Origin: an uncultured Flavobacteriaceae bacterium
Lineage (GTDB): Bacteria; Bacteroidota; Bacteroidia; Flavobacteriales; Flavobacteriaceae
Direction: 5' to 3'
NCBI GenBank assembly: GCA_913030895.1
Contig: CAJWGK010000002.1
Coordinates: forward strand, 16,810 to 80,809
DNA length: 64,000 nucleotides
A model generated the notes under the pieces. It was not told the DNA's origin. It was given only the letters and a program-made list of their open reading frames with translations, and searched no databases. Made by a program: the position numbers and the translations under genes. Position 1 is the first letter of the stretch. Each line of letters begins with the position of its first letter. Positions 1-64,000 of this stretch are shown here, piece by piece.

Positions 1-882
1 ATCCATTTCCTTTAGCGTTCCTACCACGAAATCTACCACAGCTTGCGTATCGTTCCCGTCAATGTATCCACCATCAGCGGCATCGGCAATTTGTTCAAGT
101 ATTTCGGCATTTCTCTTGGTGATGACCGTCTCCCCTTCCATATCTTTCTTATAGGATTCTACTATCCCTTTCCTCTTTATTGGAATGGGGGCTCCTTCAT
201 CAGAACCTACTCCGAAAGTGAAAATTCTTATTCCCATAGCTGAAGCCCGATTTGCTGCTGATTCAGCTTCCTCTGAGTGATCCTCTCCGTCCGAAACTAA
301 AAATACCACACGATTGGTTTGATCTTCATCATCAAAAAATGTTCCTGATAAGTCCAATGCAGCATCCAAAGCGGTTCCCTGAGAAGATAGCATGTCGGTA
401 TTTAGCGCCTGTAAAAAGATTTTAGCAGCACCATAATCTGTAGTAATTGGCAGCTGAGGAATTGCCTGAGCTGCATAGGCGATAATGCCTATACGATCAC
501 TTGCCAATTCATTGATAATGGCTGAAACCAAACGTTTAGACTTCTCTAATCGGTTAGGCGCAATATCCTCGGCTAACATACTCTTAGAGACATCAATAGC
601 AAAAACAATATCCACACCCTCTCTTTTTACGGTTTCCAATTGCGTTCCAATTTTAGGATTTACAAGACCCACGATTAAAAATGAAACCCCTAAAGTCAAC
701 AAAAGCAATTTTAGGACAGGTTTAAACTTGGATCGGTTTGGACTTAATTTTTCCATGAGTGAAGATTGGGCAAAGCGGGTTTGGACGTTTCTCTTCCATC
801 TTGCAACCACCAAATAACCAATCCATAACACTGGTAAAATACTAAAGAAGTATAAGTAAAATGGCGTATCCAACTGGTACAT
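1..882 (-). CDS. VWA-domain protein, BatB-like (aerotolerance operon), truncated by the window edge
   Basis: Minus-strand reading from ATG at 882 gives MYQLDTPFYLYFFSILPVLWIGYLVVARWKRNV..., directly after the BatA-like stop at 884; VWA-type content across the rest. Confidence 0.8.
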   Translation of the reverse strand, partial: MYQLDTPFYLYFFSILPVLWIGYLVVARWKRNVQTRFAQSSLMEKLSPNRSKFKPVLKLLLLTLGVSFLIVGLVNPKIGTQLETVKREGVDIVFAIDVSKSMLAEDIAPNRLEKSKRLVSAIINELASDRIGIIAYAAQAIPQLPITTDYGAAKIFLQALNTDMLSSQGTALDAALDLSGTFFDDEDQTNRVVFLVSDGEDHSEEAESAANRASAMGIRIFTFGVGSDEGAPIPIKRKGIVESYKKDMEGETVITKRNAEILEQIADAADGGYIDGNDTQAVVDFVVGTLKEMD

Positions 883-883
883 A

Positions 884-1888
884 TCAAATAAAACTTTTAA
901 ATAGGGTATTTCGGGCCAACCACTCGATCAAAATCAAAGCGAGTGCCAATAAGACCAACAGTCTAAATTTTTCTTCGTAGTTGTAATATTTAAATTCCTC
1001 TACCTCTGTTTTTTCTAGTTTGTTAATCTCATCATAAATCTCCTCAAGCTTTTTGTTGTCAGTAGCCCTGAAGTAAAGTCCCCCTGTGTTTTTTGCAATG
1101 GTTTTCAATAACTCCTCGTCAATCTCGACTTTGGTTAGTCCATACTGAAACTTTCCGTTGGGTAAAATCCCTACTGGTGCTCTTGCAGTTCCATTACTTC
1201 CTAATCCAATGGTGTAGGTCTTAATTGCATATTCTACTGCCAACTCACTGGCAATTTTAGGGTCGATAAAGCCTGAGTTATTCACCCCATCGGTTAGTAA
1301 AATGATAACTTTACTTTTAGCGCGACTATCTTTCAGTCGGTTAACGGCTGTCGCAAGCCCCATACCAATCGCAGTTCCATCTTCAATGATGCCCTCATAT
1401 CGAATTTCACCTAAAGCATTTTTTACAATTGCTTTATCGCTTGTAATGGGTGTTTTGGTATAGCTTTCCCCTGCATAAATGACCAGTCCGATACGATCAC
1501 TGATGCGATCATCAATAAAAGATGTGGCGACCCTTTTAAGGGCAGAAAGTCGGTTAGGCTTTAAATCCTGTGCTAACATACTGGAGGAAACATCAATGGC
1601 CATTACAATATCGATTCCTTTGTTCAATTTAGTTCTGGTTGAAACGTCCATGGTTTGTGGGCGTGCTATTGCCAAAACAATCAAAGCCATGGCAAGAAGT
1701 CTCAATACAAACAAGAGTGGTTGAAGCTTTGCTAAAAAACTTGAATTTTGCTGAAAGCCTTTTAGGGAAGATATCTTCAAAACCGGCTGAGATTTTTTTG
1801 AGGTAAAAAAGTACCATGCTATCACTAGCGGAAGCGATACAAGCAACCACAAGTAATTGGGATTCGCAAAATAAATTCCCTCAAACAT
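884..1888 (-). CDS. VWA-domain protein, BatA-like
   Basis: ORF with MIDAS motif DVSSSMLAQD, N- and C-terminal TM segments, in Bat operon. Confidence 0.88.
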   Translation of the reverse strand: MFEGIYFANPNYLWLLVSLPLVIAWYFFTSKKSQPVLKISSLKGFQQNSSFLAKLQPLLFVLRLLAMALIVLAIARPQTMDVSTRTKLNKGIDIVMAIDVSSSMLAQDLKPNRLSALKRVATSFIDDRISDRIGLVIYAGESYTKTPITSDKAIVKNALGEIRYEGIIEDGTAIGMGLATAVNRLKDSRAKSKVIILLTDGVNNSGFIDPKIASELAVEYAIKTYTIGLGSNGTARAPVGILPNGKFQYGLTKVEIDEELLKTIAKNTGGLYFRATDNKKLEEIYDEINKLEKTEVEEFKYYNYEEKFRLLVLLALALILIEWLARNTLFKSFI

Positions 1889-1890
1889 CG

Positions 1891-3525
1891 CTATAATTCT
1901 TTTATAAGTTCAAAACTATCCATGACTCTTTTTTCAATCTCAGTAGCATATCGATCTTCCTTTTCATACAACAAGGTCAAATTGATACCCCCTTTGTCAA
2001 AATCAAACAAATGGGTCATGTAATTACATCTTACTCTTTCGTTTTGTCCTTTTTTGGGATAGTCTAATGTCCCATAAATTTTGAGAGATGGAATTCCCGA
2101 AAGCGTTGTAAATTCCTCTTCTTTTATAAGAATATTTACCGCGCCACGAGACTGAAAATCCTTGATGATGTCATTGATTAATTCTTGGATTTTCTCCTTA
2201 TCTCTAACTTGTTGCTCCTCTTTTGATGGTTTTTCTTCTGCCTGTTTTTGGGGGGCTTTCTGGGTAAATACCAGGTCTATGTAGAAAGGAGAATCATAGT
2301 CCCCAGAGGAAAAACGAAGTGCACCACCCATTTCAGTTTTAATTCGCTTCAATACCTCAGGTGTAGAAATTTTAACTGGTGGTGTTCCATATTGACTTGT
2401 AACCCATTCTTGGTTTTTAAGCTTTATGGTTGGGTAACCCAATAAGGTATCTCTAACTGGATAAAAACCATACACTAAAATCGCTGTTCCTAAGCTTAGC
2501 ACTAATAAAATTCCAAATGATGCAAAACTCCACTGCAGTTGCTTTTTTCTCCTTTTCTTTGCTAATAATTGTTGGTATTCCTCCCTTTCTCTTATCTCCT
2601 CAGGAGTGGGTTCTGGCAATGCTTCTTTGGTTTCAATGACCACTTCCTCAACCAATGCCCTATCCTTGGAAGTTGAACCAAATTCAGGAGTTGATCGAGC
2701 AAATTTTACTAAATCTGCAGTTTGTAAAACAGTCTTAAGATTTTTTATCGTTTCCCGTTCCAGTTCTAATTTCCCCGTTTGCTTCAGGGCTTCCAACTTG
2801 AGCAACAACTCATCTGTGGTACTCTCCAATGCACTAATTTTTGCTTCTTCCTCCAGATAACGTCTCACGACATCGGTCAACCTAGAATAATAATTTTTAT
2901 ACTCTTCTTGTTCACTAGGTGTAACGGATTCTAACGCCTTCAATTCTTCGATAGCACGCTCAAAAGGTGGAAGTTTCTTCCTTAGTGCTTCCCTCCTTTT
3001 TTTTGCAAAAAAGAAACCATAGATCAGTCCAACCAAAATCAATACGGCAAGTAACCCAAAAATTAAACTTCGCGTCAAAGCCTCAAAGTTTTGATCTACC
3101 TGGGCAATCGGCTTAATATCGAATAACTTTTGCTTTAAGGTGTCTACTGGAACGTTGGCAACCTGAATTAATAGAGAGTCTGAGATTTTGGCAAATCCAT
3201 TGATTGAAACTTTCTGTGGAGGCAACCAGTAGGCGCCCGAATCAAATTGAATCAAGGCATATTTCTTGGTGAAAAGGTAGTGACTTTGAGCCCTTAACGT
3301 ATCAATTGGACTTTCCTCGAGAATTTCAAAAGGAGCAAACAGGGCTTGTTCTGGAAAAATAACCTGTACAGTGGAATCAGCTTTCAATTGGAGCGTATAG
3401 TTAATCTGTTCCCCGATACGCATTTTGGTGGTGTCCACTGCCACATTCAATTCATAATCTGACTGACCCCTCAACATACAAAAGGAGAGAATAAACCCTA
3501 AAAAAAGTAAGGCGTTTCTCGTCAT
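1891..3525 (-). CDS. Bat-operon membrane protein (signal peptide, BatD/DUF4381-like region, two internal TM segments)
   Basis: ORF of 544 aa in tight operon between DUF58 and BatA; TM stretches LIFGLLAVLILVGLIYGFFF and FASFGILLVLSLGTAILVYGF. Confidence 0.7.
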   Translation of the reverse strand: MTRNALLFLGFILSFCMLRGQSDYELNVAVDTTKMRIGEQINYTLQLKADSTVQVIFPEQALFAPFEILEESPIDTLRAQSHYLFTKKYALIQFDSGAYWLPPQKVSINGFAKISDSLLIQVANVPVDTLKQKLFDIKPIAQVDQNFEALTRSLIFGLLAVLILVGLIYGFFFAKKRREALRKKLPPFERAIEELKALESVTPSEQEEYKNYYSRLTDVVRRYLEEEAKISALESTTDELLLKLEALKQTGKLELERETIKNLKTVLQTADLVKFARSTPEFGSTSKDRALVEEVVIETKEALPEPTPEEIREREEYQQLLAKKRRKKQLQWSFASFGILLVLSLGTAILVYGFYPVRDTLLGYPTIKLKNQEWVTSQYGTPPVKISTPEVLKRIKTEMGGALRFSSGDYDSPFYIDLVFTQKAPQKQAEEKPSKEEQQVRDKEKIQELINDIIKDFQSRGAVNILIKEEEFTTLSGIPSLKIYGTLDYPKKGQNERVRCNYMTHLFDFDKGGINLTLLYEKEDRYATEIEKRVMDSFELIKEL

Positions 3526-4392
3526 TTAACCCCTTGATTTAAAATAATTCAACAACTTTTTGACATAACTCTCGTCCAAACGACAATGCAAGGTTCCCGC
3601 TCCATTTTTATGGAAAAGGCTTTCAAATTCACCGACTTGTTTTTTGTACTGCTGGGCATAGGCCTTGCGAACAGTCAAAGATTGGGTATTCACCCAGGCC
3701 GTTTGTCCAGTTTCATTATCCAACATAGGCACCAAACCTAAATTAGGTATGTTTTCTTCATGGCGGTCAAAAATTCTAATTCCAGTCAAATCGTGTTTTT
3801 TTGCTACAATTCTTAATGTTTTTTCATAGTTGCTATCCATGAAGTCTGACATCAAAAAAACAATGGCTTTCTTCTTCATCACACCAGACAAAAATTCTAG
3901 CGCATTACTGATATTTGTTTTTTTACTTTTTGGATCATATTCCAAAAGTTCGCGGATAATTCTCAACACATGAGACCGTCCTTTTTTGGGGGGAATAAAA
4001 AGTTCAACCTGATCTGAAAAAAGAATTAACCCAACTTTGTCATTGTTTTGCATTGCAGAGAAAGATAGTGTCGCTGCTATTTCTGTCAATTCTTCCCTCT
4101 TAAACTGTCCCTGCGTTCCGAATAATTCCGAACCACTGATATCAATCATCAACATTAAAGTCAATTCTCTTTCCTCCTCAAAAACCTTAACAAAAGGTTC
4201 GTTATAACGTGCAGTAACATTCCAATCGATACTTCTCACGTCGTCCCCATATTGGTATTGTCGCACCTCACTAAAAGTCATTCCCCTACCTTTAAAGGTA
4301 CTGTGATACTCCCCGCCAAATATATTATCGCTTAGCCGACGGGTCTTAATTTCAATTTTACGAACTTTTTTTAGGAGCTCCTTAGTGTCCAT
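3526..4392 (-). CDS. DUF58 domain-containing protein
   Basis: GRGMTFSEVRQYQYGDDVRSIDWNVTARYNEPFVKVFEEERE is the DUF58 signature. Confidence 0.92.
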   Translation of the reverse strand: MDTKELLKKVRKIEIKTRRLSDNIFGGEYHSTFKGRGMTFSEVRQYQYGDDVRSIDWNVTARYNEPFVKVFEEERELTLMLMIDISGSELFGTQGQFKREELTEIAATLSFSAMQNNDKVGLILFSDQVELFIPPKKGRSHVLRIIRELLEYDPKSKKTNISNALEFLSGVMKKKAIVFLMSDFMDSNYEKTLRIVAKKHDLTGIRIFDRHEENIPNLGLVPMLDNETGQTAWVNTQSLTVRKAYAQQYKKQVGEFESLFHKNGAGTLHCRLDESYVKKLLNYFKSRG

Positions 4393-4429
4393 TGATGCTT
4401 AAATTAGTAGTGATGGAGAAGTTTATTGC

Positions 4430-5437
4430 CTAGGGCACCTCAACTTCATTGATGATTTGACTGATCAAATCCTCAGTGGTAACGTTTTCAGCTTCTGCCT
4501 CGTAAGTCAATCCGATTCGGTGACGTAAAACATCATAAATCACCGCCCGTACATCTTCAGGAATGACATAACCGCGATGTTTGAGAAAGGCATGGCATTT
4601 TGCTGCAGTTGCCAAGTTGATACTTCCCCGAGGGGAGGCACCAAAACTGATCAAAGGCTTTATTTTTGCCAAATTATAGTTCTCTGGGTAGCGGGTTGCA
4701 AAAATCAAATCGAGGATGTATTTTTCAATTTTCTCATCCATGTAGATTTCTCTGACAGTAGCCTGTGCAGTTTCAATTTGCTTGGTGGTTACAACTGGTT
4801 TTATTTTCTCAAATGTGTTATTGAGGTTCGAACGAACAATTAATTGTTCTTCTTCAATCTTAGGGTAATCAATAACAGTCTTCAACATAAATCGATCTAC
4901 CTGTGCCTCAGGTAAGGGATAGGTTCCCTCTTGCTCAACGGGGTTTTGGGTCGCCATCACCAAAAACGGTGAGGGGAGTTTAAAAGTTGTGTCTCCAATA
5001 GTGACTTGTTTTTCCTGCATCGCCTCTAGTAAAGCCGACTGCACTTTGGCGGGAGCACGGTTGATCTCATCTGCCAAAACAAAATTGGCGAAAATTGGCC
5101 CTTTTTTGATGGTAAAATCATTCTCCTTGATGTTGTAAATCATCGTCCCGACAACATCAGCAGGTAACAAATCAGGGGTGAACTGAACCCTGCTAAAAGC
5201 ACCTTTTACTGCTTGACTAAGGGTGTTTATCGCAAGAGTTTTAGCCAAACCAGGCACCCCCTCAAGAAGGATATGACCACGACCTAATAAGCCAATTAGT
5301 AAGCGTTCAACCATTTGTTTCTGACCAACGATGACCTTATTGATTTCCATGGTCAATAAATCGACAAAGGCACTTTCCTTTTCAATCTTTTCATTGATTG
5401 CTTTAATATCAACACTCTTGTTTACTGTTTCTTCCAT
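4430..5437 (-). CDS. MoxR-family AAA+ ATPase
   Basis: GHILLEGVPGLAKT Walker A, LADEINRAPAKVQSALLEAMQE Walker B. Confidence 0.95.
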   Translation of the reverse strand: MEETVNKSVDIKAINEKIEKESAFVDLLTMEINKVIVGQKQMVERLLIGLLGRGHILLEGVPGLAKTLAINTLSQAVKGAFSRVQFTPDLLPADVVGTMIYNIKENDFTIKKGPIFANFVLADEINRAPAKVQSALLEAMQEKQVTIGDTTFKLPSPFLVMATQNPVEQEGTYPLPEAQVDRFMLKTVIDYPKIEEEQLIVRSNLNNTFEKIKPVVTTKQIETAQATVREIYMDEKIEKYILDLIFATRYPENYNLAKIKPLISFGASPRGSINLATAAKCHAFLKHRGYVIPEDVRAVIYDVLRHRIGLTYEAEAENVTTEDLISQIINEVEVP

Positions 5438-5597
5438 TTTCTGTAGCGATTAAAACATTAATTTTCGGGAAAGCAAAATTGAAAATTATTTTTGTGTACC
5501 ATTGTTAACAATTGGTTAAAAATAGGCTGTTTGGTGGTTTTATTGCCCCGTAAATTGTTTCTAATTTAGGATATCGAATTTAAGAGAAATTAAATAG

Positions 5598-6464
5598 ATG
5601 ACAAAAGGCTCAAGGATAATATCTGGAACAATGAACTGGGGGCAATGGGGAAAGCAACTTGATACCGCCGCCATGGCATCCCTCATAGGGAAGTGTATCG
5701 AATTAGGAATCAACACTTTTGACCATGCTGATATTTATGGGGGATACACCACCGAAGCTGAATTTGGCAAGGCTTTCCAACAAACAAAAATCGACAGGGA
5801 AGCACTGTATTTTATTTCCAAATGTGGCATACAATTTCCCACCGACACCAGCCCAGTTTTATTCAACTACTATAGCTATTCTAAATCCTATATCATTCAA
5901 CAAGTCGAGCGTTCTCTCACGAACTTGCAAACGGACTATCTAGACCTACTGTTACTCCACCGTCCAAGCCCCTTGATGGAGGCTGGTGAGATCAACGCCG
6001 CCCTAGACCAGTTAATTGCTCAAGGAAAAATTAAAGCCTTTGGGGTCTCCAACTTTAGCCCCTCACAAATCGATTTGATCAATGAAAATAATCCTATAAT
6101 TTTCAACCAAATTGAATTTTCCCTTTCGCATTTTGAACCCATTTATGATGGTACTTTGGATTATTTAACCCAAAAACAGATTGGAGTGATGGCATGGTCT
6201 CCACTGGGAAAATATTTTAGCAATAAGGACAATCAACAAGAAAGTATACAAAAAACACTTATCCCCCTAAAAGAAAAATACAATGCAGAGGAAGATCAGT
6301 TGCTATTGGCATGGATAATGAAGCACCCTGCAAATGTCCTTCCAGTTATTGGAACCACCTCAGAAAATCGTATGAAAAAAGCGTTAAAGGCGGGCGAAAT
6401 TGAACTGGATGAAATTGACTGGTTTTCGCTTTTGGTTGCAAGTCAAGGTCATAAAATGCCATAA
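5598..6464 (+). CDS. Aldo/keto reductase
   Basis: GINTFDHADIYGGYTTE, LLLHRPSPLM, GVSNFSPSQ motifs. Confidence 0.92.
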   Translation: MTKGSRIISGTMNWGQWGKQLDTAAMASLIGKCIELGINTFDHADIYGGYTTEAEFGKAFQQTKIDREALYFISKCGIQFPTDTSPVLFNYYSYSKSYIIQQVERSLTNLQTDYLDLLLLHRPSPLMEAGEINAALDQLIAQGKIKAFGVSNFSPSQIDLINENNPIIFNQIEFSLSHFEPIYDGTLDYLTQKQIGVMAWSPLGKYFSNKDNQQESIQKTLIPLKEKYNAEEDQLLLAWIMKHPANVLPVIGTTSENRMKKALKAGEIELDEIDWFSLLVASQGHKMP

Positions 6465-6544
6465 TCGATGAAAAGAAAAATTGCGTTTTCAGTAATACTT
6501 GCCAAAGAGGATCGAGTCAAAACCCAGAAGAATTTCCTACAGTT

Positions 6545-7681
6545 ATGATCAACAAACGCCTACTGGTCAAAAGCTTATTATCCCAAAACGATGAAAATAG
6601 TTTTTACGACAAAAAGCTGAAGATCAACTTAGGTTCTAAAGAGGGAAAAGCCAAATTCCTTAAACACATTTGCGCGCTTTCCAACAGCAACCCCAAAAAT
6701 AATTCCTATATCGTTATTGGCGTAGAAGATGAAGGAAACAAAATTGTGGGTGTTGATTTTTTTGACGATAGCAAGCTGCAAAACCTCATCAATGCTTATT
6801 TGGAGAACCCACCTAGAGTATCTTATGAGAACATTCATTTTCCACATTTACCCAATGGAAAAGTGGTTGGCTTGGTGACAATTATGCCCAATCAAGCGTT
6901 GACCTCCCTAAGAAAAAATATCTGGAAATATTATGGGGGTAGTGTTTTTGTGAGAGAAGGTAGTATCTCTCTTCCTAAAATATTCGACATTAAAATTGAG
7001 GACAACAACAGTGCTTTGGTTACCAAGATTGAAACCCATGCAGAAAATAATATCCAACTTACACTGGATGGAGTAGTAGATTTTCTAGGAGCACATGGTG
7101 ACGAACTGGTCAAAAAATACCAAGTTTTTAAAGAAGTATTTGTGTTGTGTTGGGCGGGTTTAGAAAAAAGAAATAAAGGCAGAGTCTACTACTCCCGTGT
7201 GGATATCGAATTGATCAATGAGCAGGTCAAGCTTTTTTATTCTAACCTGGACGAGGTGGAAATCCAGTGGGACGAGAATGCGTTTATCATCACAGAATAC
7301 GTCAGGCTGAATATAGAGAATCAATACAGGTTTTTCCCTCTAGAAGAGGTGAAAATTATTTTTAAGGAAAATGGCACTTACCAAATGGAAACTGAACTTT
7401 TGTTTTCCCCCCCAGAAATGGACAAAAAAAGTTTGTTTCACCGCTTAAATGCCAATAACGCCCTTTTAAAAAAAATGGAAAAAGGCATATCCCTTAGCCC
7501 TTCAGAACAGGAGGATCTATACCAAATAGCTCCTAGTTATATGCTCTGTTATCTGAATAATTTGGAAACCGCAAAAGAACAACTCATACGATCTCAGAAA
7601 CTACTCCGTGCTCAAGGGGAATCGGTTTACGAAACCTTTAAAGATACACAACGCATTTTGAGAAAAATTAAATACAATTGA
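6545..7681 (+). CDS. Putative ATP-binding protein with AlbA_2/Schlafen-like N-terminal domain
   Basis: FLKHICALSNSNPKNNSYIVIGVEDEGNKIVGVD resembles the AlbA_2 motif. Confidence 0.7.
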   Translation: MINKRLLVKSLLSQNDENSFYDKKLKINLGSKEGKAKFLKHICALSNSNPKNNSYIVIGVEDEGNKIVGVDFFDDSKLQNLINAYLENPPRVSYENIHFPHLPNGKVVGLVTIMPNQALTSLRKNIWKYYGGSVFVREGSISLPKIFDIKIEDNNSALVTKIETHAENNIQLTLDGVVDFLGAHGDELVKKYQVFKEVFVLCWAGLEKRNKGRVYYSRVDIELINEQVKLFYSNLDEVEIQWDENAFIITEYVRLNIENQYRFFPLEEVKIIFKENGTYQMETELLFSPPEMDKKSLFHRLNANNALLKKMEKGISLSPSEQEDLYQIAPSYMLCYLNNLETAKEQLIRSQKLLRAQGESVYETFKDTQRILRKIKYN

Positions 7682-7727
7682 TCGATAATTTTAACATTTA
7701 ATCCAAAAAAAAATTAAAGGGTTTTTG

Positions 7728-7969
7728 TAGCTTTGGGATACCCAAAACTAAAACCTAATGAAATCTACTTATGCTGCAGCAAGCTTTTGCTTGTTGTCTT
7801 TAATGCTGAAAATGCCAAAATCAGAATATCTGGATCGGGTGACGCACAGTTAGTCGCCAACTCTCATTTGAACGCTAGGATAAGTGGATCGGGTGATATA
7901 CAATATAAAGGAAGTCCAAATGAAGTGGACGTCAAGGTCTCTGGAAGTGGTTCAATCACCAAAGAATAA
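7728..7969 (+). pseudogene. Decayed head-GIN (DUF2807) protein: signal-peptide start and C-terminal GIN repeats in different frames
   Basis: ATG at 7758 reads MKSTYAAASFCLLSLML...; the frame of ORF 7733-7969 carries AKIRISGSGDAQLVANSHLNARISGSGDIQYKGSPNEVDVKVSGSGSITKE, the C-terminal end typical of DUF2807; TAGCTTTG at 7728-7735 matches a -7 element. Confidence 0.65.
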
Positions 7970-7973
7970 GGAG

Positions 7974-9185
7974 TTAAAACTCATTTAAACCCTCGGGATA
8001 AAGAAAGTGATTATAGGGGAATCGGGTAATGTGAATTTTACGTGTTTCGGCATAAACCCGTTCTCTAAAAACCTGAAGATTTTCTTTATTTATAGCAGAG
8101 ATAAATAGGGCTCTATCGTTTATGCGGTGCATCCAAGTGTTTTGCCACTCCTCGAGGGAATAGTGATGTTGGGTCCGTTCAGCGATTAAATCGGTTTCAT
8201 CCCAAGGCGCTGGTTCGTAGGCATCTATTTTATTAAAGACCATCAAGGTGGGTTTATCGAGACTATTAATTTCTTTTAAAATTTGATTCACGGATTCAAT
8301 GTGTTCTTCGAAATTGGGGTGTGAAATATCTACCACGTGCAGTAACAAATCCGCCTCTTGGACTTCGTCTAGGGTGCTTTTAAAAGACTCCACCAACTGA
8401 GTAGGTAGTTTACGAATAAACCCTACGGTATCACTCAACAAGAAAGGTAAATTTCCAATTACCACTTTTCGAACCGTGGTATCCAAAGTGGCAAATAATT
8501 TGTTTTCGGCAAAAACCTCACTTTTGGCAATGACATTCATTAAGGTAGATTTCCCTACATTGGTATAGCCAACAAGTGCCACCCGAACGAGTGCCCCGCG
8601 ATTTCCTCTTTGGGTAGCCATTTGTTTGTCTATTGTCTTAAGTTTTTTCTTAAGTAAGGAGATTTTATCCCTAACGATCCGGCGGTCAGTTTCAATTTCT
8701 GTTTCCCCAGGACCACGCATGCCAATCCCTCCTCGTTGTCTCTCTAGGTGTGTCCACAGTCCTTTTAGTCGGGGCAAAAGGTATTCATACTGCGCCAGTT
8801 CAACTTGAGTACGGGCATAACTGGTTTGTGCTCGTTGGGCAAAAATATCCAAGATAAGACCAGTACGGTCTAATATTTTACACCGCAAGATTTTTTCAAT
8901 ATTACCTTGTTGTGCCGGGGTAAGTTCGTCATCGAAAACTACGGTAGTCACCTCATTTTCTTCCACATAGTCCTCCACCTCCTGCATTTTACCAGTACCT
9001 ATAAATGTTTTGGGATTTGGGATTTGCATCTTTTGAACGAATCGTCTAAGCACATTCCCCCCTGCTGTTAGGGCTAAAAAAGCCAATTCATCGAGATATT
9101 CTTTCGATTGAGATTCATCCTGCTGGCTGTTGATGATTCCAATAATAACTGTTTTTTCAAGAACGAGCGATTTGGCTTCAATCAT
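7974..9185 (-). CDS. hflX: GTPase HflX
   Basis: GGIGMRGPGETEIETDRR, VALVGYTNVGKSTLMN, DTVGFIRKLP. Confidence 0.95.
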   Translation of the reverse strand: MIEAKSLVLEKTVIIGIINSQQDESQSKEYLDELAFLALTAGGNVLRRFVQKMQIPNPKTFIGTGKMQEVEDYVEENEVTTVVFDDELTPAQQGNIEKILRCKILDRTGLILDIFAQRAQTSYARTQVELAQYEYLLPRLKGLWTHLERQRGGIGMRGPGETEIETDRRIVRDKISLLKKKLKTIDKQMATQRGNRGALVRVALVGYTNVGKSTLMNVIAKSEVFAENKLFATLDTTVRKVVIGNLPFLLSDTVGFIRKLPTQLVESFKSTLDEVQEADLLLHVVDISHPNFEEHIESVNQILKEINSLDKPTLMVFNKIDAYEPAPWDETDLIAERTQHHYSLEEWQNTWMHRINDRALFISAINKENLQVFRERVYAETRKIHITRFPYNHFLYPEGLNEF

Positions 9186-9951
9186 CTTTACCGGCTTTAT
9201 TCCAGGTTTTTAAAGAAAGGGTTTTTCCATCAAAAACACCATAGGTAAAATGTGTGATCCAGTCACCTAAGTTGATGTACTGGGATTGCTTTCCCAAATC
9301 AATTGCTAAAGGCAAGTGTCGGTGACCAAAAACAAAATAATCGTAATGCTTTTTCTCCAATTTACTTTTACTGTATGCTACCAGCCACTCTTTATCCTCT
9401 CCCAAGAATTTAATATCCTCTTCTCCAGAAATCAATTTATTTTTTTGAGATAAATATTGTCCAAATCGGATGCCTAAATCTGGGTGAATCAATCGATAAA
9501 GCCACTGAAAAAAGGGGTTTTTAAAGACTTTTTTCATCCGTTTATAGCCCTTATCACCAGGACCCAAACCGTCACCGTGTCCGATCATTATAACCGTATC
9601 TTCAATTTTGATTTCAATGGGATTGTGGTGAACCGTAATTCCAAGTTCATTTTGAAAATAATCTTTCATCCAAAGGTCATGGTTCCCGACAAAAAAAATG
9701 ATTGGGATACCGCTGTCAGTTATTTCAGCCAATTTTCCCAATACTCTAACAAAACCCCTGGGAACTACTTGCTTGTATTCAAACCAAAAATCAAATAAGT
9801 CTCCCAATAAGTAAATCGCCGCGGCATCTTTACGAACTTCTTCTAACCAGCTAACAAAAATCTTTTCTCGCTCTCGACTGGATAACTCGGCTTCCAACCC
9901 GAGATGATTGTCAGAGGCAAAATAGATTTTTTTGTTTTTTGGAAGTTTCAT
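9178..9951 (-). CDS. lpxH: UDP-2,3-diacylglucosamine diphosphatase
   Basis: Metallophosphoesterase motifs YFASDNHLG, LLGDLFDFW, VGNHD, FGHRH. Confidence 0.85.
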   Translation of the reverse strand: MKLPKNKKIYFASDNHLGLEAELSSREREKIFVSWLEEVRKDAAAIYLLGDLFDFWFEYKQVVPRGFVRVLGKLAEITDSGIPIIFFVGNHDLWMKDYFQNELGITVHHNPIEIKIEDTVIMIGHGDGLGPGDKGYKRMKKVFKNPFFQWLYRLIHPDLGIRFGQYLSQKNKLISGEEDIKFLGEDKEWLVAYSKSKLEKKHYDYFVFGHRHLPLAIDLGKQSQYINLGDWITHFTYGVFDGKTLSLKTWNKAGKDD

Positions 9952-9964
9952 TCTATGGACTGCG

Positions 9965-11122
9965 CTATATCAAGTTGATGGCCTGATCTAAATCTTCGAT
10001 CAAATCTTGAACATCTTCTATACCCACACTGAGACGAATCAATCCATCTACAACGCCACTTTTTTCCCTAACTTCTTTTGGTATTGAAGCATGCGTCATC
10101 GAAGCTGGGTGTCCTGCCAGACTCTCCACGCCTCCCAGCGATTCGGCCAACGTAAAAACTTTTAGACTTTCTACAATTTTAATTGCTTTTGCATTGTCTC
10201 CACCTTTAGGCAAAAAGGATATCATTCCGCCAAAGGATTTCATTTGAGCTTTGGCAACTTTATGATTGGGGTGATCGGAAAAACCGGGCCAATAAACTTT
10301 TTCAATTTTTGGATTTTCCTTTAAAAATGTCGCAATTGCTGCACCATTTTCAGAATGCCTTTGCATCCTAATGTGTAAAGTTTTAATCCCTCTAAGGGTT
10401 AAAAAACAATCCATCGGTCCAGGTACTGCACCACTTGAATTTTGAATGAATGCAAGTTTTTCGTGTAACGCGTCGTCATTTACTGCGACCAATCCTAATA
10501 CGGTATCACTATGCCCTGCAAGGTATTTGGTTGCGGAATGCATCACAATATCAGCTCCCAATTCTAAGGGTTGTTGAAGATATGGTGAAGCAAAGGTATT
10601 GTCCACTGCCACAATAATATCATGGGCTTTACCTAAACTTGCAATGGGTTTAATATCCACTACATTCATCATAGGATTGGTTGGAGTCTCTACCCAAATT
10701 AGTTTGGTTTTTTTATTGATTTGAGCGGCAACTGCATCGATATTTTGCATGTCAACGAAGTGAATTTTTAAACCGTACTTCTCGAAAATTTGGGTAAAAA
10801 TTCGATAGGACCCTCCATATAGATCATTTACAGAGATGATTTCGTCACCGGGATCAAACATTTTGACAATCGTATCCATGGCGGCCATACCAGAGGCAAA
10901 AGCCAAGCCGTGTTTTCCGTTTTCCAGAGCAGCAATTGAGCGCTCTAATGCGCTTCTTGTAGGATTATGAGTGCGGCTGTACTCATAACCTTGATGATCC
11001 CCTGGGCTTTTTTGTGCGTAAGTTGAGGTTTGGTATATCGGAGGCATAACCGAACCATAAGCCTTATCTGGTTCTTGTCCTCCGTGAATAGTAGCACTGT
11101 TAAATCTTAGCTTCTTGTCCAT
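9965..11122 (-). CDS. metB: Cystathionine gamma-synthase/lyase (PLP trans-sulfuration enzyme)
   Basis: YEYSRTHNPTRSALE, SATKYLAGHSD PLP lysine, Cys/Met metabolism family. Confidence 0.85.
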   Translation of the reverse strand: MDKKLRFNSATIHGGQEPDKAYGSVMPPIYQTSTYAQKSPGDHQGYEYSRTHNPTRSALERSIAALENGKHGLAFASGMAAMDTIVKMFDPGDEIISVNDLYGGSYRIFTQIFEKYGLKIHFVDMQNIDAVAAQINKKTKLIWVETPTNPMMNVVDIKPIASLGKAHDIIVAVDNTFASPYLQQPLELGADIVMHSATKYLAGHSDTVLGLVAVNDDALHEKLAFIQNSSGAVPGPMDCFLTLRGIKTLHIRMQRHSENGAAIATFLKENPKIEKVYWPGFSDHPNHKVAKAQMKSFGGMISFLPKGGDNAKAIKIVESLKVFTLAESLGGVESLAGHPASMTHASIPKEVREKSGVVDGLIRLSVGIEDVQDLIEDLDQAINLI

Positions 11123-11287
11123 TAATCTGATTTTTAACGCTACAAAGGTATTGGATTTTGAATAAAGTTTCGGATTCTCCTCATTACTTTAAATATTGAT
11201 GATAAAACGCTTTAAAGGATTTTAAAACCATTTCGGAATTCTTTAAAATATATTTTTTCCATTTCTTTGCAGCTAAGAAGAGTTGCT

Positions 11288-11644
11288 ATGAATTATTTTC
11301 TTTTTTTAAGTAGTTGTGACACTTGTAAGCGCATCATAAAAACGTTAAATCTCCCAGACGATGTTGTTATGATCGATATTAAAAAATCTCCAATCTCTCC
11401 AGCTCAAATTGAAGAAATTTACAACGCAACAGGGAGCTATGAATCTTTGATCAACAAAAGAGCGCAACTTTTAAAGCAACGAAATATTGATACTAAAAAT
11501 CTTACTGAAGAAACTGCTAAACAATTACTAACTGATCACTACACTTTCCTAAAAAGACCTGTTTTGGTTTACAATGGTAAAGTTTTTATCGGTAATAGTA
11601 AAAAAGAAGTAGAAATGGCCAAAAGCTGGTTAGATGAACAGTAG
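11288..11644 (+). CDS. ArsC/Spx-family arsenate reductase-like protein
   Basis: LSSCDTCKRIIKTL CxxC, RPVLVYNGKVFIGNSKKEVE; start placed at the internal ATG 11288. Confidence 0.8.
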   Translation: MNYFLFLSSCDTCKRIIKTLNLPDDVVMIDIKKSPISPAQIEEIYNATGSYESLINKRAQLLKQRNIDTKNLTEETAKQLLTDHYTFLKRPVLVYNGKVFIGNSKKEVEMAKSWLDEQ

Positions 11645-12527
11645 GTTTCTAGCCCTGACGGCGGCTGGCGGAGCTACGATTATTTATGGTTTAAATCATA
11701 CAATTGCCAAGGCGGTGATGCCTGATTATGTGGGGGCATTTGGATTTATTTTCTTCAGAACTGCTGGAGCTGCTATTCTTTTTTGGGCGGTAAGTTTCTT
11801 TCTTCCCAACGAAACAATTGACCGAAAAGACTATTTGCGTTTTTTTATGACGGCTTTATTAGGGATGTGTATCAACATGCTTTCCTTTTTTAAAGGTCTT
11901 GAGCTTTCCACTCCAGTTAACAGTGGAATTTTTGCCACTACCAATCCGATTATTATACTTCTGCTTTCTTATATATTTCTGAAGGAAAAAATTGGCGTGC
12001 GTAAATTTTTAGGGATTGGTCTGGGTTTTGCAGGCGCATTAATGCTGGTTCTTTACGGTACGGAGAATTCGGCCAAATCACCCAATGTTTTATTGGGAAA
12101 CATGCTCTTTATGGTCAACTCTATTTTTTTTTCCAGCTACATTATTATGGTAAAGCCACTTACCAAAAAATATCACACCATTACCATTATGAAATGGCTT
12201 TTTTTAATGGGATTTATTATGACTTTTCCCATTACCGTTGGAGAATTTAGTGTAATTAATTGGAGCGATCTTCCTTTTAATATCGTTTGGAGAATTCTTT
12301 TTGTAATTGTTGGGACTACCTTTTTGACTTATCTACTCAATCTTTTTGCACTAAAAAATCTACAGGCCTCTACTGTCGGTGCTTTTGCGTATGCACAGCC
12401 CATTATCGCAATTGCCTTTGCTGTTTTTAGTGGCAACGATTACTTGGACATCTTTAAGGCTTTTGCTTGCATCACCATTATGGTTGGGGTTTACTTGGTG
12501 TCTAAAAAGTCGAGTAAAGCATCATAA
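11634..12527 (+). CDS. EamA/DMT-family transporter
   Basis: Ten hydrophobic segments, EamA-like repeats; overlaps the preceding ORF. Confidence 0.88.
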   Translation: MNSRFLALTAAGGATIIYGLNHTIAKAVMPDYVGAFGFIFFRTAGAAILFWAVSFFLPNETIDRKDYLRFFMTALLGMCINMLSFFKGLELSTPVNSGIFATTNPIIILLLSYIFLKEKIGVRKFLGIGLGFAGALMLVLYGTENSAKSPNVLLGNMLFMVNSIFFSSYIIMVKPLTKKYHTITIMKWLFLMGFIMTFPITVGEFSVINWSDLPFNIVWRILFVIVGTTFLTYLLNLFALKNLQASTVGAFAYAQPIIAIAFAVFSGNDYLDIFKAFACITIMVGVYLVSKKSSKAS

Positions 12528-12597
12528 TTTATTAGCCTCTAAGTTAATTAGTTGTTGATTCTTTTTTATTTTTGGAAAAACTAAAAGAAATCAACTG

Positions 12598-13077
12598 ATG
12601 AAAAACCCAATTTTATTTATTATTCCCCTCGCTTTAATGATAAGTTGTGGTCCCAAAAAAGAGAAGAAAAAAGAGTTTGAATACAAGCGCACCCAGACGG
12701 AAGCTCCAGTAGAGAAGAAGCAAGTTGAAAAAGCTCCAATGGACATCCAAAATAATGGTATTGGACCGATTAAGACAATGTCTTTTGATAAAAAAATTGA
12801 TGATGCCCTAGCAAAAGAGGGTTCTGGAGTCTTTAAACAAAAGTGTACTGCCTGCCACATGGCTGATCGGAAGCTCATCGGTCCAGCAATGAAAGGAATT
12901 TATGATCGCAGAAGCCCAGCATGGGTTATGAATATGATTCTCAATCCTACGGAGATGTTGCAAAAAGATCCAACGGCAATCGCTCTTTTAAAAGAATATA
13001 ATAACGTGATGATGCTCAATCAGAATTTGACTCAAAAAGAGGCAAGAGCACTGGCTGAGTATTTTAGGACATTATAG
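12598..13077 (+). CDS. c-type cytochrome lipoprotein
   Basis: Lipobox LALMISC; heme motif CTACH with distal Met. Confidence 0.88.
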   Translation: MKNPILFIIPLALMISCGPKKEKKKEFEYKRTQTEAPVEKKQVEKAPMDIQNNGIGPIKTMSFDKKIDDALAKEGSGVFKQKCTACHMADRKLIGPAMKGIYDRRSPAWVMNMILNPTEMLQKDPTAIALLKEYNNVMMLNQNLTQKEARALAEYFRTL

Positions 13078-13716
13078 GGACCAGATTTTCCCCCCAGTAG
13101 TTTCCATTAAATCAACACAACCTTTTTGTTCTCCTGGAATGGGAGCGTAAGCCAAAACGTTTTCCCCAATATACTCATTGGTTCTAAATGCAGTAATGGA
13201 TAGTGAGCGTAATTGGCTGGCAAAACCATACGCCAACGCTTCCTGTGGAATGGGCGCATTACTATCGTTTTTCGAGGCATTATTGTAGTCCGAAGTTTGT
13301 TTCTTCCAAGATTTAACTTGACCTTCTTCGGCTTTAAGAAATTTCGCCAATTGACCGTCTAAATCCTCGACACTGAGTTGGCTGGACTTGCTTTTTCCCG
13401 AATCAGAAAGTGCAACAGCAATAAATTGGTTCAGTCCTTTAATAATTTCCTTTTTACGTCCATCAGGATAGACAGTATGAATATATCCGTCTAAAAACTC
13501 AGGTAGTTTTAACTGAATGGCACCCGGAATATCAGTTTCTGGAAGGATTAAATCCATCAGTTGTGATACTACTGAAAATTGATCTTGGTTAAAATATTCT
13601 GGTATAAATTGACCAGTGTTAGATTTACAGCTTTGAAAAAGTCCAACAACTGCTGGTGTTACTGTGATTGCTCCGGCTCCTAAACCGATTGTTTTTAATG
13701 CTTTTCTTCTATCCAT
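13072..13716 (-). CDS. Gluconate 2-dehydrogenase subunit 3 family protein (Tat signal)
   Basis: MDRRKALKTIGLGAGAITVTPAVVGLFQSC twin-arginine motif; adjacent to GMC subunit. Confidence 0.85.
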   Translation of the reverse strand: MDRRKALKTIGLGAGAITVTPAVVGLFQSCKSNTGQFIPEYFNQDQFSVVSQLMDLILPETDIPGAIQLKLPEFLDGYIHTVYPDGRKKEIIKGLNQFIAVALSDSGKSKSSQLSVEDLDGQLAKFLKAEEGQVKSWKKQTSDYNNASKNDSNAPIPQEALAYGFASQLRSLSITAFRTNEYIGENVLAYAPIPGEQKGCVDLMETTGGKIWSL

Positions 13717-13727
13717 TTTATAACTGT

Positions 13728-15422
13728 TTACAGATTCATTTTTTTCAATTGTTCAACAGCATGATTCGCTGCTCTGGCAGTAAGTGCCATATAAGTTAGT
13801 GATGGGTTTTGATTCCCTGCTGAGGTCATTCCAGCGCCATCAGTTACATATACATTGGGTACTGAATGAATCTGGTTGTATTTTCCAAGAACTGATGTTT
13901 TAGGGTCGCGTCCCATTCGGGCAGTTCCCATTTCATGGATACCTAGCCCCATGGAATAGCCATTATCGAAAGATTTAACGTTTTTAAATCCAGCGGCTTC
14001 AAGCATTTCAGCACCTTGCTGCATAATATCCTTACGCATAATTTTTTCGTTTTCTTTTATCTCAGCGTCAAAAGTAACGGTCGGAAGTCCCCACTTATCT
14101 TTTTTATCGTAATCTAAATACATTTTATTGTCGTGGTAGGGAAGCGTTTCACCAAATCCTGAAATTCTAATACCCCAGTCACCAGGGGTCTGAATTGCTG
14201 CTTTGAATTCAACTCCATAGGCAGCCTCTTCTTTAGAAATTCCAGTGTTGGCGCCTCTCCCAGCACCACCTTGATAACCATAGCCACGAATAAAATCTTT
14301 CTGGTCAGTGGCTCCACCAATATTTCTAAAACGAGGGATATAAATTCCATTTGGCCTTCTTCCGCTGTAATATTTATCCTTAAATCCATCAAAGGAAGCA
14401 CTTGCCCCTAACATAAAATGGTGATCCATAATATTATGTCCAAGTTCTCCAGAATCATTCCCCATACCATTGGGAAATCGATCGGAAGTGGACTGCATCA
14501 AAATAGAAGTTGAAGCCACCGCAGAGGCACATAGAAAAATGACCTTCGCTTTGTATTCAATTACTTCTTTTGTTTCAGCATCTATCAATTGAACACCAGT
14601 AGCTTTTTTACTATCGGCGTCATACATGACTTGATGCACAACGGAGTTTGGTCTAAGTGTCATATTACCTGTTGCTTCTGCGGCTGGCAAAGTTGAAGAG
14701 TTACTGCTAAAGTAAGCTCCAAATGGACACCCTCTTCTACATCTGTTTCTATATTGACAGGTGTTTCTCCCTAATCCTGGTTTGGTTCCCTCGGTAATAT
14801 GAGCCACTCGCCCAATCGTAATGACACGGTCGTCATATTTATTGGCAATGGCTTTTTTGAACTTATCCTCAACGCAGTTCATCTCCATTGGCTTTAGAAA
14901 CTGACTGTCAGGAAGTTGTGGCAATCCAAGTTTTTCTCCACTTATACCTATGTAGTTTTCAACATAATCATACCAAGGTTCAACGTCTTTATAACGTATG
15001 GGCCAATCGACAGCAACACCGTCTTTGGCGTTAGCGTTAAAATCAAAGTCACTCATGCGATAACTTTGACGACCCCATAGTAATGATCTTCCTCCAACAT
15101 GATAGCCCCTAATCCAATCGAATCGCTTATCCTCATTATAAGGATGCTCATTGTCATCAACAAAAAAATGAGAAGTAGATTCGGTATTGACATAGCCTGT
15201 TCTACTTTGTTTAGGCTGGCGTTTTCTGATTTCTTGGGTGATTTTATCACCTGATTTGAAATCCCATGGATCCATATTTGCGGTGGGATAATCTACTGGG
15301 TGTTGAACCATTGGGCCTCTTTCAAGTACAAGGGTCTTTAGTCCCTTTTCACATAATTCTTTGGCTGCCCAACCACCACTTACTCCTGTTCCGACAACTA
15401 TTGCGTCAAAATTATTGTCCAT
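13728..15422 (-). CDS. GMC-family FAD-dependent oxidoreductase (membrane sugar dehydrogenase type)
   Basis: DAIVVGTGVSGGWAAKELCEKGLKTLVLERG FAD motif; GTARMGRDPKTSVL and NPSLTYMAL C-terminus; likely ATG at 15422 rather than 15545. Confidence 0.92.
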   Translation of the reverse strand: MDNNFDAIVVGTGVSGGWAAKELCEKGLKTLVLERGPMVQHPVDYPTANMDPWDFKSGDKITQEIRKRQPKQSRTGYVNTESTSHFFVDDNEHPYNEDKRFDWIRGYHVGGRSLLWGRQSYRMSDFDFNANAKDGVAVDWPIRYKDVEPWYDYVENYIGISGEKLGLPQLPDSQFLKPMEMNCVEDKFKKAIANKYDDRVITIGRVAHITEGTKPGLGRNTCQYRNRCRRGCPFGAYFSSNSSTLPAAEATGNMTLRPNSVVHQVMYDADSKKATGVQLIDAETKEVIEYKAKVIFLCASAVASTSILMQSTSDRFPNGMGNDSGELGHNIMDHHFMLGASASFDGFKDKYYSGRRPNGIYIPRFRNIGGATDQKDFIRGYGYQGGAGRGANTGISKEEAAYGVEFKAAIQTPGDWGIRISGFGETLPYHDNKMYLDYDKKDKWGLPTVTFDAEIKENEKIMRKDIMQQGAEMLEAAGFKNVKSFDNGYSMGLGIHEMGTARMGRDPKTSVLGKYNQIHSVPNVYVTDGAGMTSAGNQNPSLTYMALTARAANHAVEQLKKMNL

Positions 15423-15660
15423 AAAATTTAATTGAGGTTTATTATTTATTGTAAAAATATCTTTTTTGTACAATATTCTACAAAGAATTACATTTTTTTT
15501 AAGTAAGTGTTTTATGGAACGATGGTCTTGGCTAAAATAAGTCAAAAAAATTATTACAAATTCGGTTGGTATAGATTTCCTGTATTGTAGGAGAAATCCA
15601 TTTTGGTTTTAAGAAATTAATCCTATTTTTACTCCATTCTGACATTAAAATTAAAATCAA

Positions 15661-16800
15661 ATGAGCAAAATACGTTTAGGTGTTTTAGGTGGAGGAGGAG
15701 ATTCCTTGATTGGAGTACTTCACCGGGTCGCCTCTTTTATGTATGATCGCTACGAAATTGTAGGTGGCGTCTTTAATCCAAATTATGAAGAAAATATAAA
15801 ATTTGCTGAGCAAATAGGTGTAAATACCGATAGAGTTTACAAGGACTTTGAGGAATTTATTGAGGTCGAGGCATCAAAACCTGAATCCGAGCGAATCGAG
15901 GCAGTTTCAGTTTTAACACCCAATTTCCTACATTTCCCAATGGCCAAAAAACTTTTGGAAAATGGTTTTAATGTAATTTGCGAAAAACCGCTGACCACAA
16001 CCTTAGAGGAGGCAAAGGAATTAGAAGCCATACAGAAAAAAAACAATGCAATTTTTGCGGTTACCTATACCTACACAGGTTATCCCATGGTTCGTGAAAT
16101 GAAAAATATGATCGCCAATGGGGTTATTGGAGAAATTCATAAAGTTGATCTTCAGTATTATCAAGGTTGGATTAATCCTGTGATTCACGATAAAGAAAAA
16201 AGAAGTAAAGTTTGGCGTTTAGATCCTAAAAAAGCTGGAATCAGCTCCTGTATTGGAGATATCGGCACCCATATATTTAATATGGTGGAATATGTAACTG
16301 GAATGGAAGTCAAGGAATTACTTTCTGACCTCAACACCTTGTATGATGATAACCCGCTGGACATAGACGGTTCAATTTTAATCCGAATGTCTGACAAAGT
16401 AAAAGGGTTATTACGTGCAAGTCAAATTGCAACGGGGGATGAAAATAATATCACCGTGGCCATTTACGGAAGAAAAGGTGCGCTTAAGTGGGAACAGGAA
16501 AACCCAAACTATTTATATTTCCTAAAGGATGATGAACCCAGAAGGCTTATTAAACCCGGAAATGTATACAATACAGATGTATCATTAGACGGCACCAAAT
16601 TACCCGCAGGCCATCCTGAAGGAATTTTTGATGCGATGGGTAACATTTACAAAGGGGTCGCTAAAGCCCTGAGAGGTGAAAAATCTTTTGATGGAGAATT
16701 TCCTACGCTCTATGAGGGCGTAAGAGGAATGATGTTTATCGAAAAAGTTGTTGAATCAAATAAAAAAGGGAACGTATGGATGAGCATGGAAAATCAATGA
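15661..16800 (+). CDS. Gfo/Idh/MocA-family NAD(P)-dependent oxidoreductase
   Basis: RLGVLGGGGDS N-terminus, NVICEKPLTTT motif. Confidence 0.93.
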   Translation: MSKIRLGVLGGGGDSLIGVLHRVASFMYDRYEIVGGVFNPNYEENIKFAEQIGVNTDRVYKDFEEFIEVEASKPESERIEAVSVLTPNFLHFPMAKKLLENGFNVICEKPLTTTLEEAKELEAIQKKNNAIFAVTYTYTGYPMVREMKNMIANGVIGEIHKVDLQYYQGWINPVIHDKEKRSKVWRLDPKKAGISSCIGDIGTHIFNMVEYVTGMEVKELLSDLNTLYDDNPLDIDGSILIRMSDKVKGLLRASQIATGDENNITVAIYGRKGALKWEQENPNYLYFLKDDEPRRLIKPGNVYNTDVSLDGTKLPAGHPEGIFDAMGNIYKGVAKALRGEKSFDGEFPTLYEGVRGMMFIEKVVESNKKGNVWMSMENQ

Positions 16801-17849
16801 AAACAATAAAAGGCCCTGCAGTATTTTTAGCGCAATTTGTTGACAAACAAGCTCCTTTCAATTCCTTAGACGGTCTTTGTAAGTGGGCTGCTGATTTGGG
16901 GTACAAGGGAGTTCAATTACCCACTTGGGAAAGCTTCATTATCGATTTGGATAAGGCTGCTGAAAGTCAAACTTATTGTGACGAACTCAAGGGAAAAATC
17001 AATTCCTATGGCCTTGAAATTACGGAACTTTCAACCCATCTTCAGGGACAATTGGTTGCTGTGCATCCTGCCTATGACCTGATGTTCGATAACTTCGCTC
17101 CAGATACCTATAAAAACAATCCCAAAGCCAGAACGGAATGGGCGGTAGAAACGATGAAAAAAGCGGCTATTGCCAGTGGACGTCTCGGTCTGAATGCTCA
17201 CGCAACTTTTTCCGGTGCCTTGTTGTGGCACACTTGGCATCCTTGGCCACAACGTCCAGACGGTTTGGTCGATTTGGGTTTTAAAGAATTAGCAAAGAGA
17301 TGGTTGCCCATTCTTGATACCTTTGATGAGCACGGAGTCGACGTGTGCTATGAGATTCATCCCGGGGAAGACCTCCATGATGGCGTAACTTTTGAACGTT
17401 TCTTAAAAGAAACTGGCAATCACAAAAGAGCTAATATTTTATATGATCCTAGCCACTTTGTTTTGCAACAACTAGACTATTTAGAATACATAGATCATTA
17501 CCACAGTTTTATCAAAGCTTTCCATGTCAAAGACTCTGAGTTTAAACCCACTGGGAAAAAAGGAGCATTTGGTGGTTATGGTGACTGGATAGACCGTGCG
17601 GGTAGATACCGCTCACTTGGGGATGGTCAAATCGATTTTAAAAGTATCTTCACCAAACTAACCGAATATGGTTGTGATGTTTGGGCTGTGATGGAATGGG
17701 AGTGTTGTATTAAAAGCCCTGAGCAAGGTGCTCGAGAGGGCGCTCCTTTCATTCAATCTCATATCATTGAAGCTACTCAAAAAACTTTTGATGACTTTGC
17801 GGGATCCGAAATTGATGAAGATCACCTCAAAAAAATTCTTAACCTTTAA
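16797..17849 (+). CDS. Sugar phosphate isomerase/epimerase (xylose-isomerase-like TIM barrel)
   Basis: GVDVCYEIHPGEDLHDG, ILYDPSHFVLQQLDY, FHVKDSEF; start overlaps the previous stop (ATGA at 16797). Confidence 0.92.
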   Translation: MKTIKGPAVFLAQFVDKQAPFNSLDGLCKWAADLGYKGVQLPTWESFIIDLDKAAESQTYCDELKGKINSYGLEITELSTHLQGQLVAVHPAYDLMFDNFAPDTYKNNPKARTEWAVETMKKAAIASGRLGLNAHATFSGALLWHTWHPWPQRPDGLVDLGFKELAKRWLPILDTFDEHGVDVCYEIHPGEDLHDGVTFERFLKETGNHKRANILYDPSHFVLQQLDYLEYIDHYHSFIKAFHVKDSEFKPTGKKGAFGGYGDWIDRAGRYRSLGDGQIDFKSIFTKLTEYGCDVWAVMEWECCIKSPEQGAREGAPFIQSHIIEATQKTFDDFAGSEIDEDHLKKILNL

Positions 17850-17858
17850 ATCTTAAAA

Positions 17859-18587
17859 ATGAAAAAAACCATACTTATTGTAGTAATTACCCTAACAATT
17901 GCATGCAAAGAAGCACCTAAAAAAAAGTCAAGTCAAATAGAACCAACCCCGAAAAAAGAATGGGTAGCGCTATTTGACGGTAAATCGTTTGATGGCTGGC
18001 ACCAGTTTAATAAATCTGAAATGAGCACTGCTTGGTTCATAGAAGATGGTACAATGATTTTTGATCCCAAAAAAAGAACAGAAAAAGGGGTAAGTAATGA
18101 CATCGTGACTAATGAGGAATACACCAACTTTGAGCTTTCTTTGGAGTGGAAAATTTCAGAAAAGGGAAACAGTGGTATTTTCTGGGGAGTTAAAGAAGGT
18201 GAAGAATACAATAAACCTTATACTACTGGTCCTGAAATCCAAGTTTTGGACAACGAAAGACATCCCGACGCATTTGCAAATCCTAAGTTTCATCAAGCTG
18301 GGGCGCTTTATGATCTTGTTCAGCCTGCACAGGATGTTTGTAAACCTGCAGGCGAATGGAACCACGTCATTTTAAAAATTAACCACAATACCAATCAGGG
18401 TAGTGTAAAACTTAACAAAATTGAGATTGTAACTTTTCCTTTGGCTGGAGATAAATGGGATGAACTCATTGCTAATTCAAAATTTGCAGACTGGGATCAC
18501 TTTGGTAAATTTAAAACTGGAAAAATAGGATTACAAGATCATGGAGATAAGGTCTTCTATCGCAATATTAAAATCCGGGAACTATAA
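17859..18587 (+). CDS. DUF1080 (3-keto-disaccharide hydrolase-like) lipoprotein
   Basis: Lipobox LTIAC; WVALFDGKSFDGWHQF; GNSGIFWGVKEGE; GPEIQVLDNERHPDA. Confidence 0.92.
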   Translation: MKKTILIVVITLTIACKEAPKKKSSQIEPTPKKEWVALFDGKSFDGWHQFNKSEMSTAWFIEDGTMIFDPKKRTEKGVSNDIVTNEEYTNFELSLEWKISEKGNSGIFWGVKEGEEYNKPYTTGPEIQVLDNERHPDAFANPKFHQAGALYDLVQPAQDVCKPAGEWNHVILKINHNTNQGSVKLNKIEIVTFPLAGDKWDELIANSKFADWDHFGKFKTGKIGLQDHGDKVFYRNIKIREL

Positions 18588-18593
18588 TTTTTG

Positions 18594-19451
18594 ATGATTA
18601 AATCGATGACCGGCTTTGGAAAAGCCGAAATACAGTTTGAAAATAAAAATTACATCTTAGAGCTTCGATCGCTTAACAGTAAGGGGCTAGAGCTAAATGC
18701 CAGAATGCCTGGACAGTACAGAGAAATCGAAATTCAGCTAAAAAAAATCATTGGTGAGGCCTTAAAACGCGGTAAGATTGATTTGAACTTAAATGTCGAA
18801 GATATCCAACAGTCGAATGCTAAGATTATTAATGTCGCTGCCGTAAATCAATACATCGATCAACTCGGTAAAATTCAAGAAGCTGATCGATTAGAATTGC
18901 TTAAAATCGCTATTAAACTTCCCGATACCTTAAAAACTGAGATGATAGATATCGATGAGAAAGAGATCAAAACAATTGAAGCCCTTTTAAATAGAGTCAT
19001 CGGAAACTTAGATCAATTCAGAATAGATGAAGGTACCATCTTAGCAGCAGATTTTAAAACTCGACTCCTCAAGTTGGACGCTCTAATCAAAGAGGTGGTC
19101 CAGATTGATCCCGAGAGAAAAGAAAAAGTCGAAAAAAAACTCAGATCGGCATTGGAGGAATTACAGCTTGAAATTGATGAAAATCGATTTGAACAGGAAC
19201 TGATTTATTATATCGAGAAATACGATATTACAGAGGAAAAAGTCCGCCTAAAAAATCATATAGATTACTTCAATACTACGATGGAAAACGCAACATCTAG
19301 CGGCAAGAAATTAGGTTTTATCGCTCAAGAAATGGGCAGAGAAATTAACACTATAGGCTCCAAAGCCAACCATGCAGGTTTGCAAAAAATAGTCATCCAA
19401 ATGAAGGATGAGTTGGAAAAAATCAAAGAACAACTACTGAATGTATTGTAA
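18594..19451 (+). CDS. YicC-family endoribonuclease
   Basis: IKSMTGFGKAE N-terminus and GKKLGFIAQEMGREINTIGSKA C-terminus. Confidence 0.95.
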   Translation: MIKSMTGFGKAEIQFENKNYILELRSLNSKGLELNARMPGQYREIEIQLKKIIGEALKRGKIDLNLNVEDIQQSNAKIINVAAVNQYIDQLGKIQEADRLELLKIAIKLPDTLKTEMIDIDEKEIKTIEALLNRVIGNLDQFRIDEGTILAADFKTRLLKLDALIKEVVQIDPERKEKVEKKLRSALEELQLEIDENRFEQELIYYIEKYDITEEKVRLKNHIDYFNTTMENATSSGKKLGFIAQEMGREINTIGSKANHAGLQKIVIQMKDELEKIKEQLLNVL

Positions 19452-20021
19452 TTGAAAGAAGGAAAATTCATTGTGGTATCCGCCCCATCAGGAAGTGGTA
19501 AAACTACCCTTGTCAAGGCACTGCTATCCGAAAACCTTCCTCTTTCATTCTCTATATCTGCAACTTCTAGAGCACCTCGAGGTGAGGAAGTAGATGGTGT
19601 TGACTACCATTTTCTCAGCCCCATTGAATTTAAAACCTATATCGGTCAAGGCGCTTTTATTGAGTATGAAGAAGTTTATCCCGACAAATTTTATGGTACC
19701 CTAAAATCTGAGGTAGAAAGAAACTGGAAAGCTGGAAAGCACGTTATTTTTGATATTGATGTGGTAGGCGGGTTAAACATAAAAAATCAATTTCCAAATC
19801 AAACATTGTCTATTTTTATTAAACCCCCTAGTGTTTCCGCTTTGGAAGAAAGACTGCGAGCTAGAGGAACAGATAGTGAAACGGCATTACAAGAAAGAAT
19901 TCAAAAAGCCTATCAAGAGCTTAAATTCTCAAATCAATTCGATCAATTAATTGTAAATGACGAACTAGAAAAATCAAAAAAACAAATCATTGAGGCGGTC
20001 AAACTATTCATTGACGAATAG
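19452..20021 (+). CDS. gmk: Guanylate kinase (TTG start)
   Basis: VVSAPSGSGKTTLVKALL, SATSRAPRGEEVDGVDYHF. Confidence 0.95.
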   Translation: MKEGKFIVVSAPSGSGKTTLVKALLSENLPLSFSISATSRAPRGEEVDGVDYHFLSPIEFKTYIGQGAFIEYEEVYPDKFYGTLKSEVERNWKAGKHVIFDIDVVGGLNIKNQFPNQTLSIFIKPPSVSALEERLRARGTDSETALQERIQKAYQELKFSNQFDQLIVNDELEKSKKQIIEAVKLFIDE

Positions 20022-20035
20022 TTTACTGCAAAGGT

Positions 20036-20620
20036 ATGAAAACGGTTGGACTATTTTTTGGAACTTTCAATCCCATTCATCTGGGTCACTTGGCTATCGC
20101 AAATTTTTTTTCTGAAAATAAAGCACTACAAGAGGTATGGTTAGTCGTTAGTCCTCAAAGTCCTTTTAAACAAAAACAAACCCTGATCGAAAACCACCAT
20201 CGTTTGGCGATGGTTAAGCTCGCTATTAATGGCAATCCAAAACTTAAAGTTTGTACAGAGGAATTCAATTTACCTTCTCCAAATTATACAATTGATAGCT
20301 TGCAACATTTGAAAAAAAAGTATCCTAACGATCAATTCACTTTGATTTTGGGCCAAGACAATATTGTGCATTTTGACCGTTGGAAATCTTACGAACAAAT
20401 TTTGGATCAATTTCAAATATTTGTTTATCCACGATCAAAATCAGATGAAATACCCTCCAAACTATTAAATCATCCTAATATTACTTATTTTGATGCTTCC
20501 CTACTGGAAGTTTCAGCTACTGAAATTAGAAAGGGACTCAAGCAGAATGAAGTCGTCGCTAAATGGTTACCCAATGGCGTTGATGCTTATTTAAAGAACA
20601 ATACCCTAACAGATTTGTAA
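20036..20620 (+). CDS. nadD: Nicotinate-nucleotide adenylyltransferase
   Basis: GLFFGTFNPIHLGHL, EVSATEIRKGL. Confidence 0.94.
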   Translation: MKTVGLFFGTFNPIHLGHLAIANFFSENKALQEVWLVVSPQSPFKQKQTLIENHHRLAMVKLAINGNPKLKVCTEEFNLPSPNYTIDSLQHLKKKYPNDQFTLILGQDNIVHFDRWKSYEQILDQFQIFVYPRSKSDEIPSKLLNHPNITYFDASLLEVSATEIRKGLKQNEVVAKWLPNGVDAYLKNNTLTDL

Positions 20621-20639
20621 TCTCTTTCTAGTTTAAAAA

Positions 20640-21041
20640 AAAAGTGTTTTCCTAGTCACAAAGGCGATCAAACCCTACATGGAAGCTGGTGGAGCCATCG
20701 TTAATTTTGCCTCACAGGCAGGTCGAGACGGCGGTGGGCCAGGTGCAGCGATCTACGCTACATCGAAAGGGGCTGTAATGACTTACACACGTGCCTTGGC
20801 TAAAGAATTTGGCCCTCAAGGGATACGCGTAAATGCCCTATGCCCCGGTATGATTGCGACCAAATTCCACGATGATTTTACCATAGATGCCGTAAGAGAA
20901 AAAGTCGCAGGATCTACCCCACTTCGTAGAGAAGGACAAGCAAATGAGGTTGCAGATTTAGTCCTTTATTTAGTTTCAGACCAGTCTTCTTTTATTACTG
21001 GTAATAATATTGATATCAACGGAGGATTGGCTTTTAGCTAG
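20640..21041 (+). pseudogene. N-terminally truncated short-chain dehydrogenase/reductase (C-terminal ~130 aa only)
   Basis: Open frame begins [28 protein letters not shown]...YATSKGAV...; the Rossmann GxxxGxG half is absent and an in-frame stop lies at 20634-20636. Confidence 0.75.
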
Positions 21042-21047
21042 GTATAT

Positions 21048-22328
21048 TTAATCTTCTTTCAATAAAAGAGTCGCCAAATGCTCACTGAGGGTTTGGCGAC
21101 TCCATTTTTTTAGATCAGGTATTTTGTTTTCTATCTTTACTTTTTGTTGGGCAATACCATCAATAAATATCTTTAAAGCCAGTTTTTCGTTAGCCTTAAT
21201 TGTCTGAGCGTGGGATGCAGAATCCAAAAATCGTCCTGCCTCAGAGTCGGGGTTTCCAATAGAAAGCACAGGCAAACCCGATGCAACATACTCCAACAGT
21301 TTACCAGAAATCATATCTTGGTCGGCTCCTTTAAAAATGAAGTTGAGCAGTAGGTCACCACTTTTCATCAAGCCAATGGCTTCCTTGTGGGAAAGATACC
21401 CTTTGTAATCAATCGCTATTTTAGGAGAGATTTGTTTGATTTTTTCAATGAGGGATGAGGAGATATTACCCGCTAAGGATAAACGAATTTCATATTGTCC
21501 TGCCAACTCATTCAGTACTTTCATCACAGGGGAATAATCTTGGTTTTCGGTTAACAAACCCGTGTAGACAACATGAAATTCCACTATATTAGTTCTTGGA
21601 ACACTAGCCATTAAATTTTCATCATACCCATTGGGCAAGACGTGAAAACTTTGTTCGGGTGCTTTAACCTGCAGTTTTTGAATCAGACTTCCCCCCACGG
21701 TAGTCAATATGCCATCAGCGGTTTGTAACACCGTTTCTTCCCAACGGCCATCTTTTTTTTCGGCCCTAGCAGAACGGTACAAATCCTTGTTGTAAAAAAC
21801 AGTTGTCCATGGGTCGCGAAAATCAGCCCACCACTGTACACCAAATTGCGATTTTAATTTCAAACCCACCAAATGGGTAGAATGGGGAGGGCCTGTGGTG
21901 ATCACTTTGGATATTCCTTCATTTCTAATGCAATGTTCAGCCTGGGCTTGAGCATAGGTATTCCAACCTTTACGCGCATCCGGAATAAAATAATTCCCAC
22001 GAATAAAGGCTGCCAATCGACTTAGAAAGCCATTTGTTTTTACTTCACCTTGAGGAATACCCCTATTTTTTGAACCTGTAAAAAGCAGTGAATACCACTT
22101 CAATGGTTCCCTTGTTTTGGTTTTGATTACCCTGATATCATTCACTTCAGACAAAAGACTTTGATCTAAAGATGGGTAGGAGGCATATTTTTCATCTACC
22201 GTGATAACAAAAGGGGTCCACCCCAATTGCTTAAGATATTTGGCAAAATACATCCATCGTTGCACCCCTGAGCCTCCAGAAGGAGGCCAGTAATAGGTCA
22301 AAATCAAAACTTTTTTTGAATTATTCAA
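21048..22328 (-). CDS. Glycosyltransferase family 4 protein
   Basis: YYWPPSGGSGVQRWMYFAKYLKQLGW, DFRDPWT, KLLEYVASGLPVLSIG. Confidence 0.88.
   Translation of the reverse strand: MNNSKKVLILTYYWPPSGGSGVQRWMYFAKYLKQLGWTPFVITVDEKYASYPSLDQSLLSEVNDIRVIKTKTREPLKWYSLLFTGSKNRGIPQGEVKTNGFLSRLAAFIRGNYFIPDARKGWNTYAQAQAEHCIRNEGISKVITTGPPHSTHLVGLKLKSQFGVQWWADFRDPWTTVFYNKDLYRSARAEKKDGRWEETVLQTADGILTTVGGSLIQKLQVKAPEQSFHVLPNGYDENLMASVPRTNIVEFHVVYTGLLTENQDYSPVMKVLNELAGQYEIRLSLAGNISSSLIEKIKQISPKIAIDYKGYLSHKEAIGLMKSGDLLLNFIFKGADQDMISGKLLEYVASGLPVLSIGNPDSEAGRFLDSASHAQTIKANEKLALKIFIDGIAQQKVKIENKIPDLKKWSRQTLSEHLATLLLKED
21068..21111 (+). terminator. Intrinsic terminator (perfect 11-bp stem) inside the 3' end of the convergent glycosyltransferase gene
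   Basis: GAGTCGCCAAA (21068-21078) and TTTGGCGACTC (21092-21102), followed by CCATTTTTTT; the minus strand also has TTTTATT after the stem. Confidence 0.75.
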
Positions 22329-22353
22329 AGGTTATAGATTAACCCAAAAGTAA

Positions 22354-22863
22354 CTATTTCTTTTTTTTATAAAGCGGAACTGAAGAACAGGCCTCTCCAT
22401 AAAACAAGCTTTTAACTACCGGTTGTAACTTAGCGATCAATTGGACATAAGCATCCTCAGGCACCGTTTTGTCACTACAGCCTTTGATGATCACGGGTTG
22501 GTCTATATAGGGGTTGAGGTCAATATTTTGAATTTCTTCTGAAAATAATTGTATCTCCAAATCAGCCAGCGTTCCCTTGACCACTTTTCTTGCGAAAGGT
22601 TGCAAATAGGTCGTCACCAAAAGAGACGCCCAAGCAGGTAAAACAGCATCGGTAGCGCAATGAATAGCGATAAATTGATCTTGATAGACTGACCAGTCGT
22701 GTTCATTTAATTTTGTTCTAAAATCCTTTTCCCTGAGAATGACACCTTGATCGAGCCATTGAGATAAGTCCAATGCTTTTCGGGTTCCGATTTGGTAAAA
22801 CTTTTCCAAATCGAAAGTCATTAATGTACTTTCCGCTACGCGGTTGATAATTGTATCTGACAT
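22354..22863 (-). CDS. DUF2480 family protein
   Basis: RVAESTLMTFDLEKFY, SLFYGEACSSVPLYKKKK; position at end of SUF operon. Confidence 0.88.
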   Translation of the reverse strand: MSDTIINRVAESTLMTFDLEKFYQIGTRKALDLSQWLDQGVILREKDFRTKLNEHDWSVYQDQFIAIHCATDAVLPAWASLLVTTYLQPFARKVVKGTLADLEIQLFSEEIQNIDLNPYIDQPVIIKGCSDKTVPEDAYVQLIAKLQPVVKSLFYGEACSSVPLYKKKK

Positions 22864-22864
22864 T

Positions 22865-23191
22865 TTAGAGTAATCCCAATTCTAATTTGGCTTCCTCACT
22901 CATCAGGTCTTGAGACCACGGAGGGTCAAAAGTAATTTCCACTTCGGCATCCTTAACGGCATCCAAAGACTTTACTTTTTCCTCAACTTCTCTGGGTAAA
23001 GATTCCGCAACAGGACAGTTAGGAGTGGTCAGGGTCATTAATATTTTTACGTCGGCATCTTCGTTGACAAAAACATCATAGATCAAACCCAGTTCATAGA
23101 TATCTACAGGGATTTCTGGATCGAAAATAGTTTTGAGCACACCAACAATCTTATCTCCTAGTTCGGCAGTTTCAATGATTTCTTCAGACAT
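22865..23191 (-). CDS. SUF-associated DUF59/MIP18-family protein (SufT-like)
   Basis: VLKTIFDPEIPVDIYELGLIYDV, TTPNCPVAESLP. Confidence 0.92.
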   Translation of the reverse strand: MSEEIIETAELGDKIVGVLKTIFDPEIPVDIYELGLIYDVFVNEDADVKILMTLTTPNCPVAESLPREVEEKVKSLDAVKDAEVEITFDPPWSQDLMSEEAKLELGLL

Positions 23192-23196
23192 ATAGG

Positions 23197-23628
23197 TTAA
23201 TTTAATTGGGTTTTAAAGGCAATGGCGTACATTTTAAGCTGCTTGATCATAGAAACCAAGCCATTTGCGCGGGTAGGAGACAAATGTTCCTTTAATCCTA
23301 TCTTATCGATAAAAGACGTATCTGCATCTAAAATCGCATCGGGATGTTGATTGGAAAAAACCCGAATCAAAATGGCGATAATTCCTTTGGTGATAATTGC
23401 ATCGCTATCCGCAGTAAAAACCAATTTTTTATCTTCCAAGTCGGCATGAACCCAAACCTTACTCTGGCAGCCCTTGATGATATTGTCATCGGTTTTGTAT
23501 TGAGGATCAATCAATGGTAATGATTTTCCCAATTCTATCATGTACTCATAGCGTTGCATCCAGTCATCAAATAAAGAAAACTCTTCTACAATTTCTTCTT
23601 GTGCCGCATTGATTGTCTCCATACTCAA
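23197..23628 (-). CDS. sufE: SufE-family sulfur acceptor
   Basis: QEEIVEEFSLFDDWMQRYEYMIELGKSLP, IKGCQSKVWV. Confidence 0.95.
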   Translation of the reverse strand: MSMETINAAQEEIVEEFSLFDDWMQRYEYMIELGKSLPLIDPQYKTDDNIIKGCQSKVWVHADLEDKKLVFTADSDAIITKGIIAILIRVFSNQHPDAILDADTSFIDKIGLKEHLSPTRANGLVSMIKQLKMYAIAFKTQLN

Positions 23629-23638
23629 AATTACTAAT

Positions 23639-24850
23639 TTATTGTAACATCTGCACAGCCTTCTTTACCGCATCTACCATCGCATCAATCTCTTGGAAGG
23701 TGTTATAAAATGAAAAAGAAGCTCTTACCGTGCCTGGGATTTTATAAAAGTCCATAATCGGTTGAGCACAATGGTGTCCCGTTCTCACCGCTATCCCCAA
23801 TTTATCTAGGATACTTCCGATATCATAAGGGTGAATTCCTTCCACATTAAACGAAATCACAGCGGTTTTCTCAGGAGCTACACCATAAACTTTTAGCCCG
23901 GGAATTTGTTTTAAGGCTAGAGTAGCATAGGTCAAAAGTTCTGCTTCATACTTAGCGATATTTTCCATCCCAATCGCGTTGACGTAATCCAAGGCTGCGC
24001 CAAAAGCAATACCTCCAGCTATGTTAGGGGTTCCCGCCTCAAATTTGTGAGGTAAATCTGCATAAGTCGTTTTTTCAAAAGTCACTTCAGCAATCATTTC
24101 TCCACCGCCTTGATAGGGGGGTAAACGATTCAGAGCTGCTTCTTTTCCGTAGAGCACTCCAATACCCGTTGGACCACATATTTTGTGCGCAGATGTAACA
24201 TAATAATCGACATTTAGTGCTTGGACATCTGCTTTTATATGGGGGGAGGCTTGTGCTCCATCAATCAAAACCTCAGCACCAACGGCATGGGCTTTGTTGA
24301 TAATTTCTTCAATGGGGTTGACTGTGCCCAAAGCATTGGAAACATGATTGACAAAAACTAATTTGGTACGGTCTGAAAGCAGTTCGTCATAAGCATCCAT
24401 AATCAACACCCCATCCTCATTCATGGGAATCACTTTTAACAATGCCCCCGTTTTTTGACAAAGCATTTGCCAAGGCACAATATTGGAGTGGTGTTCCAAA
24501 GCAGAAACAATGAGTTCATCTCCTTCTTTTAGCAATTCAGCGTAACCACTGCTAATAATATTTATAGCATGTGTGGTTCCCGAAGTAAAAATCACCTCAT
24601 AGGGATGAGCGGCATTAAAATGTTTTTGAATCTTTTGTCTGGCACCCTCATAGGCATCAGTTGCCTCCTGACTCAATGCATGTACGCCACGATGAATATT
24701 GGCATTGTAATTTTCATAATAGTCCACGATAGTGTTGATCACCTGAGTGGGTGTTTGAGAGGTTGCTGCATTGTCAAAATACACTAACGGCCTTCCATTT
24801 ACTTCCCTATTTAAAACAGGGAAATCTTTTCGGATTTTTGTTACGTTCAT
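23639..24850 (-). CDS. sufS: Cysteine desulfurase SufS
   Basis: YFDNAATSQTP, TSAHKICGPTGIGVLYG, RTGHHCAQP; ATG at 24850 preferred. Confidence 0.95.
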   Translation of the reverse strand: MNVTKIRKDFPVLNREVNGRPLVYFDNAATSQTPTQVINTIVDYYENYNANIHRGVHALSQEATDAYEGARQKIQKHFNAAHPYEVIFTSGTTHAINIISSGYAELLKEGDELIVSALEHHSNIVPWQMLCQKTGALLKVIPMNEDGVLIMDAYDELLSDRTKLVFVNHVSNALGTVNPIEEIINKAHAVGAEVLIDGAQASPHIKADVQALNVDYYVTSAHKICGPTGIGVLYGKEAALNRLPPYQGGGEMIAEVTFEKTTYADLPHKFEAGTPNIAGGIAFGAALDYVNAIGMENIAKYEAELLTYATLALKQIPGLKVYGVAPEKTAVISFNVEGIHPYDIGSILDKLGIAVRTGHHCAQPIMDFYKIPGTVRASFSFYNTFQEIDAMVDAVKKAVQMLQ

Positions 24851-24854
24851 TGGC

Positions 24855-26171
24855 TTATAGATCAAATCCTAAGTTTACTCCCAGTTTTTTTGCGATCAGT
24901 AGATTGATTCGCTTCTTTAATATGGGTAGTTCCACACTCTCCAGCACGTTGTTGGCAAAGGCATATGTTAATAGTGCCTTGGCTTCTTTTTTTGGAATCC
25001 CTCTGGATTGTAGATAAAATAGTGCTTCCTCGTCTAATTGTCCCACGGTACATCCGTGAGAACATTTCACATCATCGGCAAATATCTCCAACTGGGGCTT
25101 TGTATTCACCGTTGCTTTATCATCTAGCAATATATTGTTGTTCTGCTGAAAGGCATTTGTTTTTTGTGCGATTTGATCCACATGTATTTTTCCATTAAAT
25201 ACCCCAACGGCTCCATCAGAAAATACGCCTTTATAATCTTGGTGACTTTCGCAATTGGGCTTAATGTGATCTACCAGTGTGTAGTGATCCACATGCTGCT
25301 TGTCGTCTAAGATGGTGACCCCTTTGAGGGTAGCATCTGCATTGGCTCCCTTCAGATAAAAATTTAAATTATTCCGTGTCAACTTACCTCCAAGGGAAAA
25401 AGTGTGCACCCTAACATTACTGTTTTTCTCTTGAGAAATATAGGTATTGTCAATTAGGGAAGCAGTCGGTAAATCATTTTGAATCTTATAGTAATCCACG
25501 AAAGCATCCTGATGGGCGTATATTTCCGTTACTGAATTGGTAACTACCTCATGAGACTTCAAACTCTGATGGCGCTCCAAAATTTGTACTTGGGCATTTT
25601 TATCCACCACAATAAGATTTCGAGGTTGTAGCCACAGGGCTTTTTCTTTTCCAGTGGAAAAATGGATCAACTCAATGGGTTTTTCAGCCACCACACTTTT
25701 GGGAATATAAATGTATGCACCTTCTTGAGTGTAGGAGGTATTGAGTGCAGTAAGACTGTCATTTGTGTTGGCAATCTTATTAAAGTAAGTGTCAATCAAC
25801 TTTCTGTATTTCGCTTTGGATAGTGCAGCAGACATCAAACAAACATCCAATCCATCGTGGGTGGTATCTGAAAGAAAGGGACTGTAAACACCGTCTATAA
25901 AAACTACCTTATAGGTGTCAATCTCATACAGGAAATACTTCTTTACTTTCTTGAGGTCAATGGTCGTTTCGGACTTGGGAAACAATGCATAGTCATTGCG
26001 AACCATTGCATTTAGGGAAGTGTATTTCCAAGCTTCGTCTTTACGGGTAGGAAAGCCTTTTTGCTCAAAGGTCTTTAGAGATTCTAAACGGGTTTGATGC
26101 ACCGGGTCAGAAAAGTCTATACTGCCCTCAAAAGCGAGATGTGATGCCAATAATTTTTCTTTGAAATCCAT
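24855..26171 (-). CDS. sufD: Fe-S cluster assembly protein SufD
   Basis: KPQLEIFADDVKCSHGCTVGQLDEEALFYLQSRGI. Confidence 0.95.
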   Translation of the reverse strand: MDFKEKLLASHLAFEGSIDFSDPVHQTRLESLKTFEQKGFPTRKDEAWKYTSLNAMVRNDYALFPKSETTIDLKKVKKYFLYEIDTYKVVFIDGVYSPFLSDTTHDGLDVCLMSAALSKAKYRKLIDTYFNKIANTNDSLTALNTSYTQEGAYIYIPKSVVAEKPIELIHFSTGKEKALWLQPRNLIVVDKNAQVQILERHQSLKSHEVVTNSVTEIYAHQDAFVDYYKIQNDLPTASLIDNTYISQEKNSNVRVHTFSLGGKLTRNNLNFYLKGANADATLKGVTILDDKQHVDHYTLVDHIKPNCESHQDYKGVFSDGAVGVFNGKIHVDQIAQKTNAFQQNNNILLDDKATVNTKPQLEIFADDVKCSHGCTVGQLDEEALFYLQSRGIPKKEAKALLTYAFANNVLESVELPILKKRINLLIAKKLGVNLGFDL

Positions 26172-26176
26172 ACGGG

Positions 26177-26923
26177 CTATGCCATTTCTTTAATCCAGTC
26201 GTATCCTTTTTCCTCAAGTTCAAGCGCCAATTCCTTTGTTCCTGACTTGACAATTTTACCATCAAACAAAACATGAACAAAATCAGGGACAATGTATTCT
26301 AATAATCGTTGATAGTGAGTAATTACGATTATAGCATTGTCTTTGGCCCTAAGTTTGTTGACGCCATTGGCGACTATCTTAAGTGCGTCAATATCCAAAC
26401 CGGAATCTGTCTCATCTAAGATGGAAAGCTTGGGCTCCAACATCGCCATTTGAAAAATCTCGTTACGTTTTTTTTCTCCTCCAGAAAAACCTTCATTAAG
26501 CGAGCGAGATAGAAAGCGTGAGTCGATCTCCAATAAATTAGATTTCTCACGAATTTTCTTTAACATCACATTGGCTGGCATATCTTCTAAACCTTTGGCC
26601 TTTCTATTGGCATTGATCGCTGTTTTGATGAAATTGGTTACACTAACTCCTGGGATTTCCACAGGATACTGAAAGGATAGAAAGATCCCTTTATGAGCGC
26701 GTTCCTCAGCATCTAGCTCGCCTAGGTCTTCTCCCTCTAAAAGCATAGCTCCCTTGGTCACCTCATAATCCTGATGTCCTGCAATCGCTGCTGAAAGGGT
26801 GCTTTTTCCAGAACCATTAGGCCCCATAATCGCATGTACTTCCCCAGCTTTAACGTCTAGGTCAATACCATTTAGAATTTTTTTTCCCTCTACTTGGGCG
26901 TGAAGATTTTCTATTGTTAGCAT
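26177..26923 (-). CDS. sufC: Fe-S cluster assembly ATPase SufC
   Basis: ABC ATPase, IMGPNGSGKSTL, FSGGEKKRNEIFQMA; ATG at 26923 preferred. Confidence 0.95.
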   Translation of the reverse strand: MLTIENLHAQVEGKKILNGIDLDVKAGEVHAIMGPNGSGKSTLSAAIAGHQDYEVTKGAMLLEGEDLGELDAEERAHKGIFLSFQYPVEIPGVSVTNFIKTAINANRKAKGLEDMPANVMLKKIREKSNLLEIDSRFLSRSLNEGFSGGEKKRNEIFQMAMLEPKLSILDETDSGLDIDALKIVANGVNKLRAKDNAIIVITHYQRLLEYIVPDFVHVLFDGKIVKSGTKELALELEEKGYDWIKEMA

Positions 26924-26933
26924 AAGTGTTTTT

Positions 26934-28379
26934 TTATCCAACTGATCCCTCTAAGGAAATCTCTAATAATTTTTGAGCCTCTACGGCAAATTCCATGGGT
27001 AACTTATTCAGTACTTCTTTACTAAAACCATTTACAATCAAGGCAATTGCCTTTTCTGGATCAATCCCTCGCTGATTGCAATAAAAAACTTGATCCTCTC
27101 CAATCTTACTGGTGGTTGCTTCATGCTCTATCTGAGCCGTTTTATTTTTTACTTCAATGTAAGGGAAGGTGTGTGCCCCACATTTATTCCCCATCAAGAG
27201 GGAATCACATTGAGAGAAATTTCTCGCGTTGGTCGCCCGAGGTGAAACCTGTACCAGCCCTCTGTAGCTATTTTGTGATTTTCCTGCAGATATCCCTTTA
27301 GAAATAATAGTACTCCTAGTGTTTTTCCCTAAATGAATCATTTTGGTACCTGTATCGGCTTGCTGAAAATCGTTGGTCAATGCAATGGAATAAAACTCCC
27401 CGATGGAGTCATTTCCTTTTAATATACAGGAAGGATATTTCCAGGTTACAGCTGAACCAGTTTCTACTTGCGTCCAAGATATTTTTGAACGGGTATGGCA
27501 AATACCTCGTTTGGTGACAAAATTGTACACCCCACCTTTACCGCTTTTATCTCCAGGAAACCAGTTCTGAACAGTAGAATATTTGATTTCAGCAGCGTCT
27601 AAAGCAATCAACTCTACCACAGCGGCATGCAATTGATTTTCATCTCTTGAAGGCGCGGTACAACCTTCAAGGTAACTGACATAGCTCGATTCATCGGCAA
27701 TAACCAATGTTCTCTCAAACTGTCCCGTACCTGCTTGATTGATTCTAAAGTATGTGGATAATTCCATCGGACAACGAACCCCTTTGGGAATGTAACAGAA
27801 TGAGCCATCGGAAAAGACGGCAGAATTCAAGGCAGCAAAATAATTGTCTTTGATGGGAATTACCGTACCGATATATTTTTTTACTAATTCGGGATGTTCC
27901 TGAATTGCCTCAGATATAGAACAAAAAATAATGCCCTTTTCGGCGAGGGTTTTCTTAAAGGTGGTCGCAACGGAAACCGAGTCCATAACAATATCTACAG
28001 CCACACCAGCCAATTTCTTTTGTTCATCTAAAGAAATTCCCAGCTTGTCGAAAGTTGCCAATAATTCTGGGTCAACTTCGTCCAAGCTTTTATATTGATC
28101 TTTTTTCTTAGGAGCAGAGTAATAGGAAATCGCTTGATAATCAGGCTTATTATATTTCACATTCGCCCACTCAGGCTCCTTCATCGCTTTCCAGGCGTCA
28201 AAAGCCTTTAGTCGCCATTCCGTCATCCACTCAGGTTCGTTTTTTTTCTTTGAAATCCCACGAACCACTTCTTCATTTAAACCAACAGGAAAGGTCTCAG
28301 AATCAATATCGGTATAAAACCCGTATTCGTATTCTTTTGTTTCCAGTTCTTTCTTTAACTCTTCCTCTGTGTAAGCCAT
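26934..28379 (-). CDS. sufB: Fe-S cluster assembly protein SufB
   Basis: [47 protein letters not shown]. Confidence 0.97.
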
Positions 28380-28394
28380 AGAATTTATTTCAAT

Positions 28395-28724
28395 TTAAAG
28401 GGAAAAACTTTCTCCGCAGCCACAGGTTCGCTGTGCATTAGGGTTATTAAAAACAAAGCCCTTACCATTTAGCCCTCCAGAATATTCTAAAGTAGTGCCT
28501 AATAAGTAAAGCAAGCTTTTTTTGTCTACCAAAATCCGGACTTGGTTATCCTCGAAAATTCGATCCTCCTCGGATTGTGCATGGTCAAAAGTTAGATCAT
28601 AAGACAAGCCAGAGCAACCACCACTTTTGACCCCAACGCGAATGTAATCTAAATCGGGATTGTAGCCTTCCTCTTGCATTAATTGCGATACTTTTTGACG
28701 CGCATCTGCAGTTACCTTGATCAT
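28395..28724 (-). CDS. HesB/IscA/SufA-family Fe-S assembly scaffold
   Basis: GGCSGLSY ... CGCGESF conserved cysteines. Confidence 0.95.
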   Translation of the reverse strand: MIKVTADARQKVSQLMQEEGYNPDLDYIRVGVKSGGCSGLSYDLTFDHAQSEEDRIFEDNQVRILVDKKSLLYLLGTTLEYSGGLNGKGFVFNNPNAQRTCGCGESFSL

Positions 28725-28898
28725 GTTTTATAATCATTAATTATCCTTAATACAAATATAGTTCATTTCCGTCTATTTTAGGGCGTAAACTATCGATTCT
28801 GACTATAGTTCAATTAAAATTTACTGTGGTGTTTTCTTAAAAAAAGACTTCTCTCAACACAATGTGGGCAAAGGATTAAATCTTATTACTTTTGCAGT

Positions 28899-29942
28899 AT
28901 GTTTGAAAACAAAAGCCGAACTCCCCTCTCCGAATTGGGAGAATTTAAATTAATTGAGCATTTAACCAAAACTTTTACTGTCAGTGATGAAACTACAGTG
29001 TTAGGCGTTGGTGATGATGCTGCAGTACTTCAATTAAAAGACGAGCAAACCGTAGTCACAAATGACCTACTAATCGAAGGCATTCATTTTGACTTGACCT
29101 ATGTGCCACTAAAACACTTGGGCTACAAAGCAGTAATGGTCAACCTTTCCGATGTTTATGCCATGAATGCGGTTCCTAAGCAAATCACTGTTTCCATAGC
29201 GGTGTCGAATCGTTTTCCTTTAGAAGCTCTGGAAGAATTATACACCGGAATAGGTTTGGCTTGTAAAAATTACAAAATCGATATGATTGGAGGCGATACC
29301 TCATCCAGCACAACGGGTCTAATGATCTCCATAACTGCTATTGGTCAAGCTAAAAAAGAAAAAATAACCTACCGATCTGGTGCAAAACCCAACGACCTGC
29401 TGGTCATGAGTGGAGATATCGGGGGTGCCTATATGGGGCTACAGGTTTTGGAACGTGAAAAAGCGGTTTTTAAAGTCAATCCCAACAATCAACCTGATCT
29501 GGCGCAATATTCCTATTGTGTAGAACGCCAACTTAAACCTGAGGCTAGAAAAGACATTATTGAGCTTTTAGCGGAACTGGATATCACCCCCAATGCTATG
29601 ATAGACATAAGCGACGGATTGTCCTCTGAGATTTTTCACCTTTGCAAGACTTCTGGTGTAGGCTGCGATATTTATGAAGAAAAATTACCTGCAGACCCTC
29701 AGACAATAAGTATCGCTGAGGAATTTAAAATCAATAGCACCACTGCACTACTCAATGGAGGTGAAGATTACGAATTATTGATGGCTATTAAAACCGAGGA
29801 CTATGACAAAATCAAGTCCCATCCACTATTGACAACAATTGGCCATTTTACGGATCAAAAAGAAGTTTGTAACATGACCACTGGTCTGGGACAATCCATA
29901 AAACTGGAGGCACAAGGTTGGCAGAATTTTAACCAAGAATAA
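28899..29942 (+). CDS. thiL: Thiamine-phosphate kinase
   Basis: GVGDDAAVLQ, TNDLLIEGIHFDL, MIGGDTSSS, ISDGLSSEI. Confidence 0.95.
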   Translation: MFENKSRTPLSELGEFKLIEHLTKTFTVSDETTVLGVGDDAAVLQLKDEQTVVTNDLLIEGIHFDLTYVPLKHLGYKAVMVNLSDVYAMNAVPKQITVSIAVSNRFPLEALEELYTGIGLACKNYKIDMIGGDTSSSTTGLMISITAIGQAKKEKITYRSGAKPNDLLVMSGDIGGAYMGLQVLEREKAVFKVNPNNQPDLAQYSYCVERQLKPEARKDIIELLAELDITPNAMIDISDGLSSEIFHLCKTSGVGCDIYEEKLPADPQTISIAEEFKINSTTALLNGGEDYELLMAIKTEDYDKIKSHPLLTTIGHFTDQKEVCNMTTGLGQSIKLEAQGWQNFNQE

Positions 29943-29943
29943 T

Positions 29944-30759
29944 TTAGCCCAAGGCAACATCTAAAGTCATCATCACGATGAAGCCACCAATAAAACCTAG
30001 GGTAGCAATATCAGTGTACTTATCTTGTTGCGTTTCAGGTATTACTTCCTCCACCACCACAAAGATCATTGCTCCAGCAGCAAATGCAAGTGCATAGGGT
30101 AAAATAGGTGTAAAAAATGTAACCGCAACCGCACCAAGTACGGCAGCAAAAGGCTCGACAATTGCCGATAATTGTCCATACCAAAAGCTTTTAAACTTAC
30201 TTACCCCTTGCCTTCTCAAGGGCATGGAAACTGCGATACCTTCAGGAAAATTTTGAATCCCAATCCCAATAGCAAGTGCTACGGCTCCTCCAATTGAGGC
30301 TTCGGGAATTCCTGCAGCAACTCCGCCAAACAAAACTCCGACAGCCAAACCTTCAGGAATATTATGCAGCGTAATAGCCAGTACCAATAATGTGGTTTTG
30401 TGCCAAGGTGTTTTGATACCCTCGGAATCTTTAAAGTTTATATGAATGTGGGGTAAAATCTTGTCCAATCCAAAAATAAATAGTGCACCAAGACCAAACC
30501 CAACTGCTGCGGGAATCACCTTGACAAAACCTTCGCCCTGAGACATCTCAATCCCCGGTGCCAATAGACTCCAAAAACTTGCAGCAACCATCACCCCGCC
30601 CGTAAAACCGAGCATGCCATCCAAAAAACCGCGATGCATTGTTTTAAATAAATAAACAAATGAAGCGCCAAAAGCAGTTAATAGCCAAGTAAAAACCGTT
30701 GCGTAAAACGCACCTTTAACAGGGCTTATTCCTCCAAAAAAGTCAATGATAACATCCAT
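29944..30759 (-). CDS. ZIP-family metal transporter
   Basis: LHNIPEGLAVGV, NFPEGIAVSMPL. Confidence 0.92.
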   Translation of the reverse strand: MDVIIDFFGGISPVKGAFYATVFTWLLTAFGASFVYLFKTMHRGFLDGMLGFTGGVMVAASFWSLLAPGIEMSQGEGFVKVIPAAVGFGLGALFIFGLDKILPHIHINFKDSEGIKTPWHKTTLLVLAITLHNIPEGLAVGVLFGGVAAGIPEASIGGAVALAIGIGIQNFPEGIAVSMPLRRQGVSKFKSFWYGQLSAIVEPFAAVLGAVAVTFFTPILPYALAFAAGAMIFVVVEEVIPETQQDKYTDIATLGFIGGFIVMMTLDVALG

Positions 30760-30848
30760 ATTAGAGCGCTTTTTATTTCGCGTAAATATAGATAAAAAGG
30801 AACTATTTAAGTCATCTGTTGGTTGGATTGACTAATTTTGAAAGTGTA

Positions 30849-31982
30849 ATGAAAAAAAATCATTTCAACTATATTATCTGTGGAGGCGGTGCCTCTGGTT
30901 TGTTGTTAGCCTTCCGGATTTGCAATGACCCTTTCTTTGCTGATAAATCTATTTTATTAATAGAAAAAGACCAAAAAAACTCAAATGACAGAACATGGTG
31001 TTTTTGGGAGTCCAACGAAGGTGACTTAGAGGAGATTATTCACAAGACCTGGAATCAATCTTTTTTCGCTTCAAAAGACTATCACTTAAATTTTTCCCTC
31101 AGCCCATTTCAATACAAGATGATCCGAAGTTTGGACTTTTATAAATTTATGCAGCAACGCCTCAAAAGCTTAGATCAGCTTATCCAAGTTAAAGATGAAG
31201 TCCTGAAAATCGATAATAAAAAGGTAAGCACCGCACAAGTGGAGTACAGTGCAGATTTGATTTTCTCAAGTATCTTCAACCCTGAGAAATTACATCAACA
31301 AAAAAAATACCCTGTTCTACAACAACACTTTATCGGTCAGGTTATTGAAACAAGAAATAATTGTTTCGATCCAGATAAGATTGAATTTATGAACTTTAAT
31401 GTCCCTCAAAAGGGTAACACAAGATTCATGTATGTACTGCCTTTGTCTCCAAATAAAGCACTTTTGGAGTACACACTTTTTTCAGCGGACTTGTTAGATC
31501 GACAAGAATATTTAGATGAAATCACTGCCTTTGCCGAGCAACTTCCTACTGGGGGCTACATGGTGATTGAGGAAGAACAAGGGAATATCCCTATGACTTG
31601 TTTCCGTTTCGACCTAAACAATACCGAAAATATTTTACACATTGGCACTGCTGGTGGCTGGACTAAACCCAGTACAGGGTATACTTTTCAGCGAATCAAT
31701 AGTAAAACAAAAGCCTTGGTTGAATTTTTAAAACACAATCGTCCCCTGAGCCAATTCGGACGAAAAAATAGATTTTGGTTTTACGATTTACTTTTTCTGG
31801 ATGTTTTGTCTGAAGACAATGCCAATGGTGCTGATCTTTTCAAAAGAATGTTCCAAAATAATTCCCCTGAAGTCATCTTTAAATTTTTGGATGAGAAAAG
31901 TAACTATTGGCAAGAATTTCAGATCATGCGTTCCTTCAAGGTAGGAAAATTTGTAAGGGCTTTGTGGAAGAGAGTTTTTTAA
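30849..31982 (+). CDS. crtY: Lycopene cyclase family protein
   Basis: YIICGGGASGLLLAFRI, RTWCFWE, TAGGWTKPSTGYTF; TAATTTTG (30833-30840) supports ATG 30849. Confidence 0.88.
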   Translation: MKKNHFNYIICGGGASGLLLAFRICNDPFFADKSILLIEKDQKNSNDRTWCFWESNEGDLEEIIHKTWNQSFFASKDYHLNFSLSPFQYKMIRSLDFYKFMQQRLKSLDQLIQVKDEVLKIDNKKVSTAQVEYSADLIFSSIFNPEKLHQQKKYPVLQQHFIGQVIETRNNCFDPDKIEFMNFNVPQKGNTRFMYVLPLSPNKALLEYTLFSADLLDRQEYLDEITAFAEQLPTGGYMVIEEEQGNIPMTCFRFDLNNTENILHIGTAGGWTKPSTGYTFQRINSKTKALVEFLKHNRPLSQFGRKNRFWFYDLLFLDVLSEDNANGADLFKRMFQNNSPEVIFKFLDEKSNYWQEFQIMRSFKVGKFVRALWKRVF

Positions 31983-32956
31983 TAAGTTCGGTTCATCAAC
32001 CAATTTTTCAGTGCTCTAAATCGAGTTTTTTGTTCCTCAGTTATCGATAGTTTTTCCAATTCTATTTCCGCTAAATCAGAATGATGGCGTATTAACTTTC
32101 TAGTTGCCTCTTTAGCTCCAGTTGCTTTAAACAAATGCTTAACGCTTGAAATTTTTTCATCATCAGAGAGGGATTGTGCTCCGCTTAATAAAAGCTTTAA
32201 TAAATCCCCTTGTTTTGGATCAGCTTTTTTTAATGCCAAGTGGTAAAGAATTGTTTTTTTATTTTCTAAAATATCTCCTCCTATTTTCTTGCCAAAAGTA
32301 GCCTCATCGCCGAAAGCATCGAGATAATCATCTTGCAGCTGAAAAGCAATTCCCAACTGTATCCCAAAATTATAAATAACAGTTTGATCCTCAGCGCTAG
32401 CCTTGCCTGTAATCGCACCCATTTGCAAGGCACAACCCACCAAAACTGCCGTCTTGAGCCTAATCATTTCGATATATTCCTTTTGAGTAACTACCGATGC
32501 AGTCTCAAAATCCATATCATATTGCTGCCCTTCGCATACTTCGATAGCTGTTTTACTGAGTAGTCGGGTTAGCTTCTGAAAAATCTCGGTCGGATAGTCC
32601 TCTAGGGATTGATAGGCTTTGATTAACATGGCGTCTCCAGAGAGGATCGCCGTATTGACATCCCATTTTTCATGGACAGTCATCCTACCTCTCCTCAAAA
32701 ATGCCTTGTCCATGATATCATCATGCATCAAGGTGAAGTTATGAAAAACCTCAACCGAAAGTGCGGCTCCCATTGCCTGATCTGGAGAGGATTCAAAACT
32801 TTCTGCAGCCATCAAACATAAAAACGGACGAATTCTCTTGCCCCCTAAATCCAAAAGATATTCCATTGGACGGTATAAATTTTGGGGAGACTTATCCGAA
32901 ATAAACTTTTCAAGAGAAGATTTAAATTCCTTTTGATAAGCCTTAAAAATATCCAT
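31979..32956 (-). CDS. Polyprenyl synthetase (GGPP/FPP synthase type)
   Basis: GGKRIRP, LMHDDIMD, QLQDDYLD aspartate-rich motifs. Confidence 0.94.
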   Translation of the reverse strand: MDIFKAYQKEFKSSLEKFISDKSPQNLYRPMEYLLDLGGKRIRPFLCLMAAESFESSPDQAMGAALSVEVFHNFTLMHDDIMDKAFLRRGRMTVHEKWDVNTAILSGDAMLIKAYQSLEDYPTEIFQKLTRLLSKTAIEVCEGQQYDMDFETASVVTQKEYIEMIRLKTAVLVGCALQMGAITGKASAEDQTVIYNFGIQLGIAFQLQDDYLDAFGDEATFGKKIGGDILENKKTILYHLALKKADPKQGDLLKLLLSGAQSLSDDEKISSVKHLFKATGAKEATRKLIRHHSDLAEIELEKLSITEEQKTRFRALKNWLMNRTY

Positions 32957-33022
32957 TTTAACTAAATTTTGTTAAAAATACTGTAGACAATGTTAATGTA
33001 ATATAAAAAGAATGTAAACTTT

Positions 33023-33063
33023 GGAAACTTTTATTGTTTTTAAAGTTTTCTAATGTAAATTTG
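33023..33063 (+). promoter_or_regulatory. Candidate TetR operator overlapping the promoter of the efflux operon
   Basis: Inverted repeat GGAAACTTT(33023-33031)/AAAGTTTTC(33042-33050), one mismatch; TTG(33034-33036)-N19-TAAATTTG(33056-33063). Confidence 0.5.
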
Positions 33064-33073
33064 GAGCTTCATT

Positions 33074-33685
33074 ATGCAAAAAAAAATCGTTAAAAAGGCT
33101 GCCTGTTTATTTCTTCAGTATGGTTACAAGTCTGTAACCATGGATGACCTTGCCGAAAACATGCGAATCTCTAAAAAAACGATCTACACTTATTTTGATG
33201 ACAAGACATCACTGATACGAGCCTCGGTCTGGCACGTATTTGATGAGGTTAAAACCAAGATCATCGAGGTTCAGGAATCGATGGAAAACCCCATTGAGGC
33301 GCTTTATGAAATCAAAAAAATTGCTGTAGAAGTACTGGGAAATAAAGAGAAATCCCCTCAATATCAATTACAAAAATACTATCCCGCCATTTATGTTGAA
33401 ATAAGAAAAAAAGAACTTTCAGCACTTGGAAACTCTTTTGAAATGAGCCTAAAAAAAGGAATGAAATCAGGCCTTTTTAGACCCTCCCTTGACACCCAAT
33501 TTATCACACTTATTTACTTCAATGGATTTAGAGGCCTAAGGGACATCGAGCTTTTCCCTCCAGAGGATTACGATATTGATCAGATAATTGGAAAGTTTAT
33601 CGATTATCACCTTCGGGCAATTGTTACGCCAAAAGGATTAAAGTTTTTAGAAAATTATAATGCAGTTAAACCCCATGAAAATTAA
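33074..33685 (+). CDS. TetR/AcrR-family transcriptional regulator
   Basis: N-terminal HTH KAACLFLQYGYKSVTMDDLAENMRISKKTIYTYFDDKTSLI. Confidence 0.93.
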   Translation: MQKKIVKKAACLFLQYGYKSVTMDDLAENMRISKKTIYTYFDDKTSLIRASVWHVFDEVKTKIIEVQESMENPIEALYEIKKIAVEVLGNKEKSPQYQLQKYYPAIYVEIRKKELSALGNSFEMSLKKGMKSGLFRPSLDTQFITLIYFNGFRGLRDIELFPPEDYDIDQIIGKFIDYHLRAIVTPKGLKFLENYNAVKPHEN

Positions 33686-35012
33686 ATTAATTTTACTTGC
33701 CACTTTACTTACCTCCTTTGCTTGGTCACAGACCTATCCTGAGTCACTATCGCTTGAGGAAGCGATCGAATTTGGGATGAAAAACAACCGATCGATAATT
33801 AATGCAGATCGAGAAATTCTCAAGGCCAAAAAAGAACGTTGGAAAACCATTGCCATCGGACTGCCTCAGATCAGTTCTGAGATCAACTACCAAAACTTTT
33901 TAGAGATGCCCGTTTCTTTGGTGCCAGCTGAATTTTTTGGTGGAGAAGTAGGAACGTTTCGAGAACTTACTTTTGGAACCAAGCAAAACATGATCGGATC
34001 TGTAAAAACGGAACAGCTTCTTTTTGACGGCTCCTATTTAGTTGGACTAGAAGCTTCACGTGTCTATCTAAAAATTTCTGAAAACCTATTTGAAAAAACG
34101 AATTTGGAAGTAAAGAAGCTGATTACTACCACTTATACCAATGTGTTGATTGCACAATATACTATCTCTTTTTTAGAAAAAAACAAAAAGACCTTGGAAG
34201 TCAATTTAACGGAAATTCATCAATTGTTTAAAAACGGTTTTGAAGAAGAAGAGAGTGTTGAGCAAATGCAACTTTCTCTCGCCCAAGTCAACAGTCAATT
34301 GAAATACGCACAAAACTTAGTGAAGATCACCAAAGAAATGGTCAAATTTGTTATTGGCTACCCCACCGAAAAACCGCTTGTCTTAGAAAGCGATCTGGAG
34401 ACTATTTTTAATGAAGAAATTTATTTTAAAACCTCCCCAGAAATTGATGACATACAAAACAACATTGATATCAAAATTGCAGACAATAATGTCAAGTCAG
34501 AGTCCTTGCAATTCAAATATGAAAAATCTAAAAGTTTACCTAAACTCAGTGGTTTTATCAATCAAACTTACACTGGTAACAGCGAAGAATTCACCTTTAC
34601 GGAGCGCAATCAAAAATGGTTTGGTTCTACCTTAGTAGGTTTGACTTTAAAAGTGCCTCTTTTTAGTTCTCTTGGAAGAACTGCCGTATCCCAAAAGGCA
34701 AAAATTAGTCTAGATCAAGCCATAACAGAACTTACAGACACGCAAGAGCGCGTCAGAATAGAAGTAAAAGCTGCCTACAATGACTACCAACTTGCGATTG
34801 ATAATTACTTTACCGAAAAAGAAAACCTACGCCTAGCAGAACGTATTGAGAAAAAAAATCAAACCAAATTCTTTGAAGGCATGGTTCAGAGTTTTGAACT
34901 GAGAATGGCACAAATGCAACTTTATACTGCACAAAATAATTTTGTCACTGCCATTCAATCCGTAATCAATAAAAAAACAGCATTAGAAACCCTACTTAAC
35001 AAAACCTTTTAA
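33675..35012 (+). CDS. TolC-family outer membrane efflux protein
   Basis: SLEEAIEFGMKNNRSI, signal peptide, coiled-coil repeats; ATG 33675 preferred. Confidence 0.9.
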   Translation: MKIKLILLATLLTSFAWSQTYPESLSLEEAIEFGMKNNRSIINADREILKAKKERWKTIAIGLPQISSEINYQNFLEMPVSLVPAEFFGGEVGTFRELTFGTKQNMIGSVKTEQLLFDGSYLVGLEASRVYLKISENLFEKTNLEVKKLITTTYTNVLIAQYTISFLEKNKKTLEVNLTEIHQLFKNGFEEEESVEQMQLSLAQVNSQLKYAQNLVKITKEMVKFVIGYPTEKPLVLESDLETIFNEEIYFKTSPEIDDIQNNIDIKIADNNVKSESLQFKYEKSKSLPKLSGFINQTYTGNSEEFTFTERNQKWFGSTLVGLTLKVPLFSSLGRTAVSQKAKISLDQAITELTDTQERVRIEVKAAYNDYQLAIDNYFTEKENLRLAERIEKKNQTKFFEGMVQSFELRMAQMQLYTAQNNFVTAIQSVINKKTALETLLNKTF

Positions 35013-35021
35013 TCAATCTCC

Positions 35022-36188
35022 ATGAAAAAATTAATATCTCTCCTCATCACTTCAATTATTATCGCCGCTTGTTCAGGTGAAAAACAAAGCTCAACTTCGG
35101 CACTACTCCAAGCCGAAGATCTCGACGGTTTAAAAGTCCAAAAGGATGAAAAGATTCAACAGATGAATGCCCTAAAAAAGGAATTAAACCAAATTAATCA
35201 GGCCATTTTGACATTAGATCCTGATGAGAAGCTACCCTTGATAACAACCATTAAGCTCGCTCCCGAAAATTTTAATCATCATATTGAAGTACAAGGTAAC
35301 ATTCAAACCCGCCAAAATGTATTGCTCTATCCCGAATTTAACGGCAGCTTAAAACAGGTGTTTGTTCAAGAGGGACAAAAGGTGAAAAAAGGAGCACTAT
35401 TGGCACAGATTGACGATGCAGGTTTAAAAAACCAACTGGAGCAACTTGAGATACAATCCAATCTATCAAAAACAATCTATGAGCGTTACCAAAGACTATG
35501 GGATAAAAATATAGGTTCCGAAATGGAATTGCTCAAAGCAAAAACAACCTATGAAGCCCAACTAAAAAGTATAGCCCAACTCAAAAAACAACTGCTAAGA
35601 ACCCAAATTCGCGCTCCTTTCTCTGGAACAATTGATGAGATTATTGCCAATACTGGAGCGAACTTAATGCCAGGGCAAACCCCTGTCTTGCGTGTGGTTA
35701 ATTTGGACGAGATGTATATTGAGGCTAATATTCCTGAACGCTACGTCAGTGATATCAAATTGGGTACTGATGCCCTAGTCGAGATTCCAATGCTAGGAAA
35801 AACTTACGCCACTCAGATTCGGCAAACTGGGAGTTTTATCAATCCCAACAATCGAAGTTTTAGGGTGGAAGCTCCGCTAGCCAATACAGATGGTGACATC
35901 AAACCCAACCTATCGTGCAAACTAAAAATAAAAGATTACAACAACTCGAGTGCAATTATGATCCCACTGAGTATTATCAAAGAAAACGCTAAAGGTGATA
36001 AATACATTTTCAAGCTCAAACCAGGGAACAAACAAGATGTCTATACGACTGAAAAAGTTTTTATCGAACTGGGCAAAAAAAGTATGGAAAAAGTAGAAGT
36101 TACTGGAGGCATTGCGCCAGGTACATTGATCGTCAATGAGGGTGCCGCCATCGTTGAGGACAATCAAAGGGTAAGAAATATTCAATAA
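35022..36188 (+). CDS. Efflux RND transporter periplasmic adaptor (MFP) lipoprotein
   Basis: Lipobox IIAAC, VQEGQKVKKGALLAQIDDAGL, IRAPFSGTIDEI. Confidence 0.93.
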   Translation: MKKLISLLITSIIIAACSGEKQSSTSALLQAEDLDGLKVQKDEKIQQMNALKKELNQINQAILTLDPDEKLPLITTIKLAPENFNHHIEVQGNIQTRQNVLLYPEFNGSLKQVFVQEGQKVKKGALLAQIDDAGLKNQLEQLEIQSNLSKTIYERYQRLWDKNIGSEMELLKAKTTYEAQLKSIAQLKKQLLRTQIRAPFSGTIDEIIANTGANLMPGQTPVLRVVNLDEMYIEANIPERYVSDIKLGTDALVEIPMLGKTYATQIRQTGSFINPNNRSFRVEAPLANTDGDIKPNLSCKLKIKDYNNSSAIMIPLSIIKENAKGDKYIFKLKPGNKQDVYTTEKVFIELGKKSMEKVEVTGGIAPGTLIVNEGAAIVEDNQRVRNIQ

Positions 36189-36198
36189 GCTGGGAGAG

Positions 36199-39100
36199 AT
36201 GAAAAAAATTTACAAAGAATTTCGACTGTCCAGTTGGGCGATAGATCACAAAACTGTGATTTATGTCATCATGGCAATATTTTTCTTCTTGGGAATTCGA
36301 TCCTACAACGTCATGCCCCGAGAAAGCTTCCCTGAAATTAATGATACTCGTATGTTTGTCTCAGCCGTTTTCCCTGGAAATACAGCTGAAGATATAGAAA
36401 GGCTTATTGTTGATCCTTTAGAAGATGCACTAAAAGGGGTTACCAACTTAATTGACATCACCTCCACTTCGGAGGAAGATTTTGCTGTCGTAAAACTACA
36501 GTTTGACGAAGATATCCCCGTTGAACTTGCCAAACAAAAAACCAAAGATTTGGTCGATGGTGTGGTCTCAGGTGCAGACTGGCCTACTTTTAATAATGCA
36601 AAAATAGAGCCTTCTGTGTTTGAGATGGACTTCTCTGAATTGATGCCCATTTTGAGTATCAGCATGATTGGGGATTATCCGATTGAACTGATGAAGGATT
36701 TTGCTGGTTATCTAGAAGAAAAAATCGAACAGATCCCCGAGGTTAAATCTGTGGACATTCGAGGGATTCAAGCTTTTGAAGTTGAAGTTGCAGTTGATAT
36801 CTACAAAATGACTGCCGCCAAAATCAGTTTTAATGACATCATTAACGCCATAAGTTCTGAAAATACAACCATCTCAGCGGGAAATATCATCCAAGGCGGA
36901 CAGCGTCGTAGCATGAGAATTATTGGGGAAGTAAAAGATCCGCAAAAACTCAAAGAAATCGTCGTTAAAAGTGAAAAAGGAGCCACTTACTTGGGCGATA
37001 TCGCTACCATCAGCTACCATGAAAAAGATGCTATTTCCTATGCCCGTTCTTATGGAGAAAAAGTCATTTTGCTGGATGTTAAAAAACGCGGTGGTAAAAA
37101 TTTGATTCAAGCCTCCCAAAAAATCCAAGCTTTGGTGAGTGAAATCGGAGAGAATCTATTTCCAAAAGATCTAAAATTAGCGATTTCAAATGACCAATCC
37201 GCCACCACCCTCAACCAAGTAAGTGATTTGGTTAACAACATTATTTTCGGCGTGATTTTAGTCGTTATTGTCCTGATGTTCTTTTTGGGCTTTCGCAACT
37301 CACTATTTGTGGGTTTTGCAATTCCTATGTCCATGTTTATGTCTTTTATGATCCTTTCCATCTTAGGCTACACGATGAACACCATGGTCTTATTTGGCTT
37401 GGTTATGGGACTAGGAATGCTTGTAGACAACGGGATTGTAGTTGTGGAAAACGTCTACCGATTGATGGAAAAAGAAGGTATGTCACGAATTGAAGCTGCT
37501 AAGAAAGGGATTGGAGAAATCGCCTTTCCGATTATTGTCTCCACAGCCACCACCATTGCTGCTTTTGTACCGCTGGGGGCGTGGCCTGGATTGATGGGCG
37601 AATTTATGATTTACTTCCCCATTACACTATCAGTGGTTTTGGGGTCATCACTGATCGTTGCCTTATTTTTCAATTCTATGCTGGTTTCTCGTTTTATGGA
37701 AATCGATGAGCGTGAAATCTCTACAAAAAGCTTATGGCGAATCACCTTTATTCTGGGCGGATTAGGGCTTTTACTCGTATTTAACACTGGCGTATTAAGA
37801 GGAATCGGTACACTAATGATTACCCTTACCCTACTCTTTTGGGCTTACAAGTACTTTATAAAAAAACAAGCTGCCCGTTTCCAAATGATCTTCTTGCCTA
37901 AGTTGGAAAAAGCTTATCGTTCTTTTCTTACAATCGCCTTAAAAGGCTATCGACCTGTGGCTTTTTTGTTAGGCACCTTTTTTCTCTTGTTTTTTTCATT
38001 TATTCTGATGGGAATTTTTCCCCCTAAAGTTGAATTTTTCCCTGAAAATCAACCGTTGCAAATATTTACTTACATCGAATATCCTCAAGGGACTGCCATT
38101 GAAAAAACCAATAGCATCACAAAAAGAATCGAAAGAGACATTTATAAGGTCATTAATCAAGAAAAATATCGGCAAGGAGATTACAATTTCTTAGTCGAGG
38201 ATGCTGTTGCACAGGTAGGTGCCGGGGCGGGTAATCCAGAAATTGATGGCGGGGTAACCAATGAAATGCCCCATAAAGCGAAGGTCTCATTAACCATGAG
38301 AGAATTTAAATTCCGAAATGGCTTGTCCAGTGAAAGCCTGAGGAGTGAAATTCAACAAACCCTAAAAGGAAAATATCCCGGTGTAGCCATTTCTGTAGAA
38401 AAAGATGCTAATGGCCCACCAGTAGGGTATCCTGTCAATATTGAAATATCTGGACGGGATTATGAACAGCTTATTCAAACGGCAGAAAAAATAAAAGACT
38501 TCTTGGATACTGAAAATATTCTCGGAGTGGAAGAATTAAAAATTGATGTCAATAAAAACAAACCTGGAATCCAGCTGATCATTGACAGAGAAAAAGCTGG
38601 AGAGCTAGGTATCACCACCACCATGATCGGAAGACAATTAAGGGCATCGCTGTTTGGCTCCAAAGCTGGGATATACAAAAAAGACGGTGAAGATTATGAA
38701 ATAAATGTGAGACTGAAAGAAGCTCAGCGTTATGACAACAACGCTTTATTCAATCAATTCATCACCTTTAGAGACCAATCCTCAGGTAAAATAAAAGAAA
38801 TTCCTATTGCCGCTTTGGTGACCGCAAAAAACAACGCATCATTCAGTGCCATAAAACACAGGAAGTCTGTAAGAATGGTAACGCTATATTCGGACGTGCT
38901 GGCAGGGTATAACGCCAACGAGGTTGTCGCTAATGTCAAGGCAGCTTTATCGAATTACGATTTGGATTTTGGGGTCGACTTTAAATTTACTGGTGAAATA
39001 GAAGAGCAAGAGAAAAATATGAGTTTTCTTTCTAATGCCTTATTAGCAGCTTTGGCACTGATCATGTTACTGTTGGTCTTTCAGTTCAATTCCATTTCTA

Positions 39101-39636
39101 AACCGATTATCATACTGATTTCTATTTTCTTAAGTTTCACTGGGGTCTTTTATGGTATTACTGTTTTCCAATTGCCATTTGTGATCTTAATGACCATGAT
39201 GGGGATTATCTCTCTATCGGGAATTGTGGTAAATAATGGCGTAGTGTTATTGGATTACACCCAATTGTTAATCGACAGAAAAAAGTTGGAAATGGACATT
39301 CCCAATGACCAAATGCTTCCCAAAGCTGAAGCTATAGAGGCGATTATTAATGGGGGTACGGCAAGACTGCGCCCAGTAATTTTAACTGCGATAACGACCA
39401 TACTGGGGTTAATTCCACTTTCGATAGGGTTAAACATTGATTTTTTCTCCCTGTTCTCAGATTGGGATCCGAAGATTTATGTTGGTGGAGACAATGTGAT
39501 TTTTTGGGGACCTCTGGCAAAAACAGTAATCTTTGGATTGAGTTTTGCCACCTTCCTCACCCTGATTATAGTCCCGGCGACCTTCCTAATCAGCTATCAG
39601 TTAAAGATGAAATTTAAACGCATTTTTAAAAACTAA
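36199..39636 (+). CDS. RND efflux transporter permease
   Basis: 1145 aa, AcrB-like architecture, [22 protein letters not shown]. Confidence 0.95.
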
Positions 39637-39645
39637 CTTACCCTA

Positions 39646-39674
39646 TTGGAAAAGATACGTTCTTATTACCTTTG
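39646..39674 (+). promoter_or_regulatory. Bacteroidetes-type promoter of aspS
   Basis: TTG(39646-39648)-N18-TACCTTTG(39667-39674), 17 nt before ATG 39692. Confidence 0.65.
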
Positions 39675-39691
39675 TGACGAAACCATTTACA

Positions 39692-41452
39692 ATGCTTAGA
39701 TCCCATCATTGCGGAGCACTTTCCGAATCCGATTTAAATCAAGAAGTTACCCTTGCTGGATGGGTGCAAAAAGTCAGAAATAAAGGCTTTATTGTCTGGG
39801 TTGATCTCAGAGATCGTTACGGTATCACCCAACTGGTATTTGACGAAAAAAGAACTCCTGAGGCAGTTTTTAAAAAGTCTGCCGAACTCGGCAGAGAGGA
39901 CGTTATTCAGATCAAAGGCACCGTTATTGAACGGGAATCTAAAAATCCCAACCTACCTACTGGCGGTATCGAAATATTAGCAACAGAACTAACTCTTCTA
40001 AACAAAGCACAAACCCCGCCATTTACCATAGAAAACCAAACCGATGGCGGCGACGAACTACGGATGCAATTTCGCTACTTAGATTTGAGAAGAAACCCTG
40101 TTAGGGAAAATCTTATCCATAGGCATCGCGTCACGATGGCCGTTAGAAACTTTTTATCTCAGGCAGGTTTTATAGATGTCGAAACCCCCTATTTGATTAA
40201 GTCAACACCAGAGGGAGCAAGGGATTTTATCGTCCCCTCAAGAATGAATAATGGACAGTTTTATGCTTTGCCACAATCCCCACAAACTTTCAAGCAATTG
40301 CTAATGGTCGGTGGTTTTGATAAATATTTTCAGATTGTAAAATGCTTCAGGGACGAGGATTTAAGAGCGGACAGGCAACCAGAGTTTACCCAAATCGATT
40401 GTGAGATGTCCTTTGTAGAACAAGAAGATGTTTTGTCTCAATTTGAAGCACTAATCAAACATTTACTTTCAGAAATCAAAGGAGTAGAATTGTCTGAATT
40501 TCCAAGAATCACCTATGCTGAAGCGATGGAAAAATACGGCAACGATAAACCCGATATTCGTTTTGGAATGATCTTTGGAAACCTGAATGAGGTTGCTAAA
40601 GGCAAGGGGTTTAATGTGTTTGACAGTCAAGAATTAATAGTAGGTATCGCTGTTCCTGGCGGTGCCAATTATACCCGTAAGGAAATCGATAATTGGATTG
40701 ATTGGGTCAAACGACCTCAAGTGGGGGCCAAAGGTTTGGTCTGGGTTAAATGCAATCAAGACGGGAGTTACAAATCCTCTGTCGATAAGTTTTTTAATCA
40801 GCAAGATTTGGGTGAGTGGGCTAAAGTCACCAATGCACAAGCTGGAGATTTGATCTTTGTCATGGCAGGAGACACCCTAGACACTCAAGCACAATTGAGT
40901 GCCCTTAGAATGGAAGTAGCCCAGCAGATGGACCTCCGAAATGCCGATGAATTTGCTGCACTGTGGGTCACTGATTTTCCGCTATTAGAATGGGATGAGG
41001 AAACCCAACGTTACCATGCCATGCACCACCCCTTTACGGCTCCCAAAAACGAATATTTGGAGCTTTTGGAAACCAATCCAGAAAAAGTATTGGCAAATGC
41101 CTATGACCTTGTCCTAAACGGAAACGAAGTTGGAGGAGGCTCTATAAGAATTCACGACACCCAACTACAGGAAAAAATGTTTTCATTGCTTGGCTTTAGC
41201 GAAACAGAAGCCAAGGAACAATTCGGTTTTTTGATGGACGCTTTTCAATACGGTGCTCCGCCCCACGGAGGCATTGCATTAGGATTAGATCGACTCGTTG
41301 CACTTTTGGGCGGTAGTGAGACCATAAGAGACTTCATCGCCTTTCCAAAAAACAACCACGGTAGAGATGTGATGATCGATGCACCAGCAAACGTCACAGA
41401 CGATCAGTTAGAGGAATTGTATCTAAAATCCTTACCCAAGGACCCTTCCTAA
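39692..41452 (+). CDS. aspS: Aspartate-tRNA ligase
   Basis: [60 protein letters not shown] 39692 preferred. Confidence 0.97.
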
Positions 41453-41477
41453 AGAAAATTCTTACAATTTAAATTCA

Positions 41478-41717
41478 ATGAAAATTTTTCTTAGAATCTT
41501 TTTTTTAGCCCTGCTCACCTGCCTGACCATTGGATTTTACATCAAGACATTTGAAAATTCTCAGCAGGGAAATAAAATAGTAGGTTTTACCGTATTAGGC
41601 GCTGCCTTTATCTTTATGCCCATTTTCTTAGTCCATCGATGGAAAGGAAAAAGGCTGAAGGACTACACTCTTTCCAAGGAAAATTTGGAGAAACTAAGAA
41701 ATTCTGATCAAAAATAA
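41478..41717 (+). CDS. Small membrane protein of unknown function
   Basis: Two predicted TM segments, downstream of aspS. Confidence 0.65.
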   Translation: MKIFLRIFFLALLTCLTIGFYIKTFENSQQGNKIVGFTVLGAAFIFMPIFLVHRWKGKRLKDYTLSKENLEKLRNSDQK

Positions 41718-41778
41718 CGTAAAATTATACTTTGGCAGTTTTATTAAATGTAACTTGCGCAAAATTAATTTATTATAA

Positions 41779-41970
41779 ATGACTGGTACAGTTAAATTTT
41801 TTAATGGATCCAAAGGTTATGGGTTCATTACCAATGACGAAACATCTGAAGATGTATTTGTTCACGTTTCTGCCCTAAATGGGCTTACACTCCAAGAGGG
41901 TGACAAAGTTGAGTATGTAGAAGAAGAAGGAAATAAAGGGAAGCAAGCTTCTCAAATTGCCCTATTATAA
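41779..41970 (+). CDS. Cold-shock domain protein
   Basis: GTVKFFNGSKGYGFITNDETSEDVFVHVSAL. Confidence 0.96.
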   Translation: MTGTVKFFNGSKGYGFITNDETSEDVFVHVSALNGLTLQEGDKVEYVEEEGNKGKQASQIALL

Positions 41971-41993
41971 TATACATTACGACTTAAGAAATT

Positions 41994-42018
41994 AAGCCTC
42001 CCAATGGGAGGCTTTTTT
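41994..42018 (+). terminator. Intrinsic terminator after the cold-shock gene
   Basis: AAGCCTCCC-AAT-GGGAGGCTT followed by TTTTTT. Confidence 0.9.
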
Positions 42019-42460
42019 ATTTTCTTTTACTTTCAAAAAATTGATGCAGTAAGTCCGCCGATGCTGATTCCATCACCCCACCACTGACGGTCGCTTTTGG
42101 GTGAGGCGCAATTCGGGCTTGACGATAACCGCGCTTTTGATCAGCCGCAGCATAAACGATTCTACTGAGTTGCGCCCAATAAATCGCACCCATACACATC
42201 ACGCAAGGTTCTAATGTAACATATAACGTACAGCCATTGAGGTATTTGCCATTTAGAAAATTAGCTGCTGAAGTAATGGCTTGCATTTCGGCATGTGCTG
42301 TAACATCATTGAGTCGCTCGGTCAAATTATGCGCCCTGGCAATAATTTTATTATCGATAGCAATGACCGCACCTACAGGAACCTCATCCGCCTCAAAAGC
42401 CTTTTGTGCCTCGATCAATGCCTGCCTCATAAAATAATTATCATCGTATAATAATTCCAT
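42017..42460 (-). CDS. tadA: tRNA-specific adenosine deaminase
   Basis: TAHAEMQAI, LEPCVMCMGAI zinc motifs. Confidence 0.94.
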   Translation of the reverse strand: MELLYDDNYFMRQALIEAQKAFEADEVPVGAVIAIDNKIIARAHNLTERLNDVTAHAEMQAITSAANFLNGKYLNGCTLYVTLEPCVMCMGAIYWAQLSRIVYAAADQKRGYRQARIAPHPKATVSGGVMESASADLLHQFFESKRK

Positions 42461-42545
42461 GCGGTTAAATTACAAAACCCCTTTAGTCAGCACAAACGAA
42501 ATTTTATCTTTGTAACTTGAGCCAAGCAATAATTAAAAGTCACCG

Positions 42546-45371
42546 ATGAGCGGAAAAAAAAGACTCTTCCTTCTTGATGCCTACGCCCTTATTTTTAGAG
42601 GCTATTATGCCTTTATCAAAAATCCAAGAATCAATTCCAAAGGGATGAATACCTCTGCCATCATGGGGTTTATGAACTCGCTACTTGACGTAATCAAACG
42701 AGAAAAACCAGATCATTTGGCCGTATGTTTTGACAAAGGCGGTTCACAAGTTCGTACGGAGATGTTTACCGAATACAAGGCCAACCGAGACGAAACTCCT
42801 GAAGCTATAGTTATTGCCGTGCCGTACATTCAAAAAATTCTCGAGGCGATGCATATCCCAGTAGTCGTAAAAGAGGGTTTTGAAGCTGATGATATTATTG
42901 GAACCCTTGCCAAGCAGGCCGAAAAAGAAAACTACGAAACCTTTATGGTCACCCCCGATAAAGATTTTGCACAGCTCGTTTCTGAAAATATTTTTATGTA
43001 CCGCCCAGCACGGATGGGTAACGGTATTGAAATATGGGGTGTTCCTGAGGTCAAAGAAAAATTTGAGATTGAAAACCCTGAGCAAGTGATCGACTACCTC
43101 GGAATGATGGGCGATAGTGTGGACAACATTCCTGGTTTGCCCGGGGTGGGCGATAAAACAGCCAAAAAGTTTCTTAAAGAATTTGGCAGTATGGAAAATC
43201 TGCTCGACAATGTGGATCAGTTGCAGGGCAAACTCAAGGAGAAAATTGAAGCCAACAAAGAATTGGGCATTCTTTCCAAAAAACTCGCTACCATCATTAC
43301 GGATGTCCCTGTAAAATTTAATGCAAAAGACTATGAACTCTCCACACCAGATATCGAAGCGGCAACCACCATTTTTGAAGAATTAGAATTCAGGAGAATA
43401 CAGGAAAATTTTAAAAGAATATTTCTCCTTGACAAGGAGATTGTTGCTCCAGATGTAAGTGAAAAAACGACGCCAACGCCTCCAAAAATATCTGGTGACC
43501 AATTTGATTTATTCAATCCACCCCCAGGCCAAGGAAACAGCCCAGCAGAAACCAACAGAGCCAACCAAAATAATACAAAACACCAATATCAGTTGGTCGA
43601 TTCCTCAATTGGTCAAAGCTTACTTTTAAAAAAATTATTGTCCCAGTCCTCCGTTTGTTTTGATACCGAAACTACCGGGCTCGACAGCCTTCAGGCACAG
43701 CTAGTAGGGATTGCATTCAGTTGGGAAAATCACAAGGGTTACTACCTTCCATTCCCAGAAAATCAACAAGAGGCACAAGCCATCATAGAAACATTTAGAC
43801 CTTTTTTTGAAAATGAGCAAATAGAAAAAATAGGCCACAACCTAAAGTACGATTTAAAAGTCCTGATAAAATATAAAATTAAAGTAGTCGGGCCACTTTA
43901 TGACACGATGATTGCCCACTACTTAATCAATCCCGATATGCGACACAATATGGACGTCTTAGCGGAGACCTACCTGAACTACAGCCCGCAGTCCATCACC
44001 GAACTCATCGGTAAAAAAGGAAAAAACCAAGGGAATATGCGGGAAGTGGATTTGGAAAAACAAACCGAATACGCAGTTGAGGATGCCGACATTACTTTTC
44101 AATTAAAACAACATTTTGAAAAGGAACTTGAGGATGCCAATACCGCATCCCTTTTTCGGGATGTAGAGCTCCCTTTGGTCGAAGTATTGACCGTAATGGA
44201 AGCTGAAGGAATCAACCTCAATGTAGCCTTTCTCCATCAGCTCGCCAAAACACTGACATCAGATATTGAAACCCTGGAAAAAGCTGTTTTTGAGGAGGTA
44301 GGCGAAACTTTCAATTTGGCATCGCCCAAACAGCTTGGTGTGGTCTTATTTGAAAAGCTCAAGCTGGTTGACAAACCCAAGAAAACCAAAACCGGACAAT
44401 ATTCCACGGCTGAGGATACCCTTTCCTTTTTAGCAAAAACACATCCCATCGTTGAAAAAATACTGCAATGGCGATCACTTCAAAAACTACTAACAACCTA
44501 CGTATCTGCTTTGCCAGAAGATCTTAACCCCAATACTGGTCGTATTCACACCATTTACAATCAAGCCGTAGCAGCTACGGGAAGATTGAGCAGCAACAAC
44601 CCCAACTTACAAAATATTCCCATCCGGACCATTCGGGGACAAGAAGTCCGAAAAGCATTTATTCCCCGTGACAAGGATCACGTCCTGATGGCTGCGGATT
44701 ACTCTCAAATTGAGCTACGCATTATCGCTGCCCTTAGTAAAGACCCCTCCATGGTCAAAGCCTTTCAAAACAATGAGGATATTCATACGGCTACGGCTGC
44801 GAAAGTTTTTGATGTTCCCCTAGAGGAAGTCACTCGTGAACAACGAGGCAATGCCAAAACCGTCAATTTTGGAATCGTCTATGGTGTTTCCGCCTTTGGC
44901 TTGAGTCAACAGACCAATCTCAATCGATCTGAATCTAAAGAATTGATCGAAACTTATTACAATACTTATCCGCAACTCAGAGCATATATTGCCAATCAAA
45001 TTGACTTTGCAAGAGAACACGGTTATGTGGCTACTGTATTGGGGCGTCGCCGTTACCTCAAAGACATCAATTCTCAAAATGCGGTAGTTCGCGGGGCAGC
45101 TGAGCGCAATGCGGTTAATGCACCTATCCAAGGAAGTGCTGCAGATATTATCAAACTGGCGATGATTCAGATTCACCAAAAAATCAAAGCAGATAACTGG
45201 CAATCCAAAATGCTATTACAAGTCCATGATGAACTCGTGTTTGATGTTGTAAAGTCGGAAAAAGAAGCCTTTGAAAAAATGGTTAAAACCGAAATGGAAA
45301 ATGCTTTTGATATTGGTTTGCCTTTGGTAGTCGATATCGGTTTTGGGGGGAATTGGCTTGAGGCGCATTGA
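42546..45371 (+). CDS. polA: DNA polymerase I
   Basis: 5' nuclease, 3'-5' exonuclease (CFDTETTGLDSLQAQL) and polymerase (DYSQIELRIIAALS, QVHDELVFDV) motifs. Confidence 0.97.
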   Translation: MSGKKRLFLLDAYALIFRGYYAFIKNPRINSKGMNTSAIMGFMNSLLDVIKREKPDHLAVCFDKGGSQVRTEMFTEYKANRDETPEAIVIAVPYIQKILEAMHIPVVVKEGFEADDIIGTLAKQAEKENYETFMVTPDKDFAQLVSENIFMYRPARMGNGIEIWGVPEVKEKFEIENPEQVIDYLGMMGDSVDNIPGLPGVGDKTAKKFLKEFGSMENLLDNVDQLQGKLKEKIEANKELGILSKKLATIITDVPVKFNAKDYELSTPDIEAATTIFEELEFRRIQENFKRIFLLDKEIVAPDVSEKTTPTPPKISGDQFDLFNPPPGQGNSPAETNRANQNNTKHQYQLVDSSIGQSLLLKKLLSQSSVCFDTETTGLDSLQAQLVGIAFSWENHKGYYLPFPENQQEAQAIIETFRPFFENEQIEKIGHNLKYDLKVLIKYKIKVVGPLYDTMIAHYLINPDMRHNMDVLAETYLNYSPQSITELIGKKGKNQGNMREVDLEKQTEYAVEDADITFQLKQHFEKELEDANTASLFRDVELPLVEVLTVMEAEGINLNVAFLHQLAKTLTSDIETLEKAVFEEVGETFNLASPKQLGVVLFEKLKLVDKPKKTKTGQYSTAEDTLSFLAKTHPIVEKILQWRSLQKLLTTYVSALPEDLNPNTGRIHTIYNQAVAATGRLSSNNPNLQNIPIRTIRGQEVRKAFIPRDKDHVLMAADYSQIELRIIAALSKDPSMVKAFQNNEDIHTATAAKVFDVPLEEVTREQRGNAKTVNFGIVYGVSAFGLSQQTNLNRSESKELIETYYNTYPQLRAYIANQIDFAREHGYVATVLGRRRYLKDINSQNAVVRGAAERNAVNAPIQGSAADIIKLAMIQIHQKIKADNWQSKMLLQVHDELVFDVVKSEKEAFEKMVKTEMENAFDIGLPLVVDIGFGGNWLEAH

Positions 45372-45588
45372 TATTGAGCTTCAGGTCAGTCGTCATATAG
45401 CTTAACGAGAATTGATGGGCAATTCAACAACTCACTTGCACTAATTACAAATATTTGTTCTTAAACCCAATTAAACCCGTTCAGAATCAAAACTTTAAAA
45501 CCTAAAATTAATGCAAAAAATATTTTTTCAGAAAAAGGAATAATTGTAAGTTTGCAGCCCCATAAAAGGGTATTTAAATCATATTGTT

Positions 45589-46044
45589 GTGAATACATTA
45601 AGTTACAAAACGATTTCGGCCAACGCCAACACTGTAGATAAGCAGTGGGTAGTGATTGATGCAGCCGATGTTCCATTGGGGCGAGTAGCATCTGTCATCG
45701 CTGTTCATTTAAGAGGAAAACACAAAACCAATTTTACGCCACATGTGGATTGCGGCGATAATGTCATTGTAATCAATGCTGGTAAAGTGACCTTGTCCGG
45801 GAACAAATGGAAGCAGAAGCAATACATCCGCCACACTGGTTACCCAGGTGGGCAGAGAAGCTTGAACGCTGAGCAATTGAGTGCTAAAGGCGCTGATCGT
45901 TTGATCGAAAATGCAGTAAGAGGCATGCTGCCTAAAAATAAATTAGGTGCTGCCCTATTCAGAAACTTAAAGGTTTTTGAAGGAAGTGATCATAAGCATG
46001 AAGCACAACAACCAAAAACGATTAATCTAAACAAACGATTATAA
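45589..46044 (+). CDS. rplM: 50S ribosomal protein L13 (GTG start)
   Basis: WVVIDAADVPLGRVASVIAVHLRGKHKTNFTPHVDCGD. Confidence 0.97.
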   Translation: MNTLSYKTISANANTVDKQWVVIDAADVPLGRVASVIAVHLRGKHKTNFTPHVDCGDNVIVINAGKVTLSGNKWKQKQYIRHTGYPGGQRSLNAEQLSAKGADRLIENAVRGMLPKNKLGAALFRNLKVFEGSDHKHEAQQPKTINLNKRL

Positions 46045-46431
46045 ATGGAAGTTATTCATACCATTGGTAGAAGAAAAACATCAGTAGCCCGCCTCTACAT
46101 TTCGAAGGGGAAAGGAAACATTACGGTAAATAAAAAAGCCTACAATGAGTTTTTTCCTACAGCTACTTTGCAATACAAAATCACACAGCCATTGGCACTG
46201 ACCGAAAACGAGGGCAACTTCGACCTTAAAGTCACCGTTAAAGGTGGAGGTTACAACGGACAGGCCGAGGCGGTGCGCCTTGCTATTTCAAGAGCTTTGT
46301 GTAAAATCGATGAAGAAAATCGAACTGTACTCAAACCCGAAGGATTATTAACCCGTGACCCTAGAATGGTGGAACGCAAAAAATTCGGGCAGAAAAAAGC
46401 AAGAAAAAAGTATCAATTCTCCAAACGATAA
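46045..46431 (+). CDS. rpsI: 30S ribosomal protein S9
   Basis: TIGRRKTSVARLYISKGKG ... C-terminal KKARKKYQFSKR. Confidence 0.97.
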   Translation: MEVIHTIGRRKTSVARLYISKGKGNITVNKKAYNEFFPTATLQYKITQPLALTENEGNFDLKVTVKGGGYNGQAEAVRLAISRALCKIDEENRTVLKPEGLLTRDPRMVERKKFGQKKARKKYQFSKR

Positions 46432-46488
46432 TCCATCGTCTGAGAACGATTAAATGTTCATTAATTTAATTATAATCTGTTGCTTGAA

Positions 46489-46567
46489 CCGCTAAGGCGG
46501 GAATTAGTTTAGCATCCAAATAAATCCAAGATTTATTGCTACTAATCGAGAACGTAAACTAAAAATC
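46489..46567 (+). promoter_or_regulatory. Candidate structured rpsB-tsf leader RNA
   Basis: Hairpin CCGC-TAAG-GCGG (46489-46500); long-range pair TTAGTTTA(46504-46511)/TAAACTAA(46555-46562) enclosing AATAAATC-CAA-GATTTATT (46519-46537). Confidence 0.55.
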
Positions 46568-47404
46568 ATGGCACAAACCAACGTAAAAGACCTGCTTAGC
46601 GCAGGCGTCCATTTTGGACACTTAACCCGAAAATGGAATCCCAACATGGCGCCCTACATCTATATGGAGCGCAACGGGATTCACATCATCAGTCTCTACA
46701 AGACCGTTGCAAAAATTGAAGAAGCTTCTGAGGCTTTGGCGAAAATCGCTGCCTCTGGAAGAAAAATACTTTTTGTAGCCACCAAAAAACAAGCCAAAGA
46801 CATCGTGTCTGAGTCGGCCAAAAAAGTTAATATGCCCTACATCACTGAGCGCTGGGCTGGTGGAATGTTGACCAATTTTGTTACCATCCGTAAGGCGGTA
46901 AAAAAAATGGCGTCCATTGACCGAATGAAAAAAGACGGTACTTTTGAGACCCTTTCCAAAAAAGAAAGACTCCAAGTAAATCGTTTAAGAGCCAAGTTGG
47001 AAAAAAACTTAGGTTCCATAACTGAAATGACCCGTTTGCCCGGTGCTCTTTTTGTCGTTGACATCAAAAGAGAACACATCGCCATCAAAGAGGCACAAAA
47101 ATTAAAAATTCCAATTTTTGCAATGGTAGACACCAACTCTGATCCTAGAGAGGTCGAGTATGTCATTCCTGCCAATGACGATGCTACCAAATCCATCGAT
47201 AAAATTTTATCCCTTGTCGTTGATGCAATTGGCGAAGGGCTTCAAGAACGTAAAAACGAGAAAGAAGTTCAGGAGCAGGAAAAACAAGTTCAAGAAGAAG
47301 TAGCTGCTGATGCAACTGCCCAGGTTGTCAAAACGGAGGAAGTAAGCGAAGCGCCTGCGGCAGCAGAAAACGCTACTGAAGCCAGTGAGGAAGCCACCGA
47401 ATAA
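46568..47404 (+). CDS. rpsB: 30S ribosomal protein S2 with acidic Ala/Glu-rich C-terminal tail
   Basis: LLSAGVHFGHLTRKWNPNMAPYIYMERNGIHIISLYKT. Confidence 0.97.
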   Translation: MAQTNVKDLLSAGVHFGHLTRKWNPNMAPYIYMERNGIHIISLYKTVAKIEEASEALAKIAASGRKILFVATKKQAKDIVSESAKKVNMPYITERWAGGMLTNFVTIRKAVKKMASIDRMKKDGTFETLSKKERLQVNRLRAKLEKNLGSITEMTRLPGALFVVDIKREHIAIKEAQKLKIPIFAMVDTNSDPREVEYVIPANDDATKSIDKILSLVVDAIGEGLQERKNEKEVQEQEKQVQEEVAADATAQVVKTEEVSEAPAAAENATEASEEATE

Positions 47405-47430
47405 ATAAGTAAAAATAACCATAGATAAGC

Positions 47431-48252
47431 ATGAAAATTACAGCATCCGAAGTAAATAAATTGCGTCAATCTACCGGAGCCGGAATGATGGATTGCAAAA
47501 AAGCATTGGTCGAATCCGAAGGAGATTTTGACAAAGCCATTGAAATTCTTAGAAAAAAAGGACAAAAAGTAGCTGCTAACCGTGCAGACAGGGAATCCTC
47601 AGAGGGAGCAGCCCTGGCAAAAGTCAATGCGGATAATACCGCTGGCGTATTGGTTTCTATCAATTGTGAGACTGACTTTGTCGCCAAAAACGATACTTAT
47701 TTGGCGCTTGCCAACAGTCTGGCAGACAAAGCTTTGGAACACGATACGCTGGAGAATTTTCTCTCCAGTGAATTTCAGGGCATGACCGTCGCGGAAAAAC
47801 TCACCGAGCAAACTGGTGTCATCGGAGAAAAAATCGAAATCGGAGCCTTCAAAAAACTTACCGCTCCTTATGTTGGGTCATACATCCACGCTGGAAATAA
47901 AATTGCCACTTTAGTCGGTCTTTCCGGAATCGTTGACAATGCTGCTGAAATTGCAAAAAATGTCGCCATGCAAGCTGCTGCAATGAATCCTATCGCACTA
48001 AATGAAGAAGGCGTAGATGCTACCATCGTCCAAAAGGAAATCGAAATTGCCAAAGACCAACTGCGTCAGGAAGGCAAACCCGAAGCCATGCTAGACAATA
48101 TCGCTAAAGGGAAGATCAAGCGTTTCTTTAAAGACAATACGCTGATCAATCAAGCTTTTATCAAAGACGCAAAAATTTCTGTAGCGGGTTATGTCAAATC
48201 TGCCGATGCGGATTTAGTCGTTACTGCGTTTGAAAGAATCGCCCTAGGATAA
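47431..48252 (+). CDS. tsf: Elongation factor Ts
   Basis: VNKLRQSTGAGMMDCKKALVESEGDFDKAIE. Confidence 0.97.
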   Translation: MKITASEVNKLRQSTGAGMMDCKKALVESEGDFDKAIEILRKKGQKVAANRADRESSEGAALAKVNADNTAGVLVSINCETDFVAKNDTYLALANSLADKALEHDTLENFLSSEFQGMTVAEKLTEQTGVIGEKIEIGAFKKLTAPYVGSYIHAGNKIATLVGLSGIVDNAAEIAKNVAMQAAAMNPIALNEEGVDATIVQKEIEIAKDQLRQEGKPEAMLDNIAKGKIKRFFKDNTLINQAFIKDAKISVAGYVKSADADLVVTAFERIALG

Positions 48253-48275
48253 ACAAAATAAAATCCAATTTTAAG

Positions 48276-48305
48276 AGCATTCCCTTCGTGGAATGCTTTT
48301 TTTTT
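48276..48305 (+). terminator. Intrinsic terminator after tsf
   Basis: AGCATTCC-CTTCGT-GGAATGCT followed by T-run. Confidence 0.9.
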
Positions 48306-48316
48306 ATCTTAATACC

Positions 48317-48883
48317 ATGAAAAATAGGTGCCAATGGTGTGAGGGCGATCCCCAATACGTTAATTACCACGACAAAGAATGGGGCGTTCCTGTTCGTGAT
48401 GAACAAAAACAATTTGAATTTCTTACCTTAGAAATCTTTCAGGCTGGACTCAGTTGGATTACTGTTTTGCGGAAACGCGAAAACTTTAGAAAAGCTTTTG
48501 ATCAATTTGACTTTCACAAAGTGGCAAAATACAAAGAAGATAAAATTAAAGCCTTAATGAAAGATGCAGGGCTGATTCGAAACCAACTCAAGATAAAAGC
48601 TGCGCTCAACAATGCCAAGTGTTTTACCGACTTTCAAAAAAAAGGAGGCTCTTTTACGGACTACCTCTGGGGTTTTGTCAATTACCGGCCCATTCAAAAC
48701 AACTATGAAAAACAGGAAGATATTCCATCTAAAAGTTCCTTATCCCAAGTGATCAGCAAAAACTTAAAAAAACGGGGATTTAAGTTTGTGGGGCCAACGA
48801 TCATTTATGCCCATCTTCAGGCAACGGGAATCGTTAATGATCACCTAACCAATTGCTTCCGTCATCAAGAACTAAAAGGGTAG
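48317..48883 (+). CDS. tag: DNA-3-methyladenine glycosylase I
   Basis: CQWCEGDPQYVNYHDKEWGVPVRDEQKQFEFLTLEIFQAGLSW. Confidence 0.95.
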   Translation: MKNRCQWCEGDPQYVNYHDKEWGVPVRDEQKQFEFLTLEIFQAGLSWITVLRKRENFRKAFDQFDFHKVAKYKEDKIKALMKDAGLIRNQLKIKAALNNAKCFTDFQKKGGSFTDYLWGFVNYRPIQNNYEKQEDIPSKSSLSQVISKNLKKRGFKFVGPTIIYAHLQATGIVNDHLTNCFRHQELKG

Positions 48884-49246
48884 ATCGTCTTCTGGACCAT
48901 CGGTGTTGTCATCAGCTGCCTCAAAGGCAGGTGGTGGAGGCATTGGAGGCATCTCTGTGGCTGCGGTCTCCGCCACGGCTTCAATACGCCAACCCTGAAC
49001 AGCATTGAAGTATTTGGTCTCTCCCTGTGGGTTCACCCATTCGCGGCCTCTTAGATTGATTCCAATTTTTACTGTTTGACCGATTTGGAAAGCATTGAGT
49101 AGATCACAATTGTCCTGAACGAACTCTACCAAAATATGTTGGGGATAGCGCTCTTCAGTGGTGACCACCACCTCTCTTTTCCTAAAGCCATTATTACCAT
49201 AGGTTCTGGTTTCGTCCAACCATTTGATTTTTCCTGCTACTTCCAT
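48872..49246 (-). CDS. DUF3127 domain-containing protein
   Basis: FRKREVVVTTEERYPQHILVEFVQDNCDLL; Pro-rich then acidic C-terminus. Confidence 0.85.
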   Translation of the reverse strand: MEVAGKIKWLDETRTYGNNGFRKREVVVTTEERYPQHILVEFVQDNCDLLNAFQIGQTVKIGINLRGREWVNPQGETKYFNAVQGWRIEAVAETAATEMPPMPPPPAFEAADDNTDGPEDDLPF

Positions 49247-49989
49247 AATGCTTATTTATAAATACAAATTTAAACCAATTTAGCGGTAAATCCCGCCTAT
49301 GCCTCTATTGAATTTGGCTCCAATATAAATTGATATAAATTGTAGGATAATAATTAATAGAATTGTCTAAAATTTACAATTTAACGAACAGCATTTTCAC
49401 GACTGTGGTCTCCCCATCGGCGGCCCCTATTTTGAGCTTTAAAAGCGTGGGTAGAATTAATCTCAACTACTTTACTATCAAGCTTTTAAATGGCTTTTTA
49501 TTGAATTGGAATTTGAGATCAAAACTATTTGTAAATATCGCAAAACCGAAATTAGTGATTTGTTCGAAAAGTAATTTGATTCGTAATGTAAAAAGTAACT
49601 TCTCGACAAACAACATAAAAAACATTACAATTTGTAAGAAAGTTCTTACTCCTATGTATCTATTAAAAACTTAAAGCTTTCAAAAATTAATTAGATTTTA
49701 GTTTTACCCCAAGTCATTACTAAAACCCCATCAAATTATGAACTTTACCTACGCAAGTAATCTACGGACTTTTCTATCTAAAAGAATCCTTTCCATTTTT
49801 ACGATCCTATTTCAGCGAAATTCCATTGCTAAGAAAAAAACAGGAAAACCTAGAAAACTCTTTGCCTTACGTGAAATGATCGTCCATCATATGGATGGAC
49901 TTCAAATACAATACTTTGGATTAGTTGAATATTCCCCCACCACAATAAATCAAAAGAAATCAATAAACGCTCAAAAGATTATAAATCCA

Positions 49990-51129
49990 ATGAAAACAAA
50001 TCGAAGAACAAAGTTACTCTATCAGATTACCCTGAGCATGATGCTTGTCTTTTTGGGACAGAATCTTTTTGGGCAAGTTAAGATAGGAGATAATACTGAA
50101 AATATAAACCCCTACGCTATTTTGGAATTAGAAAGCGATCGACTGGGGGTTATTTGGCCGAGTATGTCAACCGAGCAGCGGGACGCGGCTTTTATCAATG
50201 ATATTCCCATTGGACTGACCATTTATAACACCGATGAGCGCTGTATACAATATTGGGATCAGCAATGGCGATGCACCAGTACCGTTGCCGATAATAATTA
50301 TGGCAGTGCGAACGCTTTAGGGATTGCCGCTGGTGGGGCTATCGTGGAGATAAAAAACAATAGCGGTACGCTGGAATATACCTTACTTACCCCCTATTTT
50401 GGTGGATTAACGGCACTTAACAATACCGATGACAGCATAAAGAAATGGGACGGCTCCACATGGGTAAATGGTTTATCTTCTAGTGGATCAGTTGGTTTTT
50501 CTACTATTATTGGAGAAACTAAAACGATTTTATATAATTTTAGTGGTAACAGTAGTCTACAAACAATAACCAAAGGGGATGGCTCTGAATGGGCATTTAT
50601 GAATGGGGCAACCATAACTAATGCTCAGACATTATACCCTGATTTTTATAATTTAATTCAAAGTGTGGCTTCCTCTTATATAAGTGGTAGCAATGTTACT
50701 TTGATTGATTCCAGAGGGCTTTTTGCAAGATCTGCTAATGCTGGCAGAGGGACTACCTATGACCCAAATACCACTAATATTTGGGAATTCTCGGCGGATA
50801 AAACTGCTGTAAACGGATTGTCTTCCTCTTCAAACTCAGCAGGGTACCATTCTCATAGTGGAACAACAAATACTACTGGAAATCACGCTCATTCTTATGT
50901 AGATGAAAGTGCCAATGGTACCGAACCTGCCGGTAGTGGGTCTGGAAAAACAGTAGGAAATTCAGACGAACAACACGAAAGTAAAGCAACAGGAAATGGT
51001 GGCAATCACTACCACTCATTAAACATTAATAATGCTGGAAGTCACTCTCACTCAATCTCAATCAGTGGAGATTCTGAGACAAGACCTCATAATTTTGGCG
51101 TTAGGCATAGGATCATAAGAATTAAATAG
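49990..51129 (+). CDS. Secreted surface protein with phage tail-collar/tail-fibre-like His-rich C-terminal domain
   Basis: Signal peptide MKTNRRTKLLYQITLSMMLVFLGQNLFGQ; C-terminus GYHSHSGTTNTTGNHAHSY...GNHYHSLNINNAGSHSHSISISGDSETRPHNFGVRHRIIRIK; the open frame extends upstream to 49738. Confidence 0.75.
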   Translation: MKTNRRTKLLYQITLSMMLVFLGQNLFGQVKIGDNTENINPYAILELESDRLGVIWPSMSTEQRDAAFINDIPIGLTIYNTDERCIQYWDQQWRCTSTVADNNYGSANALGIAAGGAIVEIKNNSGTLEYTLLTPYFGGLTALNNTDDSIKKWDGSTWVNGLSSSGSVGFSTIIGETKTILYNFSGNSSLQTITKGDGSEWAFMNGATITNAQTLYPDFYNLIQSVASSYISGSNVTLIDSRGLFARSANAGRGTTYDPNTTNIWEFSADKTAVNGLSSSSNSAGYHSHSGTTNTTGNHAHSYVDESANGTEPAGSGSGKTVGNSDEQHESKATGNGGNHYHSLNINNAGSHSHSISISGDSETRPHNFGVRHRIIRIK

Positions 51130-51135
51130 AGCGAA

Positions 51136-51225
51136 ATGAAAATAACTTTATTAAGGTCCCTAACCCTAGTGAGTCTATTTCTCACGACCTACATAAAAAT
51201 AACTAACAGCTTATCGCCCTACTAG
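51136..51225 (+). CDS. Short signal-peptide-like ORF (29 aa), possibly a remnant
   Basis: MKITLLRSLTLVSLFLTTYIKITNSLSPY*. Confidence 0.3.
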   Translation: MKITLLRSLTLVSLFLTTYIKITNSLSPY

Positions 51226-51251
51226 CCCTATTCTGGTTATTGGATTAAACT

Positions 51252-51336
51252 GGGAAGCCTTTCCCCGAGAGACACTAGTGTGCCTCGGGAGTAGAACGAG
51301 TGGGATGATACGTTCTGGGAAGGGTCTCCCTTTTTT
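51252..51336 (+). ncRNA. Candidate structured RNA (three-way junction) ending in a U-tract
   Basis: P1 GGGAAGCCTTTCCC(51252-51265)/GGGAAGGGTCTCCC(51317-51330), 13 of 14 positions pairable; P2 CGAG(51266-51269)/CTCG(51284-51287) with ACACTAGTGT inside; P3 AGAACG(51293-51298)/CGTTCT(51311-51316); TTTTTT at 51331. Confidence 0.55.
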
Positions 51337-51554
51337 GATTTTTGATCGCAGCCTCGCCAATCAAAAAAAACCTGATAAATATATTTTTAAAAACATCTCA
51401 AACAGTTCAGCTGTTTCTACTTCCACTTGCCCCCGCTTCCTAAGGTAAGATGCAATCAGGCGAATGGGTATAGGAAAGCACCTGAGGAAGTGAAAATAGG
51501 AAGGCTATTGTTTAATTTGCCCTATCTTAGCTTAAATAAAATACTTTATGGCAG

Positions 51555-52709
51555 GTGTTGAGTTTTATCAAAAATAACTTGAGAAACATTTGGCTGCTGG
51601 CTGCCTTCTTCATTGTAAGCTTGATTGTTTGGAACACTAATCTTTTGTTTAGCACCCTAAAGCAGGAAGAGCGCAAAAAAATGGAGTTATGGGCGCTGGC
51701 ACAGGAGGAGCTGATCCAAAACAGCGTAGTCAATAACCTCACTTTTGAGGTGTTGCAGCAAACGTGGATCAATCCCATGATTCAAGTGGATCAAAACGGT
51801 GAAATTATCGGCCATAAGAATGTGGATTGGGATGCAACCCAAATGGACTCGCTAGAGCTTTACAATCGCCTAAAGCAGATCAAAAGGGAAAACCAACCCA
51901 TCTTGATTCAATACCAAGACAGCCTGTCGAATATCAATCAAAAGCTGTATTACGGGGATTCGATCTTATTGAAGAAATTGCAATACTATCCCCTTGCACT
52001 GCTTTTAATCATTTTTCTTTTTGGGGCAGTACTCTATTTTGTTTACAAAACCAGTAGGATATCGGCGCAAAACCGCCTTTGGACGGCTATGGCGAAAGAA
52101 ACTGCGCACCAAATTGGCACCCCGCTGACCTCGATGATAGGATGGATAACGCTGATGAAGGAAAAGGAAGAGGCCAGCGAGCCCCTGAGTGAAATCGAAA
52201 AGGACTTGGCGCGACTGCAAGTCATCACCGATCGTTTTTCAAAAATGGGATTCCTCCCCGAATTGCAAGTGGCTGATATCGTCGCCGAAACAAAAAATAC
52301 GGTTGAATACCTTGAAAAACGCAGTTCCACCTTAGTAAAATTCCAAACACAATTCCCCGAGGATGGGGTATTACTGCCACTTAACCGCCAGCTTTTTAGT
52401 TGGACCCTAGAAAATCTTATCAAAAATGGTATTGATGCCATGAAGGGAAAAGGCACCATTGGGGTAAGGATAGAAAATCAAGTCAATTCGGTGGCGATCA
52501 CCGTTAGCGATACTGGTGCAGGGATAAAAAAAGATCTGTATAAAAAAATATTTTCTCCGGGCTTTACTTCCAAAAAAAGAGGCTGGGGACTCGGGCTGTC
52601 TTTGGCAAAAAGGATCATTACTGACTACCACAAAGGAAAGATAAGTGTTAAAAATTCGGTGCTGGGTCAAGGCACTACTTTTGAAATCATACTCAAAAAA
52701 GATACTTAA
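51555..52709 (+). CDS. Membrane sensor histidine kinase (GTG start)
   Basis: Two TM segments, KETAHQIGTPLTSMIGW H-box, ENLIKNGIDAM N-box, DTGAGI, GWGLGLSL. Confidence 0.93.
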   Translation: MLSFIKNNLRNIWLLAAFFIVSLIVWNTNLLFSTLKQEERKKMELWALAQEELIQNSVVNNLTFEVLQQTWINPMIQVDQNGEIIGHKNVDWDATQMDSLELYNRLKQIKRENQPILIQYQDSLSNINQKLYYGDSILLKKLQYYPLALLLIIFLFGAVLYFVYKTSRISAQNRLWTAMAKETAHQIGTPLTSMIGWITLMKEKEEASEPLSEIEKDLARLQVITDRFSKMGFLPELQVADIVAETKNTVEYLEKRSSTLVKFQTQFPEDGVLLPLNRQLFSWTLENLIKNGIDAMKGKGTIGVRIENQVNSVAITVSDTGAGIKKDLYKKIFSPGFTSKKRGWGLGLSLAKRIITDYHKGKISVKNSVLGQGTTFEIILKKDT

Positions 52710-53095
52710 AGCTGTTCCCTAATTTTATCGGCAGTTTGCTGAAATGTCTCCGGACTGAGCGTAACTTTTTTCTGGAAAGTGGCATCTTCCATCGCCTGTA
52801 GTGGGATCAAATGCACATGGGCATGGGGAACTTCGAGACCAATAACGGTCATTCCGACCCGATTACAGGGAATTGCTTTTTCTATGGCAAGGGCGACCGA
52901 ACGAGAAAAATGCATCAATTGGTTGTAGTCCTCTACTGACAAATCAAAGATTTTGTCAACCTCTTTTTTGGGTACACAGAGGGTGTGGCCGACAGCATTT
53001 GGGTTGATGTCTAAAAAAGCATAGTGCTTATCGTCTTCGTGAACCTTGTAGGAAGGAATCTCCCCTGCGATAATTTTTGAAAAAATTCCAGCCAT
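52706..53095 (-). CDS. HIT-family protein
   Basis: IFSKIIAGEIPSYKVHEDDKHYAFLDINP, HAHVHLIP. Confidence 0.95.
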   Translation of the reverse strand: MAGIFSKIIAGEIPSYKVHEDDKHYAFLDINPNAVGHTLCVPKKEVDKIFDLSVEDYNQLMHFSRSVALAIEKAIPCNRVGMTVIGLEVPHAHVHLIPLQAMEDATFQKKVTLSPETFQQTADKIREQL

Positions 53096-53096
53096 A

Positions 53097-53573
53097 TCAG
53101 TCTCTGGAAATGGAAACAATTTCCAATTGGATGGTGCCGTTAGGGACGGCAATTTCGGCGATTTCGCCTTCTTTTTTTCCCAGTAGACCCTTGCCTATAG
53201 GGGAATCAACAGAAATTTTTCCGGTTTTGAGATCGGCTTCACTTTGGGCAACTAATTTGTATTTCATCAGAGCGCCATTGGTTTTGTTTTTGACCTCCAC
53301 GGTGGAGTGAACCAATATTTTGGAGGTGTCCAACTGGGATTCATCAATTAGGCGGGCATTGGAAAGGGTTTCTTCCATTTTAGAAATCTGCAGTTCTAGC
53401 AGTCCCTGTGCCTCCTTGGCGGCATCGTATTCGGCATTTTCACTGAGGTCTCCTTTGTCTCTTGCCTCAGCAATGGCTTGAGACGCTTTAGGGCGCTCAA
53501 CGTCCTTGAGCTGGTTGAGCTCGGCTCTCAATTTTTTTAACCCTTCTTCAGTATAATAAGATACTTTACTCAC
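53097..53573 (-). CDS. greA: Transcription elongation factor GreA
   Basis: YYTEEGLKKLRAELNQLKDVERP, ARDKGDLSENAEYDAAKEAQ. Confidence 0.97.
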   Translation of the reverse strand: MSKVSYYTEEGLKKLRAELNQLKDVERPKASQAIAEARDKGDLSENAEYDAAKEAQGLLELQISKMEETLSNARLIDESQLDTSKILVHSTVEVKNKTNGALMKYKLVAQSEADLKTGKISVDSPIGKGLLGKKEGEIAEIAVPNGTIQLEIVSISRD

Positions 53574-53640
53574 TTTTTTTACGTTTCTTTAAATAGAAAA
53601 ATCCCTAGAAAGGCAAGGGATTTAACTCAAATATAAGCAA

Positions 53641-54090
53641 TTGAGGGTTTTTGTTAAAATTTTGGTCAGGAAAATCTTTTTAGTGCTACTGTTAACGGTA
53701 TTTTCATGTAGTAAGAACGAAATTGTACGCAACCCAAATTTTTCGACAGTAAAATTCAATATTGCGGTTAATTTAAATCTTCCCAGTAACGATAATCTAA
53801 GGTTTACGGGTGGCAGCACTCGCTTGGCGCAAGGAGGTATCAATGGGATTTTGTTGTTTAATCTCAACGGGACTTATTTTGCTTGGGAGGCAAGCTGCCC
53901 AAATCACCCGATCAGAAGCTGCTCAAGGCTCGATATCAAAGGGGTTTTGGCGGAATGTGGCTGCGAAGGTTATCAATACAGTCTGGCGATAGGGCAATTG
54001 CTCAATCCAGAAGAAAGTACGAAGAACCCCTACCCTATGCTGCCTTACAGGGTAAATCAATCTGGTAATACGCTGTATATCAGTAATTAA
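53641..54090 (+). CDS. Rieske-like lipoprotein with altered cluster-binding motifs (TTG start)
   Basis: Lipobox LTVFSC; FAWEASCPNHPIRSCSRLDIKGVLAECGCEGYQYSLAIGQLL. Confidence 0.65.
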   Translation: MRVFVKILVRKIFLVLLLTVFSCSKNEIVRNPNFSTVKFNIAVNLNLPSNDNLRFTGGSTRLAQGGINGILLFNLNGTYFAWEASCPNHPIRSCSRLDIKGVLAECGCEGYQYSLAIGQLLNPEESTKNPYPMLPYRVNQSGNTLYISN

Positions 54091-54115
54091 AAATTTATCT
54101 AGCCCCATTAAAACG

Positions 54116-54859
54116 ATGAAAAACCTACTGATTTTTGTACTGCTACTGTGCCACTTAGGAGCTTTCGGCCAATGGCTCGATTTGGATTACAATTCCGCAA
54201 TAAAAAGGGAAAGCCAGTTTAATATTTCACTTTTTAAATACTTTCAAGCGGGCATGACCACGCTAGGGCATTTAGATGCCAGCTCAGAGATCCTCAAAAT
54301 TAATTTTAAGACCTCCAGCAGTGTATCGATCGGACTGGCTGTCGCTGGCACCCAAACTTTTATCATCGGAAACAAATCCGATAAAAGAAATAACTTTTCT
54401 CACTTACTCAACCCCACAGGGGGGATTGTCAATGGCAGTTTATTTATGAATTTCCGGTTAAAGAAAAAAGAAAAATACACTCTTAAACTCAACGCCAGAG
54501 GAGGGCTGAAATTGATAGAGGGCTCCCCCCTCCAAGGCTTAAAAAGCCGATTCAAAAGTACTTTTGGGCAGTTTGGACTCACCTATGAGCGGTTATTGTT
54601 TGAAGATGCCCCTGAAAATCAACGCATAGACTTTTGGAGCTACCCCCACCTGCTATATTGTCAAGTAGGGGAAGCTGATTTGTCTTCGTTTTTTGGTAAC
54701 GAACTCAAGCCACAAAACTACGGTTATGGCTGGCAAACAGGCGTGGAATTCAATCGCCAATTGCGGATCACTTGCCTGCTCAACCAGTTTTTAAATACCC
54801 CAAAATTCTCTACTCTGGGGATAGCAGTATTGCGGTTAAATGTCTCTTATCAATTCTAA
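54116..54859 (+). CDS. Secreted/outer-membrane protein of unknown function
   Basis: Signal peptide MKNLLIFVLLLCHLGAFGQ; beta-rich alternating pattern ending in YQF. Confidence 0.6.
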   Translation: MKNLLIFVLLLCHLGAFGQWLDLDYNSAIKRESQFNISLFKYFQAGMTTLGHLDASSEILKINFKTSSSVSIGLAVAGTQTFIIGNKSDKRNNFSHLLNPTGGIVNGSLFMNFRLKKKEKYTLKLNARGGLKLIEGSPLQGLKSRFKSTFGQFGLTYERLLFEDAPENQRIDFWSYPHLLYCQVGEADLSSFFGNELKPQNYGYGWQTGVEFNRQLRITCLLNQFLNTPKFSTLGIAVLRLNVSYQF

Positions 54860-57072
54860 AACCTAAAGTTTACCCCTAGTAAAAAGTTAGTCCCTGCCTG
54901 AGGAAAATAGCCTGCTCCTTCGATGGTGGTGATTACGCCCGGCACAGAGTAATCATCGTCATAGGTATAAAAATATCCATTAGACACATATTGGACATCA
55001 AAAAGGTTATTGACCAAAAGGGAGAGATTAATTTCCTTAAACAAGCTGTTGGGCTGAATCCTGTAACTGATATTAAGGTCTGAGGTGGTATAGGCATCCA
55101 ACTTAGAGCTATCGGCGTCAATGTTCCCCATATATTGCTCCCCGACATGTTTGGTCAAAAGTGCCAACCTCCAATCGGTGGAGGGCTGGTAGGCGATAAT
55201 GTTTCCAGCAACCACAGCGGGAGAAAATGACAGTTGGGTATTGCCCAAATCAGTCAATTGTCCGTCTCGCTCAAAATAGTAATCAAGGTTTCGGTTGCTA
55301 CTCAAGGTGAGGTTGGGCTGCCAGGTCCAACGGCTACTAAGTATAAAATTTCCTTCGAGTTCAATTCCCAATCTGCTGCTCTTACCTACATTTTCTCGGA
55401 TGGGTGCACCAACATCGTTAATGGCACCCGTCAACACCAACTGATTGGTATAATCCATATAATATAGATTGGCAAGGAAAGTGGACTTTTCGCCAGTAAA
55501 ACGCCATCCCAATTCGAAATCATTCAGCTCTTCGGGTTTGGGATTGCCTTGCTCAAAGTCGTCGCGGATCGGTTCTCTATGAGCTCTGGCAAAAGAAAGA
55601 TATAATTTATTGTTAGGATTGAAGGTATAGACCATCCCTGCTTTTGGATTAAAGAAGTTATAATCTTGGTCGATGTTAATGGGAGCAGGTCCCTTGACAG
55701 TTCCCTTAGCCGTGTAGCTAATACTTCGGTATTGTAGGTCCAAATAACCAGAAAAACGATCGTCAAACTGATGATTGACTTTGGCGTATAGGCTTACTTC
55801 CGTTTTCTTTCCTTGATTTTCATAAAACCGATCTCTTGGCAATCCGCCAGCGGCATTTTCGGCAAAGATCAGTTCCCCATAGTGGTCGCCGATATAGCTG
55901 CTAAACATCCCTCCAAAATTTAAGGCGGTACTGCCCTTTTGGCTATTGAGGGAAAAAGTGGCGACATAATAGTCGTTGTCTAGCCATTTTTTGATGATAT
56001 TTTCGGTGGTATCGATTGTGGTATCGCCAACAGTATAGGGGACCAGTCCGAGGTAGCTAAAGTTGTTCTCGCTAGAAAAATTGATGTTTTGCTCGAACCA
56101 CAAATCTTTATATTCCTCATATGCGCCACGACCATAGGTATAATTTAATCCTAGTGATAGACTGGTATAGGCATTCAACTTTTGATTCCAATGGAATTGA
56201 TAATGGTCTTGAAGGTATTCGTCAACTTGCCTGTCGTAAAAGCCTTCTAAGTTTCCGTTATCGTCATAAATCTCTCCCGCAGGGTTATAGGTTCTGTTGG
56301 AGTTTAAAGTGGTCGCGTCAATTCCCCACCAAGACTGATAGGTGATTTCGTGACCGCCAAAAATAATGGCTTTGATGAGGGTGTTTTCGTCTTGATAAGC
56401 AGCCTGAAGGAAATAAGAGTCCAAATCTGAGGTCGCCCTATCGATATAGCCATCAGAGGTTATTTTGGAGAGCCGCCCCGAAATTTCAAAGTGATCGTTC
56501 AACAAGCCAGTGGAAAACATCAAAGTGTGTTTGAGGGAATTAAAACTCCCAACAGAATTGGCAATTTCGGCAAGGGCATTTTCGGACACCTCGTCGGTTA
56601 GTAGATTGATGCTTGCTCCAAAAGCACCCGATCCATTGGTGGAAGTACCCACTCCCCTTTGCATTTGTAGGCTGGAAACAGAAGAAGTAAAGTCTGGTAA
56701 ATCGACCCAGTAAACACCCTGAGTCTCGGAGTCGTTGTAGGGGATACCGTTGATGGTGACGTTGACGCGCGTGGCGTCGCTACCTCTGACTCTAATCCCA
56801 GTGTAGCCAATCCCTGCTCCGGCATCACTGGTGGTGACCACACCGGGAAGGTAATTCAACATGATGGGAAGGTCTTGCCCCAAATTCCTAGGAGCGAGTT
56901 CTTCCTTGTCAATGTTGGTGTAGGCAAAAGGCTGACTCTCATCTACCCTGAGTCCTGCAATTTTCACCTCCTCCAATGCAATGGTGGGAATCGTGTCTTG
57001 AACAGTTGTTGTTTGTGCGAGCGATTGATTAAAAAGGATAATCGCAAAAAATCCTAAGCAAATCGTTTTCAT
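54856..57072 (-). CDS. TonB-dependent receptor, predicted thiamine/TPP uptake
   Basis: Plug TGIRVRGSDATRVNVTINGIPYNDSETQGVYWVDLPDF; C-terminal aromatic FRF; TPP riboswitch upstream; ATG 57072 preferred. Confidence 0.88.
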   Translation of the reverse strand: MKTICLGFFAIILFNQSLAQTTTVQDTIPTIALEEVKIAGLRVDESQPFAYTNIDKEELAPRNLGQDLPIMLNYLPGVVTTSDAGAGIGYTGIRVRGSDATRVNVTINGIPYNDSETQGVYWVDLPDFTSSVSSLQMQRGVGTSTNGSGAFGASINLLTDEVSENALAEIANSVGSFNSLKHTLMFSTGLLNDHFEISGRLSKITSDGYIDRATSDLDSYFLQAAYQDENTLIKAIIFGGHEITYQSWWGIDATTLNSNRTYNPAGEIYDDNGNLEGFYDRQVDEYLQDHYQFHWNQKLNAYTSLSLGLNYTYGRGAYEEYKDLWFEQNINFSSENNFSYLGLVPYTVGDTTIDTTENIIKKWLDNDYYVATFSLNSQKGSTALNFGGMFSSYIGDHYGELIFAENAAGGLPRDRFYENQGKKTEVSLYAKVNHQFDDRFSGYLDLQYRSISYTAKGTVKGPAPINIDQDYNFFNPKAGMVYTFNPNNKLYLSFARAHREPIRDDFEQGNPKPEELNDFELGWRFTGEKSTFLANLYYMDYTNQLVLTGAINDVGAPIRENVGKSSRLGIELEGNFILSSRWTWQPNLTLSSNRNLDYYFERDGQLTDLGNTQLSFSPAVVAGNIIAYQPSTDWRLALLTKHVGEQYMGNIDADSSKLDAYTTSDLNISYRIQPNSLFKEINLSLLVNNLFDVQYVSNGYFYTYDDDYSVPGVITTIEGAGYFPQAGTNFLLGVNFRF

Positions 57073-57127
57073 CTGAATAATTTTATTCAAATAAAAGGGG
57101 TGATTATTCTTAGTTTTAAATCGTTAA

Positions 57128-57210
57128 ATAAATCCCTTGGCAGCATTACCTGCCCAGGTTCAATGGGTTTGATCTCAGCCCTACAATGTTGGGCACCCCT
57201 TTGAGATGGT
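57128..57210 (-). promoter_or_regulatory. TPP (THI-box) riboswitch
   Basis: Minus strand ATCTCAAAGGGGTGCCC...GGGCTGAGATCAAACCCATTGAACCTGGGCAGGTAATGCTGCCAAGGGAT carries GGGGTGC, CTGAGA, ACCC, GAACCTG and GGTAATGC signatures in order; TATCTTTG -7 at 57212-57219. Confidence 0.95.
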
Positions 57211-57248
57211 ACAAAGATAAGTCAAGGATTAAAAATTGGGAAGCTTGT

Positions 57249-57815
57249 CTAGGTTTTTTTTAATAATTGGTCGATTACGCCAATGGCCTTTTCCAGCCTT
57301 TGTTCTTGATTGCCCTGCAATAAGACGTAGTTTTTTTGAAGTTTATCCAAGGTATTTTTAAAATAATCAAACATCATCTGCCGATCATTGGGGCGATCTC
57401 TGAGATCGTCTTTTTGCCAAGGGACATCAATACCAGTAAGAAAATAAAGGTCGTATTGGAATTGCTCGCTGTAAGCGATGATTTGCGGATCGCAATAACC
57501 GTCAAAGTGGGTCTCAGACCAAACCCGTGTGACGACCACATTGGTGTCACAAAATAAAATTTGATTGGCATTTGCTATGGCTTGGTTTTCTAACTGGAGT
57601 TGTCCCGATACAATAACGGCCAAGTCGGCCTGGGTACAGACTTCCTTTTTTTGATTCCACTTTTTTTGAAGGTAATCTCTGGCAAATTCCTCAACGCAAA
57701 CGGTCTGGTAATGGGCTGCCAACTGCTTGGTCAAAGTAGTTTTTCCGGTGGATTCAGGCCCGTAGAGTACTACCCTAAAGAGACTGGAAGGGATTTGTTT
57801 AAGATCTTTTTCCAT
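57249..57815 (-). CDS. NadR C-terminal-like (ribosylnicotinamide-kinase-type) P-loop kinase
   Basis: VVLYGPESTGKTTLTKQLAAHY, EEFARDYL, DVPWQKDDLRDRP. Confidence 0.88.
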   Translation of the reverse strand: MEKDLKQIPSSLFRVVLYGPESTGKTTLTKQLAAHYQTVCVEEFARDYLQKKWNQKKEVCTQADLAVIVSGQLQLENQAIANANQILFCDTNVVVTRVWSETHFDGYCDPQIIAYSEQFQYDLYFLTGIDVPWQKDDLRDRPNDRQMMFDYFKNTLDKLQKNYVLLQGNQEQRLEKAIGVIDQLLKKT

Positions 57816-58408
57816 GTGATGTATCCAAATACGGCAATTAGGGTAAAGATAAGGTATTGCAAACTGGTTAGGGTGAGCCCTTTATAGAAATAAAGTGGGA
57901 CGGAAATGATATCGCCGACAATCCAAAAGATCCAGTTTTCAATTTTTCGCCTCGCCATTAACCACATTCCGACAAAGAAAATAGCTGTGGTGAGGGTGTC
58001 AACATAAGCCGTCCAGTCATTCCAGCGGTTAAATAGTTGATAAACCCCAAAAACAAAGCCCAAACTAAGTAAAAATAAAACGACTGATATCTGGCGTTCC
58101 TTGACCGTGGTGGATGCAACCTGATTGACATAAACTTCCTCTTTTTTCTGTGACCAATAATACCACCCGTAGGCACTCATAACAAAATAATACGCATTGA
58201 TGAGCAGGTCTCCTAACAATGCCCACTTGATGAGCAGGTAAACAAAAATAGCTGTGGAAATCATTCCAGTCGGATAAACCAACACACTGTTTTTTTTGGC
58301 GTAAACAACGCTGAGTAACCCAAAGAGTACCGCGATAATTTCCAAGGCAATGTCTATGGGAAGGTAGTCGCTGTACTGCCCAAAAAGGAAATCAAAAACT
58401 TGGGACAT
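57770..58408 (-). CDS. PnuC-family vitamin transporter, candidate PnuT (thiamine)
   Basis: YGWYYWSQKK, NWIFWIVGDIISVPLYFYKGL; start at ATG 58408. Confidence 0.9.
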   Translation of the reverse strand: MSQVFDFLFGQYSDYLPIDIALEIIAVLFGLLSVVYAKKNSVLVYPTGMISTAIFVYLLIKWALLGDLLINAYYFVMSAYGWYYWSQKKEEVYVNQVASTTVKERQISVVLFLLSLGFVFGVYQLFNRWNDWTAYVDTLTTAIFFVGMWLMARRKIENWIFWIVGDIISVPLYFYKGLTLTSLQYLIFTLIAVFGYITWKKILNKSLPVSLG

Positions 58409-58652
58409 AATTGCTGCGGTCACCCTTTACTATTTTCATATTCAACATCACATAGGACTCGTCCTCAAAGGTATTTTTAATGACCTCCTGAAGGCTAGAC
58501 ATAAGTGCGTCATAATCCCCATAAATTTGAGTGCTTAATGGATTTTCGATTACCCGAAATCCCAAGGTTCTCAGTTTTTTTATAAAAGCTTTTATTGTCG
58601 ATTCAAAATCGTCATTTAGCGGGGTTAGTGTGAGTTCAACAGATACTTTCAT
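58392..58652 (-). CDS. Thiamine-binding protein family (MTH1187/YkoF-like)
   Basis: VSVELTLTPLNDDFESTIKAFIKKLRTLGFRVIENPLSTQIYGDYDALM. Confidence 0.8.
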   Translation of the reverse strand: MKVSVELTLTPLNDDFESTIKAFIKKLRTLGFRVIENPLSTQIYGDYDALMSSLQEVIKNTFEDESYVMLNMKIVKGDRSNYVPSF

Positions 58653-58661
58653 AATAGCGTT

Positions 58662-59294
58662 TTAAAGGTTATTCTGCACTGCTAAGGTACCGCAGTAAGA
58701 TTTTCCAACAATAAATTTTAGGGAAAAATCTAAGGTTTTGTCCTGTATAAAAACCTTAGCAGTTCCATTCTCGGCTCCCCACTCAAAAGGGGCGATAAGC
58801 AATTGTTGTGAAAAAATAATTCCCGGTTGTTGAATGGCCTTGTACAGGGCCTCCTTGGCAGTCCACAGTAGCGTCAGTTTTCGAATAGCTGTATCGCCAT
58901 TTCTGGCAAAATCCTCTTCAGGGTGCAAAAAACGATTAGCAATATTGATTATTTTTTCCTGATAGCACTCCAAATCAAATCCCAGGGGTTTTGTTCCATA
59001 GGCGATACCGGCAACAGTTTTGGAATGTGAAATAGATAGTTTTTTACCCGATTTCAAGACGGGTGCCCCCATAGCATTGTAGCGCAAGTTGGATGGGTCA
59101 ATATCGGCGGCTAAAAAAAGTTTTCTAGTGGCTAGGAATCCCTTTTGGTGGTTAGATTTTTTACGTTTTTGCAGTCGGTTTTTATCTTCGGGAGTCAGCG
59201 TCAGGTTTTGGGAAATTTCCTCCATTGATTCCTCAATATGCCATATTAAAATTTGGAGGTCATCACTCAAAACAATGCGATTATTTAAAGGCAT
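58662..59294 (-). CDS. 4'-phosphopantetheinyl transferase superfamily protein
   Basis: SISHSKTVAGIAYG, GFDLECYQEKI, LLWTAKEALYKA. Confidence 0.88.
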   Translation of the reverse strand: MPLNNRIVLSDDLQILIWHIEESMEEISQNLTLTPEDKNRLQKRKKSNHQKGFLATRKLFLAADIDPSNLRYNAMGAPVLKSGKKLSISHSKTVAGIAYGTKPLGFDLECYQEKIINIANRFLHPEEDFARNGDTAIRKLTLLWTAKEALYKAIQQPGIIFSQQLLIAPFEWGAENGTAKVFIQDKTLDFSLKFIVGKSYCGTLAVQNNL

Positions 59295-59324
59295 TTGATA
59301 TTGAAATTAAAGTGCGTACTTTTG
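59294..59324 (+). promoter_or_regulatory. Bacteroidetes-type promoter of ahcY
   Basis: TTTG(59294-59297)-N19-TACTTTTG(59317-59324). Confidence 0.75.
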
Positions 59325-59334
59325 CTTAAAAATT

Positions 59335-60675
59335 ATGAACAAAGATAATACTATGGGAACGAAAACAGCATCTACATATTTACCCTATAAGGTCAAAGAT
59401 ATGGCTTTGGCGGAATATGGGAGAAGAGAGATTCAGTTGGCTGAAGCAGAAATGCCAGGGTTAATGGCATTGCGAGAGGAGTATGGTGAGAGCCAACCCC
59501 TGAAGGGCGCGCGCATTGCAGGATGTCTACACATGACCATACAAACAGCCGTGCTGATTGAGACCTTGACTGCGCTTGGCGCCGAAGTGACTTGGAGTTC
59601 TTGTAATATCTTTTCAACCCAAGACCATGCCGCTGCTGCCATTGCTGCAGCAGGGATTCCTGTTTATGCTTGGAAGGGAATGAACGAAGAAGAGTTTGAC
59701 TGGTGTATCGAACAAACTGTATTTTTTGGTGAGGAACGCCAACCGCTCAATATGATTTTAGATGATGGTGGAGATTTGACCAATCTGGTTTTAGATCATT
59801 ACCCTGAATTGGTAGAGGGGATCAAAGGGCTATCGGAAGAAACAACAACAGGTGTTCATCGTTTGTACGAAAGAATGAAAAACGGCACCCTGCCGATGCC
59901 TGCCATTAATGTAAACGACTCGGTGACAAAGTCCAAGTTTGACAATAAGTATGGCTGTAAGGAAAGTGCTGTGGATGCCATTAGAAGAGCGACTGACGTG
60001 ATGCTTGCCGGAAAGCGCGTTGTGGTTGCTGGTTATGGAGATGTGGGCAAGGGAACAGCCGCTTCTTTTAGAGGTGCTGGAGCGATTGTCACCGTAACAG
60101 AAATTGATCCAATCTGCGCTTTACAAGCTGCCATGGATGGGTTTGAGGTAAAGAAATTGTCAACGGTTATCGGAAATGCCGATATCGTAGTTACAGCTAC
60201 TGGCAACAAAGACATCCTTAAAAAAGAATATTTCCTAGCCCTTAAGGACAAAGCAATTGTATGTAATATCGGGCACTTTGATAATGAAATCGATATGGCA
60301 TGGCTCAATGATAGCTACGGACATACCAAAGTTGAAATCAAGCCACAGGTTGATCTCTATACTTTAGAGGAAGGGAAAGAACTAATTGTGCTTGCCGAAG
60401 GAAGATTGGTTAATCTGGGTTGTGCAACGGGTCACCCGAGTTTTGTGATGAGTAATTCTTTTACAAATCAAACCCTAGCTCAAATCGAATTGTGGAAGCA
60501 CTCTGAAAACTACGAAAACAAGGTTTATATGCTTCCAAAACACTTGGATGAAAAAGTAGCCTCACTCCATTTAGAACATTTAGGTGTTGAATTGGATAAC
60601 CTGTCTGAAGATCAGGCGGAATATATCGGCGTAACGGTTAAAGGGCCATATAAACCAGATTATTACAGGTACTAG
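59335..60675 (+). CDS. ahcY: Adenosylhomocysteinase
   Basis: [35 protein letters not shown]-terminal [10 protein letters not shown]. Confidence 0.97.
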
Positions 60676-60698
60676 TTTTTAATCAGATATTTAATTGG

Positions 60699-60725
60699 AA
60701 GCCAGTTTTTACTGGCTTTTTTTAT
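60699..60725 (+). terminator. Intrinsic terminator after ahcY
   Basis: AGCCAGT-TTTT-ACTGGCT followed by T-run. Confidence 0.88.
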
Positions 60726-60757
60726 ATATTAACCCGAATTTATTCTAACACACAACT

Positions 60758-62008
60758 ATGTATATAAAAAACAAACTATTTCTTTCTGCTGTTTTATTTG
60801 TTTTCACTTTGGTTGCCTTTGCACAGGAGATGGAAGGGCTAGATTTAAGCAAACTGTCTAAGCTAAACGATTATATCGAAAAAGAGGTAAAAGCCGAAAA
60901 GCTCGCCGGAGCAGAATTTCTTGTCGCCAGAAATAATAAAATCGTAATGCACAGTGTTCGCGGATTTGCCAATCTGTCAACAAAAAAGAAGCTCGATAAA
61001 AACAGTATTTACTTTATACAATCGATGACCAAGCCGATCATAAGCGTAGCAATTATGCAACTATATGAGAGGGGTTTGCTTGATTTTGATGACCATGTTT
61101 CAAAATATATTCCAGAAGCTGCTGAACTGAAAGTGGCTTTGGATTGGACAAAAGGGGTTGATAGCCCTACCGAAAAAATAAAGAACCCAATAACCGTTGG
61201 TCAATTGCTCAGTCACTTTTCAGGACTTTCTCATGGACTTTGGAATAATAAATTAGACCGTGATATCGGCAAGTTGATCTATGGGATAAATTATCCTTTT
61301 TTCACTGACTACTCTTTTCATAAAACCGTTGAAAGTAGGGCTAAGGCATTGCTCAATGCGCCATTAATGTATCAACCAGGCACAAAATGGTACTATAGTG
61401 CTGGTGGTGACTTACTTGCAGTTATTATTGAAAAAGTGACCAAACAAACCGTTTCAGCTTATTTGAAAGAAAATATTTTTGATCCCCTCGAGATGGATGA
61501 TACCGACTACAATGTGGATAAAGAAGCGTTGGATCGGATTATGCCACTTCACTATAAAAACAACAAAGGAGCATTTATCCTCAGTAAAAATCAGCCACCT
61601 CGAATGGGAAATACCCTTTATGGGGGTACGCATGGGCTTTATTCATCGGCAATGGATTATCTGAAGTTCTGTCAGATGATACTCAATGGCGGTAAGTGGA
61701 ATGGGCAACGTATTTTGAAAAAGAAAACGGTAGATCTGATGAAGGTCAATCAAGTAGCGTCTACCTATTCGAGAAAAAATCAAGGTTTCGGTTATGGATT
61801 TGCTATAGAGTATGATCAGTCAAGTGAACAGAAGGGAAAAGCGCAGACACTGTATTGGGGAGGCTACTTTAATACGCGGTTTTTTATTGATCTGAAGCAA
61901 AATATTGTCGCCCTATGGATGACGCAGAAGCTTCCTAACTATTCCTATGAGGGCTATCACCAGGTGCTCAAAAAAAATGTCTATGATGCGATCATAGACA
62001 TTGAATAA
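60758..62008 (+). CDS. Serine hydrolase, beta-lactamase/esterase (class C fold) family
   Basis: SMTK active-site SxxK, YSAGG, signal peptide. Confidence 0.92.
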   Translation: MYIKNKLFLSAVLFVFTLVAFAQEMEGLDLSKLSKLNDYIEKEVKAEKLAGAEFLVARNNKIVMHSVRGFANLSTKKKLDKNSIYFIQSMTKPIISVAIMQLYERGLLDFDDHVSKYIPEAAELKVALDWTKGVDSPTEKIKNPITVGQLLSHFSGLSHGLWNNKLDRDIGKLIYGINYPFFTDYSFHKTVESRAKALLNAPLMYQPGTKWYYSAGGDLLAVIIEKVTKQTVSAYLKENIFDPLEMDDTDYNVDKEALDRIMPLHYKNNKGAFILSKNQPPRMGNTLYGGTHGLYSSAMDYLKFCQMILNGGKWNGQRILKKKTVDLMKVNQVASTYSRKNQGFGYGFAIEYDQSSEQKGKAQTLYWGGYFNTRFFIDLKQNIVALWMTQKLPNYSYEGYHQVLKKNVYDAIIDIE

Positions 62009-62039
62009 TTGGAAATGTAATTCTTAAAAGTAAGATTTT

Positions 62040-62300
62040 CTAGGCCTCAAAGGGAACTATAGAGACGTAAGATTTATTGTCTTTCTTTTTAGTGAATTTT
62101 ACTAAGCCATCCACTTTGGCGTGGAGGGTGTGGTCTTTTCCAAGATATACATTTTCTCCTGGATTGTGAGCAGTTCCACGTTGACGGACGATGATGTTAC
62201 CCGCCCTGGCAGCTTGGCCACCAAAAATCTTTACGCCTAGGCGTTTCGATTCTGATTCTCTTCCGTTTTTGGAGCTACCTACTCCTTTTTTGTGTGCCAT
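62040..62300 (-). CDS. rpmA: 50S ribosomal protein L27
   Basis: [51 protein letters not shown]. Confidence 0.97.
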
Positions 62301-62324
62301 TTTATTATTGTTTTATTGTGATGC

Positions 62325-62882
62325 TTATTTGCTTAGCGCTTCGATCAATTCAGCCTTTTTTAAACTGGTGTAACCAGAAATGCCTTTTTCCTTAGCCACT
62401 GCTTTTAATTCGGCAACGGTCATTTTAGCATAGTCAACTGCTGTTTCCTTTTTTGGAGCAGCTTTTTTGGCGGCTGGTTTAGCTGCTGCTTTTTCTGCAG
62501 CAGGTTTAGCCGGAGCTGCTTTTTTAGCAGGTGCTTTTTCCGCGGCTGGTTTTGCAGCGGGCTTAGCTCCAGAAGCGACAATCTTTTCGACCATCAATTC
62601 GGTTAGGGCTTGGCGGTGACCGTTTTTGACGCGGTATCCTTTTCTACGTTTTTTCTTAAATACGATTACTTTGTCCCCTTTCAGGTGACCCACGACTTTT
62701 GCTTCTACCGCAGCGCCGCTTATAGCTGGGGCGCCTACAGTCACTTTTTTTCCATCGTCAAGCAAATAGACTTTATCAAAGGAAACCTTGCTTCCTTCTT
62801 TGTCTTGCAAACGATGTACGAAAAGCTTTTGGTCTTTTGCAACTTTAAATTGCTGCCCTGCTATCTCTACAATTGCGTACAT
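62325..62882 (-). CDS. rplU: 50S ribosomal protein L21 with Ala/Lys/Pro linker and SAP/HeH-like C-terminal domain
   Basis: Canonical L21 N-terminus then [23 protein letters not shown]... and [32 protein letters not shown]. Confidence 0.95.
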
Positions 62883-62978
62883 AGTGTATAATTTTGGATT
62901 GCAAATATAATTATTTTGATTTCAAAAACAAGTTTCAAAAACTTAATTTAAGTGCAGCAATAATGGGAAATTCACCCC

Positions 62979-63983
62979 TTATGGTAGGGCATTGAATTGA
63001 TTCAAATACCAGTAAACGGTTTGGTCTATGCCTACTTCAAAAGATGTTTTGGGTTCCCATCCCAATTCGTTTTTGATTTTACTTGCGTCAATCGCATAGC
63101 GGTAGTCGTGACCCAATCGGTCGGTGACGTATGCTATTAGTTTTTGGGAATGCCCCGCTGCCCTGCCCAAATATTTGTCTGCAATGGCAATGAGCTGGTG
63201 AACGATGTCAAGGTTTTTGATCTCGTTATTACCGCCTATATTGTAGGTTTCTCCTTGTTTTCCCTTTTGGAAAATTAAATCTATTGCGTCCACATGGTCC
63301 TTGACAAATAGCCAGTCTCTCACATGCTGACCATCACCATATACAGGAAGGGATTTTTCCTGAATGATATTCTGAATGAATAGTGGAATTAATTTTTCGG
63401 GGTATTGGTCGGGGCCATAGTTGTTAGAGCAATTGGAGAGTACAACAGGAAGCCCGTAGGTGTGGTAATAAGCTCTTACAAAATGATCGGAGGCCGCTTT
63501 GGAGGCAGAATAAGGGGATCTGGGGTCATAGGCAGTGGTCTCAGTAAACATGCCTTGGTCTCCCAAGCTGCCATATACCTCATCGGTAGAAACATGATAG
63601 AATAATTTATTCTCAAAGGCGCCTTCCCATGCCCTTCGAGCAGTTTCCAATAAGGTCAAAGTCCCCATGACATTGGTTTGCGCAAAGTTTAATGGATTTT
63701 TGATGGATTGATCGACATGAGATTCGGCTGCTAAGTGAATAACCCCATCAAAATCGAATTGGGTAAAGAGTTTTTTGACGAATGCGGTGTCGGTGATGTT
63801 TCCATGTACAAACTGATAATTGGAGCATTGGTCAATGTCTTTGAGTTTGTCGGTATCTCCTGCATAGGTAAGCGCATCGAGATTGACGAATTGGGTCTCG
63901 GGATATTTTTTGACCATTAGGCGGACGAGATGTGACCCAATAAAACCAGCTCCGCCAGTAATTAAAATTGATTTTTTTGTCAT
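62979..63983 (-). CDS. rfbB: dTDP-glucose 4,6-dehydratase
   Basis: ITGGAGFIGSHLVRLMVKKYP, HVSTDEVYGSLG, YSASKAASDHFVRAYYHTYGLP. Confidence 0.95.
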   Translation of the reverse strand: MTKKSILITGGAGFIGSHLVRLMVKKYPETQFVNLDALTYAGDTDKLKDIDQCSNYQFVHGNITDTAFVKKLFTQFDFDGVIHLAAESHVDQSIKNPLNFAQTNVMGTLTLLETARRAWEGAFENKLFYHVSTDEVYGSLGDQGMFTETTAYDPRSPYSASKAASDHFVRAYYHTYGLPVVLSNCSNNYGPDQYPEKLIPLFIQNIIQEKSLPVYGDGQHVRDWLFVKDHVDAIDLIFQKGKQGETYNIGGNNEIKNLDIVHQLIAIADKYLGRAAGHSQKLIAYVTDRLGHDYRYAIDASKIKNELGWEPKTSFEVGIDQTVYWYLNQFNALP

Positions 63984-64000
63984 TTGATTTTTTTCAAACA

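Follow-up and report, generated by a model that had tools for sequence, protein, structure and literature searches.

Relation to described terminators and structured RNAs

Termination signals have been little studied in Bacteroidota. Intrinsic terminators are built from a GC-rich hairpin that is followed directly by a U-rich tract of 7-8 nt (PMC8346122), and structured RNA candidates of Bacteroidetes include the Flavo-1 motif (RF01705; PMC2864571). In F. psychrophilum, 3'-UTR regions and sRNAs have been seen as transcripts, some of which are conserved (PMC9723704).

Here, we analysed a stretch of 64,000 nucleotides from an uncultured Flavobacteriaceae bacterium (the window), in which a compact element was predicted at 51252-51336 on the + strand. 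The element is like a Rho-independent terminator in that a GC-rich helix lies flush with a U run, on the same strand and shortly past a stop codon, but such a terminator is one short stem-loop, whereas the stem of the element is broken up by a three-way junction, carries two additional hairpins and spans 79 nt. It resembles Flavo-1 as a structured RNA candidate in Bacteroidetes, yet the covariance search of the window gave no match to this motif at E <= 10, which speaks against the Flavo-1 identity that the first-pass annotation had considered possible. With the F. psychrophilum RNAs it shares its place in the 3' region of a Flavobacteriia gene, its structure and a predicted terminator; unlike these, it is a prediction from sequence and gave no homologues in the genomes searched.

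Predicted fold and its stability

The outer helix P1 pairs GGGAAGCCTTTCCC (51252-51265) with GGGAAGGGTCTCCC (51317-51330) at 13 of 14 positions, including two G-U pairs, the sole mismatch being A51256/C51326. It encloses the hairpins P2 (51265-51288, + strand), formed by CCGAG...CTCGG (CGAG at 51266-51269, CTCG at 51284-51287) and worth -10.1 kcal/mol alone, and P3 (51292-51317, + strand), formed by TAGAACG...CGTTCTG (AGAACG at 51293-51298, CGTTCT at 51311-51316) and worth -6.4 kcal/mol alone, the latter being contiguous with the 3' strand of P1. The U-tract TTTTTT (51331-51336, + strand) follows directly, flush with the end of the P1 helix. The first-pass annotation had described these strands, their coordinates, the 13 of 14 pairs around two hairpins, the AGAACG/CGTTCT hairpin abutting P1 and the adjoining TTTTTT, and all were present as described. 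The palindrome ACACTAGTGT that it had placed inside CGAG...CTCG does form an inner hairpin, though one limited to three pairs (CAC/GTG) with a loop of 4 nt. It had seen no convincing reading frame over the element; a single ORF of at least 50 aa crosses it (51278-51448, + strand, 56 aa, GTG start), and this has no Pfam match.

Structure prediction returned the three-way fold proposed by eye as both the minimum free energy structure (-36.6 kcal/mol) and the centroid. The pair probabilities of P1 were mostly >0.9 in isolation and ~0.9 in a 301-nt context, and the fold recurred in the prediction of a 425-nt stretch. As C51265, the innermost base of P1, prefers the P2 helix in the predicted fold, P1 there comprises 12 pairs. 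The 5' strand of P1 can also form a local hairpin of 5 bp (-4.8 kcal/mol), and its 3' strand with the first T's a small local terminator-type hairpin. The latter was recognised from a fold with a span limit of 40 nt and from a terminator scan. When pairs of >40 nt were forbidden, the sequence still folded at -29.4 kcal/mol with the 3' strand pairing locally (GGAAGGG-UCU-CCCUUUU), and the scan independently listed 51317-51335; together these suggest that a terminator-type hairpin would stand at the U-tract with or without the long P1. The P1 strands are each quasi-palindromic and form near direct repeats of one another, with 13 of 16 positions identical (CTGGGAAG CCTTTCCC against CTGGGAAG GGTCTCCC), so that the repetition of a short palindrome is sufficient to create the three-way appearance. 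A perfect 10-bp A/T inverted repeat (TTTTTTGATT / AATCAAAAAA, 51331-51368) starts at the U-tract and could be a competitor of it or a bidirectional terminator.

Inverted-repeat DNA in general folds on both strands, and the opposite strand of the element was nearly as stable (-32.0 kcal/mol, z -3.25). The + strand was taken as the RNA strand on account of the two G-U pairs, which favour it (-36.6 against -32.0 kcal/mol), and of the U-tract. Against shuffled sequences z was about -3.3. The 106-nt stretch gave z -3.46, with one of 200 shuffles as stable, and of 5000 dinucleotide shuffles of the 79-nt core, 22 reached or exceeded its stability; 5 of 20,000 shuffles paired end to end at 13 or more of the 14 positions. 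The excess of stability over chance is real and moderate; it is only moderate because the core has a high GC content (58%, the window having 40%), which favours folding, and because the opposite strand is nearly as stable.

As the site had been picked by eye from 64 kb, after the fact, we examined all T-runs within 445 kb of this genome for branched structures ending at them, and among the 5062 sites the element was the most stable (-35.4). Six local shuffles per site, each of the site's own upstream 92 nt, yielded a mean of 0.5 branched structures at <=-30 and none at <=-35. The other strong T-run structures whose surroundings were inspected are located within or across protein-coding frames, such as the one at 54475 in the frame 54116-54859; one simple hairpin, at L107:4940, overlaps both the interval behind a gene and the end of a second, convergent one.

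Genomic setting and search for relatives

The element follows a secreted-looking gene with likeness to tail collar and tail fibre proteins (49990-51129, + strand), for which ATG 49990 is the likely start within the listed ORF 49738-51129. Residues 276-455 matched tail, tail collar and tail fibre entries of PHROGs with E down to 6e-6, and no Pfam or NCBIfam match was found for the protein. As homologous 3' ends were wanted for comparison with the element, relatives of the protein were searched. Several Flavobacteriia proteins are related to its N-terminal part, its C-terminal tail-collar-like part is without relatives in 398 genomes of the order, and close relatives of the protein were absent from the genome, viral and phage collections. 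The gene is probably an extra gene that was horizontally acquired.

Gene and element are both held by a segment of ~2.2 kb (49290-51500) which, in the comparison with congeners, was present in this genome only. It lies between a divergent DUF3127 gene (- strand) and a histidine kinase gene (51555-52709, + strand), which are adjacent and 110-190 bp apart in all 20 congeners that have the locus. Homology to the congener spacers stops near 49289 on the left and restarts near 51501 on the right, from where the promoter-proximal sequence of the kinase is conserved. Parsimony favours an insertion here over a loss in all the others, and the ends of the segment showed neither a target duplication nor repeats. 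Upstream of the kinase there is a further inverted repeat (CTTCCTAAGGT...ACCTGAGGAAG, 10 of 11 positions, 51418-51490); considered as a second structured region, 51418-51490 was rejected, as z was -0.75 on the + strand (not significant) and -1.8 on the - strand (weak). According to the search table, the kinase frames of loci L014 (genome G014) and L015 (G010) contain one in-frame TAG each, which may fall right where the match ends.

The search for relatives of the element itself covered several collections. Rfam, which the first-pass annotation had proposed as a check, gave eukaryotic or chance matches only, at gathering as well as permissive thresholds, and thus no known family. Beyond short A/T matches there was no second copy in the same genome, about 100 related genomes gave DNA matches at the level of T-tracts only, phage and plasmid DNA did not match the element, and its exact patterns did not occur in genome or viral contigs. 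A covariance model was built from the single sequence and run on 400 genomes of the family, 22 of the genus and 398 of the order (~800 genome draws); such a model is of limited sensitivity, and strongly diverged relatives could escape it. It returned weak, chance-level matches only, in G014 (17.4 bits), G033 (16.4), G729 (24.3) and G733 (17.8). Three of the four loci were read and rejected as homologues, since they are all coding and do not keep the pairs: the match in G014 falls in an FGE-like gene, that in G729 in the frame of an extracellular protein and that in G733 opposite dnaG.

Terminator reading and its alternatives

Probably, the element serves the inserted tail-collar-like gene as a Rho-independent terminator whose stem is branched and unusually long. 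This reading is based on the GC-rich helix flush with TTTTTT, on the same strand as the gene and 122 nt past its stop codon (51129), with no other hairpin and U-tract between stop and element. It is further favoured by the independent listing of 51317-51335 in the terminator scan, by the two G-U pairs that point to the + strand, by the rank of the element as the most stable branched T-run structure in 445 kb, and by the fact that gene and element share one insertion, whereas genomes without the element retain the conserved region upstream of the kinase. The first-pass annotation had left the choice between a small RNA and an elaborate 3' UTR or terminator, and it is the terminator half that strand, position, first U-tract hairpin and an insertion absent from 20 congeners favour. 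Some points argue against the terminator reading. A simple hairpin would suffice, as shown by tsf in the same window with its plain one of 11 bp; a multi-branched stem is unusual; P1 closes over 51 nt and would do so more slowly than a local hairpin; and as the searches gave no homologues, its fold carries no sign of selection.

A polymerase leaving the tail-collar-like gene would transcribe P2 and P3, which would fold first. During a pause on the U-tract, the 12-13-bp P1 could then close across the two stacked hairpins, or its 3' strand could fold locally (AAGGG-UCU-CCCUU). By either route, a GC-rich helix would end at the U-tract and the transcript would be released. The remaining 3'-UTR structure may shield the 3' end of the mRNA and may also prevent read-through from the inserted gene into the histidine kinase.

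The small-RNA half of the earlier proposal, a stand-alone or 3'-UTR-derived sRNA of ~85-130 nt that would use the U-tract as its terminator and act in trans, appears unlikely. Its compact and stable fold with a terminator end would suit an sRNA, Flavobacterium has many sRNAs and 3' transcribed regions (PMC9723704), and an RNA derived from a 3' UTR does not require a separate promoter; however, the searches of genus, family and order gave no relative, Rfam no match, and the sigma-A -7 box TAnnTTTG is absent between 51100 and 51252, where a one-mismatch TAACTTTA occurs at 51143 only and no -33 TTG was seen. A DNA-level element, that is a palindromic repeat pair or the end of a mobile segment (a recombinase or transposase site, or a cruciform) with which the tail-collar-like gene would have arrived, is slightly less probable again. 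The quasi-palindromic P1 strands, repeated directly at 13 of 16 positions (CTGGGAAG...), would yield the three-way pairing automatically, and they sit in a genome-specific insertion, but this genome holds no further copy, the left end of the insertion has no matching repeat or inverted copy, the element lies ~165 bp inside the right junction rather than at it, and phage and plasmid sequences did not match. We give only a small chance to a new lineage-specific structured RNA, acquired with the tail-fibre-like gene, whose junction would do more than stop transcription, either as a 3'-UTR-derived sRNA or as a conditional terminator alternating between three-way fold and local hairpin.

The same strand, the distance of 219 nt to the start of the downstream histidine kinase and the U-tract end would also fit an attenuator or riboswitch-like leader of that gene. 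As 20 congeners have the kinase behind a 110-190-bp spacer without the element, and the kinase thus does without it, this is very improbable; moreover, the conserved kinase-proximal spacer (~51501-51554) lies downstream of the element. Targets of diversity-generating retroelements can encode tail-fibre-like proteins, and the GC-rich hairpin behind a tail-collar-like gene recalls the arrangement of a hairpin adjoining such a target. The assembly (~87% complete) contains neither a reverse transcriptase (PF00078) nor a template repeat of the 3' end of the gene, which leaves this explanation hardly credible.

Considered as the terminator of the inserted gene, the element is most simply an unusually elaborate case of a known kind, a new functional RNA being unsupported. 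It illustrates how a conspicuous RNA structure spotted by eye may be genuine and still be explained as a terminator behind an accessory gene. Should the branching prove important, the element would represent a multi-branched intrinsic terminator in Bacteroidota.
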